DNA of 64,000 bases from Alistipes sp. Marseille-P5061 (GTDB taxonomy: Bacteria; Bacteroidota; Bacteroidia; Bacteroidales; Rikenellaceae): NCBI RefSeq assembly GCF_900290115.1, contig NZ_LT985748.1, positions 1-64,000 on the forward strand, in the 5' to 3' direction. Under the pieces are notes generated by a model, which worked only from the letters and a program-made list of their open reading frames with translations, had not been told where the DNA came from and did not search any database. Positions within the stretch are counted from its first letter, which is position 1; each line of letters opens with the position of its first letter. Positions 1 to 64,000 of this stretch are shown piece by piece. A program made the position numbers and the translations under genes.

Positions 1-123
1 TTATGATGCTTCATCAGAACTATTTCTTTAAGTATATTGCCCATGTACGTTGTCGTCGTCACCTTTCCATGCACAGTGCATTGCAGAGTGCGAGGAAAGA
101 AGTAGATGATCAAGGATAGAAGG
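1..123. other. Non-genomic leading fragment joined to a sequencing adapter
   Basis: This stretch lies outside a synthetic adapter (124-202) and is visibly more AT-rich than the rest of the window. It therefore cannot be assumed to belong to this chromosome. One forward frame is open from the ATG at 3 to a stop near 119 (about 38 codons), but the product is not recognisable. It most likely comes from a neighbouring library molecule or a chimeric read. Its own source cannot be determined from sequence alone. Confidence 0.75.
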
Positions 124-202
124 TTTTTTTTTTTTCAAGCAGAAGACGGCATACGAGATCTAGTACGGTCTCGTGGGCTCGGAGAATGTGTATAAGAGAC
201 AG
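124..202 (+). other. Illumina P7 / Nextera i7 adapter contamination
   Basis: Positions 124-135 are twelve T residues, matching the poly-T linker of flow-cell grafted oligos. Positions 136-159 are the P7 sequence, beginning CAAGCAGAAGACGG. Positions 160-167 are CTAGTACG, the Nextera index N702 in adapter orientation. Positions 168-202 are the Nextera read-2 transposase end, finishing AGATGTGTATAAGAGACAG with one extra A inserted. Real insert DNA begins at 203. Any protein start predicted here, such as a frame reading VYKRQ, is an artefact. Confidence 0.98.
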
Positions 203-215
203 GAAAAATATTTCG

Positions 216-223
216 TACCTTTG
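216..223 (+). promoter_or_regulatory. Bacteroidetes -7 box of the rplM promoter, truncated upstream
   Basis: TACCTTTG matches the Bacteroidetes sigma-ABfr -7 consensus TAnnTTTG. The matching -33 TTG should fall about 19-20 nt upstream, which is inside the adapter, so that half of the promoter was lost at the contig end. The leader to the rplM start would be about 55 nt. Confidence 0.6.
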
Positions 224-280
224 CGCACCCGTAATATACGGGAAACGGATTACAAACAAGTTAAACTAAACGTAAACAAA

Positions 281-736
281 GTGGATTCATTAAGCTACAA
301 GACTATCTCGGCCAATGCATCGACGGTAACCAAGGAGTGGATTGTCATCGACGCTACGAACGAGGTATTGGGACGTCTTGCCTCGCAGATTGCAAAGATT
401 CTCCGCGGCAAGAACAAGCCCAGCTTTACCCCCCACGCCGACTGCGGTGACTACGTCATCGTCATCAACGCGGAGAAGGTGAAGCTCACGGGCAACAAGA
501 TGACCGACAAGGTCTACACGCGTCACACGGGTTATCCCGGCGGCCAGCGCTATGCAACGCCTGCCGAGTACCTGGCCAAGAAACCGACGTTCTTGATTGA
601 GAAGGCTGTCAAGGGCATGATGCCCCGCACGCGTCTGGGTGCCGCACAGCTCAAGAACCTCAAGGTGTATGCCGGCGCCGAGCATCCGCACGCCGCGCAG
701 AACCCCAAGCAGATTAAGTTGAACGAGATTAAGTAA
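281..736 (+). CDS. rplM: 50S ribosomal protein L13
   Basis: Large-subunit ribosomal protein that binds 23S rRNA early in assembly. The 151-residue product starts MDSLSYKTISANAST, closely resembling Bacteroides L13 N-termini, and contains the family core: EWIVIDATNEVLGRLAS, then DCGDYVIVINAEKV, then HTGYPGG and a GMMPRTRLG segment. The start is the GTG at 281. The same frame stays open upstream only because it reads into the adapter (124-202), so longer N-termini are false. rpsI follows after 8 nt, the usual rplM-rpsI operon. The promoter is only half present because the contig begins here. Confidence 0.95.
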   Translation: MDSLSYKTISANASTVTKEWIVIDATNEVLGRLASQIAKILRGKNKPSFTPHADCGDYVIVINAEKVKLTGNKMTDKVYTRHTGYPGGQRYATPAEYLAKKPTFLIEKAVKGMMPRTRLGAAQLKNLKVYAGAEHPHAAQNPKQIKLNEIK

Positions 737-744
737 GAGGAGTT

Positions 745-1131
745 ATGGAAGTTGTAAACACCGTAGGTCGTCGTAAGGCCGCTGTGGCTCGCGTATTCGT
801 GAAGCCGGGCAAGGGTCAGATTACAATCAACCACAAGGAGCTTGCCGCCTATTTCCCGCTCGAGATTCTCCAGTTCCAGGTAAAGCAGCCGCTGCTGGCT
901 ACCAACACTGCCGAGAGCTACGACATCGCTATCAACCTCGATGGCGGTGGCATCAAGGGACAGGCCGAAGCCGCTCGTCTGGGTATCGCTCGCGCACTGT
1001 GCGAGATTGACGCCGAGATGCGTCCGGTGCTGAAGAAGGCCGGATTCCTGACCCGCGATCCCCGCGAGGTTGAGCGTAAGAAGCCCGGTCAGCCCGGAGC
1101 ACGTCGCAAGTTCCAGTTCAGCAAGCGTTAA
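745..1131 (+). CDS. rpsI: 30S ribosomal protein S9
   Basis: Small-subunit ribosomal protein whose basic C-terminal tail reaches towards the P-site tRNA. The 128-residue product opens with the family signature VGRRKAAVARVFVKPG. It carries GGGIKGQAEAARLGIARAL in the middle and ends in the invariant basic tail RRKFQFSKR. It is translated from an ATG at 745 preceded by AGAGGAG, 8 nt after the rplM stop, so the two are clearly co-transcribed. Length and motifs are normal for the family and nothing is missing. Confidence 0.97.
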   Translation: MEVVNTVGRRKAAVARVFVKPGKGQITINHKELAAYFPLEILQFQVKQPLLATNTAESYDIAINLDGGGIKGQAEAARLGIARALCEIDAEMRPVLKKAGFLTRDPREVERKKPGQPGARRKFQFSKR

Positions 1132-1210
1132 TACGCACGACCGGATTTTCGGCAAGCACGACGACGGTTGCCAAAACGGAGCGACTACCTGTTATATATT
1201 ATATGTTGTC

Positions 1211-1303
1211 CTGTCGGCCGACAGTGCAACGGGGTATTACCCTTCGTTTGCCGCGTCGCGGAAAACTCCTCGGGACCGGACATGGGCCGCTACCCGGAGA
1301 GTT
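1211..1303 (+). promoter_or_regulatory. Structured leader upstream of rpsB
   Basis: The 210-nt gap between rpsI and rpsB contains a 14-nt perfect palindrome, CTGTCGGCCGACAG (1211-1224). A longer stem follows, with AACTCCTCGGG (1264-1274) pairing with CCCGGAGAGTT (1293-1303) over ten pairs with one mismatch. This fits a folded 5' leader for autogenous control by S2, which is known for rpsB in other bacteria. That role is inferred. No clear TAnnTTTG box or strong intrinsic terminator was found in the gap. Confidence 0.4.
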
Positions 1304-1341
1304 GAAGAACAGAGAATTAAAACAAACAAAGAGAAACAAAA

Positions 1342-2229
1342 ATGTCACGTACAGATTTCAATACCTTATTGGAAGCCGGTGCGCACTTCGGTCACCTGAA
1401 GCGCAAATGGAACCCCAAAATGGCTCCCTACATCTTCATGGAGAAGAACGGCATCCACATCATCGACCTGCACAAGACCGTGCTGAAAATCGATGAGGCA
1501 GCAGCAGCCCTCAAGCAGATTGCCAAGAGCGGACGTCGCGTGCTGTTCGTAGCCACGAAGAAGCAGGCCAAGGAGATTGTTGCCGAAAAGGTTGCAGCCG
1601 TCGGAATGCCCTACGTTACGGAGCGCTGGGCAGGCGGTATGCTGACCAACTTCCCCACCATCCGTAAAGCCGTCAAGAAGATGGCCACCATCGACAAGAT
1701 GACCAACGACGGCACGTTCGATAATTTCTCGAAGCGCGAGAAGCTCCAGATTGCCCGTCAGCGCGCCAAGCTGGAGAAGAACCTGGGCTCGATTGCCGAC
1801 CTGACGCGTCTGCCGGCCGCCCTGTTCGTCGTAGACGTACAGAAGGAGGCCAACGCCGTGAAGGAGGCCAAGCGACTGAGCATCCCCGTATTTGCAATGG
1901 TAGATACTTGTTGTGATCCGACCGACATTGATTACGTTATCCCTGCAAATGACGATGCTGCCAAGTCGATTGCCGTAGTGGTAGACGCCATGTGCGCCGC
2001 CATCGCCGAGGGCACCGAGGAGCGCCGTCTCGAAAAGGAGAAGGAGGCTCAGGAGGCTGCCGCCAACGGTGAGGCTGCTCCCAAGAAGGAGGGCAAGCCC
2101 CGCATCAAGAAGGCCGTCAAGGAGTCGTACGACGCCGAGGAGGCTGCCGTAGCCGACGTCGTAGCTTCGGTGGAGACCCCGTTCGAGGAGCCCGCTGAGT
2201 ACGCCGCCGAGGAGGCCAAGGCCGAGTAG
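1342..2229 (+). CDS. rpsB: 30S ribosomal protein S2
   Basis: Small-subunit protein that binds at the head-body junction and helps recruit S1 and mRNA. The 295-residue product has the full S2 fold: LLEAGAHFGHLKRKWNP at the N-terminus, FVATKKQAKEIV, RWAGGMLTNF and the C-terminal IPVFAMVDTCCDPTDIDYVIPANDDA segment. Roughly the last 70 residues form a charged, Ala/Glu/Lys-rich tail (KEKEAQEAAANGEAA onwards) beyond the conserved core. Such tails occur in this phylum and are probably disordered. tsf follows after 45 nt, the conserved rpsB-tsf pair. Confidence 0.96.
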   Translation: MSRTDFNTLLEAGAHFGHLKRKWNPKMAPYIFMEKNGIHIIDLHKTVLKIDEAAAALKQIAKSGRRVLFVATKKQAKEIVAEKVAAVGMPYVTERWAGGMLTNFPTIRKAVKKMATIDKMTNDGTFDNFSKREKLQIARQRAKLEKNLGSIADLTRLPAALFVVDVQKEANAVKEAKRLSIPVFAMVDTCCDPTDIDYVIPANDDAAKSIAVVVDAMCAAIAEGTEERRLEKEKEAQEAAANGEAAPKKEGKPRIKKAVKESYDAEEAAVADVVASVETPFEEPAEYAAEEAKAE

Positions 2230-2274
2230 GCTCGGGAATTATTGAATTTACGAACGATTAAAGATACAAAGACT

Positions 2275-3105
2275 ATGGAAATCAAAGCTGCTGATGTGAT
2301 GAAGCTCCGCAAGATGACCGGCGCCGGCATGATGGACTGCAAGAAGGCCCTTCAGGAGGCGGAAGGCGACTATGCGCGTGCTCAGGACATTATCCGCGAG
2401 AAGGGTAAGCTGGTGGTTGCCAAGCGTGCCGACCGTACCGCTACGGAGGGTGTCGTTGTAACGAAAATCGTCGGCCAGAAGGCATACATGCTCTGCCTGG
2501 CCTGCGAGACCGACTTCGTGGCCCAGAACGCCGAGTATTCCGCTTCGGCACAGGCCATGCTGGAGGTAGCCGTGAAGAACGACGCAGCCGACCGCGACGC
2601 GCTGCTTGCCGCGAAGAACGACGAGGGTCACACCGTCGAGGAGATGGTGACCGAGAAGTCGGGTCAGACGGGCGAGAAGATTGAGCTGGCCTACTACGGC
2701 CGCATCGAGGCTCCCTACTGCGCGACCTACGTACACTTCAACAAGAAGCTCGGTGTGATTCTGGGCTTCAACAAGGAGGTACCCGCCGAGGTGGCACACA
2801 CCGTTGCCATGCAGGCTACGGCCATGGCCCCCGTTTCGATTTCGGAGGCCGACTGCCCGGCCGAGGTCGTTGAGCACGAGCGCAAGATTGCCGTCGAGGC
2901 GATGAAGCAGGACCCGAAGAACGCCAACAAGCCGGAGGCCATTCTCGAGAAGATTGCCGAGGGCAAGATGCGCAAGTTCTTCGAGGAGAACACGCTGCTC
3001 AACCAGCTGGTCGTAGGCGAGAAGGAGACGATTGCCGAGTTCATCCACAAGGCCGACAAGGAGGCTACCGTAGTTGCCTACAAGCGTTTCGCTCTGGGCG
3101 AGTAA
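2275..3105 (+). CDS. tsf: Translation elongation factor Ts
   Basis: Nucleotide exchange factor that releases GDP from EF-Tu. The 276-residue product starts MEIKAADVMKLRKMTGAGMM, and the family signature continues with DCKKALQEAEGD. It then carries the CETDFVAQN segment and the dimerisation and C-terminal modules, including GVILGFNKEVP. The ATG at 2275 is chosen over an in-frame TTG at 2242 because it starts exactly at the conserved N-terminus. The gene lies downstream of rpsB and ends just before a strong terminator at 3130-3161. Confidence 0.97.
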   Translation: MEIKAADVMKLRKMTGAGMMDCKKALQEAEGDYARAQDIIREKGKLVVAKRADRTATEGVVVTKIVGQKAYMLCLACETDFVAQNAEYSASAQAMLEVAVKNDAADRDALLAAKNDEGHTVEEMVTEKSGQTGEKIELAYYGRIEAPYCATYVHFNKKLGVILGFNKEVPAEVAHTVAMQATAMAPVSISEADCPAEVVEHERKIAVEAMKQDPKNANKPEAILEKIAEGKMRKFFEENTLLNQLVVGEKETIAEFIHKADKEATVVAYKRFALGE

Positions 3106-3129
3106 CGGACTCCACGTTTCCAAAGAGAG

Positions 3130-3161
3130 GCGAAGCATCCGCAAGGGTGCTTCGCTTTTTT
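3130..3161 (+). terminator. Intrinsic terminator of the rpsB-tsf operon
   Basis: GCGAAGCA (3130-3137) pairs perfectly with TGCTTCGC (3148-3155) around a 10-nt loop, and a run of six T residues follows. It sits 25 nt after the tsf stop codon. Confidence 0.9.
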
Positions 3162-3716
3162 GTGCGCGCGTGCGTCGACGGGGCGGAGCGGCAGTGCGGG
3201 TCGGCGGGGCCGGCGTGGATGTGCGTTCCGGGGGCGGATGCGCGTTCCGGGGCGGATGCGTGTTCCGGGGCGGATGTGTGCGAGGGAGTGTGTCGGGGAA
3301 TGAGTGCGGCGGCGGTTGTGTGCCGGCGGAAATGCGCGGCGAGCTGTTCGGTGGTGAGGTGTCGGGCGGTGGTGTCGGGCGCCGTGTGCCGGCGGAAATG
3401 CGCGGCGGAATCTTCTGTTCCGCGGCGTATTGCCGTAGGGCGGGTCCGGCCCCGGCTTGAGCTCCGGTTTGCGTTCCGGTGCGGGCTTCCGCATGAGCAC
3501 GGCGGCCGGGCAGCGAAAGTGGAGCGTTGCCGTGCAGCGTGATGCCGGGGCAGGAGGGCATGGCTCTGAACGGTGTCGGGCAGCGAGGTGGCAGGGCGGA
3601 TGCGTGTGGGTGTGTGTCGGGCGGCAGGAGGGCATGGCTTGGCATGGGACGGTGCGGTCCCCTGGATGGCTGTTGACGGGTGCGCACCGGCGGGGGTGCC
3701 CCGCCTTCGGGGCGGA
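3162..3716. repeat. Long convergent spacer with private degenerate repeats
   Basis: No gene is supported between the tsf terminator and the stop of the AddA-like gene. The spacer is low-complexity and G-rich. GTTCCGGGGCGGAT or a one-base variant occurs three times at 18-19 nt spacing (3225-3275). A perfect 24-nt repeat beginning GTGTGCCGGCGGAAATG occurs at 3318-3341 and 3384-3407. GGCAGGAGGGCATGGCT-like sequence also occurs twice (about 3548 and 3622). These units are not shared with other spacers in the window. Open frames here have repeat-driven Arg/Pro/Gly composition and no start signals. Confidence 0.6.
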
Positions 3717-6700
3717 TTACGCCTCCCGGGCGGAGACCTCCACCACCTTACGCAGACGGATGTACCACAGATAGCCCTTGACCTCGTCGTAGCCCATCTC
3801 GCCCAGCAGGCGCATGTACTCGGCAATCTGCCGGCGGTGGCCCGCCGTTTCGTGCTCGCCGAACTTGTAGTCGACCACCACAACCCGGCGCAACTCCCGC
3901 TCCCCGACGCGCTCGCTCCGCATCATCACACGGTCGGGACGCCGCGTCACGGAGCTGCGCTGCGCGGTGCCTGCCCCGGCTGCCGCGCCCTCTGCTCCAG
4001 CGGCCGCTTTCCCGGCCCCGGCTGCCGCGCTCTCTGCTCCAGCGGCCGCCTTCCCGGCCGCAACCGCCGCGCTCTCTGCCGCAACCGCCGCCTTTCCGGC
4101 CCCCGCGGCCGCATCCTCTGCCGCGGCGCGCTGCGCCCGGGCGGCCAGGAGGATGATGTCGCTCTCGGTGCGTACCTCCTCCCACTCGCCGGCGAACCAC
4201 TCCCGCACGACGGGGTTGGCAAGCGCCTCGTCGAGCATCGTGCCGAGCGCCTCGGCCTCGCTCTGCGAGAGGATGCCGTCGCTCTGCATCTGCGTGACGC
4301 TCCGGCGAATTTCCTCCTCGTCGGCCGCATTCTCGAAGGCCTTGTGCATCAGGATGCCGAAGTCGCGCGGCGAGGGGAGTGCGTCGCGCTCCTCCTCGAA
4401 GTAGCGCTGCGAGGGGAGCCGCAGCCTCAGGTCGGCCATGGCCGTGGGGTAGTGCTCCAGCAGCACGTGCTCCGGAAGGTCCCTCTTCGCCTTGCGGGGC
4501 GCCGGGCCGTCGAAGCTGCCGAACGTGCACTCCTCGCCCGCCTCGGTCGTCTGCAGCCGCCCCTCGATTTTCCCGAGCGGGCACCCTTCAGCCTTGGGAT
4601 TCAGCGCCTTCCACAGCAGCGAGCCCACGTTCGCCGCCTTGCCCCCCGTGGGGATGAAGACGTGGAGCGACTCGGCGGCGCGCGTCAGCGCCACGTAGAG
4701 CAGGTTGATGTTGTCGACGTGGGAGTAGACCAGCTCGCGGTAGTAGGCCTCCGAGAACTCCGAATCGGCCATCGCCTGCTTGTAGCGCACGGGAAACTGC
4801 CCGATGGCCGCCTCCTCGTCGCTCGCCCGCGCCCAGACGATGTTGGTGACGTTGCCGCTCGATTTGGGGTCGAGCTGCCACGTGCAGTAGGGGATGATGA
4901 CCACCGGCCGTTCGAGCCCCTTGGCCTTGTGGACCGTGGTGATTTCGATGGTCCGTTCGCTCTGCTCGATGCTCAGCGAGCGGCTGCTTCCCTGCTCGTC
5001 CCACCAGCGCAGGAAGAGGGGAATGTCGGCGATTTTGCTCGAGCAGAAGGAGATGAGCTGCTCGTGGAGGGCCTGCAGGTAGGCGGTCTGGTCGCTGCGC
5101 TCGGCCAGGTGGTGGCGGATGACCAGCCGCTCGAAGGCCTCCTCGGGCGAGAGCAGCCGCAGCGCGCGGCAGAAGTCGCGCTCGTCGTCGGGAAGCGGCG
5201 CGCCGAACGCCCGGCCCAGGAAGCGGTTGTAGATGGCGCGGTTGAGCGTGTCCTCCGTGTTGACCGTCAGCCGCAGCGCGGCGATGAGGAAGCCCGCCAC
5301 GGGGGCATTGCCCACGATGAGCGCCTCGCGCGTCATGACGTCGAAGCGGTAGCGCTCGTCGCGGTTCTCCCCCTTGAAGCGCAGCAGCTCGGCGGCCACG
5401 CGTGCGCCGTCCGTCGCGCTGCGGACCAGAATCAGGATGTCCGAGGGGCGGAATCCCCGGTCGAGCACCTGCTTGATGCGCTCCACCAGGGGCGGCTCGC
5501 CCGTGCAGGCCGTCACGCTGACATATCCCGGGCCGTCCTTCACGCGGCGCGGCACCTGGGCGTGGTCGCCGTAGGCCGCCGCGAGGATGTCGTGCAGCTC
5601 GGCGGCCCGCTCCGCAGCGATGGCCCCCGTGGCGGCCGCCTCGTCGAGCATCGTGTTGAGCGCGCGGTTGTCGGCCGCGACGATGCGCTCCATGATGCCG
5701 TTGTTGAACTCGACGACCGTCGGCAGCGAGCGCCAGTTGTCGCGCAGGTTGACCACCTCGGTATCCGCGGGCGAGAGCTCGCGGCGCGCCTCGCTGTGGA
5801 GAATCTTCCAGTCGCCGCCCCGCCAGCGGTAAATCGACTGCTTGATGTCGCCCACCAGAAAGACCGATATCTGCTGCGACTGCGCCATGGCGTTGTGCAG
5901 CAGGGGCAGGAAGTTGCGCCACTCGCGCGCCGAGGTGTCCTGGAACTCGTCTATCATGTAGCGCTCGAAGCGGTTGCCCACCTTCTCGTAGATGAACGGC
6001 GCGTCGTTGTGGCCGATGAACTCGGCCAGGATGTACTTCGTCTCCGAGAGGAGCATCGTGCTCTCCTGGTCGCAGAGGCGCTGCACCTGCGCGTAGAGGT
6101 CGGCCAGCAGGGCGAAGCTGCGGTAGTTCTCGCGCAGCAGCGCCGCGGTGTTCCACAGCCGGACGTTGAGCCGGAAGATGTCGCAGATGTCGCGCAGCAG
6201 GGGCTGCAGCCGGGCGACGAGCGGTTGTGCGGGCGAGCCCTTGGGGCACCACCCCTCGGTGGTGCGGCTCATCCGCTCGACGGTGGCCGACGGCGCCTTC
6301 AGCTCGTCGCCCGCCGCCGCGAGGAAGTAGTTGGCGAAGCTGCGGCTCTTGCCCGTGAAGTCGGAGGGCGAGACCCCCGCCTCCTCCATCAGACGCAGCG
6401 CCTCGCGCGCCTTCTCCTGCATGGCGCGCCGCGTTGCGCGCGCCTTCTCGCCCGCCTTGCCCACCAGACGGCGCAGCTCCTCCTTGGGCAGCGCGCGCCC
6501 GAGCGCCTCGCGGTTCTTCTCCTTGAAGAGCTCGCCCGAGAGGGCCAGAATGCCGTCGCGGATGTCCCAGCGGCGGCCGTCGTCGATGCGCTCCTGGACG
6601 AAGTCCGTGAGCCAGCGCTTCAGCTCGCGGTTCTCGGTGATGCCCTCCACGAGCGAGTCGGCGCTCTTGGCCAGCAGACTCTCCGTCTCGATTTCGACGT

Positions 6701-7082
6701 TGTAGTCGAGGTCGAAGCCCAGCTCGCGGATGAAGGCCCGCAGGATGCGCTGGAAGAAGGTATCGATGGTCAGCACCGTGAAGTGCGAATAGTCGTGCAG
6801 GATGTGCGACCGCACGTCGTGCGCCCGTTGTTGGAGCGTGCGCGCGTCGAGGCCGAGCTCCTCCTGCAGCTGCGCGGCATAGGGGCTTTCGTCGCCCGTG
6901 GCCAGCAGGTGAATCTCCCGCAGGATGCGGCTCTTCATCTCCTCGGTGGCCTTGTTGGTGAAGGTGACGGCCAGAATGTGGCGGTAGAGCTCCGGACGCT
7001 CGATGACGTCGTGTATGTATTTGTAGGCCAGCTGGTAGGTCTTGCCCGAACCGGCACTGGCATTGAGTATCTTTGCCCGCAT
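3717..7082 (-). CDS. AddA/RecB-like UvrD-family helicase with C-terminal PD-(D/E)XK nuclease
   Basis: Predicted ATP-dependent DNA helicase/exonuclease subunit acting on double-strand ends in recombinational repair. The 1121-residue product has Walker A NASAGSGKT near residue 10, motif Ia AVTFTNKATEEM, motif II MIDEFQDTS, motif III VGDIKQSIYRWRGGD, motif V TTVHKAKGLE and motif VI LLYVALTRA. The C-terminal nuclease shows RPDRVMM and VVDYKFGE followed by RRQIAEYM. Between the nuclease beta-strand ESDIILL and RPDRV lies an Ala/Gly-rich insert of about 60 residues (about 980-1040), built from 14-residue repeats, which looks like a recent expansion. The gene is divergent from an AddB-like partner at 7916. 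It could equally be named RecB-like. Its enzymatic class is secure. Confidence 0.92.
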   Translation of the reverse strand: MRAKILNASAGSGKTYQLAYKYIHDVIERPELYRHILAVTFTNKATEEMKSRILREIHLLATGDESPYAAQLQEELGLDARTLQQRAHDVRSHILHDYSHFTVLTIDTFFQRILRAFIRELGFDLDYNVEIETESLLAKSADSLVEGITENRELKRWLTDFVQERIDDGRRWDIRDGILALSGELFKEKNREALGRALPKEELRRLVGKAGEKARATRRAMQEKAREALRLMEEAGVSPSDFTGKSRSFANYFLAAAGDELKAPSATVERMSRTTEGWCPKGSPAQPLVARLQPLLRDICDIFRLNVRLWNTAALLRENYRSFALLADLYAQVQRLCDQESTMLLSETKYILAEFIGHNDAPFIYEKVGNRFERYMIDEFQDTSAREWRNFLPLLHNAMAQSQQISVFLVGDIKQSIYRWRGGDWKILHSEARRELSPADTEVVNLRDNWRSLPTVVEFNNGIMERIVAADNRALNTMLDEAAATGAIAAERAAELHDILAAAYGDHAQVPRRVKDGPGYVSVTACTGEPPLVERIKQVLDRGFRPSDILILVRSATDGARVAAELLRFKGENRDERYRFDVMTREALIVGNAPVAGFLIAALRLTVNTEDTLNRAIYNRFLGRAFGAPLPDDERDFCRALRLLSPEEAFERLVIRHHLAERSDQTAYLQALHEQLISFCSSKIADIPLFLRWWDEQGSSRSLSIEQSERTIEITTVHKAKGLERPVVIIPYCTWQLDPKSSGNVTNIVWARASDEEAAIGQFPVRYKQAMADSEFSEAYYRELVYSHVDNINLLYVALTRAAESLHVFIPTGGKAANVGSLLWKALNPKAEGCPLGKIEGRLQTTEAGEECTFGSFDGPAPRKAKRDLPEHVLLEHYPTAMADLRLRLPSQRYFEEERDALPSPRDFGILMHKAFENAADEEEIRRSVTQMQSDGILSQSEAEALGTMLDEALANPVVREWFAGEWEEVRTESDIILLAARAQRAAAEDAAAGAGKAAVAAESAAVAAGKAAAGAESAAAGAGKAAAGAEGAAAGAGTAQRSSVTRRPDRVMMRSERVGERELRRVVVVDYKFGEHETAGHRRQIAEYMRLLGEMGYDEVKGYLWYIRLRKVVEVSAREA
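3979..4104 (-). repeat. 42-bp tandem repeat inside the AddA-like gene
   Basis: Three adjacent 42-bp units (3979-4020, 4021-4062, 4063-4104) and a partial fourth differ at only a few positions in the first two copies. They encode 14-residue units such as AAAGAGKAAVAAES. The period is a multiple of three, so the frame is kept. The array lies in a surface loop of the nuclease domain. Confidence 0.85.
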
Positions 7083-7150
7083 GGCGCAACAGTGGGATTT
7101 TGTCCCCTAAAAGTACGAAACAAAAGCCGAACGGAGGCGGTTTTTCGCGA

Positions 7151-7158
7151 TAATTTTG
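7151..7158 (+). promoter_or_regulatory. Candidate -7 box for the DUF2807-AddB transcript
   Basis: TAATTTTG matches TAnnTTTG and lies 46 nt before the ATG at 7204, in the divergent spacer next to the AddA-like gene. No TTG is present at the expected -33 position, so the call rests on the -7 box alone. Confidence 0.5.
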
Positions 7159-7203
7159 TAATTTAGAGGCGTGTTATTCACGCATTATTTAAGTTATACG
7201 ACT

Positions 7204-7911
7204 ATGAAGAAACTGATTCTTAGCGTCGCAGCGGCGCTGCTGACCCTCGGCGGACTCCGTGCCCAGGAGCAGGACCCCGCAACCGGCGTCAGCGAGTGGC
7301 TCACCTCCTATTCGGCCCTGGTTGTCGATGCTCCGCTGGACATCCGCCTGGTGCAGATTCCCGCCTCGGAGGCTCCGAAAATCGTCTACGACACGAAGGG
7401 TTCCGATACGAAATTCCGCTTCACGGTCAAGGACCGCGTGCTGAAGATTACCGAGCGCCCCTCGTCGCAGCGCGTCGGCCGCTCGCAGGTGACGCTCTAC
7501 TACAGCGAGCTGGAGCAGCTGACCGTCTACGACGCCTCGGTGACCTTCGCCGATACGCTGCGCCGCAAGCTCTTCGACCTCTCGGTCGGGGGCAACGCCT
7601 CGCTGGTGCTCACGCTCGAGGTCGACGACCTGAAGATGGACCTTGCGGGCAAGAGCACCGTCGACCTGACGGGCAAGGCGCGCTACATGTCGCTCTTTGC
7701 CACCACCGGCAAGCTCGAGGCCTCGGGGCTCGAGGTGATGGCCGCCACGGTCAACGCCCAGAGCGGCGCCAATGTCTCGCTGTGGGTGACCGACCGCTTC
7801 GAGGGCAAGACCTCGACCAATGCCACCATCCGCTACAAGGGCTCGCCCTCGATTGTCCGGGGCGGAGCGAAATTCCTCGGCGGCGACATCCGTCATCTGA
7901 AGGAGGAGTAG
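7204..7911 (+). CDS. Exported DUF2807 (GIN domain) protein
   Basis: Predicted periplasmic or outer-membrane-associated beta-helical protein of 235 residues. It begins with a signal peptide (MKKLILSVAAALLTLGGLRAQ). The repeated short beta-strand pattern of the DUF2807/GIN domain follows, for example YDASVTFADTLRR, LSVGGNASLVL, DLAGKSTVDLTGKA and TTGKLEASGLE. The family function is not established. The ATG at 7204 is chosen because it begins the signal peptide; an in-frame TTG lies upstream at 7171. The stop is only 4 nt before the AddB-like gene, so the two are co-transcribed, although no functional link is evident. Confidence 0.85.
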   Translation: MKKLILSVAAALLTLGGLRAQEQDPATGVSEWLTSYSALVVDAPLDIRLVQIPASEAPKIVYDTKGSDTKFRFTVKDRVLKITERPSSQRVGRSQVTLYYSELEQLTVYDASVTFADTLRRKLFDLSVGGNASLVLTLEVDDLKMDLAGKSTVDLTGKARYMSLFATTGKLEASGLEVMAATVNAQSGANVSLWVTDRFEGKTSTNATIRYKGSPSIVRGGAKFLGGDIRHLKEE

Positions 7912-7915
7912 CCCC

Positions 7916-10762
7916 ATGGCGGGTTTTCTGAACGAAGTTGCAGCGGAGCTCTACGCCCGCTACGGAGAGGAGCTCTCGTCGATGGAGCTCCTCTTCCCGT
8001 CGCGGCGTGCCCGCATCTTCTTTGCCGACGCCCTCTCGTCGCTTGTCGACCGGCCGCTCTGGCAGCCGCGCTGGACGACGGTCGACGAGCTGATGTCGGA
8101 AATCTCGGGGCTGCGCACGGCCGAGCGGGTGCGGCTGGTCACCGAGCTCTACAAAATCTACCGCCAGTACCACGACGAACCCTTCGACCGCTTCTACTTC
8201 TGGGGCGAGATGCTCCTCTCGGACTTCGACTCGATTGACAAGTACCGGGTCGATGCCGACATGCTGCTGCGCAACCTCTGGGAGCTGAAGGAGCTCGAAT
8301 CGGACCTCTCGTACCTCACGCCCGAGCAGCAGCGGCTCGTCCGCTCCTTCTGGTCGACCTTCGGACAGGAGGCCGACCTCTCGCAGGAGAAGCGCCGCTT
8401 CCTGGCCCTCTGGAAGACGCTGCTGCCGCTCTACCACCGCTTCCGCGAGCGGCTGGCGGAGCTGGGAATCGCCTACGGGGGCATGATGCAGCGCGCGGCC
8501 GTCGAGCGGCTGCGCAGCGGCAGCTTCGCCTTCGACCGCCCGCGGCGCTTCGTCGTGGCGGGCTTCAACGCCCTCTCGGCGTGCGAGCAGGAGCTCTTCA
8601 AGTACCTGTCGACGGCCGCCGGGGCCCGGTTCTACTGGGATTTCGACGACTACTACCGCGACGACCGGGAGCAGGAGGCCGGCATGTTCATCCGGCGCAA
8701 CGTCGTGGCCTTCCCGCCGGCGGGCGGGGTGTCGCACGACAACTTCCGCCGCGGGAAGGAGCTCTTCGCCGTCTCGTGCGTCTCGAATGCCGTGCAGTGC
8801 AAGTACGTCGGCGAGATTCTGCGCCGCCTGCGCCGCGACTACGGGCCGCTGGGCAAGGAGACCGCCGTGGTGCTGACCGACGAGAACCTGCTGCTGCCGC
8901 TGCTCTATGCGCTGCCGCCCGAGGTGGGCAAGGTCAACGTCACGATGGGCTATCCGCTGCGCCAGACGCTGGCCTACACCTTCGTCGAGCGGCTCATCGA
9001 GCTGCAGCAGCACAGCCGCACGCGCCGCGGCGAGACGCTCTTCTACCATGCCGACGTGACGGGGCTGCTGGCGCACCCCTACGTGGCCGAGAGCGACGCG
9101 GCGCTCACGCGCGAGCTGGCCGACAAGGTGGTGCTCGAGCGGCGGATTTCGGTCGAGGCGCAGTGGTTGGCGCGCAGCCCCTTCCTCGGGCGGCTCTTCC
9201 GGCGGGCCGAGGAGTGGCGCGCCCTCTCGGAGTGGCTGCTCGCCACGCTCGACGAGGTGGCCCGGCTTCCCTTCGAGGGGGACGACGTGCGCCGCCGCCG
9301 GGAGTTCCTGGCCGTCCTCTCCGAAGAAATCGTCAAGCTGCGCAATACGCTCGAGGAGTGCGACATCGAGCTCTCGATGGAGACCTACGTCTCGCTGCTG
9401 CGCCGCCACCTGCAGACGCTGCGCGTCCCGTTCGAGGGCGAGCCGCTCGAGGGCATTCAGGTGATGGGCATCCTCGAGACGCGCAACCTCGACTTCGAGC
9501 ACGTCATCCTGCTCTCGATGCACGACGACAACTTCCCCGGCAGTTTCGCCGCGCAGTCGTCGTTCATCCCCTACAACCTGCGGGCCGCCTACGATTTGCC
9601 CACCCCCGAACACCACGAGGGTGTCTACGCCTACTACTTCTACCGCCTCATCCAGCGGGCGCGGACGGTCCACATGCTCTACTGCTCGCACGCCGACGAG
9701 AAGTCGACCGGCGAGCCGAGCCGCTACATCCGCCAGCTGGACTACGAGAGCGGCTTCGAGGTGCACCACGTCGAGGTGGGCGTCGATGTCAATCTGGTCG
9801 AGAACGCCCCCATCGAGGTGGCCAAGGAGGGCTCCGTGATGGAAGCGCTCGAACGCTTCGTCGACCCCGAAAGTCCGGTGACCCTCTCGCCGACGGCCTT
9901 CTTCCGCTACGTGGCCTGCCCGCTGCGCTTCTACTTCCACTCGGTGGCGGGGCTGCGCGTCGACGATGACGTTGCTGAGGAGGTCGACGCCCCGATGTTC
10001 GGTACGATTCTCCACGCCGCCGTGGAGCAGCTCTACGGGCGGGTGCGCGACGAGCTGCATCCGGGAGAGACGCTCCGCGCGCTGATGCGCTCGGGCGAGG
10101 TGGAGCGGGCCGTCGAGGCCTCCATCAACGAAAACTACCTCGGCGACGCCTCCGCTTCGGCCGAGGAGTATACGGGCAACCTGCTGCTCATCCGCGAGAT
10201 TGTGGTCCGCTACCTGCGCGACGGCGTGATGGCCTACGATGCGGCCAACGACCGCTTTACGGTGACGGGGCTCGAGGAGAAGGTGCGCTACGACTTCCCC
10301 TTCGAGGCGGGCGGGCGGAGCCTCGGGATGAAGTTCGCCGGCATTGCCGACCGCATTGACCGGCTCGACGACGGCTCGCTGCGCGTGGTCGACTACAAGA
10401 CGGGCACGCCCCACCTGGAGTTCGACGGGCTCGAGTCGCTCTTCCGCGGCAAGGGCAAGCAGCGGCTCTCGAACATCCTCCAGACGCTGCTCTACTCCAT
10501 GATGCTGCGCCACGTGCGGGGCAGCGACGCCGTGCCGCAGCTCTACTACGTGCGGCAGATGCACCGCAGCGACTATTCGCCGCTGCTCACCGACCGGGAG
10601 CTCGGCGTGCGGGGGGCCCCCTATTCGCTCTACGAGGGGCGCTTCGAGGAGCTGGTGCGCGAAACGCTCGCCGAGCTCTTCGACCCGACGCAGCCTTTCC
10701 GCCAGTGCGCCGATACCGATACGTGCCGCTTCTGCGACTTCAACGTCATCTGCCGCCGCTGA
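7916..10762 (+). CDS. AddB-like PD-(D/E)XK nuclease subunit with predicted iron-sulfur staple
   Basis: Predicted partner of the AddA-like helicase in double-strand-end processing. The 948-residue product lacks a Walker A motif at its N-terminus (MELLFPSRRARIFFADAL), so it is probably a motor-dead helicase-like scaffold. The C-terminal nuclease has APMFGTILHAAVEQLY, DRIDRLDDGSLRVVDYKTG and LQTLLYSMML. Four cysteines fit the AddB 4Fe-4S staple: C668 in ACPLRFYF and C937, C940 and C946 in TCRFCDFNVIC at the extreme C-terminus. It starts 4 nt after the DUF2807 gene. The family assignment is secure at the domain level, while pairing with the divergent AddA-like gene is inferred from proximity. Confidence 0.88.
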   Translation: MAGFLNEVAAELYARYGEELSSMELLFPSRRARIFFADALSSLVDRPLWQPRWTTVDELMSEISGLRTAERVRLVTELYKIYRQYHDEPFDRFYFWGEMLLSDFDSIDKYRVDADMLLRNLWELKELESDLSYLTPEQQRLVRSFWSTFGQEADLSQEKRRFLALWKTLLPLYHRFRERLAELGIAYGGMMQRAAVERLRSGSFAFDRPRRFVVAGFNALSACEQELFKYLSTAAGARFYWDFDDYYRDDREQEAGMFIRRNVVAFPPAGGVSHDNFRRGKELFAVSCVSNAVQCKYVGEILRRLRRDYGPLGKETAVVLTDENLLLPLLYALPPEVGKVNVTMGYPLRQTLAYTFVERLIELQQHSRTRRGETLFYHADVTGLLAHPYVAESDAALTRELADKVVLERRISVEAQWLARSPFLGRLFRRAEEWRALSEWLLATLDEVARLPFEGDDVRRRREFLAVLSEEIVKLRNTLEECDIELSMETYVSLLRRHLQTLRVPFEGEPLEGIQVMGILETRNLDFEHVILLSMHDDNFPGSFAAQSSFIPYNLRAAYDLPTPEHHEGVYAYYFYRLIQRARTVHMLYCSHADEKSTGEPSRYIRQLDYESGFEVHHVEVGVDVNLVENAPIEVAKEGSVMEALERFVDPESPVTLSPTAFFRYVACPLRFYFHSVAGLRVDDDVAEEVDAPMFGTILHAAVEQLYGRVRDELHPGETLRALMRSGEVERAVEASINENYLGDASASAEEYTGNLLLIREIVVRYLRDGVMAYDAANDRFTVTGLEEKVRYDFPFEAGGRSLGMKFAGIADRIDRLDDGSLRVVDYKTGTPHLEFDGLESLFRGKGKQRLSNILQTLLYSMMLRHVRGSDAVPQLYYVRQMHRSDYSPLLTDRELGVRGAPYSLYEGRFEELVRETLAELFDPTQPFRQCADTDTCRFCDFNVICRR

Positions 10763-10891
10763 CCGGGGGGGCTGACCCGGGGTGCCGACCCTCGACCCGC
10801 GTCGCTGACCCGCTGTTCCGCCGCTGGTCAGGGGCGCTGACCGCTGACCCGTGACTGCTGACCCTCAGCCGTCGGCTCGCTGAACCCGCAG
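10763..10891. repeat. Low-complexity spacer built on GCTGACCC
   Basis: The spacer after the AddB-like stop repeats variants of gctgaccc and cgctgacc about eight times within 110 nt. No gene or plus-strand terminator is seen. Confidence 0.55.
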
Positions 10892-10920
10892 AAAAAAGGG
10901 CGGCATGCGCTTTGCCGTCC
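10892..10920 (-). terminator. Minus-strand intrinsic terminator overlapping a plus-strand promoter
   Basis: Read on the minus strand, GGACGGCA (10920-10913) pairs with TGCCGCCC (10905-10898) around a 7-nt loop, followed by six U residues (10897-10892). It is the first recognisable terminator downstream of the minus-strand M23-M23-HAD operon. If used, that transcript runs antisense through the small lipoprotein gene. Confidence 0.6.
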
Positions 10921-10940
10921 CGTGAAAAAATGTATCTTTG
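10912..10940 (+). promoter_or_regulatory. Promoter of the small lipoprotein gene
   Basis: TTG (10912-10914) and TATCTTTG (10933-10940) are separated by 18 nt, a good match to the Bacteroidetes -33/-7 consensus. The leader to the ATG at 10968 is about 22 nt. The -33 element lies within the stem of the minus-strand terminator at 10892-10920. Confidence 0.75.
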
Positions 10941-10967
10941 TTGGTGTAAACCCCTTGCAGTACCCTC

Positions 10968-11249
10968 ATGAAACGCAGATTCTCGAGCATGTGGCTGCTG
11001 GTGCTGGCCCTGCTCGTCTCTTCCTGCGCCGTGAACCGGACGGCGCGTCCCCGTCCGCCCCGTCCGCTTCACGAGGCGCCGCTGCCTCCCGGCCACCCCG
11101 GTCATCCGGGACATCTGGGACATCCCGCTCCTCCGGAGCAGCCTGGAAAACACAAAAAGCCGAAAAAGCCCAAGAAGCCCAAGAAGGAGAAGCGCGCCAA
11201 GAAGGAGCGCCGCGACCGAGGACCGCTGGAGGAGGGCCGGCTCCGCTGA
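10968..11249 (+). CDS. Small Pro/His- and Lys-rich lipoprotein
   Basis: A 93-residue predicted lipoprotein. The signal peptide MKRRFSSMWLLVLALLVSSC ends in a lipobox (LVSSC). The mature part is low-complexity: a Pro/His/Gly segment with GHPGHPGHLGHP, then a very basic tail KKPKKPKKPKKEKRAKKERR. The basic tail could bind anionic polymers such as LPS, nucleic acid or peptidoglycan, but that is speculation. The gene has its own well-formed promoter 28 nt upstream. Similar short CAV-type lipoproteins with basic tails are common in Bacteroidales. Function is unknown. Confidence 0.75.
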   Translation: MKRRFSSMWLLVLALLVSSCAVNRTARPRPPRPLHEAPLPPGHPGHPGHLGHPAPPEQPGKHKKPKKPKKPKKEKRAKKERRDRGPLEEGRLR

Positions 11250-11438
11250 CCCTGCATCGGGGCCCGAAGTCTTGTACGCCTGGGCCTGACGCGCAGACCT
11301 TTCCGGGGCCGCTGACCCCGTACTGCGTCCTGCTGCCCTGCACCGGGCTCCGTTGCTCTTGCATCGGGGCCCGTTGCCTTTGTATTGAGCCTTGTCGCCC
11401 TGCACTCGGGGCCGGTTGCAGCCCCCTTCCGAACCGTT

Positions 11439-12050
11439 TTACAGCTTGACGCGGATGTAGCCGGCGCCGCTTCGGCGCGCGGCCTCCATCCCTATGTCCG
11501 AATCCTCGAAGATAAGCGTCTCTTCGGGGCGGCACCCCTCGCGCCTCATCGCCTCGAGAAAACACTCGGGGTCGGGCTTGCTCCGGGTGACGTCCGCACC
11601 CGTCAGAATGCCGTCGAGACGCCCTTCGGGGCACGCCTCAGCCGGGTCGTCGGGGCCGCCGATGCCCGTGTGGCGCATCACGTTGCGGATGTTGTCGGGA
11701 CTCCCCGTCGAGACGACCCACACCCGGCCGCCGCCCTGCTGGAACTGGCGGCAGAACTCCCACAGCGGACGGTTGAGCCGCACGCTGTCGAAGTAGCGGG
11801 GGTAGAGCTCGATTTTGCGCCGCCGCAGCCGTTCGCGCTCGGCGGGGTCGGCGATGCCTAGGCTCGCCAGAAACTCGCTGCACCGCATGCCGAAGTAGCG
11901 GGCCGCATACTCCTCCTCGCTCAGCGGGATGCCCGCCTCGGCGAGCGTCTGCAGGTAGGCGAGCGTGTTGGCGCGCCGCGTGTCGGCCAGCGTGCCGTCG
12001 AAGTCGAGCAGGATGAGTCGGATGCGGGTATCGGTGCGGGGATTGTTCAT
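11439..12050 (-). CDS. HAD-superfamily hydrolase (phosphatase-like)
   Basis: A 203-residue haloacid dehalogenase-type hydrolase, likely a small-molecule phosphatase. Motif I is LLDFDGTLADT at the N-terminus with both catalytic aspartates, motif II is VVSTGSPDN, the motif III lysine is in RSKPDPECF, and motif IV is IFEDSDIGMEAARRSG. The cap between motifs I and II is helical, as in the beta-phosphoglucomutase-like subgroup. It is the last gene of a minus-strand operon behind two M23 peptidase genes (76-nt gap). The substrate cannot be deduced. Confidence 0.88.
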   Translation of the reverse strand: MNNPRTDTRIRLILLDFDGTLADTRRANTLAYLQTLAEAGIPLSEEEYAARYFGMRCSEFLASLGIADPAERERLRRRKIELYPRYFDSVRLNRPLWEFCRQFQQGGGRVWVVSTGSPDNIRNVMRHTGIGGPDDPAEACPEGRLDGILTGADVTRSKPDPECFLEAMRREGCRPEETLIFEDSDIGMEAARRSGAGYIRVKL

Positions 12051-12126
12051 CGTTCGTATGGGGTTGTTGCAGTGAAAAACATGCCGCGGCGAAGGCCGCC
12101 GCGGGTGAGGCCGCCGTGGAGTGCCG

Positions 12127-13077
12127 TCAGTCGAAGGACTGCATGCCCGACTGCGCGATGCGCATGATGCGCTGGTACTCGGCCGGGGAGAGCTCCATGA
12201 AGAAGTAGTGAATCGGGTCGACGCGCATGCCGTTGTGGCGCACCTCGTAGTGGAGGTGCGGCGAGAGCGAGAGGCCCGTGTCGCCCGAGAGGGCGATGAT
12301 GTCGCCGCGGCGCACCTGCTGCCCCTTCGTGACGTTGCTCTTCGAGAGGTGGCTGTACGAGGTGGTGTAGCCGTTGCCGTGGTCGATGACCACCGTGAGT
12401 CCCTGCGTCGAGTTGCGGCGCATGACGTCGCTCACGCGGCCGTCGGCCGTGGCGAAGACGCGCGAACCCTCGGGAATGGTGTAGTCGACCCCCTGGTGGG
12501 CCTGCAGCGTCTTGTAGAAGGGGTGGATGCGCATGCCGTAGGAGGCCGTCAGCAGCGAGAGCTGCTTGTTGATGACGGGCTGGATGGCGGGGATGTTGTC
12601 GCAGCCGCTGCCCGTCGAGTCGATGCGCTGCTGCAGCGTCTGGTAGCTCTCGTTCAGATGGGCGAGCGAGCGCTCCATGTCGTCGAGCCGGTCGCGGAAT
12701 TCGCGCTTGAGCTGCCGCGTGGGGCGGGTGAGCGTCTGTTCGTAGTCGAGCTCCTTTTCGTTGTCGCGCTCCGAGTCGAAGTCGTAGGGCGTCGATTCGA
12801 AGAGGATGCCGAAAACGTTGCGGTCTCGCTCCGCGACATTGTCGAGCACCATGCGTAGCGTGTCGTAGCGCGCCGAGAGCGCCTCGTATTCGCTGCGCAG
12901 GCGGTCGGTCGAGTGCTTGAGCTCGTATTCGACCGGCGTGTCGAAGAAGAGCGAGAATCCGATGTAGTAGAGCACGGCCACACCGGCCCACACGAACGTC
13001 TGGACCGTGAAGCGGATGATGTTCTGTTTGCGGCGCCGGCGCCGGCGAAGTCGTTCCAAATCCTTTTTCCCGGCCAT
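12127..13077 (-). CDS. Membrane-anchored M23 family metallopeptidase (second of a tandem pair)
   Basis: Predicted peptidoglycan endopeptidase of the LytM/M23 type, 316 residues. A basic cytoplasmic N-terminus (ERLRRRRRRKQN) precedes one transmembrane helix (about residues 22-44). A coiled-coil stretch follows (about 50-160), then the C-terminal M23 domain with YGMRIHPF, the zinc ligands of HQGVDY, and SPHLHYEVRHNG. The ligand residues are present, so the enzyme may be active. It starts 2 nt after its paralogue at 13080-14096, with the same architecture and a similar C-terminal motif (SPAEYQRIM against TPEEYDRLQ), indicating tandem duplication and a shared role in envelope remodelling. Confidence 0.92.
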   Translation of the reverse strand: MAGKKDLERLRRRRRRKQNIIRFTVQTFVWAGVAVLYYIGFSLFFDTPVEYELKHSTDRLRSEYEALSARYDTLRMVLDNVAERDRNVFGILFESTPYDFDSERDNEKELDYEQTLTRPTRQLKREFRDRLDDMERSLAHLNESYQTLQQRIDSTGSGCDNIPAIQPVINKQLSLLTASYGMRIHPFYKTLQAHQGVDYTIPEGSRVFATADGRVSDVMRRNSTQGLTVVIDHGNGYTTSYSHLSKSNVTKGQQVRRGDIIALSGDTGLSLSPHLHYEVRHNGMRVDPIHYFFMELSPAEYQRIMRIAQSGMQSFD

Positions 13078-13079
13078 GG

Positions 13080-14096
13080 CTATTCGAAGTTGGTTTCACG
13101 CATGGTCTCCTGGAGACGGTCGTACTCCTCGGGGGTCATGTTGCGGTTGAAGTAATTGATGGGGTTGACGGGCTGCCCCTTGTGAATCACCTCGTAGTGG
13201 AGGTGCGGGGCGGTCGAGATGCCCGTGTTGCCCGATTCGGCAATCTTCTGGCCGCGCACGACATGCTCGCCGGGCGAGACCAGCACGCGGCTCAGATGGG
13301 CGTAGCGCGTCTTGTAGCCGAAGGCGTGGTCGAGCAGCACCATGTGGCCGTAGCCGCCGTTGTAGCCGCTTTCGGAGGCGATTTCGACCACCGCATCTCC
13401 CGTGGCGTAGACGGCCGTTCCGCGGTCGCAGCCGAAGTCGACCCCCTTGTGCGGGCGGATGTACCCCAGCACGGGGTGGATGCGGCGCAGGTTGAATGCA
13501 CCGATGTGGTTGTTGTGCAGCGATTTGCGGTCGATGGGCCAGATGGCCGGAATGGCGGCCGACATCTTCTCCTTGTCCTTCGAGAGCTGCTGCAGCTCGT
13601 CGAGCGAGACCGACTCGGCGTAGAGCGTGCGGGCCAGGCGGTCGATGTTCATCCACGTGCCGACCATCAGCGGCGCGTAGTCGTCGTCGGCCATCGAGGC
13701 GTATTTCGAGGCGGGGTAGGGTTCGGCGATGCCCTCGATGGCGAGCGTGTCGGTGGCGAAGAGCGAGCGGTAGACGTAGTTGTCGCGTTCGTGGATTTCG
13801 TCGACCTGGCGCTGCGCCGTGCGGATTCGGTCCTGGAGAATGCGGTAGCGGAGCACCAGTTCGCGGTTGGCGCGCGTGATGCGGTACATCTTGGGCGTAT
13901 AGAAGAAGTAGGCGAAGAGCACGTTGGCGATGGAGACGAGGATGAATCCGATGAGCACCTTGCGCAGCAGCCGGTAGGTCCGCAGCCGGAAGGGGGCCGT
14001 CACCACCTCGCGCGTAATGACCTGCGCCTCATGCGTAAGGAGCTGCGCCTCGTGTGTGAGGGCCTCGGTATCGAATATCTGCTCTTTTCGTGCCAT
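13080..14096 (-). CDS. Membrane-anchored M23 family metallopeptidase (first of a tandem pair)
   Basis: Predicted peptidoglycan endopeptidase of 338 residues. The cytoplasmic N-terminus contains a short repeat (LTHEAQLLTHEAQVITRE). One transmembrane helix (about residues 47-66) and a coiled-coil periplasmic stalk follow. The M23 domain has RRIHPVLGYIRPHKGVDFG, GNTGISTAPHLHYEV and NPINYFNRNMTPEEYDRL. Zinc ligands are intact. It is the first gene of the operon, with a convincing promoter at 14124-14154, and the next paralogue follows after 2 nt. Related proteins in Bacteroidales are annotated only as M23 peptidases, and whether the substrate is a cross-link or a stem peptide is unknown. Confidence 0.92.
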   Translation of the reverse strand: MARKEQIFDTEALTHEAQLLTHEAQVITREVVTAPFRLRTYRLLRKVLIGFILVSIANVLFAYFFYTPKMYRITRANRELVLRYRILQDRIRTAQRQVDEIHERDNYVYRSLFATDTLAIEGIAEPYPASKYASMADDDYAPLMVGTWMNIDRLARTLYAESVSLDELQQLSKDKEKMSAAIPAIWPIDRKSLHNNHIGAFNLRRIHPVLGYIRPHKGVDFGCDRGTAVYATGDAVVEIASESGYNGGYGHMVLLDHAFGYKTRYAHLSRVLVSPGEHVVRGQKIAESGNTGISTAPHLHYEVIHKGQPVNPINYFNRNMTPEEYDRLQETMRETNFE

Positions 14097-14123
14097 GACC
14101 TAAAAAACTGGGTCGCGATGGTG

Positions 14124-14154
14124 CAAATTTAGGTGAAAATGCGTAATTTTGCAA
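14124..14154 (-). promoter_or_regulatory. Promoter of the M23-M23-HAD operon
   Basis: On the minus strand TTG (14154-14152) precedes TAAATTTG (14131-14124) by 20 nt, fitting the Bacteroidetes consensus. The leader to the ATG at 14096 is about 20 nt. Confidence 0.75.
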
Positions 14155-14528
14155 CCCGAAACGGATAACGGAACCACCCGGGCGGAAAGTGTGCCGCAGG
14201 GCAAATAAATTCGTCACAGGGCCCCTGGCGGGGGTGTCTGCCGGGTCGTCGGGGTTGTCCCGGGGCCGCCGTTGCCTTCGGAAGGGCCGCATATCGGTCG
14301 CCGCTCTTCGGAAGCAGAGGGCCGGGCCGGGGGCCGCCGCTCTTCGGAAAAGGCCGGTGGCAGTCGCCGCTCTTCGGTTGCAGATGGTTGGAGCCGGGGT
14401 CGGCTGCCGCTCTTCGGGAAAGGCCGATGGCAGCCGCTGCTCTTTGTCTGCCGCCGCTCCCTGTCGGCCGGGCAGGCGGTTGCGTGCTCCGTAAGCCGCT
14501 TTTTTTGATTATATCGTAAACGTACAAT
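14155..14528. repeat. Divergent spacer with repeated GCCGCTCTTCGG
   Basis: No gene is supported between the M23 promoter and alaS. The dodecamer GCCGCTCTTCGG occurs four times, at 14300-14311, 14336-14347, 14366-14377 and 14406-14417 (spacings 36, 30 and 40 nt). A degraded copy follows near 14432. The sequence between copies is also related (gccggtggcag, gccgatggcag). The alaS promoter was not identified; only an AT-rich stretch at about 14500-14525 separates the array from the start codon. Confidence 0.6.
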
Positions 14529-17150
14529 ATGGAATCGAACAAAATCCGCCAGGCATTTCTGGACTTCTTCGCAAGCAAGGGTCACACCATCGTGCCGTCG
14601 GCGCCCATGGTCGTCAAGAACGACCCCACCCTCATGTTCACCAATGCGGGCATGAACCAGTTCAAGGACATCTTCCTGGGCAACGCCCCCCGCAAGTATC
14701 CCCGTGCGGCCGATACGCAGAAGTGTCTGCGCGTCTCGGGCAAGCACAACGACCTGGAGGAGGTCGGACACGACACCTACCACCACACCATGTTCGAGAT
14801 GCTGGGCAACTGGTCCTACGGCGACTACTTCAAGAAGGAGGCCATCGGCTGGGCGTGGGAGCTGCTGCACGACGTCTACCACCTGCCCGCCGAGCGGATG
14901 TACGCCACCGTCTTCGAGGGTTCCGACGAGGACGGCGTCTCCTTCGACCAGGAGGCCTACGACTACTGGTGCCAGTATCTGCCCGAGGACCACATCATCC
15001 GCGGCAACAAGCACGACAACTTCTGGGAGATGGGCGAGACGGGTCCCTGCGGCCCCTGCTCGGAGATTCACTTCGACCTGCGCGACGAGGCGGAGATTGC
15101 CGCCAAGCCGGGCCGCGAGATGGTCAACGCGGGACATCCCCAGGTGATTGAAATCTGGAACCTCGTCTTCATGCAGTTCAACCGCAAGGCCAACGGCTCG
15201 CTCGAGCCGCTGCCGGCGCGCAACGTCGATACGGGCATGGGCTTCGAGCGCCTCTGCATGATTCTCCAGGGCAAGAAGTCGAACTACGATACGGATGTCT
15301 TTCAGCCGACCATCCAGCGCATTTCGGCCCTCTCGGGCAAGCGCTACGGCGAGAACGAGCAGTGCGACGTGGCCATGCGCGTCATGGCGGACCACCTGCG
15401 CGCCATCGCCTTCTCGATTGCCGACGGACAGCTCCCCTCGAACGTCAAGGCGGGATATGTCATCCGCCGCATCCTGCGCCGCGCCGTGCGCTACGGCTAC
15501 ACCTACCTGGGCTTCACCGAGCCGACGCTCTGCAAGCTCGTCGCCGGGCTGGTGGAGCAGATGGGCGGCCAGTTCCCCGAGCTGAAGGCGCAGCAGGCCC
15601 TCATCGAGAAGGTCATCGAGGAGGAGGAGTCCTCGTTCCTGCGCACGCTGGCCACGGGCATCAACCTGCTCGACGGCGTGATAGCACGCGTCAAGGCGGA
15701 GGGCACCTCCCGCATCTCGGGCAAGGATGCCTTCGTGCTCTACGATACCTTCGGATTCCCGATTGACCTCACGGAGCTCATCGCCCGCGAGCAGGGCGTC
15801 GAGGTCGACCTCGAGGATTTCGACAAGGAGCTGCAGGCCCAGAAGGCCCGTTCGCGCAACGCCGCGGCGGTCGACACCGACGACTGGGTCGAGCTCTTCC
15901 CGCTGAAGGAGAGCATCTTCACGGGCTACGACACGCTCATCGAGCAGGTGCGCATCGCGCGCTACCGCCGCGTGACGTCGAAGGGCCGCACGACCTATCA
16001 GCTGGTCTTCGACCGCACGCCCTTCTACGGCAACTCGGGCGGTCAGATTGGCGACGTGGGCTACATCCAGTCGGGTGACGAGAAGGTGCCCGTCGTCGAC
16101 ACCGAGAAGGAGAACGGTCTGATTATCCACATTGTGGAGCACCTCCCGTCGGACCCCGCGGCCGAATTCACCGCGGTGGTCGACGCCGAAAAGCGCCAGA
16201 ATGCCGCCAACAACCATACGGCCACCCACCTGCTGCACGCCGCGCTGCGCGAGGTGCTGGGCAAGCACGTCGAGCAGAAGGGCTCGATGGTGACCCCCGA
16301 GGCGCTGCGCTTCGACTTCTCGCACTTCCAGAAGGTGACCCCCGAGGAGCTGCGCCGCGTCGAGCAGCTGGTCAACCGCTTCGTGCGGGCCAACTACCCG
16401 CTCGAGGAGAACCGCAATGCCACGAAGGAGGAGGCCGAGCGCTGCGGAGCGATGATGCTCTTCGGCGAGAAGTACGGCGACCGCGTCCGCATGGTGAAGT
16501 TCGGCCCCTCGGTCGAGCTCTGCGGCGGTACGCATACGAGCGCCACGGGTAACATCGGCATCTTCAAGATTGTCAACGAAAGCGCCATTTCGGCCGGTGT
16601 CCGCCGCATCGAGGCGGTGACGGGCGAGGCTGCCGAGCGGCTCTTCTACGCCGCCGAGGATACGCTGCGCACGGTGGGCGAGCAGCTCCACAATTCGCAG
16701 GTGCTCCAGGCCGTCCGCAAGATGGTCGAGAACAACGAGGCGCTCTCGAAGGAGGTCGAGTCGATGCGCCGCGAGCAGGTGGCCCAGTGGGCCGAGAAGA
16801 TGCTCGCGATGACGCCCGAGCGCGACGGCGTGCAGCTGGTATCGGCGCAGCTGGAGCGTCCGGCCGACTTCATCAAGGATTTGGCCTACGCCATGCGCCA
16901 GCGCGCGCCGAAGCTGGTCTTCGTCGTGGGTACGGTTGCGGGCGGCAAGCCGACGCTGACGGTCATGCTGGGCGAGGAGATTGCCGCACGCGGCGTCAAT
17001 GCCGGTGCCGTGGTCCGCGAAGCGGCCCGTTTGATGCAGGGCGGCGGTGGCGGCCAGCCCTTCTTCGCCACGGCCGGCGGCAAGAACCCCGACGGCCTGC
17101 AGGCCGCCATTGACAAGGCCGTCGAGCTGATTGGCGCTGCGCTCCGATAG
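14529..17150 (+). CDS. alaS: Alanine-tRNA ligase
   Basis: Class II aminoacyl-tRNA synthetase charging tRNA-Ala, with an editing domain for mischarged Ser/Gly. The 873-residue product starts [20 protein letters not shown] and has the catalytic core motifs ([41 protein letters not shown]). The editing-site zinc motif is [13 protein letters not shown] with [17 protein letters not shown]-terminal Gly-rich C-Ala domain ends in [19 protein letters not shown]. Length is typical. It is preceded and followed by repeat-filled spacers, so its operon context is weak. Confidence 0.97.
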
Positions 17151-17531
17151 GGGCCGCGCAGCGGGACGGCGCGCTTTTTGACGTATTGTCCTGCGGATTG
17201 TTCCGCCGTGCGGAGCCTGCCAAAGCCTGCCACCGACTGCCAAATGCGGTGCGGCGGCTGACAAAACGGTCGAGGCGGGCTGCCAAATGCGGACCGGGGG
17301 CTGCCAAAACAGCTGAGGCTGCCGGAACGGACCGGGGGCTGTCGAAAAAGGCGGCCGAATGCGGGCCGGGGGCTGCCAAAACAGCTGAGGCTGCCGGAAT
17401 GGAGCGGAGGCTGTCGGAAAAGGCCGCCCGAACGGGGCGGTGCGGAATCCGGGTGATTTTCGCCCCTCCGCCTGCCGGCAACGGAACATCCGGTAACGGA
17501 ATAGAGAACACGAAGCAAAAAAACTACAATT
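17151..17531. repeat. Spacer with a 72-bp tandem repeat
   Basis: The gap between alaS and gpmI holds two 72-bp units (17281-17352 and 17353-17424). Their first 43 nt are nearly identical (17285-17327 against 17357-17399, two differences) and share the core GGGGGCTGCCAAAACAGCTG. Shorter echoes (CTGCCAAA, GGAGGCTGTC) extend on both sides. No gene, and neither a clear alaS terminator nor a canonical gpmI promoter, was found in it. The last 25 nt before gpmI are A-rich, as expected for a translation start in this phylum. Confidence 0.7.
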
Positions 17532-19058
17532 ATGGCAAACAAAGTTCTTTTGATGATTCTCGATGGCTGGGGAAACGGCCATCACGACAAGGCGGATGTC
17601 ATCTCGACGGTGCATCCCGCATACATTTCGGCCATGACCGAGCACTATCCCCACGCCGAGTTGCGCACCGACGGTGAGAACGTCGGTCTGCCCGCCGGAC
17701 AGATGGGCAACTCGGAGGTGGGCCACCTCAACATCGGCGCCGGCCGCGTGGTCTACCAGGACCTCGTGAAAATCAACCGCGCCTGCGCCGACAACTCGAT
17801 TATGCAGAACCCCGAGGTGAAGGCCGCCTTCGAATACGCCAGGAAGAACGGCGTGGCGATGCACTTCATGGGCCTGACCTCCGACGGCGGCGTGCACTCG
17901 TCGCTCAACCACCTCTTCAAGCTCTGCGACATCGCCGCCGAGTACGGGCTGGAGAAGACCTACGTGCACTGCTTCATGGACGGCCGTGACACCGACCCGC
18001 ACAGCGGCAAGGGCTTCATCGCCCGTCTGGAGGAGCATCTGGCCGCCACGACCGGCAAGATTGCCACCATCATCGGCCGCTACTACGCCATGGACCGCGA
18101 CAAGCGCTGGGAGCGCATCAAGATTGCCTACGACGCGCTGGTAAACGGCATCGGCGACCACTCGTCCGACATGGTCGAGGCGATGCAGAAGTCCTACGAC
18201 GAGGGGGTGACCGACGAGTTCGTCAAGCCGTTCGTCCGCATCGACGAGAACGGCCAGCCCATCGGCATGATTCGCCCCAACGACGTGGTGATTTTCTTCA
18301 ACTACCGCAACGACCGCGCCAAGGAGCTCACCATCGTCCTCACGCAGCAGGATATGCCCGAGGCCGGCATGCACACCCTGCCGCTCTACTACTGCTGCAT
18401 GACCCCCTACGACGCCAAGTTCACGGGTCTGCACATCCTCTTCGACAAGGAGAACGTGCACAACACCATCGGCGAGTGGGTTTCGAAGCAGGGCCTCAAG
18501 CAGCTGCGCATCGCCGAGACGGAGAAGTATGCCCACGTGACCTTCTTCCTCAACGGCGGCCGCGAGGACAAGTTCGACGGCGAGGAGCGCATCCTGGTCG
18601 CATCGCCCAAGGTTGCGACCTATGACCTGCAGCCCGAGATGTCGGCTCCGGAGGTTGCCGACAAGCTGGTGGCGGCACTCGGCGAGCGCAAGTTCGACTT
18701 CATCTGCCTGAACTTCGCCAACGGCGACATGGTGGGCCACACGGGCGTCTACGACGCGATTGTGAAGGCCGTGAAGGCCGTTGACGGCTGCGTCGCCAAG
18801 GTGGTCGAGGCTGCCAAGGCCAACGGCTACGAGGTGGTGATGATTGCCGATCACGGCAATGCCGACAACGCCATCAATCCCGACGGTACGCCCAACACGG
18901 CGCACTCGCTCAATCCGGTGCCCATCGTGGTGGTTTCGGACCGTGTGAAGGCTGTTCACAACGGCATTCTGGCCGACGTGGCCCCCACGGTGCTCAAGCT
19001 GATGGGTCTGGAGCAGCCCGCCGAGATGACGGGACACTCGCTCGTCGAGATGAAGTAG
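17532..19058 (+). CDS. gpmI: 2,3-bisphosphoglycerate-independent phosphoglycerate mutase
   Basis: Mn-dependent glycolytic enzyme interconverting 3- and 2-phosphoglycerate. The 508-residue product begins [15 protein letters not shown] with the metal-binding Asp, then [20 protein letters not shown] with the phosphoserine nucleophile (S in NSEVGH). It also has [36 protein letters not shown] and DHGNADN metal ligands. Length is typical. It is followed by two successive terminators at 19099 and 19245. Confidence 0.97.
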
Positions 19059-19098
19059 CAGGCACGGTTAACCGCACGACGGATTCGGTTCCGTCCGC

Positions 19099-19138
19099 GA
19101 CGCCCCGCCGCATCATTGTGCGGCGGGGCGTCTTTGTT
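19099..19138 (+). terminator. Intrinsic terminator of gpmI
   Basis: GACGCCCCGCCGCA (19099-19112) pairs perfectly with TGCGGCGGGGCGTC (19119-19132) around a 6-nt loop, and TTTGTTT follows. Confidence 0.92.
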
Positions 19139-19244
19139 TCCGGCTGCGGGGTGGGGGGCGAGGTGCAGGGTGTTGCCGCCCCCGCGGGATGCTTCCGTTT
19201 CCGGTGTGAGACGCCTCCGTTCCTGGCGGGGTGAGCCATACGCA

Positions 19245-19283
19245 AATTCCCGGAGCATCGTTCCTTGCTTCGGGAATTTTTTT
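19245..19283 (+). terminator. Second terminator-like hairpin downstream of gpmI
   Basis: AATTCCCG (19245-19252) pairs with CGGGAATT (19271-19278) across an 18-nt loop. The paired T residues run into five further T residues. It may act as a backup to the stronger terminator at 19099-19138. Confidence 0.65.
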
Positions 19284-19390
19284 GTTTCGGGGCATACCTC
19301 ATCCGGAGCGTCGTTGGCCGCGGACATGGGGCGCAGCTCCATCCCGACAGCGTGAAGCAGACGAGAAGCAGATGTGAAGCAGATAATGAG

Positions 19391-19423
19391 CAGCCCGGAG
19401 AATTCTGAAAATTCTCCGGGCTG
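19391..19423. terminator. Hairpin between convergent genes
   Basis: CAGCCCGGAGAATT (19391-19404) pairs with AATTCTCCGGGCTG (19410-19423), a 14-bp stem with a 5-nt loop. T-tracts are weak on both strands. Position and stability suggest it ends the minus-strand lipoprotein transcript and blocks read-through from the plus strand. Confidence 0.6.
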
Positions 19424-19471
19424 TTCCCTTAAGTGCCTTGTTGTTTTATTTGACTCGCTCTTTTTCTGCCG

Positions 19472-20989
19472 TTAGAAGATTTCGAGTTCGCCAGTCCAGG
19501 TGCCCTTGAAGTGCTTGGGCTCGGCCTGTCCGTCGAGGAAGTCGAAGGTAATGGTATAGGTGCCGTCGTCGTTCTTCGTAATTTCTACTTCACCTCCGTT
19601 TGCTCCGGCAGCCCAGCGCACTTCACCGTTTTCGTAATATTTGAAGTAGGTTCCCGTGCCGAATCCGTCAACGCCGCCCGACATGTTGAAGGTACCCTTT
19701 CGAGCCGTGCCCACTTCGTTGCCTTCGCTTATCTGATATACACCGGGAACTGGTCCCTCGGTGGCATCGAGGTCGCATACGACCTCGACATACAACTGGT
19801 CGGAGGTGTAGCTCCAGTTTTCATCGTACTGCTTGAACTGGAACTGCCAGGTATAGGCGTTTTCGACCGTATATTTGCTGCCGAAAGCCTGTACGTTGAT
19901 ATTCGGAGCATTGAACGACAGCTCGTGGTCTTCAGAGAGGTCCCATTCGTTCTTTTCAATCACCTTCGGGGCGTCCTGCACGACGATGGGGCCCGTATAG
20001 CTGCCCGTCAGCTTCTTGCCCTTGTCGGTCGTCAGGTCGTAGGTCAGCGTGTAGTTGTCGCCGTTCTTCTCAATCTCGACCGTACCCGACTGGGCCAGAC
20101 CCACCTGGATGGCCGACGAGTTCTCCGGGTCGTAGTAATAGCAGAAGTTGGTGCTGGTCGGGAAGGGTGCATTCATGAAGTTGATGCAGCCGCCTGCGAG
20201 GAAGGTGTAGTCCGAGGCCTCTTCGTCGTTGGTGATGGTGAAGGTGCCGGGGATGAGGTTGCCGTCGTCGTCGAACTCGCCGCGGCCCACGAAAATCAGC
20301 ACGCTCGAGGGGACTACGACCCAACCGTCCGCGTCGATGTTCTCATAGAGGGTGATGTTCAGATTGGCGTTGCGGTCTTCGTTCATCTCCTCCAGATACC
20401 ACGAGTAGACGCTGGTCATCTTCGTGTTCATGTCCTGCTTCAGCCACTCGATGCTCTTGTTGTAGTAGAAGTAGATGCCCTCGTAGACGGTGTGGAAGGT
20501 CGTGCCGTCGGTCGCGGTCATCTCGATTTCGATTCTGGGCTTGGTCTCGGCGTTCGTCACGGTCAGGGTGCCCTCCTTGATGAAGAACTGCTGATTCTGG
20601 TAGACGATGTAGCTGTAATTGCCCCCGAGGATGGTGTATTCCGTATATTTGTTGGTCTCCTCGGTCATCGTATAGGTGCCGTTGGCTATCTGTTCCTCGA
20701 ACGGAGTGTTGAGCCGGAGGATGTAATAGGTGCCCTCGCTGTCCGTATAGCCGCCGTCCAGAACCGGCAGGTCGCTGATGGAGAGGTAGTAGGTGTAGAC
20801 CTCGTCGTTGGCCAGGTAGGCGTCTCCGAAGTAGATTCCTTCGCAGATGGAAGAGACGGTATCCACGTCGTATTCCACGGTAGGTTCGGGGTCGGGTCCG
20901 GGGTTGGGCTCGTCGGTCTTGTCGTCCTTGCACGACTGCATTGCCAGGGCTGCAAAGAGCGCAATGGTAAAGAGTAGATACTTTTTCAT
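19472..20989 (-). CDS. Large surface lipoprotein with repeated beta-units
   Basis: A 505-residue predicted lipoprotein. The signal peptide MKKYLLFTIALFAALAMQSC ends in a lipobox and is followed by an acidic/Pro linker (DDKTDEPNPGPDPEP). The mature protein contains at least three related beta-strand units ending in GTYTI- or YTLT-type strands: around GTLTVTNAETKPRIEIEMT, TVEIEKNGDNYTLTYDLTTD and GGEVEITKNDDGTYTITFDF. The last two are each followed by a G-S/T-W/Y-TG motif. This suggests an ancestral module repeated about every 150 residues. No family name was recognised. It is divergent from a Crp/Fnr regulator across a spacer carrying an FNR-like palindrome, so regulation by that protein is plausible. 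Confidence 0.82.
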   Translation of the reverse strand: MKKYLLFTIALFAALAMQSCKDDKTDEPNPGPDPEPTVEYDVDTVSSICEGIYFGDAYLANDEVYTYYLSISDLPVLDGGYTDSEGTYYILRLNTPFEEQIANGTYTMTEETNKYTEYTILGGNYSYIVYQNQQFFIKEGTLTVTNAETKPRIEIEMTATDGTTFHTVYEGIYFYYNKSIEWLKQDMNTKMTSVYSWYLEEMNEDRNANLNITLYENIDADGWVVVPSSVLIFVGRGEFDDDGNLIPGTFTITNDEEASDYTFLAGGCINFMNAPFPTSTNFCYYYDPENSSAIQVGLAQSGTVEIEKNGDNYTLTYDLTTDKGKKLTGSYTGPIVVQDAPKVIEKNEWDLSEDHELSFNAPNINVQAFGSKYTVENAYTWQFQFKQYDENWSYTSDQLYVEVVCDLDATEGPVPGVYQISEGNEVGTARKGTFNMSGGVDGFGTGTYFKYYENGEVRWAAGANGGEVEITKNDDGTYTITFDFLDGQAEPKHFKGTWTGELEIF

Positions 20990-21021
20990 AATACAAGGGG
21001 ATTTGGTTGTTTATTCAGTTT

Positions 21022-21029
21022 CAAAAGTA
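21022..21029 (-). promoter_or_regulatory. Candidate -7 box of the large lipoprotein gene
   Basis: The minus strand reads TACTTTTG, matching TAnnTTTG, 33 nt before the ATG at 20989. There is no TTG at -33. The palindrome at 21052-21065 would instead sit close to -41, a usual activator position. Confidence 0.5.
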
Positions 21030-21051
21030 GAGAAAGGAAGCCATAAAAACA

Positions 21052-21065
21052 TTGACATAGGTCAA
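21052..21065. promoter_or_regulatory. FNR-box-like palindrome in a divergent promoter region
   Basis: TTGAC-ATAG-GTCAA is a perfect palindrome with 5-bp arms and a 4-bp centre, the same geometry as the FNR-family site TTGAT-N4-ATCAA. It lies between the lipoprotein and the Crp/Fnr gene, so it is a candidate operator for autoregulation and control of the lipoprotein. Binding is inferred. Confidence 0.55.
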
Positions 21066-21072
21066 ACATTGT

Positions 21073-21101
21073 TTGTTTTCGACTCTTTTTTGGTAAATTT
21101 G
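21073..21101 (+). promoter_or_regulatory. Promoter of the Crp/Fnr regulator
   Basis: TTG (21073-21075) and TAAATTTG (21094-21101) are 18 nt apart, a good consensus match. The leader to the ATG at 21123 is about 15 nt. Confidence 0.75.
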
Positions 21102-21122
21102 CCCCGAAAAGAGTTTTCAGCC

Positions 21123-21695
21123 ATGGATGAACTGATTGACCTGATTATGCACGAGGGGGATTTCCATCCTTCGGAGGAGGTGGTCCGCCAGCTGCTCGCG
21201 CTGGGCGAGGAGGTGCACTTCGGTCCCAAGAAGGCCGTCATCGAGTTCGGTCATATCAACCGCAACGTCTATATCGTCAAGGAGGGGATTCTGCGGGGGG
21301 TCTACTTCGAGAAGGAGAAGGAGGAGACCTACGGATTCGCCTCTCCGGGGACGATTCTGCTTTCGCCCCACTCGTATTATATGAACCAGCCGGCCGTCAT
21401 GCAGTTCGAGACCTGCAAGAAGGGGTGCACCTGCATCATGGTCCCCAAGGCGAAGTTCGACCGGCTGCTGGTCGAGTCGCACGAGTTCGCCCGCTGGATG
21501 TTCGACCTGGCGATGTGGCAGTTCTACACCTCGGAGAAGAAGCTCAAGTACATCAAGGGCGATGCCCGCGAGCGGATTATCGCCGTGCTGAAGTACCGGC
21601 CCGAGATTCTGGAGGTGGTCTCGGCGCGGACGCTGGCCTCCTACATCGGGGTGACCGAGGCCTACTTCTGCCGCATCAAGAAGGAGATTCTCTGA
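21123..21695 (+). CDS. Crp/Fnr-family transcriptional regulator
   Basis: A 190-residue predicted DNA-binding regulator. The N-terminal part (about residues 15-110) is a cyclic-nucleotide-binding-type jelly roll, with FGHINRNVYIVKEGILRGVYF and EKEKEETYGFASPGTILL. A long dimerisation helix follows, and the C-terminal helix-turn-helix ends in ARTLASYIGVTEAYFCRIKKE. No FNR-type N-terminal cysteine cluster is present, so the effector is not evident from sequence. The ATG at 21123 lies just after a convincing promoter. An FNR-like palindrome sits 60 nt upstream, shared with the divergent lipoprotein gene. Confidence 0.85.
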   Translation: MDELIDLIMHEGDFHPSEEVVRQLLALGEEVHFGPKKAVIEFGHINRNVYIVKEGILRGVYFEKEKEETYGFASPGTILLSPHSYYMNQPAVMQFETCKKGCTCIMVPKAKFDRLLVESHEFARWMFDLAMWQFYTSEKKLKYIKGDARERIIAVLKYRPEILEVVSARTLASYIGVTEAYFCRIKKEIL

Positions 21696-21753
21696 GCGCT
21701 GCCGGGGCGTGGCGGCCTGCGACGGTTCTGCGGCGGGTCTGCGCTCGTCTCCC

Positions 21754-21808
21754 GCGCCCTGCACCTTGCGCCCTGCACCTTGCGCCCTGCGCCCTGCGCC
21801 CTGCACCC
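21754..21808. repeat. Heptanucleotide array GCGCCCT/GCACCTT
   Basis: Eight consecutive 7-bp units (GCGCCCT or GCACCTT variants) lie in the convergent spacer after the Crp/Fnr gene. The period is exact throughout. Confidence 0.85.
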
Positions 21809-21877
21809 GCCCGTCCGGGGCTCCCTTCCGCCGCCGGGGCGAACGTGGGACACAGAAGCCGATACGATACAGAGAAG

Positions 21878-21912
21878 AGAGGGATGCACCCCCGAACGGA
21901 GTGCATCCCTCT
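21878..21912. terminator. Bidirectional hairpin terminator
   Basis: AGAGGGATGCAC (21878-21889) pairs perfectly with GTGCATCCCTCT (21901-21912) around an 11-nt loop. Short pyrimidine/T tracts flank it on both strands. It separates the Crp/Fnr gene from the convergent gene ending at 21939. Confidence 0.75.
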
Positions 21913-21938
21913 TCTTATAAATAGGTGCTCCGGATGAA

Positions 21939-22382
21939 TCAGAGCGAGTCGATGACCGAATTCACCTCCGAGGGGAGCAGACGCAGCACGTGTCCCATCA
22001 TGTAGTTGACCTGGGCCGTGGTCGAGGCGATGAACTCCACGCCGAACTGGAAGACATTCTCCCCGTCGTTCTCGTAGGCCGTATACTTGCAGACGTATTT
22101 GCCGCGGTTGAGGTCGTTGGCCATCGTGATGAGCTTGTCGAGCGGCTGGTCCGTAGCGAACTGTACGCGGACCTCGACGTAGGAGTATCCCATGCCGCTG
22201 TCGCGGGTGATGGCGTAGTAGGTATATCCCTCAACCTTGAACTGTACGTCGCCGTCCTCGTCGTAGGAGGGGGCGTAGCCTTCGCTGCGCAGGTAGGACA
22301 TGATGTCGGGCTTGAGCTCCTGTGCCCGGAGCGTGCCGGCCGCACAGAAGAGCAGGAGCAGAATAAGCGTCAATTTTTTCAT
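21939..22382 (-). CDS. Exported YbjN-like protein
   Basis: A 147-residue secreted protein with signal peptide MKKLTLILLLLFCAAGTLRAQ. The mature domain (EGYAPSYDEDGDVQFKVEG through VEFIASTTAQVNYMM) has the alternating strand-helix pattern of the YbjN / type III chaperone-like fold. It includes a strand pair at YTYYAITRDSG and a central RVQFATDQPLDK helix start. The function of exported YbjN-like proteins in this phylum is not established. The start at 22382 is fixed by the signal peptide; the same frame is open further upstream but only overlaps the next gene. The assignment is a fold-level impression. Confidence 0.65.
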   Translation of the reverse strand: MKKLTLILLLLFCAAGTLRAQELKPDIMSYLRSEGYAPSYDEDGDVQFKVEGYTYYAITRDSGMGYSYVEVRVQFATDQPLDKLITMANDLNRGKYVCKYTAYENDGENVFQFGVEFIASTTAQVNYMMGHVLRLLPSEVNSVIDSL

Positions 22383-22438
22383 GAGTCGTGTTTTTTTGGT
22401 TTGGTTAGCCAAAGATAGAAAAAATTTGCTTCCGCCGT

Positions 22439-22945
22439 TCAATACAGGTCGATGAATTCGAACGAATTGCCCACGGCTGCCAGATAGCGCATGAACTCCT
22501 CGCGCGTGATGACCACCGTCGCCCGGTTGTCGTTGGGGTGGAACGAGTAGGCGTCGCAGCGGTCGAGGTTGCGGTCGAGGAAGAGGTGCACGTGGGTTTC
22601 CGCGTCGTTGATGAGCCCGAAGGGCGACACCGAGCCGGGCCGCAGCCCGAGCCACCGCTCCATGCGCTGCTCCGAGGCGAAGGAGAGCTTCCCCTGCCGC
22701 AGCCGGTGTTCGAGGTCGTGGATGGCCAGATTCCGCTCGCAGTCGAACGAGACCAGATAGTGGCGGTCGCCCTTGTGGTTGCGGAAGAAGAGGTTCTTGC
22801 AGTGCTTCGAGCCGTCGTCGTGCCAATATTGACGGGCGATGTCGATGGTCGGCGCCTCGGGGTGCTCATACCAGGTGTAGCGGATGCCGTGGGCGTCGAG
22901 GAAGTCGAAGACCCGCTGGCGGCGTTCGTCGGGTGTAGTCTCCAT
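22439..22945 (-). CDS. Prolyl-tRNA editing (YbaK/ProX) family deacylase
   Basis: A 168-residue free-standing editing-domain protein that in characterised relatives hydrolyses Ala- or Cys-charged tRNA-Pro. It begins TTPDERRQRVFDFLDAHGIR and has the family segment HCKNLFFRNHKGDRHYLV, with the conserved Lys of the active site. It then carries RQGKLSFASEQRME, RPGSVSPFGLINDAE and a C-terminal ATVVITREEFMRYL. Length fits the PrdX/ProX group. It is in a minus-strand run, 12 nt after the dehydrogenase gene upstream, so it is probably co-transcribed with it. Confidence 0.87.
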   Translation of the reverse strand: METTPDERRQRVFDFLDAHGIRYTWYEHPEAPTIDIARQYWHDDGSKHCKNLFFRNHKGDRHYLVSFDCERNLAIHDLEHRLRQGKLSFASEQRMERWLGLRPGSVSPFGLINDAETHVHLFLDRNLDRCDAYSFHPNDNRATVVITREEFMRYLAAVGNSFEFIDLY

Positions 22946-22957
22946 GCGGTCGTCGCT

Positions 22958-23914
22958 CTATTGACGGTTGCAGAACTCCGTGATGTTGCGCTCGATGCAG
23001 CCCACCAGCACCTCGACGGCCTCGACGGGCGACCAGGCGTTGTGGGGCGAGAGCAGGATGCGGTCCGGGGCGGCGATGTGCGTCAGCGGGTTGTCGGCCG
23101 CCAGGGGCTCCTGCGTGAAGACGTCGAGCGCCGCACCGGCGATGCTGCCCCGGTCGAGTGCCGTGGCCAGCGCCGCCTCGTCGACGATGCCGCCGCGCGC
23201 CACGTTGATGAGGATGGCCGACCGCTTCATGATTTCGAGCTCGGGGGCGCCAATGAGGTTGCGCGTCCGGGCGTTGAGCGGGCAGTGTATCGAGACGACG
23301 TCGGCCCAGCTCAGCAGCTCGGCCAGCGAGAGGGCGGGGTAGGGCTCCTCGCGTGCGACGCCCGAGGTGGAGGTGTAGCGGACCTCGCATCCGAAGGCCT
23401 CGGCAAGCCGCGCCACCTCGTGGCCGATGGTGCCCAGCCCGACGATGCCCCAGCATGAGCCGTGCAGCTGGTGGTTGGCCAGGGCGAAGTGGAACTGCCG
23501 CCCCGACGAGGCGTAGGCGCCGCTCTTGACGTAGCGGTCGTAGTAGACGCTGTGGCGCAGCAGCGCGATGGCGGCCCCGAGCGTCGTCTCGGCCACCGAG
23601 TGGGTCGAGTATCCGGCGGCGTTGCGCACCTCGATGCCCAGCTCGGCCGCAGCCTCGAGGTCGATGTTGTTCATCCCCGTCGCGGCGACGCAGATGAGCC
23701 GGAGCGAGGGCAGCGCGCGCAGCGTCTCGCGGTCGAGCACCACCTTGTTGGTGATGACGACCCGGGCCGTGCGGCAGCGTTCGATGACCTCCTCGCGGGT
23801 GGTGTTTTCGTAGCCCGTATAGTCGCCCAGCGCCTTGATGCGGCGCAGGTCGGCGCCGCCCAGCGTGTATTCGTCGAGAAAGACGATGGTAGGTTTCTTC
23901 GTGTTGTTTTCCAT
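22958..23914 (-). CDS. D-2-hydroxyacid dehydrogenase (glycerate/hydroxypyruvate reductase-like)
   Basis: A 318-residue NAD(P)-dependent oxidoreductase reducing a 2-keto acid. The Rossmann motif is GIVGLGTIGHEVARLAEAFG. The catalytic triad is visible: Arg in LINVARGGIVDE, Glu in LDVFTQEP and His in LLSPHNAWSP. At the end of the second Rossmann strand the sequence is RYTSTS rather than an acidic residue, which suggests tolerance for or preference for NADP. The best subgroup guess is glycerate dehydrogenase/hydroxypyruvate reductase. The spacer upstream has no clear promoter. Confidence 0.88.
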   Translation of the reverse strand: MENNTKKPTIVFLDEYTLGGADLRRIKALGDYTGYENTTREEVIERCRTARVVITNKVVLDRETLRALPSLRLICVAATGMNNIDLEAAAELGIEVRNAAGYSTHSVAETTLGAAIALLRHSVYYDRYVKSGAYASSGRQFHFALANHQLHGSCWGIVGLGTIGHEVARLAEAFGCEVRYTSTSGVAREEPYPALSLAELLSWADVVSIHCPLNARTRNLIGAPELEIMKRSAILINVARGGIVDEAALATALDRGSIAGAALDVFTQEPLAADNPLTHIAAPDRILLSPHNAWSPVEAVEVLVGCIERNITEFCNRQ

Positions 23915-24217
23915 CTTGACAGTCAGTTAGTTGTTATATTACTTGTCCGTTTTCGTTCGTTGTTGTCCGCAGCCCGGCCGCGACTTCCAGCCGGGCCCTT
24001 CGCGGCGGCTTTTCCGGAGGCCTTCGGTCCCGTTTCGGGGTACCTCCGACGGCCGCCTTCTCCGCCTTGCCGGGTTCGTTTCCGGCGGTCGCGGCGTCCG
24101 TTTGACGGGTGCGTTTCCGGCGGCTGCCGCCTCCGCCTCGTTCGTCCCTCTGCCGCCTCCGCCCCGTTCGTCCCTCTGCCGGCTCTGGGCCGACCCCTTC
24201 CGGAAAGGGGCGTCGCG
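23915..24217. repeat. Pyrimidine/GC-rich spacer with degenerate repeats
   Basis: No gene is supported. CCTCCGCCTCGTTCGTCCCTCTGCCG-like sequence appears twice in tandem around 24138-24182, and CGTTTCCGG/CGGTTCCGG variants recur earlier. The stretch separates TcdA from the dehydrogenase gene on the same strand. No terminator or promoter was recognised. Confidence 0.5.
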
Positions 24218-24949
24218 TCAGGGAATCGGCTCGCCCGCCAGGTCGCGGATGACCACCGAGGCGCAGCCGATGCCGAAGAGCGCCGGGAGGTAGGAGATGG
24301 TCCCGACGTTCGACTTCTTGTTCTGCTCCTCGCAGAGAATCATCGCCCCCTCGTGCATCGGTTCGGCCGAGAAGACGGCCCGGAATCCGCTCCGGATGCC
24401 GAGCTTGTGGAGCCGCTTGCGCAGCATGTGGGCCAGCGGGCAGTGGTGCGTCCGGCCGATGTCCGCAATCTCCATGCGCGTGGGGTCCGTCTTCGCACCG
24501 GCCCCCATCGAGCTGACGAGCCGCAGCTGGCGGTCGAGCGCCCCCTTGATGAGGGCCAGCTTGGGCGAGAGGGTGTCGATGGCGTCGACGACGTAGTCGT
24601 AGCGCGCGGCGTCGAGCAGCGTGTAGGTCTCCTCGTCGCGGATGTAGCGGTTGACCACCGTCAGCTCGATGTCGGGATTGATGTCGCGCAGCCGCTCGGC
24701 CAGCACCTCGGCCTTCGGTCGGCCGACGGTCGAGTGGAGCGCCACGAGCTGGCGGTTGATGTTCGACGGGGAGACCGTGTCGGCGTCGGCGATGGTCATG
24801 CGTCCCACGCCCGCGCGCGCTATCATTTCAGCGGCATAGGCCCCTACGCCCCCCAGCCCCACCACGAGGACATGGGCGCGGCGCAGCCGTTCCAGTTTCT
24901 CGGCTCCCAGGAGCAATTCAGTGCGTTCCAGCCAGTTGTCGTTTGTCAT
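24218..24949 (-). CDS. tcdA: tRNA threonylcarbamoyladenosine dehydratase (ThiF/E1-like)
   Basis: ATP-dependent enzyme that cyclises t6A37 to ct6A in tRNAs. The 243-residue product has the E1-like nucleotide-binding motif VLVVGLGGVGAYAAEMIARAG, DADTVSPSNINRQ with the conserved Arg, and DAIDTLSPKLALI. The TcdA-typical middle is GAGAKTDPTRMEIADI. Its Cys near LAHMLRKRL replaces classical ThiF zinc motifs. The start at 24949 overlaps the stop of the upstream TatD gene as ATGA, supporting translational coupling. A longer in-frame start at 24982 is less likely. Confidence 0.9.
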   Translation of the reverse strand: MTNDNWLERTELLLGAEKLERLRRAHVLVVGLGGVGAYAAEMIARAGVGRMTIADADTVSPSNINRQLVALHSTVGRPKAEVLAERLRDINPDIELTVVNRYIRDEETYTLLDAARYDYVVDAIDTLSPKLALIKGALDRQLRLVSSMGAGAKTDPTRMEIADIGRTHHCPLAHMLRKRLHKLGIRSGFRAVFSAEPMHEGAMILCEEQNKKSNVGTISYLPALFGIGCASVVIRDLAGEPIP

Positions 24950-25554
24950 GTCGTTTCGAAAATGCGTTTGTAGTTCTCCCATGCCGCCTCGCGCAGCGCC
25001 TCGACGCTCACCCCCCTTGCTTCGGCCACCCGTTCGTAGAGCCGCCCGATGGGCGTCGGGCTCTCGTCCGTCTCGACGAAGAGCTGCCCGAGGGGCGTCG
25101 CGCGCAGCGCCTCCAGCGTGCGGGGCGAGGCGAAGGTCCGCTCGCCGAACGAGAGCATGCAGCCCCGCGCGAGGGCGCGCCGCGCCTGCTGCGGCGAGCC
25201 GATGAAGCCGTGGAAGATGACCGCACGGAGGTGGTGGCGTTCCAGCTCCTTCATCACCGGCTCGAAGGCCCGCACGCAGTGCAGCACCACGGGAAGCCCC
25301 CGCCGCTCGGCCAGTTCGAGCTGCGCGCGGAAGAGCTCCTCCTGTTGCGCGAGCGGCACGCCGCAGGCAAGGTCGAGCCCGATTTCGCCGACGGCCTGCG
25401 CCCCGTCGAGCTCACGGTCGAGCTCGTCGAGCGCCCTGCCGAGCCCCCCGGCGCCGGACGCCGCGACCTTCCACGGATGGATGCCCGCCGCCCGAAGCTC
25501 GATGCACAGACCCGTCGGCCGATGCGTGTGGATATTGACCCAAGGTGCAGTCAT
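24946..25554 (-). CDS. TatD-family metal-dependent hydrolase, short form
   Basis: A TIM-barrel metallohydrolase related to TatD DNases, about 202 residues from the preferred start. This is shorter than the usual 255-265. Metal and active-site residues are present: NIHTHR, GEIGLDLA, LHCVRAFEP, FHGFIGSP and VETDESP. The start at 25554 (MTAPWVNIHTHR) is favoured because a TATTTTTG box ends 5 nt before it. A start at 25572 would read MRIFAF through that box. The stop overlaps the tcdA start as ATGA. The short form is common in this phylum; its substrate is unknown. Confidence 0.85.
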   Translation of the reverse strand: MTAPWVNIHTHRPTGLCIELRAAGIHPWKVAASGAGGLGRALDELDRELDGAQAVGEIGLDLACGVPLAQQEELFRAQLELAERRGLPVVLHCVRAFEPVMKELERHHLRAVIFHGFIGSPQQARRALARGCMLSFGERTFASPRTLEALRATPLGQLFVETDESPTPIGRLYERVAEARGVSVEALREAAWENYKRIFETT

Positions 25555-25559
25555 GAAGG

Positions 25560-25567
25560 CAAAAATA
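25560..25567 (-). promoter_or_regulatory. -7 box immediately before the TatD start, possibly leaderless
   Basis: The minus strand reads TATTTTTG-CCTTC-ATG. Transcription would start at or beside the ATG at 25554. A TTG at -33 is not visible. The same arrangement occurs at 39067-39082. Confidence 0.5.
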
Positions 25568-25650
25568 CGCATTTCCCGGGGAAATTGTGGATTTGTAAGT
25601 TAATTTAAGAAATATTGTGCTCCGGATGGGGAATTGTCGGAAAAAAATCG

Positions 25651-25658
25651 TATTTTCG
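25651..25658 (+). promoter_or_regulatory. Weak candidate -7 box for the nqr operon
   Basis: TATTTTCG differs from TAnnTTTG at one position. It would give a leader of about 80 nt that contains a small hairpin TGTTAG-tcag-CTAACA (25673-25688). The -33 element is not convincing. Confidence 0.35.
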
Positions 25659-25741
25659 CACGCGAATTAGTGTGTTAGTCAGCTAACAACGTATGCGGAA
25701 ACCCATAAATATTCCAAAATAACAATCAAAATCTTTAATCA

Positions 25742-27097
25742 ATGTCGAAAATCATTACACTACGCAAGGGTCTCGACATCAATCTTCAGGGCAAGGCCGA
25801 GGAGACGTTGGCGGAAGCGCCGCGTTCGTCCGAATATGCCGTGTCGCCCCTCGATTTCGAGGGCGTGACGCCCAAGCTGCTGGTTAAGGTGGGTGACAAG
25901 GTGAAGGCGGGCACGCCGTTGTTCTTCAACAAGTACAACGAGCGGGTGCTCTTCACGTCGCCTGTCAGCGGCACGGTGACGGCGGTCAACCGCGGTGAGA
26001 AGCGCAAGGTGCTCAACGTGACGGTGGCTGCCGACGAGCGTACCGACTACGAGGAGTTCGCACGGCTCGAGCCGTCGAAGGCCTCGCGCGAGGAGATTGT
26101 CGAGCTGCTGCTCAAGTCGGGCCTCTGGCCGATGCTCGTGCAGCGCCCCTACGGCATCATTGCCGACCCGAACGACGTGCCGAAGGCGGTCTTCATCTCC
26201 GCATTCGACTCCGCGCCGCTGGCCCCCGACTACAACTTCGTGCTGCAGGGCGAGCAGAAGAACCTGCAGGCAGGTATCGAGGTGATGCGTCGTCTGACCC
26301 AGGGTAAGGTGCACCTCTCGATGCGCGCCGGCGCCGAAGGTGCGATGCCGTCGCTTAGAAACGTCGAGCTGCACACCTTTGCAGGCAAGCACCCCGTGGG
26401 CAACGTCGGTGTCCAGATTCACCACATCGACCCCATCAACAAGGGTGACGTGGTCTGGACGGTCAACATCCAGGACCTGGCCATCATCGGCCGCCTGTTC
26501 AACGAGGGCCGCGTCGACATGACGAAGGTCATCGCCGTGGCCGGCTCGGAGGTTGCCGCACCGCACTACGTGCGCATCGTCTCGGGCGCCAGCGTGGCAT
26601 CGATTCTCGGCAACAACATCAAGCCCCAGAAGCCGGGCGACAGCGTCCGCATCATCTCGGGCAACGTGCTGACGGGTACGAAGGTCGCCGCCGATGGCTT
26701 CATCGGCTTCTACGCCAACATGCTGACGGTGATTCCCGAGGGCGACAAGTACGAACTGCTGGGCTGGGCGATGCCCCGCTGCAACAAGTTCTCGGTGTCG
26801 CACGCCTATTTCTCGTGGCTCTGCCCGAAGAAGTCCTACCGTCTGGACACGAACCTCAACGGCGGCGAGCGCCCCTTCGTGGTGACGGGTCTCTACGAGC
26901 AGTATCTGCCCATGGACATCTACCCGATGTATCTGCTGAAGGCCTGCCTGGCCGGCGACATCGAGAAGATGGAGAATCTGGGTATCTACGAGGTCGTGGA
27001 GGAGGACTTTGCACTCTGCGAGTTCGTCGACCCCTCGAAGACCGAGATTCAGCAGATTATCCGCGACGGTATTAACTTAATGATTAAGGAGGCTTAA
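25742..27097 (+). CDS. nqrA: Na+-translocating NADH:quinone reductase subunit A
   Basis: Peripheral cytoplasmic subunit of the sodium-pumping NADH:quinone oxidoreductase. The 451-residue product begins IITLRKGLDINLQGKAEETL and has the biotinyl/lipoyl-like GVTPKLLVKVGDKVKAGTPLF with SPVSGTVTAVNRGEKR, and the central FISAFDSAPLAPDYNF. It is the first gene of a complete nqrABCDEF operon (25742-31679) and ends with an AAGGAGG sequence that serves as ribosome binding site for nqrB, which starts 2 nt after its stop. Length and motifs are normal. Confidence 0.97.
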   Translation: MSKIITLRKGLDINLQGKAEETLAEAPRSSEYAVSPLDFEGVTPKLLVKVGDKVKAGTPLFFNKYNERVLFTSPVSGTVTAVNRGEKRKVLNVTVAADERTDYEEFARLEPSKASREEIVELLLKSGLWPMLVQRPYGIIADPNDVPKAVFISAFDSAPLAPDYNFVLQGEQKNLQAGIEVMRRLTQGKVHLSMRAGAEGAMPSLRNVELHTFAGKHPVGNVGVQIHHIDPINKGDVVWTVNIQDLAIIGRLFNEGRVDMTKVIAVAGSEVAAPHYVRIVSGASVASILGNNIKPQKPGDSVRIISGNVLTGTKVAADGFIGFYANMLTVIPEGDKYELLGWAMPRCNKFSVSHAYFSWLCPKKSYRLDTNLNGGERPFVVTGLYEQYLPMDIYPMYLLKACLAGDIEKMENLGIYEVVEEDFALCEFVDPSKTEIQQIIRDGINLMIKEA

Positions 27098-27099
27098 CG

Positions 27100-28227
27100 A
27101 TGGGACTGCGTAAATTCATGGACAACATCAAGCCCACTTTTACCAAGGGCGGTAAACTGGGCTTCCTCGAATCGACATTCGATGCGTTCGAGACCTTCCT
27201 CTTCGTGCCCAATACGACTACGACGAAGGGTGCGCACATCCGCGACTGCAACGATATGAAACGTACGATGATTGTGGTGGTCGTGGCGCTGCTGCCGGCA
27301 TTCCTCTTCGGATGCTTCAATACGGGTATTCAGGTCGGCCTGACGGGCTTCACGGCCTTCTTCTACGGTCTGGTGCGCGTGCTGCCGATGGTCTGCGTCT
27401 CCTACATCGTCGGTCTGGGCATCGAGTTCGCCTTCGCCCAGGCGCGCGGCCACGAGGTCAACGAGGGCTTCCTCGTCTCGGGTCTGCTCATCCCGATGAT
27501 TATGCCGGTGAGCACGCCGCTGTGGATGGTGGCCCTCGCAACGGCCTTTGCCGTAGTCTTCGGCAAGGAGGTCTTCGGCGGTACGGGCATGAACGTCTTC
27601 AACCCCGCGCTGCTGGCCCGCGCATTCGCATTCTTCGCCTACACCCCCTCGATGTCGGGTGAGACGGTCTGGTACTCCGACTGGACGATGATGGGCGCTC
27701 ACGTCGACGGCATCACCGGTGCCACGGCCCTCGAGCAGCTCGGCTCGACCGGCACGATGACCTTCTCGCCGCTGGACGCCTTCCTGGGCTTCATCCCCGG
27801 TTCGTTCGGCGAGACCTCGACGCTGGCCATCCTCATCGGTGCCGCGATTCTGCTGCTGACGGGCATCGCCTCGTGGCGTACGATGCTTTCGGTCTTTGTC
27901 GGCGGTCTGGCGATGGGCTACCTCTTCCAGGCTCTCGGCGTGACGGAGTATCCCGCATGGTGGCACCTGATTGTCGGCGGTTTCGCCTTCGGTGCGGTCT
28001 TCATGGCCACCGACCCCGTGACCTCGGCCCAGACCAACACGGGCAAGTACATCGTCGGCTTCATGACGGGCGCCCTGGCCATCCTGATTCGCGTGGTCAA
28101 TCCGGCATATCCCGAAGGCATGATGCTTTCGATTCTCTTCATGAACGCGCTGGCTCCGCTGGTGGACCACTATGTGGTCGAGGCGAACATCTCGCGCAGA
28201 AACAAACGTGTTAAACTGGCAAAATAG
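27100..28227 (+). CDS. nqrB: Na+-translocating NADH:quinone reductase subunit B
   Basis: Membrane subunit carrying a covalently bound FMN and part of the Na+ path. The 375-residue product has about ten hydrophobic segments after an amphipathic N-terminus ([18 protein letters not shown]). The flavinylation motif [12 protein letters not shown] is present; Thr209 is the predicted FMN attachment site. Other conserved segments are [22 protein letters not shown] and [18 protein letters not shown]. It follows nqrA after 2 nt. Confidence 0.97.
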
Positions 28228-28235
28228 GGAGTAGA

Positions 28236-29126
28236 ATGGCAACGAAAAAATTCAAATGCAATGTTTGCGGCTATATCCATGAAGGTGCGGCCGCTCCCGA
28301 AAAGTGCCCCGTCTGCGGTGCTCCCGCATCGGAATTCACCCCTCTGAAGAAGAAGGGGCTGTTCAGCGACACGAACAGCAACGCCTATATCATCATGTAC
28401 TCGACGGTGATGGTCATCATCGTGGCCGTCCTGCTGGCCGTAGCAGCGCTGGCGCTCAAGCCGCGTCAGGATGCCAACGACCTGAACGAGAAGAAGCGCA
28501 ACATTCTGGCGTCGCTCTATGCGGGTGATGCCGCAAGAATGCAGGTCGACGCGGAGAAGCTCATCGACACGATTAGCTACGACGATGTCGTCAGCGCCTA
28601 TGTGGTCAATGACCGCGGCGAGCGTATCGACGGCGATGTCTTTGCGCTGCTGAACGACCTGCCGACGGCCTTTGCCGAAGGGAAGCTCCCGGTCTTCGAG
28701 GCCAAGGACGGCCGCGTGGTGCTGCCCGTCTACGGTGCCGGTCTGTGGGGCCCGATTTGGGGCTACGTGGCGCTCGAGAAGGACATGAACACGATTTCGG
28801 GTATCATCATGGCCCACAAGGGCGAGACCCCGGGTCTGGGTTCCGAAATCGCCACGTCGAAGTATCAGTCCAAGTTCCTCGGCAAGACGATTTTCGAGGG
28901 TGACCAGTTCGTCTCGGTGAAGTTGCGCAAGGGCGGCGCCCAGGACCCCGCCCACGAGGTGGATGCCGTCTCGGGCGGTACGAAGACCTCGGACGGTGTG
29001 ACGGCCATGCTCTTCGACAGCTTCTCGCACTATCTGCCGCTGCTGGAGGCCAAGAAGGCCGCAGCCGTGCAGCCGGCAGCCGCCGAGGAAGTGTCTAACG
29101 ATGAAAATGTAGCAAGCAATGAGTAA
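28236..29126 (+). CDS. nqrC: NqrC with an N-terminal rubredoxin-like domain
   Basis: Subunit C of the sodium-pumping NADH:quinone reductase, 296 residues, normally one transmembrane helix plus a periplasmic FMN domain. Here residues 1-37 form an extra domain, [20 protein letters not shown] followed by [10 protein letters not shown]. Its cysteines C8, C11, C24 and C27 match the FeS4 site of rubrerythrin-type rubredoxins. The helix spans about 50-73. The flavinylation motif is [10 protein letters not shown] (243-252), with Thr249 predicted to carry FMN. No alternative start lies between the rubredoxin part and the helix, so the fusion is a single translation product. The 3' end overlaps nqrD by 8 nt. 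The N-terminus should face the cytoplasm, next to the NqrF redox domains. Confidence 0.95.
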
Positions 29127-29775
29127 GAACGAAAGAGAGCCTTTGTTTTCGGCTAAGAACATGAAATACCTGACGGGTCCCTTCTCGGCGAACAACCCCG
29201 TCATCGTGCAGATTCTCGGTATCTGCTCGGCTCTGGCCGTCACCGTACAGCTCAAGCCGGCCATCGTCATGGCACTTTCGGTGACGGTGGTGACCGCCTT
29301 CTCGAACCTGGTGATGTCGCTGCTGCGCAACGGCGTGCCGGCGCGTATCCGCATCATCGTCCAGCTGGTGGTCATCGCCGCGCTGGTGATTCTGGTGGAC
29401 CAGGTGCTGAAGGCCTACGTCTATGAGGTCTCCAAGCAGCTGTCGGTCTACGTGGGTCTGATTATCACCAACTGTATCGTCATGGGCCGTGTCGAGGCCT
29501 TCGCGCTGGCCAACAAGCCGTGGCCTTCGTTCCTCGACGGTATCGGCAACGGCCTGGGCTACGGCATGATTCTGGTCATCGTGGCCTTCTTCCGCGAACT
29601 GCTCGGTTCGGGCAGCCTGCTGGGCTACCGCATCATCCCCGAAAGCTGGTACATGTCCGAGGGCGGCTTCTATTCGAACTGCGGTCTGATGCTCTTCCCG
29701 CCCATGGCGCTGATTATCGTCGGCTGCATCATCTGGGTACACCGTTCGCGCAACAAGGATTTACAGGAAAAATAG
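29119..29775 (+). CDS. nqrD: Na+-translocating NADH:quinone reductase subunit D
   Basis: Integral membrane subunit that with NqrE coordinates an intramembrane 2Fe-2S centre. The 218-residue product has six hydrophobic helices. The cluster cysteines are visible in half-helix motifs [11 protein letters not shown] and [15 protein letters not shown]. Conserved segments [15 protein letters not shown] and [16 protein letters not shown] follow. The ATG overlaps the end of nqrC by 8 nt (ATGAGTAA), indicating translational coupling. Confidence 0.97.
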
Positions 29776-29785
29776 AAGATAACGT

Positions 29786-30394
29786 ATGGAAACACTGAAT
29801 ATCTTTATCCGGTCGATTTTTATCGACAACATGGTCTTCGCCTTCTTCTTCGGCATGTGCTCCTACATCGCCGTGTCGAAGAGCGTCAAGACCGCACTGG
29901 GTCTCGGTGCCGCCGTTACCTTCGTGATGGTGATGACCGTTCCGCTGAACTATCTGCTCTATGAATACGTGCTCAAGGCCAACGCACTGGTCGAGGGTGT
30001 CGATTTGAACTTCCTCACCTTCATCGTCTTCATCGCAACGATTGCCGCATTCGTGCAGCTCGTCGAGATGATTGTCGAGAAGTTCTCGCCGACGCTCTAC
30101 AACCAGCTGGGTATCTTCCTGCCGCTGATTGCCGTCAACTGCGCCATCATGGGCGGTTCGCTCTTCATGCAGCAGAAGGTTGACGCCGGCGAGCTCACCT
30201 CGTTCGTGCAGACCGTAGCCTATGGACTGGGTTCGGGCCTTGGCTGGTGGCTGGCAATCGTCATGATGGCCGCCATCCGCGAGAAGACGACCTATTCGCA
30301 CATTCCCGCAGCGCTGAAGGGCCCCGGCATCGCCTTCATCATCACCGGCCTGATGGGTATCGCCTTCATGATATTCTCGGGCATCCAGTTCTAA
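29786..30394 (+). CDS. nqrE: Na+-translocating NADH:quinone reductase subunit E
   Basis: Homologue of NqrD inserted in inverted topology. The 202-residue product has six helices and supplies the other two ligands of the intramembrane 2Fe-2S centre, in NMVFAFFFGMCSYIAVSK and PLIAVNCAIMGGSLFM. Other conserved stretches are VAYGLGSGLGWWLAIVMMAA and a C-terminal GITGLMGIAFM-type helix. It starts 10 nt after nqrD. Confidence 0.97.
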   Translation: METLNIFIRSIFIDNMVFAFFFGMCSYIAVSKSVKTALGLGAAVTFVMVMTVPLNYLLYEYVLKANALVEGVDLNFLTFIVFIATIAAFVQLVEMIVEKFSPTLYNQLGIFLPLIAVNCAIMGGSLFMQQKVDAGELTSFVQTVAYGLGSGLGWWLAIVMMAAIREKTTYSHIPAALKGPGIAFIITGLMGIAFMIFSGIQF

Positions 30395-30416
30395 CCTGTA
30401 AAAAGTGATTTAGAAA

Positions 30417-31679
30417 ATGGAATTGACAATCATCATAGCAATCGTGGCCTTCCTTGTCATCACGCTCGTCCTGGTGGCAATCCTGCTCGTAGCGAAGGCG
30501 AAGCTGACCTCGTCGGGCGAAGTGACGATTGACATCAACGACGGCGAGAAGGTCATCAAGGCCGAGAGCGGCAACTCGCTGCTTTCGACGCTGGCCAACA
30601 ACAAGGTGTTCCTGCCTTCGGCCTGCGGCGGCGGCGGTTCGTGCGGCATGTGCAAGTGCCAGGTCATGGAGGGCGGCGGTGACATCCTGCCGACCGAAAC
30701 GGGCTTCATCTCGCGCAAGATGGCCAAGGACCACTGGCGTCTGGGCTGCCAGGTGAAGGTGAAGAACGACCTCAAAATCAAGGTGCCCGAATCCGTTCTG
30801 GGCGTGAAGAAGTGGGAGTGCACCGTAGTATCGAACCGCAACATCTCGACCTTCCTCAAGGAGTTCGTGGTGAAGCTGCCCGAAGGCGAGCACCTCAAGT
30901 TCCGCAGCGGCGGTTACATCCAGATTGACATCCCGAAGTACGATGCCATCAAGTTCTCGGACATGGACGTTGACGAGAGGTACCGCGCCGACTGGGACCG
31001 CATGAAGATGTGGAATTTGGTGGCCACCAACCCCGAGCCGACCTTCCGCGCCTACTCGATGGCCAACCACCCGGCCGAGGGCAACATCATCATGCTCAAC
31101 ATCCGTATTGCCACTCCTCCGTTCGACCGTGCGACCGGCACGTTCAAGAAGGTGAACCCGGGTATCTGCTCGTCGTACATCTTCTCGCGCAAGCCGGGTG
31201 ACAAGGTGACCATCTCGGGCCCCTACGGCGAGTTCTTCCTGCCGGACAACCTGCCCGACACGCAGGAGCTCATCTTCGTGGGCGGCGGTGCCGGTATGGC
31301 GCCCATGCGCAGCCACATCATGCACCTCTTCAAGACCGAGAAGACGAAGCGTCCGGTATCGTTCTGGTACGGTGCCCGTGCGCTCAAGGAGGCTCCCTAT
31401 CTGCACGAGTTCCACGAAATCGAAAAGGAGTTCCCCAACTTCTCGTTCCACCTGGCGCTCGACCGTCCCGACCCGGAGGCCGATGCAGCAGGCGTGAAGT
31501 ATACGCCGGGATTCGTCCACAACGTGCTCTACGAGAACTATCTGAAGCACCATCAGGCACCCGAGGACTGCATCTACCTCATGTGCGGACCCCCGATGAT
31601 GATTGCGTCGGTGGTGAAGATGCTCGACTCGCTCGGCGTACCGCCCGAGAACATCCTCTACGACAACTTCGGCTCGTAG
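30417..31679 (+). CDS. nqrF: Na+-translocating NADH:quinone reductase subunit F
   Basis: NADH-oxidising subunit and electron entry point, 420 residues. An N-terminal transmembrane helix (residues 2-24) anchors a 2Fe-2S ferredoxin domain with the cysteine cluster ACGGGGSCGMCKCQVM and a fourth Cys in WRLGCQ. The FAD domain has FRAYSMANHPAE and PGICSSYIFSRKPGD. The NADH domain has FVGGGAGMAPMRSH and YLMCGPPMM with the C-terminal aromatic region YDNFGS. It is the last gene of the nqr operon and is followed by a strong terminator at 31714. It is the likely reductant of any rubredoxin centre on NqrC. Confidence 0.97.
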   Translation: MELTIIIAIVAFLVITLVLVAILLVAKAKLTSSGEVTIDINDGEKVIKAESGNSLLSTLANNKVFLPSACGGGGSCGMCKCQVMEGGGDILPTETGFISRKMAKDHWRLGCQVKVKNDLKIKVPESVLGVKKWECTVVSNRNISTFLKEFVVKLPEGEHLKFRSGGYIQIDIPKYDAIKFSDMDVDERYRADWDRMKMWNLVATNPEPTFRAYSMANHPAEGNIIMLNIRIATPPFDRATGTFKKVNPGICSSYIFSRKPGDKVTISGPYGEFFLPDNLPDTQELIFVGGGAGMAPMRSHIMHLFKTEKTKRPVSFWYGARALKEAPYLHEFHEIEKEFPNFSFHLALDRPDPEADAAGVKYTPGFVHNVLYENYLKHHQAPEDCIYLMCGPPMMIASVVKMLDSLGVPPENILYDNFGS

Positions 31680-31713
31680 CCTGAGTTTCGGCCCGGCAAC
31701 GGGCCATACGACA

Positions 31714-31759
31714 GGGAGACGGCAATCCGGTTTCGACCGGATGCCGCCTCCCTTTTTTA
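31714..31759 (+). terminator. Intrinsic terminator of the nqr operon
   Basis: A long stem, GGGAG-A-CGGCA-A-TCCGG (31714-31730) with CCGGA-TGCCG-C-CTCCC, closes a 6-nt loop and is followed by six T residues. Two internal mismatches are tolerated. It sits 35 nt after the nqrF stop. Confidence 0.9.
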
Positions 31760-31942
31760 TGGTACGACCCTTTGCCGGCGGGGCGCTTGCGAACCTTTCC
31801 CGGCGGGGCGCTTGCGGTTCTTCCCCCGGCAGGCCCGCTCTCGGTTTCTTTTTCTTTTCCCCCCCCGGCCGCCCCCTCCTTTTTGGAAGAAGGAGGGTCG
31901 TTCTTCGGGAATGGAGCAATTGGGAGTCGGCCCCGCGCCGGG

Positions 31943-33310
31943 TCAGAGCAGCTTGCCGCTCAGCAGAATGGCCGAGACGGTGAAGTAGATGATGAGCCCC
32001 GTCACGTCAACCAGCGTGGCGACGAAGGGGGCCGAGGCGGTGGCCGGGTCGAGACCGATGCGTTTGAGCAGCAGCGGAATCATCGAGCCCGAAACGGTGC
32101 CCCACAGCACGATGAAGAGGAGCGATACGGCGACGCTTGCGCCAATCCAGCCCCAGTACTCGCCGTAGTCGTAGAGGCCGAACTGCTGCCAGACGATGAT
32201 GCGCACCAGTCCGATGCACCCCAGAATCGCCCCCAGCAGCACCCCCGAGAGCAGCTCCTTGCGCAGAATGTACCACCACTGCCTTATCCCCAGTTCGCCG
32301 AGCGCCAGCGCGCGGATGATGAGACTGGCGGCCTGCGACCCGGAGTTGCCTCCGCTCGAGATAATCAGCGGCACGAAGAGCGCCAGAACCACCGCCCGGG
32401 CGATTTCGTCGTCGAAATAGCCCATGGCCGAGGCGGTGAGCATCTCGCTCAGGAAGAGGATGACGAGCCATCCGGCCCGTTTGCGCACCAGCGAGAGGAG
32501 TGGCGTGCGCGTGTAGGAGAGCTCCAGTTCCTCGGCGCCGCCGAACTTCTGGAAATCCTCGGTGCCCGCCTCGCGCAGCGCCTTGAGCAGACGGTCGGCC
32601 GTGACGATGCCCAGCAGCGCCCCCGAGGCGTCGGTTACGGGGAGCGCCGTGGTCGCCTGACCCACCATGCGGGCGGAGGCCTCGCCCAGCGTGTCGCGCG
32701 CATGAAGGGGCGCGGCGGAGGGGCGGCAGAGCGACGCGACCGGCTCGGCGGGGTCTGCCAGCAGCAGCTCGTCGGGACGGAGTGCTCCGACGAGCCGGCA
32801 CCCGGGTGCGGTCACGCAGAGCAGTTCCGCACGCGAAGCGGCGGTCGTCTGGCGCAGCCGTTCGGCGGCCGAGCCGGCGCTCAGGTCGTGTGGCAGGGTG
32901 AGGTAGCGGTGCGAGAGGAGCCTCCCGACGCATTCGCTGTCGTAGCCGGCCAGCAGGAAGCGTCGTTCGGGGGCGAGCCCGGCCGTATACTCCGGCAGCA
33001 GGCGCACCGCTTCGGCGGGCATCTCGTCGAGTTCATCGGGCGTGAAGGCCTCGAGCGGGGAGTCTCCGGCGGCGGCCATCGCCGCGAGTGCCGTGAGCAG
33101 CCTGCGGCGCAGGGGCGGGGCGAAGCCTTCGAAGAGGGCCTCGGCCGCACGATGCGGGGAGAGTCGGAAAAGGATGGCTTGAGCCTCGGCGGGGGAGGCT
33201 TCGATGAGGGCGTGGAGCGTTGGCAGGTCGCAACGGCTCAACGCCTCCCTGAGTGCATGCCAGTCGCCATCGGCGAGCAGCTGCAGCAGTCGGATGTTGG
33301 TCTCTTTCAT
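31943..33310 (-). CDS. mgtE: MgtE-type magnesium transporter
   Basis: Mg2+-selective channel/transporter of the inner membrane, 455 residues. The N-terminal helical Mg2+-sensing domain (residues 1-130) is rather divergent. CBS modules follow (about 135-255, with PVTDASGALLGIVTADRLL), then the plug helix and five transmembrane helices from about 285. Pore-defining segments are present: PLIISSGGNSGSQAASLIIRAL and APFVATLVDVTGLIIYF. An unusual leader of about 150 nt with an upstream ORF and alternative pairings precedes it. The start at 33310 has an ideal AAAAGGAG ribosome binding site 8 nt upstream, which is part of those pairings. Confidence 0.93.
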   Translation of the reverse strand: MKETNIRLLQLLADGDWHALREALSRCDLPTLHALIEASPAEAQAILFRLSPHRAAEALFEGFAPPLRRRLLTALAAMAAAGDSPLEAFTPDELDEMPAEAVRLLPEYTAGLAPERRFLLAGYDSECVGRLLSHRYLTLPHDLSAGSAAERLRQTTAASRAELLCVTAPGCRLVGALRPDELLLADPAEPVASLCRPSAAPLHARDTLGEASARMVGQATTALPVTDASGALLGIVTADRLLKALREAGTEDFQKFGGAEELELSYTRTPLLSLVRKRAGWLVILFLSEMLTASAMGYFDDEIARAVVLALFVPLIISSGGNSGSQAASLIIRALALGELGIRQWWYILRKELLSGVLLGAILGCIGLVRIIVWQQFGLYDYGEYWGWIGASVAVSLLFIVLWGTVSGSMIPLLLKRIGLDPATASAPFVATLVDVTGLIIYFTVSAILLSGKLL

Positions 33311-33361
33311 GGCATGGTCTCCTTTTGTCCTGCAAGGGAGACCACGCGGGGCCCTTACAGG
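33311..33361 (-). promoter_or_regulatory. Candidate riboregulator controlling mgtE translation
   Basis: Two interleaved pairings can form in the mgtE leader RNA. Pairing A joins CCTGTAAGGG (33361-33352) with CCCTTGCAGG (33338-33329), 10 bp with one G-U. Pairing B joins GGTCTCC (33343-33337) with GGAGACC (33322-33316), and its 3' arm contains the GGAG ribosome binding site. A and B compete for C33338 and C33337, or could coexist as an H-type pseudoknot if B shrinks to 5 bp. The structures lie immediately after a 16-codon upstream ORF. Function as a switch is inferred; the complementarity is exact. Confidence 0.6.
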
Positions 33362-33365
33362 TGGT

Positions 33366-33416
33366 TCAAGAATTCGATGTCGTTTTCGTGAGTTTTCTGT
33401 ACGGGCCTTCGTCCAT
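33366..33416 (-). CDS. Candidate 16-residue leader peptide upstream of mgtE
   Basis: A minus-strand ORF of 16 codons plus TGA encodes MDEGPYRKLTKTTSNS. Its ATG is preceded by an A-rich tract (CAAAAAAACAAAAAC), typical of translation starts in Bacteroidales. It lies inside the mgtE leader, downstream of the promoter at 33467-33497. Its stop codon ends 4 nt before the first arm of pairing A, so a terminating ribosome would mask that arm. Whether it is translated is unknown. Confidence 0.45.
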   Translation of the reverse strand: MDEGPYRKLTKTTSNS

Positions 33417-33466
33417 GTTTTTGTTTTTTTGAGTTAGACACGGGGTTCCGGCGGCTGCCGGCGCTG

Positions 33467-33497
33467 CAAATGTACGCTCCCGAACCGGAAAAAACAA
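33467..33497 (-). promoter_or_regulatory. Promoter of mgtE
   Basis: Minus-strand TTG (33497-33495) and TACATTTG (33474-33467) are 20 nt apart. The predicted start near 33461 gives a leader of about 150 nt, long for this phylum, with a GC hairpin (CCGGC/GCCGG) right at the 5' end. Confidence 0.75.
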
Positions 33498-33640
33498 CCC
33501 CGTGCGTCATTTTTCCCTGTTTCCCGAGTGCCGTGCCTCACAGATGGACATGCGGAAACGCCTCCGGGAACAGCTTCCGACCGTGTTTTGCAGATTTTTT
33601 TCAAAAAAGAGGTGAAAAATTTCCTCCCCCGCAAAATTTC

Positions 33641-33648
33641 TATCTTTG
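33641..33648 (+). promoter_or_regulatory. -7 box of the outer-membrane protein gene
   Basis: TATCTTTG lies 28 nt before the ATG at 33677. No exact TTG is present at -33. The rest of the divergent spacer back to 33498 holds no gene and is ordinary A/T-enriched sequence. Confidence 0.6.
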
Positions 33649-33676
33649 TGAGCGTAAGGTGTAAAAATCCGTTCAC

Positions 33677-36097
33677 ATGATGCATAAATCCGTCCGTCTG
33701 CTGTCGCTTCTCGCGGCCCTGCTCGCTCCGTTTGCAACGTTGGCCCAAGAGGCCTTCCCGCTCACCGGGCGCGTGGTTGACTCTCTGCTCCGACCCGTGC
33801 CGACGGCTGTGGTCGCAACCCTTGCCCCCGACTCGGAGGCGATGCTGCAGCACGCCGTGACCGACGACGAGGGGCGTTTTACGCTTTCGGCCTCGGGCCG
33901 CGTGCGTCTTTTCGTCAGCTGCCTGGGTTTTGCCCCCTATGTCGGCGAACCGTTCGACGCGGTGCGGGCGACCGACGTCGGGGAGCTGCGCCTCGAAGGG
34001 ACGGCCGTCGGTATCGACGACGTGGTGGTCGTGGCCGAGAATCCCAACGCAACGCTGCGTGTCGAGCAGGGGCGCATGGTCTATACGCCCCGCAACAGCG
34101 CCTCGCTGGCGGGCGGTACGGCGCTCGACGCGCTGAAACAGACCCCCGGCGTGATGGTCAGCGGCGAGAACGAAATCTCGCTCGGCGGCAGTTCCGGAGT
34201 GCTGGTGATGCTCAACGGCAAGCAGACCTACATGCAGCGCGAGGAACTGGCCGCCATGCTGCGCTCGATGCCCGCCTCGTCGGTTTCGTCCGTGGAGGTG
34301 ATGAGCAACCCTTCGGCGCAGTACGACGCCGAAGGGTTGGCCGGCGTCATCAACATCAACGTTGAGCGCGGGCGAAGTGCCGACGGCCTCTCCCTTTCGT
34401 TCAACAACGGCTTTTCGGTCTGGGACAACTGGCGGCAGAACACCGAACTCGCGTTCAGCTGCAATACCGGCCGGGTGAGTCTCTACGCCAACTACAGCCA
34501 TGCGCTCGGCCGTACGGGGCTCTACTACGGCATGCACCGCATCCAGAACGGGACCGACTACCTGAGCCCGACCGACGACGAGGACCGGCGGCGCACCGTC
34601 ACGGGCAACGTCGGGGTGGAGTACCGCCCCTCGGAGTACCATACGCTCGGTGCGCGGGTCGATGTCAACACGCTCTTCGGACCCGGTCGGACCCGCACGA
34701 CCACCACGGTGCGGGACGCCGCGACGCTCGACGTCGAATCGCTCCTTCGCGCCTCGAACGACTACTACCGCCAGAAGGGCAACCGCTACGGCGGAACCCT
34801 CTTCTACACCTATGCGCCGCGCGAGGGCGAGCACTATGCGCTCGACGTCGACTACGCCTTCTTCGACGGAGGCGCCGGCTGCCTGCAGCCCAACCGTTAC
34901 GAAGACCCGGCGGGCGTCGTCCTTTCCGACGACCTCTATCGCTCGGTGAACAGCCGCGCCATCGACATCCTGGCTCTCAGTTATGCGCAGCAGCACCGCC
35001 TGTGGGGCGGCACCCTGCACGCGGGGGTGAAGTATTCGTGGGTGCGGGCCGACAACGACTACCGGTTCTCGACGGTCGCCCCGGCGGGTGAGCAGCTCGA
35101 CCCGTCGCAGTCGAGCCGCTTCCTCTATCAGGAGCAGCTGCTGGCCGCCTACTTCCAGTACAACCGTCCGCTGGGACGCCGTGCGACGCTCGAGGTGGGG
35201 CTGCGCGGCGAATATACCCGTTCGGACGGCGATTTGCGCCGCACGGACGGCTCTCCGCGCGAGCACAACCGCCGCCGCTACTTCGACCTCTTCCCCTCGC
35301 TTGCGCTCAGCTGGAAGGCGGGCGGGCAGAGCACCTTCGCCCTCTCCTACGGCAGCCGCATCGACCGCCCGGCCTATCAGGACCTCAATCCTTTCGAATA
35401 CATGCTCGACGAGCTTACCTGCTGGCAGGGCAACCCCTTCCTCGAACCGCAGCGGAGCCATCGCGTGGCGCTCTCGTGGAGCTGGCGCAAAACGGCCGTC
35501 ACGGCGTCGTACACCTGTCTGACCGACTATAGGACGCAAATCAGCGACACGCTCGACGTGAAGCGTCTGGTGATGACACCCCGCAACCTCGGGCGGCAGC
35601 ACCGCCTCGCGCTCGAGCTTTTCCAGCAGGTGCGCGTCGCCCGCTGGTGGGATGCCGTGGCAGGTGTCACCTGCTACTGGCTCAACAACGATATCGCCTA
35701 CGACCGCATGCGGCGCTTCGACCTGAAGCGTCTGGCCGCCATCTTCTCGCTGCGCAACACCTTCCGCCTGCCGGGACGTCTGCGGCTCGAGCTCGGCGGC
35801 AGCTTCACGACGCGGCGTCTGGGCGAGGCCATCGAGGTGTGCGAACCGACCGGCAGCGTCGATGTGGCGCTGAGCCGCAAGTTCCTTGGCGACCGCCTCG
35901 AGGCGAGCCTCGGCGTGAGCGACCTCTTCTGGACTTCGAACTGGGACAGCACGAGCCGTTACGAAGGATTCTACCTCTACAACTGGGGCAAATGGGAGTC
36001 GCGGCAGGTGAAGTTCAACCTTACCTATCGTTTCGGCGCCCCTGCCGGGCGCGAGCGCAGGAGCGGCCGCGACCTCGACGAGCTGAACCGTCTTTAG
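33677..36097 (+). CDS. TonB-receptor-like outer membrane beta-barrel protein
   Basis: An 806-residue outer membrane protein. The signal peptide (MHKSVRLLSLLAALLAPFATLAQ) is followed by a carboxypeptidase-regulatory-like beta-sandwich (FPLTGRVVDSLLRPVPTAVV). A plug-like domain comes next (about 120-230, with ALDALKQTPGVMVSGENEISLGG and YDAEGLAGVININVERG), then a long beta-barrel. The C-terminal barrel matches the PF14905 style (outer membrane beta-barrel family), with FDLFPSLALSWKAGGQS and NLTYRFG. There is no SusD partner next to it, so it is not a classical polysaccharide utilisation pair. The substrate is unknown. The last barrel strand is followed by a short charged tail. Confidence 0.87.
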   Translation: MMHKSVRLLSLLAALLAPFATLAQEAFPLTGRVVDSLLRPVPTAVVATLAPDSEAMLQHAVTDDEGRFTLSASGRVRLFVSCLGFAPYVGEPFDAVRATDVGELRLEGTAVGIDDVVVVAENPNATLRVEQGRMVYTPRNSASLAGGTALDALKQTPGVMVSGENEISLGGSSGVLVMLNGKQTYMQREELAAMLRSMPASSVSSVEVMSNPSAQYDAEGLAGVININVERGRSADGLSLSFNNGFSVWDNWRQNTELAFSCNTGRVSLYANYSHALGRTGLYYGMHRIQNGTDYLSPTDDEDRRRTVTGNVGVEYRPSEYHTLGARVDVNTLFGPGRTRTTTTVRDAATLDVESLLRASNDYYRQKGNRYGGTLFYTYAPREGEHYALDVDYAFFDGGAGCLQPNRYEDPAGVVLSDDLYRSVNSRAIDILALSYAQQHRLWGGTLHAGVKYSWVRADNDYRFSTVAPAGEQLDPSQSSRFLYQEQLLAAYFQYNRPLGRRATLEVGLRGEYTRSDGDLRRTDGSPREHNRRRYFDLFPSLALSWKAGGQSTFALSYGSRIDRPAYQDLNPFEYMLDELTCWQGNPFLEPQRSHRVALSWSWRKTAVTASYTCLTDYRTQISDTLDVKRLVMTPRNLGRQHRLALELFQQVRVARWWDAVAGVTCYWLNNDIAYDRMRRFDLKRLAAIFSLRNTFRLPGRLRLELGGSFTTRRLGEAIEVCEPTGSVDVALSRKFLGDRLEASLGVSDLFWTSNWDSTSRYEGFYLYNWGKWESRQVKFNLTYRFGAPAGRERRSGRDLDELNRL

Positions 36098-36515
36098 CGC
36101 GCTCTGGTTCGGTCGGTGATGGCCCGGTTCCGGCTGATTCCGGTGCGGGAAGTGCCCGATTACGGGCAGGGTAGATGGTCCCCGGTTGGGGCGGTCTCGG
36201 CCGATTCCGGTGCGGCGGGTTGGATTCGGACCGGGGCGAACCGGTACGGGAGGTCGGTTCTGGGTGGGGCTGTTGGTTCCCGGGCAGGGTAGGGCGGCGG
36301 GTCGGTTCAGTTGCGTCCGGTTGGTTCAGTTGCGTTCGGTCGCGTCCGGTTGGTTCAGTTGCGTTCGGTCGGTTCAGTTACGTTCGGTCGCGTTCGGTTG
36401 GGCTCAGTCGGTTTGGTTGGGGTCGGGCGCGTTCAGCCGGTTTTTGGGCATGGATGGGTGGCGCGGAGATTTCGAAACGATACTTCGATGTTATTTTTCG
36501 AAATAAAAAATGGAG
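36098..36515. repeat. Spacer with GGTTCAGTT/CGTTCGGT repeats
   Basis: No gene is supported. GGTTCAGTT occurs at 36304, 36323, 36352 and 36371, giving a 19/29/19-nt rhythm, and CGTTCGGT or CGTCCGGT fills the gaps. Earlier in the spacer CCGGTTGGGGCGG/GGTGCGG variants recur. From about 36465 the sequence becomes AT-rich, leading into a terminator and the hppA promoter. Confidence 0.6.
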
Positions 36516-36546
36516 AAATCGGGAACAGAACGCCCGATTTTTTCTT
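36516..36546 (+). terminator. Terminator-like hairpin just upstream of the hppA promoter
   Basis: AAATCGGG (36516-36523) pairs with CCCGATTT (36533-36540) and runs into TTTCTT. It lies far (about 420 nt) from the preceding stop codon, so it insulates hppA from upstream transcription. Confidence 0.65.
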
Positions 36547-36553
36547 AAATTTG
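36546..36553 (+). promoter_or_regulatory. -7 box of hppA
   Basis: TAAATTTG matches the consensus and lies 32 nt before the ATG at 36586, immediately after a terminator hairpin. The -33 region coincides with the hairpin and has no TTG. Confidence 0.55.
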
Positions 36554-36585
36554 TATTCGACCAATCCATAAATTTACATACCGTT

Positions 36586-38802
<2,217 letters not shown>

Positions 38803-38967
38803 CGGGGTGTGACCGGCGTGTGTGACGCCCGGGCCGACGGCATTCGGCCGGAACCGGCATCGGGCTCCGGCGGCCGGCGGAGAAGCAAACCGGCGTGAAG
38901 TCCGGAAAGGTCCGGGGAAAGTCCGGAAAAAGTCCGGCCGGAACCGGCTTGTAACCGGCTTCAGCAT

Positions 38968-39008
38968 GCGGGGGCGCAGCTTTTAGGAGGCTGCGCCTCC
39001 GCTTTTTT
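38968..39008 (+). terminator. Intrinsic terminator of hppA
   Basis: GCGGGGGCGCAGC (38968-38980) pairs with GCTGCGCCTCCGC (38990-39002), 13 bp with one G-U, and six T residues follow. The stretch 38803-38967 upstream has no gene and repeats GTCCGGAAA and CCGGAACCGGC variants. Confidence 0.93.
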
Positions 39009-39066
39009 ATGCCCCCGGGATGCGGCAGACGGACGATGCGCGCTTCCGCATGTCGCGAAAAAGTCC

Positions 39067-39074
39067 TATCTTTG
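39067..39074 (+). promoter_or_regulatory. -7 box directly before the HAD gene start, possibly leaderless
   Basis: TATCTTTG-CCTTC-ATG places the expected transcription start at or next to the ATG at 39080. The spacer CCTTC is identical to that of the TatD gene at 25554. No TTG at -33 is seen. Confidence 0.55.
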
Positions 39075-39079
39075 CCTTC

Positions 39080-39670
39080 ATGAAAAACATCGTTTTCGAT
39101 TTGGGCGGCGTCGTCTTCGCCCGCAACATAAAGCGCTGCACGCAGGAGTTCATCGACTTCTTCTCCTTTGTCCGCTCGGAGCGGATGCCCCGCTTCTGGG
39201 AGGAGTACGACCGCGGCACCTCGACCTTCGAGGAGGTGACCCGCACCCTCGCCGACATGAACGGATGCAGCCGCGAGAAGTGCGCCTCCTACCTGCGCTA
39301 CTCCATCGAACTGCAGGAGCCCGTGCAGCCGACCGAGGCGCTGATTCGTCAGCTGAAGCAGGCGGGCTATCGCCTCTACATCCTTTCGAACATGTCGCGC
39401 GAATTCATCGCCTACCTGCGCACCTTTCCCGTCTACGGGCTCTTCGAGGGCGAGGTGGTCTCCTGCGAGGAGGGGTGCGTGAAGCCCGAGCCGCGGATTT
39501 ACGAGCTGCTGCTCCAGCGCTTCGGCCTCGACCCCGCCGAGACGCTCTTCATCGACGACCGCGGCATCAACCTCGAGGCTGCGGCCGCCTTCGGCATCCA
39601 TACGCAGCGCTTCGACCCCAAGGCGCCCGAGGCTACGTGCCGCCTGCTGCGCGAGCAGCTGCTCGGTTGA
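39080..39670 (+). CDS. HAD-superfamily hydrolase, YihX-like
   Basis: A 196-residue HAD phosphatase of the alpha-D-glucose-1-phosphatase/epoxide-hydrolase-N-terminal-like group. Motif I is MKNIVFDLGGVVFARN, with the GGVV variant typical of this subgroup. Motif II is LYILSNMSREF, motif III Lys is in GCVKPEPRIY, and motif IV is LFIDDRGINLEAAAAFG. The start at 39080 is set by the TATCTTTG box 6 nt upstream. In-frame sequence further upstream includes the hppA terminator region. It stands alone between hppA and a permease gene. The substrate is probably a small phosphoester. Confidence 0.9.
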   Translation: MKNIVFDLGGVVFARNIKRCTQEFIDFFSFVRSERMPRFWEEYDRGTSTFEEVTRTLADMNGCSREKCASYLRYSIELQEPVQPTEALIRQLKQAGYRLYILSNMSREFIAYLRTFPVYGLFEGEVVSCEEGCVKPEPRIYELLLQRFGLDPAETLFIDDRGINLEAAAAFGIHTQRFDPKAPEATCRLLREQLLG

Positions 39671-39983
39671 CGTCCCTGCGGCGGGAGGGGAGTGGACCCG
39701 CGCCGGACGGAAAAGGTGCCGGACAGGAGGAGCCAATGCGCCGGCCCGCACCGGGGTGGGTGAGCCCCGTACCGGACGGGCGGAGAAGATGTCGCGTCCG
39801 CGGCGGGTGGAGAAGGTGCCGCGCCTATGGCTGACGGGGAAGGTCCCGTGCCGGGATAGATGAGACCGTGCCGCACCGGACGGAATCCGCCCGTGCCGAG
39901 ACGGGGCGCGCAGAATGGCGGCCGGAAGAAATCGACCCGCATCGGCGGCGCTTCCGGCACGCTCCTTGCCCGTGGGGCGGTGT
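39671..39983. repeat. G-rich spacer with degenerate repeats
   Basis: No gene, terminator or promoter was recognised. The sequence repeats GTGCCGGAC, CCGGACGG and GGTGGAGAAGGTGCCG-like words. Frames open here are repeat-derived. Confidence 0.45.
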
Positions 39984-41033
39984 ATGCGGAATTTTCGGGA
40001 GCGATACGGGCGCTATGCGCTTTTCGTGCTGATTTTCGGACTCGGCGCGACCATCTTCATCGAACTGACCCCCTTTTTGGGCGGACTGATGGGGGCGGCA
40101 ACCCTCTACGTGCTGCTGCGCGGCCAGATGGTCTTTCTGACCGAACGGCGGCGCTGGCGGCCGAGTGCCGCCGCTGCGCTGCTGCTGGTCGAGGCCGTCC
40201 TCTGCTTTCTGGTCCCCCTCACGCTGGTTGGCTGGATGCTGGTGGCCCACGTCCAGCACCTCGCGGCCGACCCCCAGCAGCTGCTCCACGCCGTGAAAAA
40301 CCTCTCGGCGCTGCTCTACGAACGGACAGGCTACGACCTGTGGCAGGAGCGCAACGTGGCCTCGTTCATCGCCATGCTCCCCAGAGCGGGGCAGTACGTG
40401 CTGGGCGGCATCGTCGATTTCGCCGTCAACATTGTCGTGCTGCTGCTCGTCCTCTACTTCATGCTGACGGGCGGCCGGGCCATGGAGGCCTATGTCCGCG
40501 ACCTGGTCCCCTTCGACGGTGGGCAGCGCGACGACGTCATTCACGAAATGCATCAGATTGTGCGGTCGAATGCCATCGGCATCCCGCTGCTGGCGGTCGT
40601 GCAGGGGGGCGTGGCGCTGGTGGGCTATCTGATTTTCGGGGTTCCCGACCCGCTGTTCTGGGGCGTGCTGACCTGCTTTGCGACGGTCATCCCGATTGTC
40701 GGCACGGCGCTGCTCTGGCTGCCGCTGGCCGCCTATCTGGCGCTGGAGGGCCACTGGGCCGCCGCCGTCGGGCTGGCCGCCTACGGGACGCTCGTGGTGA
40801 CCCACGTCGACAACCTCACGCGGCTGGTGCTGCAGCGGCGCATGGCCGACATCCATCCGCTGGTGACCGTCTTCGGCGTCTTCGTCGGGCTGGCCCTCTT
40901 CGGATTCATGGGCATCATCTTCGGGCCGCTCATGCTCTCGCTCTTCCTCTTCTGCCTCCACATCTTCAAGCGCCGCTACATCGACGGCCGTCCCGACGAG
41001 TCGGCCGACCCCGCCCCGACAGCCCGGCATTGA
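39984..41033 (+). CDS. AI-2E family transporter (PF01594 permease)
   Basis: A 349-residue integral membrane protein with about eight hydrophobic helices. It has the family pattern: a paired N-terminal helical hairpin (YALFVLIFGLGATIFIE), a long amphipathic central segment (about 90-150), then VVLLLVLYFMLTGG, GIPLLAVVQGGVALVGYLIF and FATVIPIVGTALLWLPLAAY. The C-terminal LFGFMGIIFGPLMLSLFLF completes the fold. The family includes quorum-signal exporters and Na+/H+ antiporters, so the substrate cannot be inferred. The ATG at 39984 (MRNFRERYGRYALF) is preferred over the upstream in-frame ATG at 39915 because the extra residues are low-complexity. Confidence 0.87.
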   Translation: MRNFRERYGRYALFVLIFGLGATIFIELTPFLGGLMGAATLYVLLRGQMVFLTERRRWRPSAAAALLLVEAVLCFLVPLTLVGWMLVAHVQHLAADPQQLLHAVKNLSALLYERTGYDLWQERNVASFIAMLPRAGQYVLGGIVDFAVNIVVLLLVLYFMLTGGRAMEAYVRDLVPFDGGQRDDVIHEMHQIVRSNAIGIPLLAVVQGGVALVGYLIFGVPDPLFWGVLTCFATVIPIVGTALLWLPLAAYLALEGHWAAAVGLAAYGTLVVTHVDNLTRLVLQRRMADIHPLVTVFGVFVGLALFGFMGIIFGPLMLSLFLFCLHIFKRRYIDGRPDESADPAPTARH

Positions 41034-41158
41034 CCGGGAACGGGGAGAAGAATGCCGACGGAACGGTTCGGCGCGGCCGATGCAGCCCGGGGCCGCTTTG
41101 TCCGGCGTTGACCCGTACCGATGGGCCGGCTTTCCGGGGCGTTCCGCCCTTCGTCCGT

Positions 41159-42037
41159 TTACCGCCCGGCCCCTGCGCGGAGCCGGTCGCCGCGCTGCAG
41201 CACCCTGAGGTAGAGCAGCAGCACGACATTCATCACCAGTGCATAGACGATGGCCGGGATGGCCATCCGTTCGTTGTTGAAAATCAGCGGCGACGAGGCG
41301 ACGGCAATCGCCTGGGCGGCATTCTGCATGCCTACCTCGATGACGACCGTGCGGCGTCCCGTGCGGTCGAGCCCGAAGCCGTCGGCGAGCAGCCGCCCGG
41401 CCCCCATTGCCGCCAGAATCAGCAGCAGCGAGGCGCTGCCCAGCGCGGGCAGGTTCTCCAGGATGGTGCGGGCGTACTGCACGAAGAAGAGTGCGGCGAG
41501 CAGCATCAGCGCCGGGAAGGCGACCCGCCCCAGAAGGGCGTGCAGCCGCTGCGCCCGTGCGGGGAAGCGGCTGCGGAAGAGAGCGCCGCAGAGCATCGGC
41601 AGCAGCAGGAGGAGGATGTTCTGGAGAAGCAGCCGCCCGACGGGCAGCTCGATGGCCGTGTCGCTCTGCAGCGCGACGAAGCGGGCGACGCCCTCCATGA
41701 GCAGCGGGATGGTGACCAGCGTAATCAGGCTGCTGAGCGCCGTGAGCGTCACCGAGAGCGCCACGTCGCCCCGGGCCAGCATCGTGAAGACGTTCGACGA
41801 GCTGCCGCCGGGCGAGCAGGCGACGAGCATGAGCCCCATGAAGAGGACGGGTTCGAGGCGGAAGAGCACCCCCACGCCGAAGGCGATGAGCGGCAGCGCG
41901 ACGAGCTGCCCGAGCAGGCCGGCCACCACCCCTTTGGGGCGATGCAGCAGGGCGGCGAACGAGTTGCGGTCGAGTTCGAGGCCGAGCTGGAACATCAGCA
42001 CCAGCAGTATCGGCAGGACAATCCAGACGGTGTTCAT
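41159..42037 (-). CDS. Bile acid:sodium symporter (BASS) family transporter
   Basis: A 292-residue Na+-coupled organic anion transporter with nine or ten hydrophobic helices. Hallmarks are the Na+-site region LMLVACSPGGSSSNVFT and the crossover-helix motif VVIEVGMQNAAQAIAVA. The family carries bile acids, pantoate, pyruvate or steroid conjugates, so the substrate is open. It is convergent with the AI-2E permease and follows the broken NhaC-type gene on the same strand after a 158-nt repeat-filled spacer. Confidence 0.87.
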   Translation of the reverse strand: MNTVWIVLPILLVLMFQLGLELDRNSFAALLHRPKGVVAGLLGQLVALPLIAFGVGVLFRLEPVLFMGLMLVACSPGGSSSNVFTMLARGDVALSVTLTALSSLITLVTIPLLMEGVARFVALQSDTAIELPVGRLLLQNILLLLLPMLCGALFRSRFPARAQRLHALLGRVAFPALMLLAALFFVQYARTILENLPALGSASLLLILAAMGAGRLLADGFGLDRTGRRTVVIEVGMQNAAQAIAVASSPLIFNNERMAIPAIVYALVMNVVLLLYLRVLQRGDRLRAGAGR

Positions 42038-42060
42038 GGCGGAGCGGTTTTGAGGCTTGC

Positions 42061-42160
42061 GGTTCGGGTTCGGAACGGTTCGGGTTCGGCGTTTGTGATT
42101 TTGGACGGTTCGGATTCGGGACGGTTCGGGTTCGGCGTTTGCGGGCTCGGAACGTTGCGC
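42061..42160. repeat. Spacer array of ACGGTTCGGGTTCGG
   Basis: Words ACGGTTCGGGTTCGG and GGCGTTTG recur three times with small changes between the NhaC-type gene and the BASS gene. No promoter or terminator is recognisable. Confidence 0.65.
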
Positions 42161-42195
42161 TTTCGGACCTTACGGCTTCGGGGCCGGAGCGTCGG

Positions 42196-43513
42196 CTACC
42201 GGACGCCGGCTACCGAGCGGGGATAGCGCAGCACGATGGCCAGCAGCGCGCAGAGGCCCATGATGAAGGGGTAGTAGAGGTAGCGGATAATCTCCAGCGG
42301 CGAGAGCCCCGTCAGCCCGGCCGCCATGAGCAGCTGGGCGCCGTAGGGGAGCAGCCCCTGCGTGAAGCACGAGAAGGTGTCGAGCAGGCTGGCGCTGCGG
42401 CGGCGGTCGATGCCGAAGCGGTCGGCGATTTTGCGGGCGATGGGTCCCACGGTGAGGATGGCGATGGTGTTGTTGGCCGTGCAGAGGTTGGCCACGCAGA
42501 CCAGCCCGGGCGATGGAGGCCTCCGCACCGCGCCGTCCCCGGATGCGGTGGGTCATCAGGCCGATGAGGTAGTCGATGCCGCCGTTGTGGCGCAGCATCT
42601 CGAGTACGCCGCCCGCCAGCATCGTGATGATGATGAGCTCGCCCATCCCCGTGATGCCGCGCCCCATGCCGCTGCACCACTCCAGCGCCGTGAAGCTCCC
42701 GGCCGCCATGCCGATGAGCCCCGACGAGAGGATGCCCAGCAGGAGCACCTTCATCACGTTCATGCCGCAGAGCGCCGTGACGAGCACCAGCAGGTAGGGC
42801 ACCACGCGGACCCACTCGATGCGCTCGGTGGCCGTGGCGCCGCCGACAGCCTCGCCCGTGAGGATGTAGAGCGCCAGCGTGGCGACGGCCGCCGGGGCGA
42901 CGATGCGGATGTTGACGCGGAACTTGTCGCGCAGGTCGCACTCCTGGGTGCGGGTGGCGGCGATGGTGGTGTCGGAGATGAACGAGAGGTTGTCGCCGAA
43001 GAAGGCGCCGCCGGCGACGATGGCCGTCAGCCAGGCGGCGTTGCTTCCCGTCTCGGCGGCGATGCCCCCGGCCACGGGGACGAGTGCGACGATGGTCCCC
43101 ACCGAGGTGCCGATGGCCAGCGACACGAAGCACGAGGCGAGGAAGAGCCCCGCCGGAAGCAGCGAGTCGGGCAGCAGGTGGAGCGTCAGGTTGACCGTCG
43201 CGTCGACGGCCCCCATGCTGCGGGCCGACTCGGCGAAGGCCCCCGCCAGGATGAAAATCCATATCATGAGCATCACGTTGCCGTTCGACGCCCCGGCCGA
43301 GAAGAGCTCGATGCGGCGGGCGAAGGGGAGGTCGCGCGTCGTGGCGACGGCGTAGACGGCGGCGGCAAGAAAGGCCACCGAGACGGGCATCCGGTAGAAG
43401 TCGCCCGCCACCAGCGAGACGAGCAGGTAGCTGGCCAGAAAGACCAGGAGCGGCGTAAGGGCGAAGAGCCCTCCGCGGTGCGGGCCGTGCGGTATCTTGT
43501 TGTCGTGGTGCAT
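42196..43513 (-). pseudogene. NhaC-type Na+/H+ antiporter gene with a single-base frameshift
   Basis: The two frames together describe a Na+/H+ antiporter of about 438 residues. The first part (from MHHDNKIPHGP at 43513) has FLASYLLVSLVAGDFYRMP, FILAGAFAESARSMGAVDA, AIVAGGAFFGDNLSFISDTT and HNGGIDYLIGLMTHRIRGR. The second part is GLVCVANLCTANNTIAILTV through DTFSCFTQGLLPYGAQLL and ends at 42196. The frame changes in the CCCGGG run at 42505-42510. Removing one base there joins I-A to G-L-V-C-V-A-N-L-C as expected for the family. It may be a genuine inactivating indel or an assembly error, since homopolymer-like runs are error-prone. If read in one frame the protein loses its last third. Confidence 0.8.
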
Positions 43514-43647
43514 TTCGGAATCGGTGTTTCGGGGCAAAAATAAGCGCTTTTTCGCAAAATCCGACATCCGCGCCACTTTTCGTCCGCCGCGGCCCCGAAC
43601 GGAACGATGTTTGAACGCTTCTCCGGCTGAAAAAAATCCCTGTCCGA

Positions 43648-44118
43648 ATGAAACGCATTCTCTTCTATCTGGTCCCGGTGCTCTTCTGCTTCGGCATCGG
43701 CGCCATGGCGGGCTGGCTCCAGAGCGAGGCGCTCGTCGAGTGGTATCCCACGCTGGTCAAGTCGCCGCTCACGCCCCCGGCCGTCGTCTTCCCCGTGGCG
43801 TGGAGCATCCTCTACCTCTGCATGGGCATCTCGCTGGGGGCGGTGCTCGCCCGCGAGGAGCTGCTGCAGGCCCGCAGCGCGCTGGTGTGGCTGTGGCTGG
43901 CTCAGCTGGCCGCCAACTTCCTGTGGAGCGTCCTCTTCTTCAACCTGCGCAACCCGACGGCGGGCCTCATCGACATCGCGCTGCTCGACATGCTGGTCTT
44001 CGCCTACGTGGTCGTTTCCTGGCGCCTGTGCCGGCCCGCGGCCTGGCTCTTCGTCCCCTACCTGCTCTGGCTGCTCTTCGCCACCTACCTCAATGCCTAC
44101 ATCTGGGCCTTCAACTAA
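43648..44118 (+). CDS. tspO: TspO/MBR family tryptophan-rich membrane protein
   Basis: A 156-residue, five-helix membrane protein that binds porphyrins and related ligands in other bacteria. It has the family hallmarks: an N-terminal helix ending GAMAGWLQ, the PLTPPAVVFPVAWSILYLCM segment, the aromatic run WLWLAQLAANFLWSVLFFNL, and the C-terminal WLFVPYLLWLLFATYLNAYI. Length is normal. It is divergent from the NhaC-type gene and followed by obgE with its own promoter. Its role in an anaerobe is uncertain; tetrapyrrole trafficking is the usual guess. Confidence 0.92.
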   Translation: MKRILFYLVPVLFCFGIGAMAGWLQSEALVEWYPTLVKSPLTPPAVVFPVAWSILYLCMGISLGAVLAREELLQARSALVWLWLAQLAANFLWSVLFFNLRNPTAGLIDIALLDMLVFAYVVVSWRLCRPAAWLFVPYLLWLLFATYLNAYIWAFN

Positions 44119-44168
44119 GGAGCGGCGCCCACTTTGCGGCCCGCGTGCGGGGATTCCCGAAAAATTCG

Positions 44169-44176
44169 TATCTTTG
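44169..44176 (+). promoter_or_regulatory. -7 box of obgE
   Basis: TATCTTTG lies 20 nt before the ATG at 44197. No exact TTG at -33. Confidence 0.6.
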
Positions 44177-44196
44177 AGGCCGAAAACCCGAAACTT

Positions 44197-45189
44197 ATGG
44201 CAGGCTCCAATTTTGTAGACTACGTGAAAATCTTCGCCCGCTCGGGCCACGGCGGCGCGGGCTCGGCCCACTTCCGCCGCGAGAAGTTCGTCGCCTTCGG
44301 CGGCCCCGACGGCGGCGACGGCGGCCGCGGCGGCAGCATCGTGCTTCAGGGTGACCGTCAGTACTGGACACTCATCCACCTCAAGTACCAGCGCCACCAG
44401 TTCGCCGAGGACGGCGGCAACGGCTCGGGAGCCCGCTCGACGGGCAAGGATGCCCGCGACATCGTCATCCCCGTACCGCTGGGCACCGTGGCGCGCAACG
44501 CCGAGACGGGCGAGCTGGTGGGCGAGGTGACGGCCGACGGCGAGCGGCTGGTGCTGCTCAAGGGGGGCCGCGGAGGGCTGGGCAACTGGCACTTCAAGAC
44601 GGCGACCAACCAGGCGCCCCGCTATGCGCAGCCGGGCGAGGAGGGGGCCGAGGGCTCCTTCATCCTCGAACTGAAGGTGCTGGCCGACGTGGGGCTGGTG
44701 GGCTTCCCCAATGCCGGGAAGTCGACGCTCCTCTCGGTGGTCTCGGCCGCCAAGCCCAAAATCGCCAACTACGCCTTCACGACGCTGGAGCCCAACCTCG
44801 GCATCGTCGAGGTGCGCGACGGCAAGTCGTTCGTCATGGCCGACATTCCGGGCATCATCGAGGGTGCGCACGAAGGCCGCGGCCTCGGCACGCGCTTCCT
44901 GCGCCACATCGAGCGCAATTCGGTGCTGCTCTTCATGGTGCCGGCCGACAGCGACGACGTGCGCCGCGACTATGAGATTCTGCTGGGCGAGCTGACGCAG
45001 TACAACCCCGAGCTGCTGGACAAGCAGCGGCTGCTGGCCGTCACCAAGTGCGACATGCTCGACGAGGGGCTGCTCGAAGAGATGAAGTCCCACCTGCCCG
45101 AGGGCGTTCCGTCGCTCTTCATCTCGTCGGTCTCGGGGCTGAACATCGCACGGCTCAAGGACATGCTTTGGGAGGCGCTCCAGCGCTGA
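44197..45189 (+). CDS. obgE: GTPase Obg/CgtA
   Basis: Ribosome-associated GTPase acting in 50S maturation and stress signalling, 330 residues. The Gly-rich Obg fold occupies residues 1-158 ([20 protein letters not shown] and [16 protein letters not shown]). The G domain has G1 [12 protein letters not shown]2 in [14 protein letters not shown]3 [17 protein letters not shown]4 TKCDML and G5 SSVSG. The C-terminal OCT domain is absent, usual for this phylum. The ATG at 44197 is preferred to an in-frame TTG at 44134 because it lies behind the TATCTTTG box and begins the conserved fold. Confidence 0.96.
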
Positions 45190-45194
45190 GCGCC

Positions 45195-45962
45195 CTACGG
45201 GGTGAAGCCGAAGAATTCGTAGTTGGTCACCCGCAGCGCAAATTCACCGTTGAAATAATCGACAATTCCGCACAGCGAGCCTTTGCCCTTGGGCAGAGGC
45301 TCGCCTGCGTAGTGGGCGCTGCCGAGCGTGCGGACGCGGAAGGTGGCCCCCGTGGAGTCGACGATGGTGCGCTCCGTGGTGAGCCGCTTGCCGCTCAGCG
45401 GGTCGATGTCGCACCAGGTGCCCTGCGTGGTGAAGCGCACCTGGTCGAAGCGGACGTAGGTGTCGACGTCGCGCAGCGAAATCTCGGAGATGGAGCGGCG
45501 GACGAAGTCGCGTTGCAGCGTTCCGCCGTCGTTGCACCGCAGGTAGTGGGAGAGCTCCCGCGCGGGGATGCGGTCGACGGCATAGTCGCCCCGGGGCGGG
45601 GCGCCGAGCTGGATTTTCCCGCCGTAGTCGCCCAGCGCCAGACCGTTGCAGTAGAGCGTGAGGTTGGCCCCGAGCGGATAGTCGCGGTAGAGGTCCGCGG
45701 CGTCGACGGCCACCTCGATTCCGCCGCTTGCGTCGGCTACGACCAGCGTGCGGTCGAACTCTCCGTAGTGGTCGTTGGCCGTGACGACGCACCGCAGCCG
45801 GATGTCGCGCGTGAGCGTCACGCTCGCTTTGGTGCAGAGCGACTTCAGATGGGCGATGCTCATGAACACGGCGTCGGGCCCGGGCATGTAGCCGGGCTCG
45901 TCCGCCTTGTCGCAGCTTCCGGCCCAGAGGAGACTAACGAACAACAAGACAGTCGGTTTCAT
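45195..45962 (-). CDS. DUF5689 lipoprotein (second of a pair)
   Basis: A 255-residue predicted lipoprotein with signal peptide MKPTVLLFVSLLWAGSC (lipobox WAGSC). The DUF5689-type body has the opening SIAHLKSLCTKASVTLTRDI, an OB-like strand LRCVVTANDHYGEFDRTLVV with ADASGGIEVAVDAADLYRDY, and GANLTLYCNGLALGDYGGK. The family occurs on Bacteroidetes cell surfaces, sometimes fused to nucleases; function is unknown. Its start overlaps the end of the upstream DUF5689 gene by 29 nt. The pair lies downstream of serB. Confidence 0.83.
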   Translation of the reverse strand: MKPTVLLFVSLLWAGSCDKADEPGYMPGPDAVFMSIAHLKSLCTKASVTLTRDIRLRCVVTANDHYGEFDRTLVVADASGGIEVAVDAADLYRDYPLGANLTLYCNGLALGDYGGKIQLGAPPRGDYAVDRIPARELSHYLRCNDGGTLQRDFVRRSISEISLRDVDTYVRFDQVRFTTQGTWCDIDPLSGKRLTTERTIVDSTGATFRVRTLGSAHYAGEPLPKGKGSLCGIVDYFNGEFALRVTNYEFFGFTP

Positions 45963-46716
45963 ACCTCATCTTGAGCATGTACCGGTCCGAGGAGGAGCCT
46001 TCGAGCTGCAGGATGCCGGTCAGCGTGACCTCGCCGGTCGGAATCGGAGCGTCGGCAAAGTCGGCATAGGCGCGGACGTAGGTGCGGAGCGTGCGGCCCG
46101 ACGCATCGGCAAACGTATGGTATCCGCTCCACGTCTCGGGAGCAGGCTCCCCGTCGTCGGGACGGAGTTGCAGCGCCTCGATGCGGACCAGCGTGCCGCA
46201 CCGTTCGGGCGTGAGTTCGGAGATGTGCAGAAGGGTGGGTTCGACGCTCTGCCCGCCGTCGAGGCGGACGATGGCGGCGTCGGCTGCGGGGCGCGAGCCG
46301 AGGTAGCCGGTCGCATATCCGCTGCCGGGTTCGGCGCGGGTGCCGGCCTGGAGCACCCCGTACTGGAGTCCGAGCGTCAGGCCGCGCAGCCGCACCATGA
46401 GGCGGCTTCCGGGCGGGTAGTCGTTGTGCAGGTGGTCCAGCCCGACCATCACCTCGAGGGCGGCACCCGCCTGCTCGATGCAGAGCGTGCGGTAGAAGTT
46501 GCCGGCGCGGTCGCTCGTCGTGACGTACCCCACGACGCGGATATCCTCCTCGACCAGGGTCGGGCTACCCGTGTAGCGTGCGCGCAGTTCCGAAAGAGGG
46601 GTGTTGCCCTCCCCGGCTGCGGCGCCGCCGGCCGCTTCGGAGAAGTGCGAATCATAACAGCCGCCCGCGGAGAGTAGAGTGGCGAGCAGCAGCGCTGTGA
46701 TGTCCCGGCGTGCCAT
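45934..46716 (-). CDS. DUF5689 lipoprotein (first of a pair)
   Basis: A 260-residue predicted lipoprotein. The signal peptide MARRDITALLLATLLSAGGC ends in a lipobox (SAGGC). The body parallels its neighbour: TPLSELRARYTGSPTLVEED, IRVVGYVTTSDRAGNFYRTL with CIEQAGAALEVMVGLDHLHNDY, then RLMVRLRGLTLGLQYG. The two proteins are clearly paralogous in order of motifs but diverged in sequence. It begins 2 nt after the serB stop and overlaps the second DUF5689 gene by 29 nt, so all three are one transcript. A role linked to serine metabolism is not evident. Confidence 0.83.
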   Translation of the reverse strand: MARRDITALLLATLLSAGGCYDSHFSEAAGGAAAGEGNTPLSELRARYTGSPTLVEEDIRVVGYVTTSDRAGNFYRTLCIEQAGAALEVMVGLDHLHNDYPPGSRLMVRLRGLTLGLQYGVLQAGTRAEPGSGYATGYLGSRPAADAAIVRLDGGQSVEPTLLHISELTPERCGTLVRIEALQLRPDDGEPAPETWSGYHTFADASGRTLRTYVRAYADFADAPIPTGEVTLTGILQLEGSSSDRYMLKMRYETDCLVVR

Positions 46717-46718
46717 GG

Positions 46719-47942
46719 TCACTCTTCGATGCGGGAGTCCTTCAGACCGAGGAAGTAGAGGATGCCGTCCAGACCGATGGTCGAGATGGACTGGCGGGCC
46801 GTCGCCTTGACCTTGGGTTTGGCGTGGAAGGCGATGCCCAGACCCGCCAGGTTGAGCATCGGCAGGTCGTTGGCTCCGTCGCCCACGGCCACCGACTGGG
46901 CGATGTTGATTTTCTCGAACTGGCAGAGCAGCCGCAGCAGCTCGGCCTTGCGGCGTCCGTCGACGATTTCGCCCGCATAGCGGCCCGTGAGCTTGCCGTC
47001 GGCGATTTCCAGCTCGTTGGCATAGACGTAGTCGAAGCCGTACTTCTGGCGCAGGTAGTTGCCGAAGTAGGTGAAGCCGCCCGAGAGGATGGCCGTCTTG
47101 TAGCCCACGCGCTTGAGGATGGTCATCATGCGTTCGAGCCCCTCGGTGATGGGCAGGTGGGTGGCGATGTCCTCCATGACCGAGACGTCGAGCCCGCGCA
47201 GCAGCGCCACGCGCCGCGTGAAGCTCTCGCGGAAGTCGATTTCGCCCCGCATGGCGCTCTCGGTTATGGCACGAACCTTGTCGCCCACACCTGCGCGGTC
47301 GGCCAGCTCGTCGATGACCTCCGTCTCGATGAGCGTCGAATCCATGTCGAAGCAGATGAGACGGCGGCTGCGGCGGTAGATGTCGTCCTTCTGGAACGAG
47401 ACGTCGAGCCCGATTTCCGAGAGGTTCATGAAGCGCTCCTGCATGGTGCTCTTCTGCTCGTCGGTGAGCGAGCCGCGCACCGAGAGCTCGATGCACGACT
47501 TGGCGGCGCGGTCGTCGCGTTCGAGGGGCATGCGGCCCGTCAGGCGCTTGATGGCGTCGATGTTGAGCCCCTGCTCGGCCACCACCTTCGTCACCTCGGC
47601 AATGTGGCGCGCCGTGACGGTGCGGCCCAGCAGCGTGATGATGTAGCGGTTTTTGCCCTGACGGCTCACCCAGTCGTTGTACTTCTCCTCGGAAATCGGC
47701 GTGAAACGAATCATGACGCCCAGCTCCGAGCTCTTGAAGAGCAGCTCCTTCATGATGTTGCCCGACTTGTCGGAGGTGGTCATGAAGAGGATGCCCAGCG
47801 TGAGCGACTGGTGGATGTTGGCCTGTCCGATGTCGAGAATGAAGGCATCGTAGCGGGCGAGGATTTCGGTCAGGGAGGAGGTCATGCCCGGCTTGTCTTC
47901 GCCGGAGATGTTTATCTGGATGATTTCCACGTTGTTCTTCAT
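46719..47942 (-). CDS. serB: Phosphoserine phosphatase with N-terminal ACT domains
   Basis: Last enzyme of L-serine synthesis, 407 residues. An N-terminal regulatory region of about 180 residues has two ACT-like units (VEIIQINISGEDKPGMTSSL and NRYIITLLGRTVTARHIAEV). The HAD catalytic domain has motif I LICFDMDSTLIETEVIDELA, motif II ILSGGFTYFG, and motif III/IV VGDGANDLPMLNLAGLGIAF. This SerB-with-ACT layout is known in Bacteroidetes and mycobacteria and suggests serine feedback. A TAACTTTG box (47982-47975, minus strand) lies 33 nt upstream. Two surface lipoprotein genes follow in the same operon. Confidence 0.95.
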   Translation of the reverse strand: MKNNVEIIQINISGEDKPGMTSSLTEILARYDAFILDIGQANIHQSLTLGILFMTTSDKSGNIMKELLFKSSELGVMIRFTPISEEKYNDWVSRQGKNRYIITLLGRTVTARHIAEVTKVVAEQGLNIDAIKRLTGRMPLERDDRAAKSCIELSVRGSLTDEQKSTMQERFMNLSEIGLDVSFQKDDIYRRSRRLICFDMDSTLIETEVIDELADRAGVGDKVRAITESAMRGEIDFRESFTRRVALLRGLDVSVMEDIATHLPITEGLERMMTILKRVGYKTAILSGGFTYFGNYLRQKYGFDYVYANELEIADGKLTGRYAGEIVDGRRKAELLRLLCQFEKINIAQSVAVGDGANDLPMLNLAGLGIAFHAKPKVKATARQSISTIGLDGILYFLGLKDSRIEE

Positions 47943-47974
47943 CGTAAGTGAGGGCTTTTACCGTAAATTTGAAA

Positions 47975-47982
47975 CAAAGTTA
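47975..47982 (-). promoter_or_regulatory. -7 box of the serB operon
   Basis: The minus strand reads TAACTTTG, matching TAnnTTTG, 33 nt before the serB ATG. No TTG at -33 is evident. Confidence 0.5.
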
Positions 47983-48003
47983 GTAAAATATCTGTTTTTT
48001 GGC

Positions 48004-48011
48004 TATTTTTG
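48004..48011 (+). promoter_or_regulatory. -7 box of the MscS-type channel gene
   Basis: TATTTTTG lies 33 nt before the ATG at 48045, in the divergent spacer with serB. The -33 element is not clear. Confidence 0.55.
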
Positions 48012-48044
48012 TCCGCACAAACTTTTTTCGGGAGGATACGACTC

Positions 48045-48974
48045 ATGTGGCCACTCTTCAACATATTCACGGCCGTGGCGGCTGAAACGCCCGCCCCGCT
48101 CATGCTGCCCGACAGCGTGCAGAAGGCCCGCTTTGCGGAGACGGTCCGCAGGCTGGCCGACTTCGACTTCGACGAGTTCCTGCGCAACATGGCCTCCGAG
48201 ATGCTGTGGGTGGCCATCAAGATTGTCATCGCGCTGGCCATCTACTTCATCGGGCGCTGGATTGTGCGCCGGCTGGTGAAGCTGCTCGACGCCGCCTTCG
48301 AGCGCCGCAAGGTCGACGTCTCGCTGCGGATGTTCCTCCGCAAGACCGTGCGCGTCGTCTTCACGCTCATCCTGGTGATGATTGTCGTCCAGACGCTCGG
48401 CGTCAACGTCACCTCGCTCATCGCCCTCTTCTCGGCCGCCACGCTGGCCATCGGTATGGCCCTCAGCGGCACGGCCCAGAACTTCGCCGGCGGCGTGATG
48501 ATTCTGCTGATGAAGCCCTACCGCGTGGGCGACTACATCTCGGCGCAGGGGCAGTCGGGCACGGTGCGCGAAATCAAGCTCTTCTCGACGGTCATCGCCA
48601 CCAACGACAACCAGATTATCTACATCCCCAACAACTCCATCGCCACGGCCATCATCGACAACTACTCGACGGCCGACCGGCGGCGCGTCGACTGGACCAT
48701 CGGCATCTCCTACGGCGACGACGTGGATGTGGCGCGTAAGGCGATTCTCGAGATTCTGGCCGCCGACGAGCGGGTGCTTCGCGAGCCTGCGCCCGTGGTG
48801 TGGGTTGCGGCGCTGGCCGACAGCTCGGTGAACCTTACGGTGCGGGCCTGGACGCTCAACGCCGACTACTGGAGTGTCTTCTACGAAAACAACGAACGAT
48901 TCTACAAACTGCTGCCCCGGCACGGGGTCAGCTTCCCCTTCCCGCAGATGGATGTGCACGTGAAAAAGGAGTAG
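48045..48974 (+). CDS. MscS-family small-conductance mechanosensitive channel
   Basis: Inner-membrane channel releasing osmolytes on hypo-osmotic shock, 309 residues. Three transmembrane segments are visible: MLWVAIKIVIALAIYFIGRW, VVFTLILVMIVVQTLGV and the pore helix LIALFSAATLAIGMALSGTA with NFAGGVMILL. The beta-domain motif KPYRVGDYIS and IIYIPNNSIATAIIDNYS follow, and a C-terminal alpha/beta domain completes the channel. The ATG at 48045 is preferred; an in-frame TTG at 48009 overlaps the -7 promoter box and cannot be in the transcript. Confidence 0.94.
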   Translation: MWPLFNIFTAVAAETPAPLMLPDSVQKARFAETVRRLADFDFDEFLRNMASEMLWVAIKIVIALAIYFIGRWIVRRLVKLLDAAFERRKVDVSLRMFLRKTVRVVFTLILVMIVVQTLGVNVTSLIALFSAATLAIGMALSGTAQNFAGGVMILLMKPYRVGDYISAQGQSGTVREIKLFSTVIATNDNQIIYIPNNSIATAIIDNYSTADRRRVDWTIGISYGDDVDVARKAILEILAADERVLREPAPVVWVAALADSSVNLTVRAWTLNADYWSVFYENNERFYKLLPRHGVSFPFPQMDVHVKKE

Positions 48975-49027
48975 AGCTCCCAAGCGTAAAGTCAAACCAT
49001 TTTTTAATTAAACTCAAATTTATTCCT

Positions 49028-49558
49028 ATGAAAAAAATGCTGTTTTTGGCGCTCGTCGCCATGACCGTCGCCACGATGACGGCCTGCAACAAGGAGCATC
49101 AGAGCGGTCCTGAATATCAGACGCCTACCGACATCGAAGGCATCGTCTTCTGGTCGAAGGGCAAGAACCCCTCGTCGCCCATTGCGGCCGACCAGCCCGT
49201 GGTGGTCAACGCCACGCTCTCGAACCCCTACCGCCTCTACCTTGCGCTGATTCGCTATACGGTCGACCAGAGCGCGGTGACCACCCCCAGCGAGGATTAC
49301 GAGCCCGGAGTCGAACGGACCGCCTCGGAGGTGGAATACGAGCCCGACCGTCTGCAGACGCGCGCCATCTACCAGGGCGAGATTCCCAAGCAGCCCGTGG
49401 GGTCGAAGGTCTCCTTCTACATCTGGACCATCAGCCCGTTCGGCGTGGTGTCGTACAGCTTCCCCCAGGAGTATACGGTGACGGTCGAGAGCAACGGCAC
49501 CGGCGGCCTCGAACCGGAGCCCGAACCCGAGCCCGAACCCGAGCAGCCCGGCGAGTAA
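49028..49558 (+). CDS. Lipoprotein with C-terminal Glu-Pro repeat
   Basis: A 176-residue predicted lipoprotein. The signal peptide MKKMLFLALVAMTVATMTAC is followed by NKEHQSGPEYQTPTDIEGIV. The mature domain is a single beta-rich unit (VVVNATLSNPYRLYLALIRY and IYQGEIPKQPVGSKVSFYIW). It ends in an acidic EPEPEPEPEPEQPGE tail encoded by GAGCCC/GAACCC repeats. No family was recognised. It starts 53 nt after the MscS-type gene and could be co-transcribed or independent. The tail may be a flexible spacer or a variable repeat. Confidence 0.78.
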   Translation: MKKMLFLALVAMTVATMTACNKEHQSGPEYQTPTDIEGIVFWSKGKNPSSPIAADQPVVVNATLSNPYRLYLALIRYTVDQSAVTTPSEDYEPGVERTASEVEYEPDRLQTRAIYQGEIPKQPVGSKVSFYIWTISPFGVVSYSFPQEYTVTVESNGTGGLEPEPEPEPEPEQPGE

Positions 49559-49604
49559 CGCCCATGATTGCGAAAACTTCTAATCACAACTTTTTTTATA
49601 CACT

Positions 49605-50024
49605 ATGGAACTGAAGGATATTCTGGCCATTTCGGGTCAGCCCGGACTCTACAAATACGTGGCCCAGTCCACGCGCGGCGTGATTGTCGAGTCGCTGCTC
49701 GACGGCAAGCGTTCGAACGCGTCGGCCTCGTCGCGTGTGAGCGCGCTGACCGAGATTTCGATGTTCACCGAGGGCGACGATATTCCGCTGGCCGAGGTCT
49801 TTACCCGGATTTATGCCCATACGGGCGGCAAACAGGCCATCAGCCACCGCGAATCGCCCGAAGCACTCAAGGCCTTCTTCGCCGAGGTGCTTCCCGAATA
49901 CGACCGCGAGCGGGTGCACCTCTCCGACATCAAGAAGTGCATCTCGTGGTACAACATTCTGGTCGGCGCCGGCTTCACGGAGTTCAAGCTCCCCGAGCAG
50001 GAGAACGGCGAAGAGCAGAAGTAG
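49605..50024 (+). CDS. DUF5606 domain protein
   Basis: A 139-residue cytoplasmic protein, conserved as DUF5606 in Bacteroidetes. It opens MELKDILAISGQPGLYKYVA, which is characteristic of the family, and continues with RGVIVESLLDGKR and SALTEISMFTEGDDIPLAEV. A helical second half includes KKCISWYNILVGAGFTEF. The function is unknown; the N-terminal half resembles a small beta-barrel. It is followed by a strong terminator at 50049. Its own promoter was not clearly identified in the short AT-rich gap upstream. Confidence 0.88.
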   Translation: MELKDILAISGQPGLYKYVAQSTRGVIVESLLDGKRSNASASSRVSALTEISMFTEGDDIPLAEVFTRIYAHTGGKQAISHRESPEALKAFFAEVLPEYDRERVHLSDIKKCISWYNILVGAGFTEFKLPEQENGEEQK

Positions 50025-50048
50025 GGCGGATGTATCCCTGCAAAGAGC

Positions 50049-50078
50049 TCCCGCACCCCCACGGTGCGGGACTTTTTT
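50049..50078 (+). terminator. Intrinsic terminator after the DUF5606 gene
   Basis: TCCCGCACC (50049-50057) pairs with GGTGCGGGA (50063-50071) around a 5-nt loop, followed by C and six T residues. Confidence 0.92.
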
Positions 50079-50165
50079 GTTGTACGGGGCGGACCGCAGG
50101 CGTCCGGCGGCGATACGTTTGTATGAATTTTGCGCTGCGGAGGAGCACGAAGCCCCGCGATTGCT

Positions 50166-50173
50166 TATCTTTG
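50166..50173 (+). promoter_or_regulatory. -7 box of mgsA
   Basis: TATCTTTG lies 108 nt before the preferred mgsA start, giving a leader of about 100 nt. No TTG at -33. Confidence 0.5.
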
Positions 50174-50281
50174 CAGATGGTTCGCTGCCGTGCGGGCGCT
50201 GTCGCCCGCGTGCGGCTGAGCGCGGACCGAACGAACTGATGTGAATTCCGCGTGAGCCTCCCGGCTCCGCACAACAAGAGC

Positions 50282-50776
50282 ATGAGCCCTATGGAGAAGA
50301 AGAAAAAGGTATTGGCGCTGGTCGCGCACGACAACATGAAACGCGACCTGGCGGAGTGGGTGGATTGGAACTCCGGAAAGTTGAGCGAGCATCACCTCGT
50401 CTGCACCGGAACGACGGGCAAGATGGTGGAGCGGACGCTTCTGGACCATCAATGGGAGCATGGTGACGAGACCGAGCGGACGCGGCTCCACATCACGCTG
50501 CTCAAGTCGGGCCCGCTGGGTGGTGACCAGCAGTTGGGGTCGCTCATTGCCGACGGGAAAATCAATGCGTTGATTTTCTTCTGGGACCCGATGTCGGCCC
50601 AGCCGCACGATGTCGACGTCAAGGCGCTGCTGCGTCTGGCGACGCTCTACAACGTGCCGACGGCCATCAACCGCTCGTCGGCCGACTTCCTCATCTCGTC
50701 GCCCCTGTTCGAGGACGACGACTACTGCCCCGTGGTGAAGGACTACCGCGAATATGTGGAGCGGGTGCTGAAGTAG
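50282..50776 (+). CDS. mgsA: Methylglyoxal synthase
   Basis: Converts dihydroxyacetone phosphate to methylglyoxal plus phosphate, a bypass relieving sugar-phosphate stress. The product is 164 residues from the ATG at 50282, or 161 from the ATG at 50291. It shows KKKVLALVAHDNMKRDLAEW, then CTGTTGKMVE with the phosphate-binding loop, KSGPLGGDQQLGSLIADGK and the catalytic Asp region FFWDPMSAQPHDVDVKALLR, and C-terminal NVPTAINRSSADFL. All key residues are present. An upstream GTG at 50252 is in frame but unlikely. A shared terminator at 50865 separates it from the convergent S41 gene. Confidence 0.96.
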   Translation: MSPMEKKKKVLALVAHDNMKRDLAEWVDWNSGKLSEHHLVCTGTTGKMVERTLLDHQWEHGDETERTRLHITLLKSGPLGGDQQLGSLIADGKINALIFFWDPMSAQPHDVDVKALLRLATLYNVPTAINRSSADFLISSPLFEDDDYCPVVKDYREYVERVLK

Positions 50777-50793
50777 GCGGGGGAGCGCCCGGC

Positions 50794-50830
50794 GCATCCC
50801 GCAACGCGCATCCCGCATCCCGCATCCCGC
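50794..50830. repeat. Heptamer array GCATCCC
   Basis: GCATCCCGC occurs at 50794, 50808, 50815 and 50822, so three tandem 7-bp units are preceded by a spaced fourth. GCAACGCG flanks both sides. It lies in the convergent spacer after mgsA. Confidence 0.75.
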
Positions 50831-50864
50831 AACGCGTCATTGCGCGAGGCAACCGGCCATGGAG

Positions 50865-50893
50865 AAGGCCGTACCGGACACCGGTACGGCCTT
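50865..50893. terminator. Bidirectional terminator between mgsA and the S41 gene
   Basis: AAGGCCGTACCGG (50865-50877) pairs perfectly with CCGGTACGGCCTT (50881-50893) around a 3-nt loop. CTTT follows on the plus strand and CTCC on the minus strand, so the stem is strong but the T-tracts are short. Confidence 0.8.
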
Positions 50894-50925
50894 CTTTGCG
50901 TAGGGAGCCTGCGGCCGCTTGCCGC

Positions 50926-52656
50926 TCAGCGGCCGTTGCGCTCGCGGATGATGGCCAGCAGGCGGTCGAGCTGGCCGTCGCGCCCCGAGAGGTACTCCGC
51001 GGCGATGCACGGGATGGGGATGTCGGGCTGCACGACCCCGTCGACGGCGCGCGTACGCTCATCGATGCGCACCATCGAGACGGCCCCCTGGTAGAGGTTC
51101 GTCGGAAGGAGGAGGCCTCCGTCGACCACCTCGCCGTACTTGAGGGCGTTGTGCCGCAGCGGCTCGCCGGCCAGCAGGGCGGCGCCGTGGTACTGGAGCA
51201 TGTTGACGAACGAGGCGGCAATCGAGCCCGTGTCGCGTCCGACGAGCACGTAGAACCGGAGCCCGTCGACATGCATCGCGGGGATGGTCGGGAACGAACG
51301 GACGAACTCTCCCTCGGGCAGCGGCACGGTCTGCCCGAGCATCTCCTCGGTCAGAAAGTCGTAGTAGGGCATCGACCTTCTCGATGCCTTGACCCACTGC
51401 CCGGTGCAGTACTCCACGACGGGCTTGTCGATGAAGATGGACAGGAGCCGGTCGAAGTTGTGGCCGTTGCCGCCGGTGTTGCGCCTCAGGTCGAGGATGA
51501 CGTCCGTCAGCCCCTGCCGGCGGAAGTCGCGAAGCGTCCGGTGGAGGATGCGAATCAGCCGGTTGTTGTTGGGGAAGAATTCGGGAATGGCGATGTAGCC
51601 GCAGCCCGCCTCGGGCCAGGTGCGGATGCTGCGGTCCAGCTCCTCGGCGCGCGTGAGGAGGAACAGCGTTCGGGCGTTCGGCATGCCGGGGGTCTCGATG
51701 ACCATCGGCCGGCCGTCGCGCCGGAGCTCGATGCGGAAACGGTCGACGACCTGGCTGTAGAAGCAACGCCCCATGAGCGTGATGGGATACGTGTAGCGGT
51801 CGTCGTAGCCGTACTTGAGGTATTCGGCCGCCGGTACACCGTTGATGGCCGTCACCTGGTCGCCGCGCCGGAAGGCCGGGTCGAGCGAGCGGTCGACGAC
51901 CTGGCTGTAGAAGCAACGCCCCATGAGCGTGATGGGATACGTGTAGCGGTCGTCGTAGCCGTACTTGAGGTATTCGGCCGCCGGTACACCGTTGATGGCC
52001 GTCACCTGGTCGCCGCGCCGGAAGGCCGGGTCGAGCGAGCGGTCGACGACGAGCGTGTCGTTGATTTGCAGCAGGCTGAAGCCCGGGGTGGGCAGCGTCC
52101 GCTCGAAGCGCCGCAGGTCGCGGCGGGTGTAGACCTCGGGGTCGGCGATGGTCGGTATCAGAATCCGGTAGTGGGGGTCTTCGTAGTGGAGACGGTCCAG
52201 GTAGGGGCGCATCGCCCAGAAGAGTTCCGAGGTGAGCAGCGAATCCTTGCCCAGCGAATCGCAGCGGGCGTCAATCTCGGCGCGGATTTACCGCATTTCG
52301 GCCTCCGTAAAGAGCGAATCGAGTCCCGGATGGCTGCTGACGCGGAAAAGACGGCGCTCACCGCCGACCAGCGAGCGGGGCATGTTGACGTCGAGGATGG
52401 CGTAGCATCGGTCGGGGACGCGCACCTCGAAGCTCCGGCCGGCCTGCATGATGCTGTCCAGCTCCTTGCCGGTGAGCTGCGCGGCCCGTATCGCCGGCTG
52501 GGGCCGGTCGGGGGTGTTGATGGAGTCGGGGCCGCCGGAAGAGTTGTAAGCGCCGGGAGCTTCGGTGGCCTCGGGTGCCTTGGAAAGACCGGCGGGGCCG
52601 GGAACGTCGGGAGCTGCCGCAAGGAGCAGCGTCTGACGGAGCGGGTTTCGGTCCAT
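50926..52656 (-). pseudogene. S41-type peptidase gene, interrupted by a stop codon and an internal duplication
   Basis: The reading frame from 52656 to 50926 encodes a protein of about 575 residues, but an in-frame TAA at 52290-52288 splits it. The first part ends VSSHPGLDSLFTEAEMR. Downstream the frame resumes IRAEIDARCDSLGKDSLL and runs unbroken to 50926. It has a PDZ-like segment with PAFRRGDQVTAINGVPAAEY and a C-terminal tail-protease-like domain (DVILDLRRNTGGNGHNFDRL, VGRDTGSIAASFVNML). The PDZ-like 50 residues are present twice, exactly, because of a 150-bp tandem duplication (51741-52040). The first part has no convincing signal peptide. The downstream ORF could start at MRPYLDRLHYED (52212). 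It is most simply a decaying extracytoplasmic protease gene. Confidence 0.82.
51741..52050 (-). repeat. Perfect 150-bp tandem duplication within the S41 gene
   Basis: Positions 51741-51890 and 51891-52040 are identical, and the unit's first 10 bp (GGTCGACGAC) appear again at 52041-52050. The unit is 50 codons, so the frame is preserved. The minus-strand 11-mer GTCGTCGACCG, encoding V-V-D-R, marks each junction and was probably the recombination substrate. Confidence 0.97.
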
Positions 52657-52752
52657 GGTTCAGCGGGTTGGTTACCCTTCTTAAACGCTTCCGAAGAGCC
52701 GAATCGTATCCCGCCGGACCGCTTTTTCGTTTTTTCGGACGGCTTTTTCGGG

Positions 52753-52816
52753 CGGTTCCTCCTCCGCCCGGTTCCTCCTCCACCCGGTTCCTCCTCCGCC
52801 CGGTTCCTCCTCTGCC
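52753..52816. repeat. Four perfect-phase 16-bp repeats CGGTTCCTCCTCCGCC
   Basis: Units at 52753, 52769, 52785 and 52801 differ at only one base in units 2 and 4. They lie in the 230-nt spacer between the S41 gene and dusB, which also contains GGCTTTTTCGG/CGCTTTTTCG repeats at about 52718-52750. No gene is supported there. Confidence 0.9.
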
Positions 52817-52892
52817 CCGGTTTCGCCGCCGCCCGGTTTTCCGCTCCCTCCCCCGGCTCTGCTGCCCGCCTTTCTCCGCGGCCCGGCGAAGG

Positions 52893-53915
52893 TCAGAGGT
52901 CGTGCGACAGCGGGGCGGGAACGGCCCCCGAGAGGTCGTAGTCGCCCCACCGCTCGGCAATGAGGTCGAGCGTTGCGTAGAGCTCTTCGACGTCGAGCGT
53001 CGTGACCAGCTTCAGCCGCGTCTCCTTGAAGTTGGGCAGCCCCTTGAAGTAGTTGGTCAGGTGGCGCCGCATCTCGAGGATGCCGACGTAGTCGCCCTTC
53101 ACCTCGAGCGACTTGGCGAGGTGCTCGCGGGCGATGGCCACCCGCTCCCGGACCGAGGGCTGCGGCAGCACCTCGCCCGTGGCCAGATAGTGCTTCACCT
53201 CGCGGAAAATCCAGGGCCGGCCGTAGGTCGCGCGGCCAATCATCACGCCGTCGACGCCGTAGCGGTCGAACATCTCGGCGGCACGGGGCCCCGAGTCGAC
53301 GTCGCCGTTGCCGATGATGGGGATGTGGATGGCGGGGTTGTTCTTCACCCGCCCGATGAGCGTCCAGTCGGCCTCGCCGCGGTACATCTGGGCCCGCGTG
53401 CGGCCGTGGATGGTGAGCGCCGCGATGCCGACGTCCTGCAGCCGCAGGGCTATCTCCTCGATGTTCTTCGACTCGTCGTCCCACCCCAGCCGCGTCTTGA
53501 CCGTCACGGGTTTCCGCACGGCGCGGACAATCTGGCGCGTCATCTCGACCATCAGCGGCACGTCGCGCATCATGCCCGAACCGGCGCCGCGCCCGGCAAT
53601 CTTCTTGACCGGGCAGCCGAAGTTGATGTCGATGATGTCGGGGTCGGCCGCCTCGGCCATGCGGGCCGCCTCGACCATCGGCTCGATGAGGTGTCCGTAG
53701 ATTTGGATGCCCACGGGGCGCTCCGCGTCGTCGATTTCGAGCTTCTTGAGCGATTTGGCGGCGTCGCGGATAAGGCCGTCCGAGGAGATGAACTCCGTGT
53801 AGACCACGTCGGCGCCGAAGCGCTTGCACATGTAGCGGAACGAGGGGTCGGTCACGTCCTCCATCGGGGCGAGCAGCAGCGGCTTCTCCCCGAGTTCTAT
53901 GTCGGCGATTTTCAT
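52893..53915 (-). CDS. dusB: tRNA-dihydrouridine synthase DusB
   Basis: FMN-dependent enzyme reducing uridine to dihydrouridine in the tRNA D-loop, 340 residues. The TIM barrel begins KPLLLAPMEDVTDPSFRYMC, with QIYGHLIEPMVEAARMAEAA and the catalytic Cys in DIINFGCPVKK-type sequence (DIIDINFGCPVKKIAGRGAG). FMN-binding segments are KTRLGWDDES, LTIHGRTRAQMYRGEADW, IPIIGNGDVDSG and GVMIGRATYGRPWIF. A C-terminal helical domain binds tRNA. The ATG at 53915 overlaps the upstream stop as ATGA, so it is translationally coupled to the CNNM-type gene. Confidence 0.95.
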   Translation of the reverse strand: MKIADIELGEKPLLLAPMEDVTDPSFRYMCKRFGADVVYTEFISSDGLIRDAAKSLKKLEIDDAERPVGIQIYGHLIEPMVEAARMAEAADPDIIDINFGCPVKKIAGRGAGSGMMRDVPLMVEMTRQIVRAVRKPVTVKTRLGWDDESKNIEEIALRLQDVGIAALTIHGRTRAQMYRGEADWTLIGRVKNNPAIHIPIIGNGDVDSGPRAAEMFDRYGVDGVMIGRATYGRPWIFREVKHYLATGEVLPQPSVRERVAIAREHLAKSLEVKGDYVGILEMRRHLTNYFKGLPNFKETRLKLVTTLDVEELYATLDLIAERWGDYDLSGAVPAPLSHDL

Positions 53916-55189
53916 GCTTCGGGTGTTTTGATGCGGGTGACGAGGATTTTGTCGATGCGCACGCCGTCCATGTCGACGATTTCGAGGCGCAGCCCCTTCC
54001 AGTCGACCTGCTCGCCCGTCTGGGGAATGTGGCCCGTCAGGTCGAGGAAGAGGCCGCTGACGGTGTTGTAGGCGTTGTCGAGCGGCGTGCCGTCCATGCC
54101 GAAGTGGGTCAGCAGGTCGAAGAAGGGGCACTGCCCGTCGACCAGGCAGCTGCCGTCCTCGCGCGTGACGATGTCGGGCTCCTCCTCGCCGTCGGGAATC
54201 TCGCCCACGAGCGCCTCGAAGATATCCTTGAGGGTGATGATGCCCCGCGTGAGGCCGAACTCGTCGAAGACCACGCCGTAGCCGAGCTGCTCGTTGCGCA
54301 GCTGCTCGAGGGCGCCGTAGACCTCGAGCCCCTCGTGGAAGAACTTGACCGGTTCGAGGTGCCGTTCGAGCGAGAAGCCGGGCTCGTGGAGGTGCTGGAA
54401 GAGCTCCTTGAGGTAGACCACGCCGATGAGCGAGTCGAGGCTGCCCCGGCCCACGGGGTAGCGGTTGTGGGGGTGGGCGTTCACCACGGCGCGGATTTCA
54501 TCGGGCGTCATCCCGACCTCGAGCCACGTCAGTTCGCCGCGGGGCGTCATGATGGATTCGACCCGGCGGTCGCCCAGCGAGAAGACGCGCCCGACGATTT
54601 TCTGCTCGACCTCCTGCACCTCGCCCTCCTCGGCCCCCTCGCGGATGATGGAGCGAATCTCCTCCTCGGTGACGCGGCTCCCGGTCTTCTCGATGCCCAT
54701 CAGGCGGGTGATGCCCGCCGTGCTGCGCGAGAGCAGCCAGACGAAGGGCGAGGCGACGAGCGAGAGCAGGTGCATGGGGCGCGAGACGGCGCAGGCGGTC
54801 TTCTCGGCGGCGTTCATGCCGATGCGCTTGGGAACCAGCTCGCCGAAGATGAGCGTGAGGTAGGTGACCGCAATGACGATGAGGACCTGTGCCGTGGCGG
54901 CTGCCGCGCGCGGCGGGATGCCCAGTGCGGCCAGCTCGTGACCGAAGCGTTCGGCCAGCGCATCGCCCGAGTAGATACCCGTGAGGATGCCGATGAGCGT
55001 GATGCCGATTTGGATGGTCGAGAGGAAGCGGTCGGGGTTCTCGATGAGCCGCAGTGCGCGGCGTGCCCCGGCGTTGCCCGCGCGCGACTCCAGGTCGAGC
55101 TTCGAGCGGCGGGCGGAGATGAGTGCTATTTCCGACATGGCGAAGAGGCCGTTGAGCAGAATCAGCACCAGAATGATGATAATTTCCAT
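53912..55189 (-). CDS. CNNM/CorC-type membrane protein with CBS domains
   Basis: A 425-residue hemolysin-C/CNNM family protein, members of which affect Mg2+ or Co2+ transport. The N-terminal DUF21 membrane domain has about four helices (MEIIIILVLILLNGLFAMSE, IGITLIGILTGIYSGD, VLIVIAVTYLTLIFGELVPK). A CBS pair follows with EEEIRSIIREGAEEGEVQ, RRVESIMTPRGELTWLEV and FDEFGLTRGIITLKDIFEAL. A C-terminal CorC_HlyC domain (CPFFDLLTHFGM and LFLDLTGHIPQTGEQV) ends the protein. The start at 55189 is behind a TATCTTTG box. With mgtE in the same window this is a second possible Mg2+ handling system. Confidence 0.92.
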   Translation of the reverse strand: MEIIIILVLILLNGLFAMSEIALISARRSKLDLESRAGNAGARRALRLIENPDRFLSTIQIGITLIGILTGIYSGDALAERFGHELAALGIPPRAAAATAQVLIVIAVTYLTLIFGELVPKRIGMNAAEKTACAVSRPMHLLSLVASPFVWLLSRSTAGITRLMGIEKTGSRVTEEEIRSIIREGAEEGEVQEVEQKIVGRVFSLGDRRVESIMTPRGELTWLEVGMTPDEIRAVVNAHPHNRYPVGRGSLDSLIGVVYLKELFQHLHEPGFSLERHLEPVKFFHEGLEVYGALEQLRNEQLGYGVVFDEFGLTRGIITLKDIFEALVGEIPDGEEEPDIVTREDGSCLVDGQCPFFDLLTHFGMDGTPLDNAYNTVSGLFLDLTGHIPQTGEQVDWKGLRLEIVDMDGVRIDKILVTRIKTPEA

Positions 55190-55221
55190 AGAAGGTGCGG
55201 AAAAATCCGTCGTTTTGTCTG

Positions 55222-55229
55222 CAAAGATA
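55222..55229 (-). promoter_or_regulatory. -7 box of the CNNM-dusB operon
   Basis: The minus strand reads TATCTTTG, 33 nt before the ATG at 55189. No TTG at -33 is clear. Confidence 0.6.
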
Positions 55230-55292
55230 GGCATAGTTTCCGAAAGCGGAAAATCGCAGGGGCGGTTCGCGGCGGGAAACTTGCGCCGGAGG

Positions 55293-55323
55293 TTGATTTT
55301 CCGGGGAAAAAGCGTTAAATTTG
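55293..55323 (+). promoter_or_regulatory. Promoter of argS
   Basis: TTG (55293-55295) and TAAATTTG (55316-55323) are 20 nt apart, one of the best consensus matches in the window. The leader is about 30 nt. Confidence 0.82.
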
Positions 55324-55359
55324 CACCCTGATTCCGAATAGAAAAGTAATTACACGGTT

Positions 55360-57141
55360 ATGAATATCGAGAACTTTGTTACGGAGGCGGCCCGTCGTGC
55401 CGCCGAAGCTCTTTACGGCCCGCTCGAGGGCGAGCAGCTGCAGCTCCAGAAGACCCGCCGCGAATTCGAGGGCGACTATACGCTGGTGACCTTCCCGCTG
55501 CTGCGACGAAGCCGCAAGTCGCCCGAGGTCACCGCGACCGAGCTGGGCACCTACATGAAGGAGCACAACCCCGAAATCAGCTCCTTCAACGTGGTCAAGG
55601 GCTTCCTGAACCTCGTGCTCGACGGCTCGTTCTGGGCCGACCGCTTCGACGAGCTGGCCGCGCAGGAGAACTACGGCTGCCAGCCCTCGACCGGCCGCAC
55701 CGTGATGATTGAATACTCGTCGCCCAACACCAACAAGCCGCTCCACCTGGGCCACATCCGCAACAACCTGCTGGGCTACTCCGTGGCGCAGATTCTCCAG
55801 GCCAACGGCCACCGCGTCATCAAGGCCAACCTGGTCAACGACCGCGGCATCCACATCTGCAAGTCGATGCTGGCGTGGAAGCTCTACGGCGACGGCGAGA
55901 CGCCCGCCTCGACGGGCATGAAGGGCGACCACCTGGTGGGCAAGTACTACGTCGAGTTCGACAAGCACTACAAGGCCCAAATCAAGGAGCTCATGGCCGA
56001 GGGCCAGAGCGAGGAGGAGGCCAAGAAGAACGCCCCCATCATGCGCGAGGCGCAGGAGATGCTGCGCAAGTGGGAGGCGAAGGACCCCGAGGTCTACGCT
56101 CTGTGGGAGATGATGAACGGCTGGGTCTACGAGGGCTTCGACGTCACCTACCGGGCGCTGGGCGTCGATTTCGACAAGGTCTACTACGAGTCGCAGACCT
56201 ACCTGCTGGGCAAGTCGCTCGTCGAGGAGGGGCTGCGCAAGGGGGTCTTCTACCGCCGCCCCGACAACTCGGTGTGGATTGACCTGCGCGCCGACGGTCT
56301 GGACGAGAAGCTGCTGCTGCGCGGCGACGGCACGTCGGTCTACATGACGCAGGACCTCGGCACGGCCTACCGCCGCTTCGAGGACAACCGGCTCGACGAC
56401 ATGATTTACGTGGTGGGCAACGAGCAGAACTACCACTTCCAGGTGCTCAAGCTGGTGCTCAAGAAGCTGGGCTACGCCGAGTGGAGCGACCACATCACCC
56501 ACCTGTCGTACGGCATGGTCGAGCTGCCCGAGGGCAAGATGAAGTCGCGCGAGGGTACGGTGGTCGACGCCGACGACCTGATTGCCGACATGGTGCACAC
56601 GGCCCGCGAGATGTCGGCCGAGCTGGGCAAGCTCGACGGCTGCACGGAGGAGGAGGCCAACGCCGTCTCGACGATGGTGGGCCTCGGCGCGCTCAAGTAC
56701 TTCATCCTGAAGGTCGACCCCAAGAAGACGATGCTCTTCGACCCGCGCGAGTCGATTGACTTCAACGGCAATACGGGTCCCTTCATCCAGTACACCCACG
56801 CCCGCATCTGCTCGGTGCTGCGCAAGGCGGCCGAGGCGGGCATCGACTATTCGGAGCCGGTGCGTGCGTCCTATCTGCCCGAGGAGCGGGAGCTGGTCAA
56901 GATGCTGACCGAGTATCCGTCGGTGGTGAAGGCCGCCGGCGAGAACTTCGCCCCGTCGCTCATCGCTGCCTATGTCTACGAGCTGGCCAAGCAGTTCAAC
57001 GGATACTACCACGACCACTCGATTCTGAAGGAGGAGCAGGCCGACGTGCGCTGCATGCGGCTTCGCCTGGCACAGCAGGTGGCACGGGTCATCCGCCTGG
57101 GCATGAAGCTGTTGGGTATCGACGTCCCCGAGCGCATGTAA
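55360..57141 (+). CDS. argS: Arginine-tRNA ligase
   Basis: Class I aminoacyl-tRNA synthetase for arginine, 593 residues. The N-terminal tRNA D-loop binding domain is followed by the HIGH-type motif in EYSSPNTNKPLHLGHIRNNL and ANLVNDRGIHICKSM. A KMSKS-like loop GKMKSREGTVVDADDL comes next. The C-terminal anticodon-binding DALR domain ends in RLRLAQQVARVIRLGMKLLG. Length and motifs are normal. It has a strong promoter upstream and a strong terminator 28 nt after the stop, so it is monocistronic. Confidence 0.97.
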   Translation: MNIENFVTEAARRAAEALYGPLEGEQLQLQKTRREFEGDYTLVTFPLLRRSRKSPEVTATELGTYMKEHNPEISSFNVVKGFLNLVLDGSFWADRFDELAAQENYGCQPSTGRTVMIEYSSPNTNKPLHLGHIRNNLLGYSVAQILQANGHRVIKANLVNDRGIHICKSMLAWKLYGDGETPASTGMKGDHLVGKYYVEFDKHYKAQIKELMAEGQSEEEAKKNAPIMREAQEMLRKWEAKDPEVYALWEMMNGWVYEGFDVTYRALGVDFDKVYYESQTYLLGKSLVEEGLRKGVFYRRPDNSVWIDLRADGLDEKLLLRGDGTSVYMTQDLGTAYRRFEDNRLDDMIYVVGNEQNYHFQVLKLVLKKLGYAEWSDHITHLSYGMVELPEGKMKSREGTVVDADDLIADMVHTAREMSAELGKLDGCTEEEANAVSTMVGLGALKYFILKVDPKKTMLFDPRESIDFNGNTGPFIQYTHARICSVLRKAAEAGIDYSEPVRASYLPEERELVKMLTEYPSVVKAAGENFAPSLIAAYVYELAKQFNGYYHDHSILKEEQADVRCMRLRLAQQVARVIRLGMKLLGIDVPERM

Positions 57142-57169
57142 CCGCGCTCCGGACGTTGTCCGAAGAGGT

Positions 57170-57202
57170 GTCCCGGAAGCCGACGGCTTCCGGGACTTTT
57201 TT
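57170..57202 (+). terminator. Intrinsic terminator of argS
   Basis: GTCCCGGAAGCC (57170-57181) pairs perfectly with GGCTTCCGGGAC (57185-57196) around a 3-nt loop and is followed by six T residues. Confidence 0.94.
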
Positions 57203-57287
57203 GTGCGTTGCTGTCGTGCGGCCGGGGGCCGGCGTGGTACGAATCTTGCGAGTGGGGGAGTCAGCAACAACCAAACACACATTCAGC

Positions 57288-58289
57288 GTGAAAACATTCG
57301 TTACTACCTTCACCCTCTCTCTTGCGTTGTGTGCGGCCGCCGGTGCGACGGCCCAAAGCAAGAGCACGGCTCCGGCCCCTGCGCCCGATACCGTGATGCT
57401 GTCGGAGACGACCGACGGCGACTACCTCGTGCGCAGGTTCGTCGTCCGGCGGCTCGACGACACGAGCTTCTCGGTGCTCTACCGCATCGACTCGGCACGC
57501 CTCGTCTCGACGCTGAACGGCAATGCCGGGGAGCTCTCCGAACTGGATGCCTTCGTCTCGGGCGCGATGCACGATACGCTCCGGCAGCTCCGTTCGGTGG
57601 CGATTACGGGTTATGCCTCGCCCGACGGCCCGATGCAGTTCAACCGGACGCTGGCCCTCCACCGCGCCCAGGACCTCAAGGGGTATGTCGATGCGAAGTA
57701 CGCCCTTTCGCAGCATTGCCCCGTGAGCGTCAATACCGTCGTCGAGCCGTGGTCGGCCTGCAGGACGCTGGTCGCCGCCTCGAACATGCCCGAGCGGCAG
57801 GCGGTGCTCGACCTGCTGGACCGCAAACTGTCGGACGCCACCCTCGAGGCGAAGCTCAAGGCGATGCCCGCGGCGTGGAATTACCTCAAACACAACATCC
57901 TGCCGACGATGCGCCGGGCCACGCTGGTGGTCGTCTACAACGACGGCAACGTGTTCGTGCAGCGCACGATGTTGCCCAAGGCGGCCCCTGCGCCCGCTCC
58001 GGCGGCCAAGGGATGCGGTGACAACTGCCCGTGTGAGGTCATCGACCGCTCCATCACCGGCATCATCGTCGAGATGCCCGAGGAGGATGCCGGACAGTAC
58101 CGCCGCCAGCTCCGCCGCCAGTTCCGTGACGAGGTGCGCGACGTCCGTCACGACGCCCGAGTGGCCGGCAAGGTCGAGAAGGAGCAGCTGCGCGGCATGA
58201 AGCAGGTCTCGAAGAAGGAGGCCAAGGCGGCCAAGAAGGCCGAAAAGGCGGCCCGCAAGAGTGCCCGCGAGCTGGAGCGGCTGCGTTAA
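57288..58289 (+). CDS. Exported OmpA-like protein with basic C-terminal helix
   Basis: A 333-residue exported protein read from a GTG at 57288. The GTG is followed by KTFVTTFTLSLALCAAAGATAQ, a good signal peptide. Residues of the middle domain (VAITGYASPDGPMQFNRTLA then LHRAQDLKGYVDAKY) resemble the OmpA-like peptidoglycan-associated domains seen near Bacteroidales fimbrial clusters. A Cys-rich loop GCGDNCPCEVID lies near residue 243. The last 80 residues are predicted helical and end in a Lys/Ala/Arg-rich segment (KKEAKAAKKAEKAARKSARE). The gene is isolated between terminators; its promoter is not clear. Anchoring to peptidoglycan is likely; the precise role is unknown. Confidence 0.72.
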   Translation: MKTFVTTFTLSLALCAAAGATAQSKSTAPAPAPDTVMLSETTDGDYLVRRFVVRRLDDTSFSVLYRIDSARLVSTLNGNAGELSELDAFVSGAMHDTLRQLRSVAITGYASPDGPMQFNRTLALHRAQDLKGYVDAKYALSQHCPVSVNTVVEPWSACRTLVAASNMPERQAVLDLLDRKLSDATLEAKLKAMPAAWNYLKHNILPTMRRATLVVVYNDGNVFVQRTMLPKAAPAPAPAAKGCGDNCPCEVIDRSITGIIVEMPEEDAGQYRRQLRRQFRDEVRDVRHDARVAGKVEKEQLRGMKQVSKKEAKAAKKAEKAARKSARELERLR

Positions 58290-58331
58290 GCCGGCCGCCG
58301 TGGGGCGTGCCGCAAGGCATGCTGCGAAGTG

Positions 58332-58370
58332 CGGAGCGGTCTTCCCGAGCGAAGGCCGCTCCGCTTTTTG
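58332..58370 (+). terminator. Intrinsic terminator after the OmpA-like gene
   Basis: GCGGAGCGGTCTTC (58332-58345) pairs with GAAGGCCGCTCCGC (58352-58365), 14 bp with one G-U, followed by five T residues. Confidence 0.92.
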
Positions 58371-58672
58371 GGTTGAGGCGTGTCTCGGGGGAGGGCGAGT
58401 GTTTCCGAAACGGCATTTTTTAGAGTGCCGCTTCCGGAAGATGTTCCGGAGCCACGCCGCGCCGCCGGCCCGGGTGCCACCCCCTCTTTCTCCGCCTCGG
58501 AGCAGCGCCGCAGCCCAGTCCGAGTGCCACCTCCCTCTTTCTTCGCCCCGGCGCGGCCCGGCCCGAGTGCCACCCCCTCTTTCTCCGCTCCGGAGCAGCG
58601 CCGTGGCTGGCCCGAGTAACCCCCTCTCTCCGCCCCGGAGCGGCGCTGCGGCCCGGGCCGGAAAAGAAAAAT
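58371..58672. repeat. Spacer with a ~48-bp repeat in four copies
   Basis: Units beginning GAGTGCCACCCCCTCTTTCTCCG or close variants start at about 58474, 58524, 58568 and 58616. Each is followed by a CGGAGCAGCGCCG-like half (spacings 50, 44 and 48 nt). No gene is supported between the terminator at 58332 and the promoter at 58673. Confidence 0.75.
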
Positions 58673-58702
58673 TTGCAGATTCAAAGGGATTTGCTATCTT
58701 TG
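58673..58702 (+). promoter_or_regulatory. Promoter of the 95-residue protein gene
   Basis: TTG (58673-58675) and TATCTTTG (58695-58702) are 19 nt apart, a near-ideal Bacteroidetes promoter. The leader is about 25 nt. Confidence 0.82.
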
Positions 58703-58732
58703 CTCACAATTCATTAAAATCCGTTTACGATT

Positions 58733-59020
58733 ATGGCAAATTTGAGAGACCTGAAGAAGGAGATTGACTATCGTCTTGAGGAGGTCGTTTTCGACTGCGA
58801 TATGGCCATTTGTTTCCAGCCCTCGAAGGAGAAGGAGATTTTCGACGTGATGCAGGACGCCGTTGCCGTGCGCAACGCCCTCTTCGTCAAGGCGAACAAT
58901 CCCGCCGAGCCGCACAACCGCTCGCTCGTGCGCAAGCACTACACCGCGCTGCGTGCAGAGATGGTTGCCGAGTACGACAAGCTCTTCAAGCGGCTGAGCG
59001 AAATCAACGAGGCCAAGTAG
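58733..59020 (+). CDS. Conserved small helical protein of unknown function
   Basis: A 95-residue soluble protein, MANLRDLKKEIDYRLEEVVF onwards, predicted mostly helical. Its charged amphipathic helices include KEKEIFDVMQDAVAVRNALF and KHYTALRAEMVAEYDKLFKR. There is no signal peptide or membrane segment. It has a strong dedicated promoter and terminator, suggesting substantial expression. I recognise it only as the kind of small protein conserved in Bacteroidales; no function can be assigned. Confidence 0.82.
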   Translation: MANLRDLKKEIDYRLEEVVFDCDMAICFQPSKEKEIFDVMQDAVAVRNALFVKANNPAEPHNRSLVRKHYTALRAEMVAEYDKLFKRLSEINEAK

Positions 59021-59043
59021 CGGCCATCCCTTCGCAAAACATG

Positions 59044-59078
59044 CGGGGCGGGAGTGCAACTCCCGCCCCGTTTTGTTT
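59044..59078 (+). terminator. Intrinsic terminator after the 95-residue protein gene
   Basis: CGGGGCGGGAGT (59044-59055) pairs perfectly with ACTCCCGCCCCG (59059-59070) around a 3-nt loop, and TTTTGTTT follows. The remaining 184 nt up to the proC stop are low-complexity GCGGCCGCTCTTT-like repeats with no gene. Confidence 0.92.
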
Positions 59079-59262
59079 GCTTCACGCGGCTGTTCTTTAC
59101 TCGGCCGCTCTTTTCGCGGCTTTGCTTTCCGCGGCCATTCTTTTTGACGCTGTTCTCCCTGCGGCCGCTCTCTTTGCGCCCGGCTCGCTGCTCCACGCCC
59201 GACGCCCGATTCAGCGCCCTACGTTCGGCTCCGGAGCCTTCACCCCTTGCCCGGCCCCGGAC

Positions 59263-60042
59263 TTAGCGCCCCTCGATGGCGTCGACGGCGTCGATAAGTG
59301 CGCCGCGCAGTCCCCGCCGCTCGAGCTCCGCCACGCCGCGGATGGTCGTGCCGCCCGGCGAGCAGACCTGGTCCTTGAGCCGGGCGGGGAGCTCGCCGCT
59401 CTCCAGCTGGAGCCGCCCCGTGCCGACCACCATCTGGCTCACCATGCGGTAGGCCTCGTCGCGGGCGATGCCGTGCTTGACGGCGGCGTCGGCCAGCGCC
59501 TCGATTGAGAGCGCGATGAAGGCCGGCCCGCATCCGCAGATGGTGCCCGCGGCGCTCAGCTGCGCCGTGTCGACCACCGGAAGCAGCCCAATCCGGCCGA
59601 AGAGCTCCCGTACGGCCTGCCACTCCGCATCGCTGAGCGAATGGCGCCGCTCGCAGACGATGATGCCCTCGCCCACCGAGACCGGCGTGTTGGGAATCGT
59701 CGAGAGGTGGTGCGTGCCGGGTGCGAGCAGCCGTTCGTAGTCGTCGAAGCACCATCCGGCCGCCACCGAGATGAGACACTTGCCGCGCAGTGCGTCGCGC
59801 AGCGGCGCGAGCACCTCCTCGACCTGGTGGGGCTTCACGGCCACGACGACCGTGTCGGCAAAGTCGACCACCTCGGCCGCCTGCCGGAAGGCCCGGATGC
59901 CGCTCCGTTGCGTGTTGCGCCGCAGCTTGTCGAAGTCGCGGGCGCAGGCCCCCATCTCCTCCGCCGCAAGGGCCCCCTTGCGGAGCAGCCCCTCGGCCAA
60001 TGCGCGGCCCATGTTGCCGAAGCCGATGAAGCCGAGTCTCAT
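59263..60042 (-). CDS. proC: Pyrroline-5-carboxylate reductase
   Basis: NADPH-dependent last enzyme of proline synthesis, 259 residues. The N-terminal Rossmann motif is MRLGFIGFGNMGRALAEGLL, then VVVAVKPHQVEEVLAPLRDA. The C-terminal helical domain has the family signature DQVCSPGGTTIRGVAELERR, with GCGPAFIALSIEALADAAVK. The ATG at 60042 overlaps the stop of the upstream YggS-family gene as ATGA. The yggS-proC arrangement is widely conserved and reflects PLP homeostasis linked to proline metabolism. Confidence 0.95.
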   Translation of the reverse strand: MRLGFIGFGNMGRALAEGLLRKGALAAEEMGACARDFDKLRRNTQRSGIRAFRQAAEVVDFADTVVVAVKPHQVEEVLAPLRDALRGKCLISVAAGWCFDDYERLLAPGTHHLSTIPNTPVSVGEGIIVCERRHSLSDAEWQAVRELFGRIGLLPVVDTAQLSAAGTICGCGPAFIALSIEALADAAVKHGIARDEAYRMVSQMVVGTGRLQLESGELPARLKDQVCSPGGTTIRGVAELERRGLRGALIDAVDAIEGR

Positions 60043-60716
60043 AGCGTGAAGGGTTTCGAGTAGTCGCGCTCGCCGAAGATGAGCGACCCGACCCGCACCT
60101 GGGTCGAGCCGCAGGCGACGGCCAGCTGATAGTCGTGCGACATGCCCATCGAGAGGGTGTCGAAATCGGCGCCGAAGCGGGGGCGCAGCTCGTCGAAGAG
60201 CTGCTTGAGGCGGCGGAAGTCGCGGCGGATGTGCTCCTCGTCGTCGGTGTTGGTGGCGATGCCCATCACGCCGCGGACGCGGAGCGCCGTTGCGGCGGCG
60301 AAGGGCTCCGAGGAGAGGTACTCCCTCAGCTCGTCGGGCTCCCAGCCCGATTTGGTCTCCTCGTCGGCGACGTGAATCTCGAGCAGGATGTCCAGCCGGC
60401 GGCCGCACTTCGCCGCTTCGTGCTGCAGCGCCTCGACCAGCCGCGCGCTGTCGACCGACTCGACCAGCGAGACGAACGGCGCAATGTACTTCACCTTGTT
60501 GGTCTGAAGATGACCTATCATGTGCCACTCGATATCCTTGGGCAGCACTTCGTATTTTGCCCGCAGCTCCTGCGGGCGGCTCTCGCCGAAGAGGCGTTGC
60601 CCGGCGTCGTAGGCCTCCCGGATGGCTTCGACCGGGTGGGTCTTCGAGACGGCGACGAGCCTTACCCCTTCGGGCAGCGACTCCCGCACGCGGGCCAGTT
60701 GTTCCTTTACCGACAT
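60039..60716 (-). CDS. YggS/PLPBP family pyridoxal phosphate homeostasis protein
   Basis: A 225-residue PLP-binding TIM-barrel protein without known catalysis that buffers pyridoxal phosphate. The PLP lysine is in RLVAVSKTHPVEAIREAYDA. Other signatures are RLFGESRPQELRAKYEVLPK, IEWHMIGHLQTNKVKYIAPF, VESVDSARLV and LSMGMSHDYQLAVACGSTQV with RVGSLIFGERDY. The family ENRVQE-type motif reads GESRPQE here, a modest variation. It is coupled by ATGA to proC. A TACATTTG box lies 25 nt upstream. Confidence 0.94.
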   Translation of the reverse strand: MSVKEQLARVRESLPEGVRLVAVSKTHPVEAIREAYDAGQRLFGESRPQELRAKYEVLPKDIEWHMIGHLQTNKVKYIAPFVSLVESVDSARLVEALQHEAAKCGRRLDILLEIHVADEETKSGWEPDELREYLSSEPFAAATALRVRGVMGIATNTDDEEHIRRDFRRLKQLFDELRPRFGADFDTLSMGMSHDYQLAVACGSTQVRVGSLIFGERDYSKPFTL

Positions 60717-60740
60717 GGTTGTCCGTTTTTTATGCAAGAA

Positions 60741-60748
60741 CAAATGTA
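60741..60748 (-). promoter_or_regulatory. -7 box of the yggS-proC operon
   Basis: The minus strand reads TACATTTG 25 nt before the ATG at 60716. The -33 element is not exact. Confidence 0.55.
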
Positions 60749-60811
60749 GCGAATTTTCGCGGAACGGCGATACGGCCGCCGAAATTTTCCGCCGCAGCCC
60801 CTCCGGGCGTT

Positions 60812-60841
60812 TTGCGGTTTGCCGAGAGTTTCCTATATTTG
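60812..60841 (+). promoter_or_regulatory. Promoter of the C69 dipeptidase gene
   Basis: TTG (60812-60814) and TATATTTG (60834-60841) are 19 nt apart. The leader to the ATG at 60873 is about 27 nt. Confidence 0.78.
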
Positions 60842-60872
60842 TATTTGTTCCAAAACCCAGTAACCAGAAAAA

Positions 60873-62567
60873 ATGAAAAAACGTCAATTGCTTCTCTCGG
60901 CCGTGGCGCTGCTCGCCTATGGGGCGGTTTCGGCCTGCACGAACTTCATCGTCACGCGCGGCGCCTCGACCGACGGGTCGGTCATGGTCTCCTACGCCGC
61001 CGATTCGCATGCCCTCTACGGGGCGCTCTACCACACGGCGGCCGGCCGCTACGCTCCGGGTACGATGATGCCCGTCTACGAGTGGGACACGGGCCGCTAC
61101 CTGCGCGACATACCCCAGGCGGCGCAGACCTGGTCGACCGTCGGCAACATGAACGAGCACTCGCTCATCATCGGTGAGACCACCTACGGCGGCCGTGCCG
61201 AGCTGGCCGACTCGACGGGCGGCATCGACTACGGTTCGCTCATATACATCACGCTCCAGCGCGCCACGACGGCCCGTGAGGCCATCGCCCTCATCGCCGA
61301 GCTGGCCAACACCTACGGCTACGCCTCGAGCGGCGAGTCGTTCTCCATCGCCGACCCCAACGAGGCGTGGATTATGGAGCTCATCGGCAAGGGCTACAAG
61401 GACGACGGCAAGGGGGGCAACGCCCGCCGCGGCATCGTCTGGGTGGCACGCCGCATCCCCGACGGATATGTCTCGGGCCATGCCAACCAGGCGCGCATCA
61501 CCACCTTCCCGCTCGACGACCCAGAGAACTGCCTCTATGCTCCCGACGTCATCTCGTTCGCCCGTGAGATGGGCTACTACGAGGGTCCGGACCGCAAGTT
61601 CAGCTTCGCCGACGCCTACTGCCCGGCCGACTTCGCCACGGTGCGCGGCTGCGACGCCCGCGTGTGGGCCTTCTTCCGCACGGTGGCCGACGGCATGGAC
61701 GCCTATGAGGACTACGCCATGGGCTACAACCTCAAGAACCGTCTGCCGCTCTGGGTGAAGCCCCGCCAGAAGGTATCGCCCAAGACGGTCTTCGACTGCA
61801 TGCGCGACCACTACGAGGGTACGCCGATGGACATGACCCGCGACCTCGGTGCCGGCGGTCACAACTGCCCCTACCGCTGGCGCCCGATGGACTTCGAGGT
61901 GGACGGCGTCACCTACCTCAACGAGCGTGCGACGGCCACGCAGCAGACCGGTTTCTGGTTCGTGGGCCAGGCCCGCGCCGACCGTCCGGCCGATACGGGC
62001 ATCCTCTGGTTCGGTGTCGACGATGCCGCAACCTCGTGCCTGACGCCGATTTTCTGCTCGGCGCAGGAGGTTCCCGAGTGCTTCAGCGAGAAGAACGGCT
62101 CGATGCTCAGCTATTCGCCCACGTCGGCCTTCTGGCTCTTCAACCGCACGACGAACTTCGCCTACATGCGCTACGACATGATTTCGGCCGACATCCGCAA
62201 GGTGACCGACAAGTGGGAGAACGACCACCTGGCCCTGATGGAGAGCCTTCCGGCCCGCATCGGCATGATGTCGGACGAGGCGCGCCGCAGCTATCTGACC
62301 GAGGTGAGCGTCTCGACGGCACAGGAGCTCTTCGACCGCTGGCAGCGTCTGAACAGCTACCTGCTGATTAAGTACATGGACGGCAACGTCAAGAGCGAAC
62401 ACGGCGACGTGCTCTCGTACCTCGACGGCGACGGTTCGTCGGCCCACTTCGTCGACAACGGCAACGGCCGCGACATCCCCGACAAGATTCAGTTCCCGGG
62501 CTACAACGAGAAGTGGAAGCGCGCCGTGGCGGCCGACAACGGCGAGGTGCTGCGCGTGGTCAAGTAA
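60873..62567 (+). CDS. C69-family dipeptidase
   Basis: A 564-residue N-terminal-nucleophile dipeptidase (PepD-like). The leader MKKRQLLLSAVALLAYGAVSA ends directly before C22 in CTNFIVTRGASTDGSVMVSY, the expected autocatalytically exposed Cys nucleophile. Other conserved segments are GNMNEHSLIIGETTYGGR, SIADPNEAWIMELIGKGYK and ARRIPDGYVSGHANQARITT. The leader looks like a signal peptide, so an extracytoplasmic location is likely. Length is normal for the Bacteroidetes group. It has its own promoter; lpdA follows after 99 nt. The role is probably nutrient dipeptide breakdown. Confidence 0.93.
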   Translation: MKKRQLLLSAVALLAYGAVSACTNFIVTRGASTDGSVMVSYAADSHALYGALYHTAAGRYAPGTMMPVYEWDTGRYLRDIPQAAQTWSTVGNMNEHSLIIGETTYGGRAELADSTGGIDYGSLIYITLQRATTAREAIALIAELANTYGYASSGESFSIADPNEAWIMELIGKGYKDDGKGGNARRGIVWVARRIPDGYVSGHANQARITTFPLDDPENCLYAPDVISFAREMGYYEGPDRKFSFADAYCPADFATVRGCDARVWAFFRTVADGMDAYEDYAMGYNLKNRLPLWVKPRQKVSPKTVFDCMRDHYEGTPMDMTRDLGAGGHNCPYRWRPMDFEVDGVTYLNERATATQQTGFWFVGQARADRPADTGILWFGVDDAATSCLTPIFCSAQEVPECFSEKNGSMLSYSPTSAFWLFNRTTNFAYMRYDMISADIRKVTDKWENDHLALMESLPARIGMMSDEARRSYLTEVSVSTAQELFDRWQRLNSYLLIKYMDGNVKSEHGDVLSYLDGDGSSAHFVDNGNGRDIPDKIQFPGYNEKWKRAVAADNGEVLRVVK

Positions 62568-62666
62568 GCGGCGCCATTCGGAGAAACAACCATAGTAAAA
62601 CCATCGAGGGGAGGGCGGAGCCGCATCGGAGGCGCACGTCGTCCCCTCGCTCCTAAAACGAATACC

Positions 62667-64000
62667 ATGAAATATGACATCATTGTAGTCGGCTCGGGTC
62701 CGGGCGGGTATGTCGCCGCCATCCGTGCCGCACAGCTCGGCCGACGCGTGGCGCTTGTCGAGCGGGCCGAGGCGGGCGGCGTCTGCCTCAACTGGGGCTG
62801 CATCCCGACCAAGGCGCTGCTCAAGAGCGCCCAGGTCTACGCCTGGTGCAGGGCTGCGGACCACTACGGCCTGACGCTCGACGGGGAGGTGCGCCCCGAC
62901 CTGGAGCGCATCGTCGACCGCTCGCGCGGCGTGGCCGAGACGATGAGCAAGGGGGTTGCCTTCCTGCTGCGCAAGAACAACATCGACCTCATCGCCGGCT
63001 TCGGCCGGCTGGTGGCTCCGGGGCGGCTCGACGTCGACGGCGTCGTCTACGAGGCGGACCACATCGTGCTGGCGACGGGCGCCCGTCCGCGCGAGATGCC
63101 CTTCATGCCCATCGACGGCGAGCATGTCCTCTCGTCGCGTCATGCGCTGGAGCTGCGGCGGCTGCCCGCGTCGATGGTGGTCGTCGGTTCGGGCGCCATC
63201 GGCAGCGAATTCGCCTGGTTCTACGCCACGCTGGGCGTCAAGGTGACGCTCATCGAGTATCTGCCGCGCATCATGCCGCTCGAGGACGAGGAGGTCTCGA
63301 AGACCATGGAGCGCGTCTTCCGCAAGCTGCGGGCTACGGTGCTCACCTCGACCACCGTGCGCAGTGTCGTGGTCGGCGCCGACGGACGCTGCGTCGTCGA
63401 AGTCGAGGGGCGCAAGGGTGTCGAGTCGCTGAGCGCCGAGGTGGTGCTCTCGGCCGTCGGCATCAAGTCCAACATCGAGGGCATCGGCCTTGAGGAGCTG
63501 GGCATCGCCGTCGAGCGCGACAAGGTGGTGGTCGACCCCTTCTACCGCACCAACGTGCCGGGCATCTACGCCATCGGCGACATCGTGGGCGGTCCGGCGC
63601 TGGCGCACGTCGCCTCGGCCGAGGCCGTATGCTGCATCGAGGCCATCTGCGGGCTCAACCCCGCGCCGGTCGACTATTCGACCATCCCCTCGTGCATCTT
63701 CACCTCGCCCGAGGTGGCGTCGGTCGGCATGACCGAGCAGCAGGCGCGCGAGCGGGGCATCGACGTGCGCGTCGGGCGCTTCCCCTTCACCGCTTCGGGC
63801 AAGGCGACGGCGGCGGGCGACCGCGACGGCTTCGTCAAGCTGCTCTTCGACGGCGAGGAGCGCCTCATCGGCGCCCACATGGTGGGTGCCGGCGTCACCG
63901 AGATGCTGGCCGAGCCGACGCTTGCCAAGGCGCTCGGCGTCACGGCCCACCGTCTGGCCCGCATCATCCATGCCCACCCCACGATGAACGAAGGGGTGAT
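62667..64000 (+). CDS. lpdA: Dihydrolipoyl dehydrogenase, 3' end beyond the window
   Basis: FAD-dependent E3 subunit that reoxidises lipoyl groups of 2-oxoacid dehydrogenase or glycine cleavage complexes. At least 444 codons are present from the ATG at 62667, and the window ends before the stop. Motifs seen: MKYDIIVVGSGPGGYVAAIR, the redox disulfide GGVCLNWGCIPTKALLKSAQ, the NAD motif VVVGSGAIGSEFAWFYATLG and the second FAD site PGIYAIGDIVGGPALAHVAS. The catalytic His is in the C-terminal ARIIHAHPTMNE. Only a few terminal residues are missing. No lipoyl-complex genes are visible upstream. Confidence 0.95.
   Translation, partial: MKYDIIVVGSGPGGYVAAIRAAQLGRRVALVERAEAGGVCLNWGCIPTKALLKSAQVYAWCRAADHYGLTLDGEVRPDLERIVDRSRGVAETMSKGVAFLLRKNNIDLIAGFGRLVAPGRLDVDGVVYEADHIVLATGARPREMPFMPIDGEHVLSSRHALELRRLPASMVVVGSGAIGSEFAWFYATLGVKVTLIEYLPRIMPLEDEEVSKTMERVFRKLRATVLTSTTVRSVVVGADGRCVVEVEGRKGVESLSAEVVLSAVGIKSNIEGIGLEELGIAVERDKVVVDPFYRTNVPGIYAIGDIVGGPALAHVASAEAVCCIEAICGLNPAPVDYSTIPSCIFTSPEVASVGMTEQQARERGIDVRVGRFPFTASGKATAAGDRDGFVKLLFDGEERLIGAHMVGAGVTEMLAEPTLAKALGVTAHRLARIIHAHPTMNEGV

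Follow-up and report, generated by a model that had tools for sequence, protein, structure and literature searches.

Organization of the nqr operon

The analyzed window, a 64,000-nucleotide stretch of an Alistipes genome, carries a complete nqrABCDEF operon on the forward strand (25742-31679). The six products all exceed a TIGR equivalog cut-off: nqrA (25742-27097; TIGR01936, 503 bits), nqrB (27100-28227; TIGR01937, 451 bits), nqrC (28236-29126; TIGR01938, 174.2 bits against a cut-off of 144), nqrD (29119-29775; TIGR01939, 319 bits), nqrE (29786-30394; TIGR01940, 279 bits) and nqrF (30417-31679; TIGR01941, 610 bits), with nqrC lying between nqrB and nqrD. As read from the Cys positions in the sequence, the cluster ligands are all there, namely C36 and C119 of NqrD, C25 and C119 of NqrE, and C70, C76, C79 and C111 in the ferredoxin domain of NqrF, which also contains the FAD/NAD domains.

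The nqrC gene is preceded by a Shine-Dalgarno-like AGGGAG (28226-28231) that overlaps the stop codon of nqrB, and similar purine-rich stretches are found upstream of most of eight fused nqrC genes. From the ATG at 28236, the frame encodes 296 residues plus stop without an internal stop, and examination of the reading frame revealed neither disruption nor a sign of a pseudogene. A start-codon error is ruled out, as no ATG, GTG or TTG occurs in frame between the rubredoxin domain and the membrane helix, which is also the case in 85 of 147 fused homologues. With no later in-frame start, the rubredoxin domain must be translated together with NqrC.

A second NqrE/RnfA-like gene, sharing 43% identity with NqrE, is located at G000:C1:766012-766575 on the reverse strand. 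The genome that holds it probably also encodes an Rnf complex, judging from sequence, and a family search of this genome placed no rubredoxin-type domain at this second gene.

Architecture and predicted structure of NqrC

NqrC begins with a short rubredoxin (RUBY_RBDX) domain (residues 1-37; 28236-28346), followed by a lysine-rich linker (residues 38-48; 28347-28379) that coincides with a block of lower pLDDT, a single transmembrane helix (residues 49-75; 28380-28460), seen as a hydrophobic stretch that begins the model helix 49-94, and an FMN_bind domain (residues 169-259; 28740-29012; Pfam, E 1e-15). The body is thus that of a normal NqrC, with a single N-terminal membrane helix and then the FMN_bind domain, in which G247, T249 and T251 are invariant. 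The invariant Thr of the SGGT motif is the predicted site of covalent FMN attachment. The uninterrupted run from the extra domain into an ordinary NqrC, as noticed in the preliminary description, is therefore borne out by the frame and by both the FMN_bind and TIGR01938 matches.

The N-terminal domain contains C8, C11, C24 and C27 arranged as CxxC-x12-CxxC, within the motifs GYIHEG and APEKCPVCG. Its residues 6-34 match RUBY_RBDX (PF21349) at 54.2 bits, against a cut-off of 26.5 (E 9e-15), whereas canonical rubredoxin (PF00301) falls short, at 11.8 bits against a cut-off of 23; the two Cys pairs are separated by 12 residues, compared to about 30 in canonical rubredoxin. Profile search also gave weak zinc-ribbon matches, and NqrC has no Pfam match to Rubrerythrin or Ferritin, the diiron four-helix bundle.

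AlphaFold2 models of 57 fusions have a mean pLDDT of 92.7, with values of ~88-97 for the rubredoxin domain. Structural similarity search using Foldseek aligned the first NqrC residues to rubrerythrin (PDB 1RYT), at 0.6 Å over 35 columns, and the same part to PDB 4TPU, a disulfide reductase to which a rubredoxin domain is fused, at 0.6 Å over 37; rubredoxin-type structures are the best solved matches for the domain. Profile and predicted fold alike agree with the rubredoxin-like domain first recognized from its four cysteines, and together with the distribution they rule out chance CxxC motifs.

The FMN part was aligned to NqrC structures, with PDB 3LWX, the NqrC FMN domain of Parabacteroides distasonis, as the top match in the PDB. 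The 198 matched residues of 3LWX are letter-for-letter identical to a locus in our set (L210), the full gene of which begins MAKYKCKVCGYVHEGNKAPDTCPVC, encoding a rubredoxin domain and then the membrane helix. The parent protein thus has the fusion, whereas the crystallized construct starts past the membrane helix and is devoid of the rubredoxin domain.

The N-terminus of NqrC is known to lie inside in Vibrio cholerae, and a KKK stretch before the helix agrees with this topology. By this analogy the rubredoxin domain should hang from the cytoplasmic face near NqrF, the side expected for it from the outset. Across 163 fusions, the distance from F34 to N49 varies from 9 to 126 residues, with a median of 18.

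Conservation and selection on the domain

Conservation was counted over 87 distinct fusions from loci retrieved independently of the domain, leaving out the loci found by the peptide MATKKFKC. Residues C8, C11, C24, C27, G12, E16, G17, P25 and F34 are 100% conserved (87/87), the Cys motif itself having been part of how the fusions were recognized. Y13 is kept along with F34. Position 10 is Val in 76 and position 29 is Ala in 79 of the 87 fusions, and the places of the classical Asn and His are taken by other residues, Val/Ile/Thr and Ala/Val. Among 104 NqrC proteins that lack the domain, none has a degenerate or remnant Cys motif upstream.

Between pairs of fusions, the domain is on average 74% identical and the body 51%, the domain exceeding the body in 95% of pairs. 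Over 14 independent Alistipes pairs, the domain has a dN/dS of 0.107 and the body one of 0.140. Purifying selection on the domain is at least as strong as that on the rest of NqrC. Altogether, the invariant cysteines, the higher identity of the domain and the low dN/dS indicated that the metal site is what selection keeps.

Distribution and evolution of the fusion

The homologue search proposed in the preliminary description found the fusion, counted where a match begins at query residue 1-5, in at least 159 species-level genomes from five Bacteroidales families. Among NqrC-bearing genomes, it is present in 41 of 149 from Alistipes and 32 of 102 from the family that includes Parabacteroides. 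In family f19, 10 of 17 carry it; the family holding the Phocaeicola locus L093 has it in at least 75 of 259, and family f42 in one genome among the matches listed. No other Bacteroidales family has it among the matches listed, nor does any of the 52 NqrC-bearing genomes from other orders of the phylum. Named records with the fusion include Parabacteroides (P. distasonis), Paraprevotella, Prevotella, Phocaeicola and Alistipes.

The presence is patchy, and sister species run the same nqr operon without the rubredoxin domain. Absence from close relatives combined with a disrupted frame here had been named as grounds for doubt; many close relatives do lack the domain, and the frame here is intact. 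On the tree of the NqrC body, the fusion state changes at least nine times, and within Alistipes at least five times, gains and losses being counted alike. A single clade for all Alistipes fusions, as expected from a single gain, was rejected (p-AU 0.0015). Comparison of the domain sequences, which spans 32 columns, too few for a tree, fits better with a single old fusion followed by losses and exchanges than with many captures.

Several loci deviate from the common pattern. In one Bacteroidaceae genome (L281/L309; G793:C18:14681-15826), NqrC carries three rubredoxin domains in tandem, of which two are nearly identical; this is either a recent duplication or an assembly artefact, and none of 10 NqrC-bearing congeners has more than one. 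Two Prevotellaceae MAGs (L127 and L133) encode fusions with long Cys-rich C-terminal tails of CPMAGCPKEDC- and GQGQC-type repeats, for which a periplasmic location is expected. In two Alistipes loci (L006/L071), the domain is 92% identical to that of the f42 locus (L141), the f42 NqrC as a whole being only about 45% identical to that of the window; from the sequences, a transfer of the domain alone is possible. A MAG contig labelled Clostridium (L112) has a fused NqrC that groups inside Paraprevotella, and is probably mis-binned or mislabelled.

The domain is most similar to that of reverse rubrerythrin

The NqrC domain shares about 60% (55-65%) identity with the N-terminal domain of reverse rubrerythrin, compared to about 40% with the classical C-terminal rubrerythrin domain. 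By sequence, its closest relative is the former. The early assignment to the rubrerythrin style thus holds for the rubredoxin type, but the likeness is to reverse rather than classical rubrerythrin, and the Asn and His of the latter are missing. The NqrC domains of different families share about 55-90% identity, mostly about 70, and are closer to one another than to reverse rubrerythrin, so that a separate capture from the reverse rubrerythrin of each host is not favored.

The genome of the window encodes two other RUBY_RBDX proteins above the cut-off. In one, a reverse rubrerythrin, the domain is N-terminal, and in the other, a classical rubrerythrin, it is C-terminal; both proteins have a Rubrerythrin/Ferritin-type diiron match in Pfam. 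It also encodes a free rubredoxin. Its strong Pyr_redox_2 proteins comprise, by family model, a dihydrolipoyl dehydrogenase and a CoA-disulfide-reductase-like protein and, by sequence features, a thioredoxin reductase-like and a GltD-like protein, with no stand-alone NADH:rubredoxin reductase among them. Reverse-rubrerythrin matches occur in Alistipes species both with and without the fusion, and no fetched nqr locus has a rubrerythrin gene beside it. One reverse and one classical rubrerythrin are encoded in one genome at L244:2750-3304 and L243:3872-4522, both on the reverse strand and neither near nqr; this classical rubrerythrin has the high-potential residues (CRNC...CKHP).

Proposed role and alternatives

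We tentatively favor a role of the NqrC domain as an accessory outlet by which electrons leave NqrF for (reverse) rubrerythrins. The domain would be a tethered mononuclear Fe(Cys)4 centre on the cytoplasmic side, with iron as the presumed metal. NADH would reduce NqrF, first the FAD and then the 2Fe-2S cluster; most electrons would pass via NqrD/E, the FMN of NqrC and NqrB to menaquinone, with Na+ pumped, and some might hop from the mobile ferredoxin domain of NqrF to the rubredoxin domain of NqrC. From there, they would go to soluble acceptors in the cytoplasm, of which reverse rubrerythrin and rubrerythrin are the likeliest, and H2O2 and O2 could thereby be reduced at the membrane. It is possible, though we hold this with more reserve, that Na+-NQR is branched in many gut Bacteroidales, the pump itself acting as the NADH:rubrerythrin reductase via this domain.

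That the centre is accessory follows from the sister species and relatives that keep NQR without it, and its patchy presence beside intact ligands in NqrD, NqrE and NqrF fits an accessory branch. Rubrerythrin centres have potentials of +185 to +280 mV, credited to Asn and His near the cysteines, and the short rubredoxin domain of Clostridium difficile FDP_F was measured near -110 mV (PMC6033852). As the NqrC domain likewise lacks the classical Asn and His, we estimate its potential at between about -110 and 0 mV. This would be downhill from NADH and near or above menaquinone, which would suit the reduction of rubrerythrins and make the domain a poor point of electron entry. Reverse rubrerythrins reduce H2O2 and O2 with electrons from NADH when supplied with a small rubredoxin domain and the reductase of that domain, their natural donors being unknown (PMC7482061). 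The exit is favored by the conservation and predicted fold of the domain, its likeness to reverse rubrerythrin, the expected potential, the host's own rubrerythrins and the lack of a stand-alone NADH:rubredoxin reductase among the strong Pyr_redox_2 proteins of the host. Against it stand the absence of one-to-one pairing, as reverse rubrerythrin occurs in Alistipes species whether or not their NqrC is fused, and the lack of a rubrerythrin gene adjoining any fetched nqr locus; moreover, the free rubredoxin and the CoA-disulfide-reductase-like protein could serve instead, and electrons leaving before the pump would waste Na+ translocation.

A buffer or relay within the complex, in which the domain takes an electron from the 2Fe-2S cluster of NqrF and stores it or hands it on to the 2Fe-2S cluster of NqrD/E, appears unlikely but merits consideration. 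Needing no outside partner, it would make the large movements of NQR domains easier or reduce flavin autoxidation. The domain is tethered, by a linker of median 18 residues, to the helix of a subunit that shuttles between NqrD/E and NqrB (PMC12174285), and the three tandem copies in one species are wire-like. For complex I, it has been proposed that the additional cluster N1a holds an electron and so lowers ROS (discussed in PMC5210497). However, sister species with the same operon dispense with the domain, which is hence not needed in line, and a centre with a potential near -110 mV or above would not readily donate to a low-potential relay. Of the relay suggested earlier, a form on which pumping depends is unlikely in view of the patchy distribution and the expected potentials.

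We consider it rather unlikely that the domain binds zinc and, devoid of a redox role, serves structure, docking or assembly on the cytoplasmic face. Knuckles of the CxxC...CPxC type are common to zinc ribbons, to which weak matches exist, and Fe and Zn are indistinguishable from sequence. Nevertheless, RUBY_RBDX is by far the top match and above its cut-off, the best solved matches are rubredoxin-type, Y13 and F34 are kept, and an assembly factor that is needed would not be expected to occur so patchily.

Less probable still is a redox or oxygen sensor, in which oxidation of Fe(Cys)4 alters the docking of the domain on NqrF and throttles the pump upon exposure to O2 or peroxide. Such a centre is redox-active, its place beside NqrF would suit gating, and gut-anaerobe hosts would meet traces of O2; but nothing in the sequence points to a sensor, and we know of no rubredoxin domain that gates a respiratory pump. 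An entry site, raised in the preliminary description, would receive electrons from rubredoxin or another soluble donor and is highly improbable. In its favor are the structural match to 4TPU, a disulfide reductase whose kind of fused rubredoxin domain is generally read as an inlet, and the rubredoxin encoded in the host genome. Against it, apart from the patchy distribution, a domain with a potential of about -110 mV or above would make little if any energy available for Na+ pumping toward menaquinone, the potential of which is about -80 mV.

Na+-NQR is a main NADH:quinone pump of Bacteroides and Prevotella. The fused NqrC represents a second form of this complex in abundant gut commensals, which has been passed over by annotation and crystallography; the structural work that we found gives Na+-NQR one fixed cofactor set. 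If the electron exit is true, it would tie energy conservation directly to the defence against oxygen and peroxide, and would name the reductant of rubrerythrin in anaerobes where NADH:rubredoxin reductase was not found. The exit model is directly testable in P. distasonis.

Comparison with known NQR and rubredoxin systems

We found no description of a rubredoxin domain on NqrC in the open-access literature, within which it appears undescribed, and a 2025 review on RNF and NQR has no mention of "rubredoxin". In agreement with the initial claim, the NqrC proteins of two species in which it has been studied lack such a domain. The NqrC of V. cholerae (7XK3, 8A1T and others) shares the membrane helix, the FMN domain, the place in the operon and the cluster ligands of NqrD, NqrE and NqrF, but has nothing before the helix, its chain being matched by the profile only from alignment position 54 on. 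The NqrC of Prevotella bryantii, of 210 residues, is also devoid of the domain (PMC6560451).

The classical rubrerythrin of Desulfovibrio vulgaris (1RYT, 1B71) has the same domain fold (0.6-1.4 Å) and spacing, but differs from NqrC in the C-terminal position of the domain, the high-potential Asn and His, and the fused diiron domain. Reverse rubrerythrins, such as revRbr1/2 of C. difficile (PMC7482061), have an N-terminal domain that starts with M-A-(T), similar to NqrC. They combine this short rubredoxin with a diiron four-helix bundle, which NqrC lacks, and carry DKF or EKF in place of the -SEF- or -SAF- signature of the NqrC domains. The class F flavodiiron protein of C. difficile, FDP_F (PMC6033852), resembles NqrC in having a short rubredoxin domain without the classical Asn and His in an NADH-linked flavoprotein; however, FDP_F is a soluble O2 reductase, whereas NqrC is part of a membrane pump.

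Follow-up and report, generated by a model that had tools for sequence, protein, structure and literature searches.

The 64,000-nucleotide stretch of DNA analyzed here (the window), from a genome of 2.67 Mb in 6 contigs, carries on its minus strand a gene for a magnesium transporter, mgtE, preceded by a very short open reading frame (uORF) and by RNA segments able to pair in more than one way. The question raised by this locus was whether uORF and pairings form a switch for mgtE, and which signal such a switch would read. The reading that we favor, with a probability of about 0.72, is a translational attenuator that is operated by ribosomes and controls a Mg2+ importer, in which the early loss of ribosomes from the uORF in low Mg2+ would turn expression on.

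Judging from its domains, the product of the controlled gene is a true MgtE (Table 1). The sequence TACATTTG upstream of the uORF fits TAnnTTTG, which we take to be the consensus of the Bacteroidota -7 promoter box. Of 47 leaders, 40 carried a TAnnTTTG box no more than 75 nt upstream of the uORF, where shuffled sequence gave 1.6, and the uORF therefore very likely lies within the transcript.

Table 1. Elements of the mgtE leader and the gene it precedes (window coordinates).
Feature	Position	Strand	Description
mgtE (controlled gene)	31943..33310	-	455 aa Mg2+ transporter/channel; Pfam PF01769 (MgtE) 7.8e-37 + CBS; NCBIfam TIGR00400 (mgtE equivalog) above cut-off
Segment 4, GGAGACCAUGC	33312..33322	-	contains the SD-like sequence and start region; masked by pairing with segment 3
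Segment 3, GCGUGGUCUCCCUUGCAGG	33329..33347	-	33338-33329: antisequestor arm, pairing with 2; 33347-33337: sequestor arm, pairing with 4
Segment 2, CCUGUAAGGGCC	33350..33361	-	pairs with 1 or 3; within the predicted footprint of a ribosome terminating on the uORF
Leader uORF, MDEGPYRKLTKTTSNS	33366..33416	-	16 codons, stop TGA; N-terminal signature conserved in 50 leaders
Segment 1 (uORF codons 4-8), GGCCCGUACAG	33397..33407	-	pairs with segment 2; MFE fold
Putative Bacteroidota -7 promoter box, TACATTTG	33467..33474	-	read from sequence; transcript start expected a few bases downstream

All coordinates given in the original prediction, for the uORF (33416-33366) as for both pairs of arms, were correct on the minus strand. 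Pairing 2:3 joined CCTGTAAGGG (33361-33352) to CCCTTGCAGG (33338-33329). The second pairing, proposed between GGTCTCC (33343-33337) and GGAGACC (33322-33316), was real, but at 7 bp it had been drawn too short: the 3:4 helix comprised 11 bp (-19.2 kcal/mol) between GCGUGGUCUCC (33347-33337) and the whole of segment 4, and in the fold of the window copy it hid an SD-like GGAG plus an upstream AUG. Folding added a pairing absent from the earlier account, 1:2, between segment 1 and CUGUAAGGGCC (33360-33350; -14.4 kcal/mol), which together with the 11-bp 3:4 helix gave the leader the 1:2 / 2:3 / 3:4 layout of an attenuator. The overlap between 2:3 and 3:4 was only 2 nt in the window copy. The leader folded with z = -5.84, none of 200 dinucleotide shuffles being as good; taken with the covariation of 2:3 and 3:4 in relatives presented below, this argues against pairing by chance. 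At 33315-33307, ATGCCATGA contained an out-of-frame ATG opening a two-codon ORF (Met-Pro-stop), the TGA of which overlapped the mgtE ATG; ATGCCATG, located at the 3' end of segment 4, was shared with four genus relatives (L006-L009) and not elsewhere.

This mgtE was rare among close relatives (5 of 151 genus genomes and 13 of 200 family genomes), so that a similarity search with the leader DNA within the genus was nearly uninformative. MgtE homologues were common across the phylum (219 of 248 genomes) and, at E <= 1e-30, occurred in 134 of 344 order genomes. The uORF was found upstream of mgtE in all five genus copies (L005-L009) and in 12 of the 13 family copies (for example MDEGPY, MDEGPD, MDDGPY, MDEVPI and MEEYRQ), the exception, L015, matching only from residue 97. 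One further relative, L010 from Bacteroidales UBA3543, was obtained from a contig scan. Together with the promoter box and the proteins, it suggests a source in the Bacteroidota, order Bacteroidales, probably close to Alistipes.

Conservation of the short ORF, one of the checks suggested for the window copy, was borne out across 50 leaders by a common N-terminus, M-[D/E/K]-[D/E]-[G/D/V]-P-[Y/D]. Position 2 was D/E in 45 of these leaders, position 3 was acidic in 49 and position 5 was Pro in 48, where each of the four CCN codons occurred (third base free). Peptide length ranged from 10 to 21 and no conservation was seen past about codon 8. This acidic and proline-bearing N-terminus, suggestive of a sensor, had not been part of the original prediction; on sequence grounds the uORF is probably translated. 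The position of the stop codon was constrained as well: in 47 leaders, the distance from the uORF stop to the first base of segment 2 ranged from -12 to +10 nt, clustering at -4 and +7, and in about 18 of the 47 the UAA of CUGUAAGG was the uORF stop itself. Because the stop lay on or just before segment 2, a terminating ribosome would cover that segment, in agreement with the proposal that a ribosome finishing the uORF covers the first arm.

Alignment A1, obtained with no fitting by hand from 28 leaders of the genus, family and order, was scanned along all antidiagonals, and 2:3 (10 bp) and 3:4 (9 bp) were the two longest conserved helices. Both used columns 94-100, and owing to these shared segment-3 columns they compete and are mutually exclusive in relatives. 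Covariation, expected of both pairings if they were functional, was found in alignment A2 (47 non-redundant leaders): pairing held in 87.4% of cells for 2:3 and in 85.9% for 3:4, with double changes in 46 cells (15.3 shuffled) and 24 cells (9.0 shuffled), respectively. Neither count was reached in 500 shuffles, a test that kinship among sequences inflates. Both signals were lost when partners were slid (A2). Whole helices were also replaced with both pairings kept, as in the mgtA leader L136, where CAAUAAAGAGAUA / UAUCUCUUUGUUG / CAACAAAGAGGUAC differ in letters, and likewise in L131 and L135. For 1:2, cognate duplexes in the redundant set averaged -12.66 kcal/mol and duplexes with exchanged partners -10.51 (permutation p < 5e-5); in the non-redundant set, a test on a 5-nt kernel gave p = 0.0045. 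Of 42 nascent leaders, only 6, the window copy among them, favored this pairing over 2:3, and it was weak in many members; its statistical support was weaker than that of 2:3 and 3:4.

The original prediction had offered either alternative hairpins or an H-type pseudoknot. The first form was retained, with the same 7-8 segment-3 columns serving both helices in relatives, and the second was not. The same observations bear on the idea that the RNA itself is a Mg2+ riboswitch, in which Mg2+ would stabilize 3:4 or a pseudoknot and the uORF would be secondary. The strong folding of the leader would fit such a device, and the 2-nt overlap makes a pseudoknot sterically possible in the window copy, but the leaders have no conserved junction or aptamer core and no Rfam match, helix sequences are swapped wholesale (L136, L131, L135), and both the coding signature of the uORF and the position of its stop are conserved. 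Since both helices draw on the same bases and a conserved aptamer core is lacking, a pseudoknot or ligand riboswitch was rejected as the main model and is regarded as very improbable.

A covariance model built from mgtE leaders only (R1) was run on 374 order genomes and matched 39 of them, with 38 of the 39 hits directly before a Mg2+ importer gene. By Pfam and NCBIfam, the targets were MgtE (19), CorA (13), a PRC/MgtE_N/CBS protein (5) and an MgtA-type P-ATPase (1). A hit in genome G711 (L145, E = 0.093) lay inside an unrelated gene and was discarded as a false positive. Two of the three PRC operons that were extended had a Nramp-like gene next (L146, with Pfam Nramp at E = 1.3e-96, and L147), and the third (L148) had no Nramp gene in the stretch read. 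In Clostridia, NrmT Mg2+ transporters with M-boxes have this arrangement of MgtE-N/CBS and Nramp, although the same study indicates that manganese is the probable substrate of one NrmT lacking an M-box (PMC4072509). Running R1 across the class added one leader outside the order, on a PRC/MgtE_N plus Nramp-like operon (L150), while a second mgtA example (L159, uORF MTDDPYPSYGK...) was found within the family. Re-searching of the 39 leader-bearing genomes gave exactly one leader copy in each. A degenerate second leader-like sequence (L162, G195:C4:168688-168805, minus strand), with 3:4-type arms and no uORF, lay at a distance of 2.9 kb from L159, the second mgtA leader, and preceded an outer-membrane-protein-like gene.

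The window leader thus appears, from sequence comparison, to be a member of a family spread through Bacteroidales and serving all four importer classes; its occurrence on corA, mgtA and Nramp operons had not been anticipated. Because one module, a tiny conserved gene with competing hairpins, precedes all four kinds of importer, an undescribed Mg2+-responsive switch is very probable. A broader distribution, with the leader on all Bacteroidota mgtE genes, was considered and rejected, as the best-matching copies from outside the order (L020-L048) had no such uORF. The MDEGP-type uORF was not seen before mgtE in L020-L048 or in some deep Bacteroidales lineages (L083-L088), and some other control must therefore operate on these genes.

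The M-box (RF00380, ykoK leader) was detected in none of the 39 leader-bearing genomes, with positive controls in B. subtilis and L. lactis, and Rfam 15 gave no match to the leader and none in the window. Like the M-box, the leader is found upstream of MgtE, CorA, MgtA and NrmT genes (PMC4072509), but it has a conserved ORF instead of a multi-helix aptamer.

Folding of the window copy under ribosome masks depended on how much of the RNA had been made. With the RNA ending after segment 3, 1:2 formed when the RNA was free (0.91) and 2:3 formed when segment 1 was masked (1.00). At full-length equilibrium 3:4 prevailed even with segment 1 masked (P(2:3) 0.04), so that the switch must be kinetic and act during transcription. 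Masking of the early codons raised 2:3 and made the last 20 nt more accessible in 35 of 47 leaders (p = 2.5e-5), and a mask at the uORF stop abolished 2:3. For a few divergent leaders, the window copy included, the 3:4 columns of the mask-folding table were out of register, and for these the analysis relied on P(2:3) and accessibility alone.

In the scheme that we infer for the favored attenuator, the uORF would be translated, Mg2+ would be the signal, ribosome drop-off the sensing step and translation of the importer the step under control. With sufficient Mg2+, the ribosome would reach the uORF stop and cover segment 2, and 3:4 would pair, hiding the mgtE start (off). In low Mg2+, ribosomes would be destabilized on the N-terminal Asp-Glu-Gly-Pro and drop off within the first codons, occupying segment 1 and never segment 2; 2:3 would then form co-transcriptionally and leave segment 4 open (on). 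If the uORF were not translated, 1:2 would form, then 3:4, giving a default off state.

The claim that this architecture matches none known did not survive comparison with Salmonella mgtQ, a leader ORF in the mgtC-mgtB intergenic region, which switches between 1:2 + 3:4 and 2:3 and needs Asp2 and Glu5 (PMC8092293). Both systems combine a short, early-acidic ORF with mutually exclusive 3:4 and 2:3 folds, the 1:2 pairing over the ORF being strong in the window copy and above non-cognate controls across the set but weak in many members, and an acidic residue within the first five codons, characteristic of mgtQ, was found here too. In mgtQ, as predicted here, pairing 3:4 conceals the start of a Mg2+ importer gene, and 2:3 is favored by a ribosome occupying region 1. 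The present leaders differ in their phylum and in lying 5' of a gene or operon, where mgtQ is flanked by two genes, no sequence relation being seen; in having the stop codon at segment 2; in a uORF of 10-21 codons instead of 8; and in preceding MgtE, CorA, NrmT-like operons and MgtA, whereas mgtQ serves mgtB alone, a P-type ATPase. The leader would work like mgtQ layout for layout, which does not establish membership in an mgtQ family given the other genes, the other phylum and the lack of a sequence relation.

In E. coli MgtL, which like mgtQ is an experimental precedent, ribosomes are lost on an EPDP motif when Mg2+ is low (PMC11282234). The leaders described here share with the mgtL of E. 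coli and Salmonella mgtA an acidic and proline-bearing leader peptide before a Mg2+ importer (PMC11282234). Drop-off is suggested as the sensing step because the N-terminus resembles this EPDP motif and mgtQ; by analogy, the same step as in MgtL and mgtQ may operate here. The choice between competing hairpins by the position of a ribosome on a leader ORF is also common to trp and erm-type attenuators, from which the present leaders differ in signal and target, being apparently dedicated to Mg2+ importers.

Any early arrest would mask segment 1 as well, and the same switch could be set by ribosomes that stall without dropping off, in response to charged tRNA-Pro/Tyr, to slow elongation or to a nascent peptide that arrests translation, tuning the transporters to general translation status. 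Pro5 is almost invariant (48 of 50 leaders), Tyr6 is common, and Salmonella mgtP, of the mgtCBR leader, reads charged tRNA-Pro (as stated in PMC8092293). Such stalling is nevertheless considered unlikely: the uORF usually has a single Pro codon and no runs, the acidic position 3 is as constant as Pro, and targets that are all Mg2+ importers point to Mg2+ and not to an amino acid.

The step controlled by the favored switch could also be transcript elongation or Rho termination, as with E. coli mgtL, in place of translation initiation. In mgtL, the same kind of leader peptide is paired with Rho (PMC11282234), and drop-off in low Mg2+ changes RNA folding to act on a Rho-dependent terminator, whereas the pairing here is at the transporter start region. 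In almost every copy the partner of segment 3 is that start region, in L017-L019 segment 4 reaches as far as the AUG, and no T-run follows 3:4, as an intrinsic terminator would require; control of elongation or termination therefore seems rather improbable.

How 3:4 would repress initiation is less straightforward. Among the 47 transporter starts, 39 had a 5-base SD-like sequence, compared with 4 of the 37 genes in the window, a rough control with starts taken as the first ATG, and none of the uORF starts in the 47 leaders had even a 4-base one. The GGAG named as the mgtE Shine-Dalgarno in the original prediction would indeed be hidden by 3:4, but its function as a working SD is doubtful, as the ribosomes of Bacteroidia reportedly initiate without SD pairing (PMC9976891); since they mostly ignore it, hiding the SD may not be the route by which 3:4 represses. 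L129, with no SD, kept a 9-bp 3:4 helix, and segment 4 of L017-L019 ended directly at the AUG, from which selection would act at least on pairing with segment 3. The SD-like sequence is perhaps also read, possibly by ribosomes without bS21. A bolder picture, in which Bacteroidales hold a portable Mg2+ sensor based on ribosome abortion, independent of that of enterics and placed over four importer classes, with a hidden SD-like sequence read in low Mg2+ by a specialized subset of ribosomes (for instance those lacking bS21), is speculative and seems improbable as a whole.

In the literature searched, nothing relevant was found on a Bacteroides mgtE/corA leader or uORF peptide, nor any description of a Mg2+-responsive leader in Bacteroidota; by that literature and Rfam 15, the leader family, its lineage and its list of four target classes appear undescribed. 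If one module serves MgtE, CorA, MgtA and NrmT-type operons, Mg2+ sensing through fragile early translation would be a general solution that has arisen more than once. The leader also offers a prediction of which Nramp-like and CorA-like genes in gut and environmental bacteria import Mg2+, and a system for studying control at the start site in bacteria that normally do without SD pairing.

Elsewhere in the window, a row of plus-strand ORFs at 28236-31679, convergent with mgtE, was assigned by eye from translations to NqrC-F-like subunits of a Na+-translocating NADH:quinone reductase. The intergenic space between mgtE and the NqrF-like gene contained a 25-nt GC-rich unit repeated twice in tandem (31765-31816). 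A tandem array of about 48-nt and 29-nt units (GGTTCAGTTGCGTTCGGTC...) was located at 36300-36401, upstream of a membrane pyrophosphatase-like gene that starts, by eye, near 36583.
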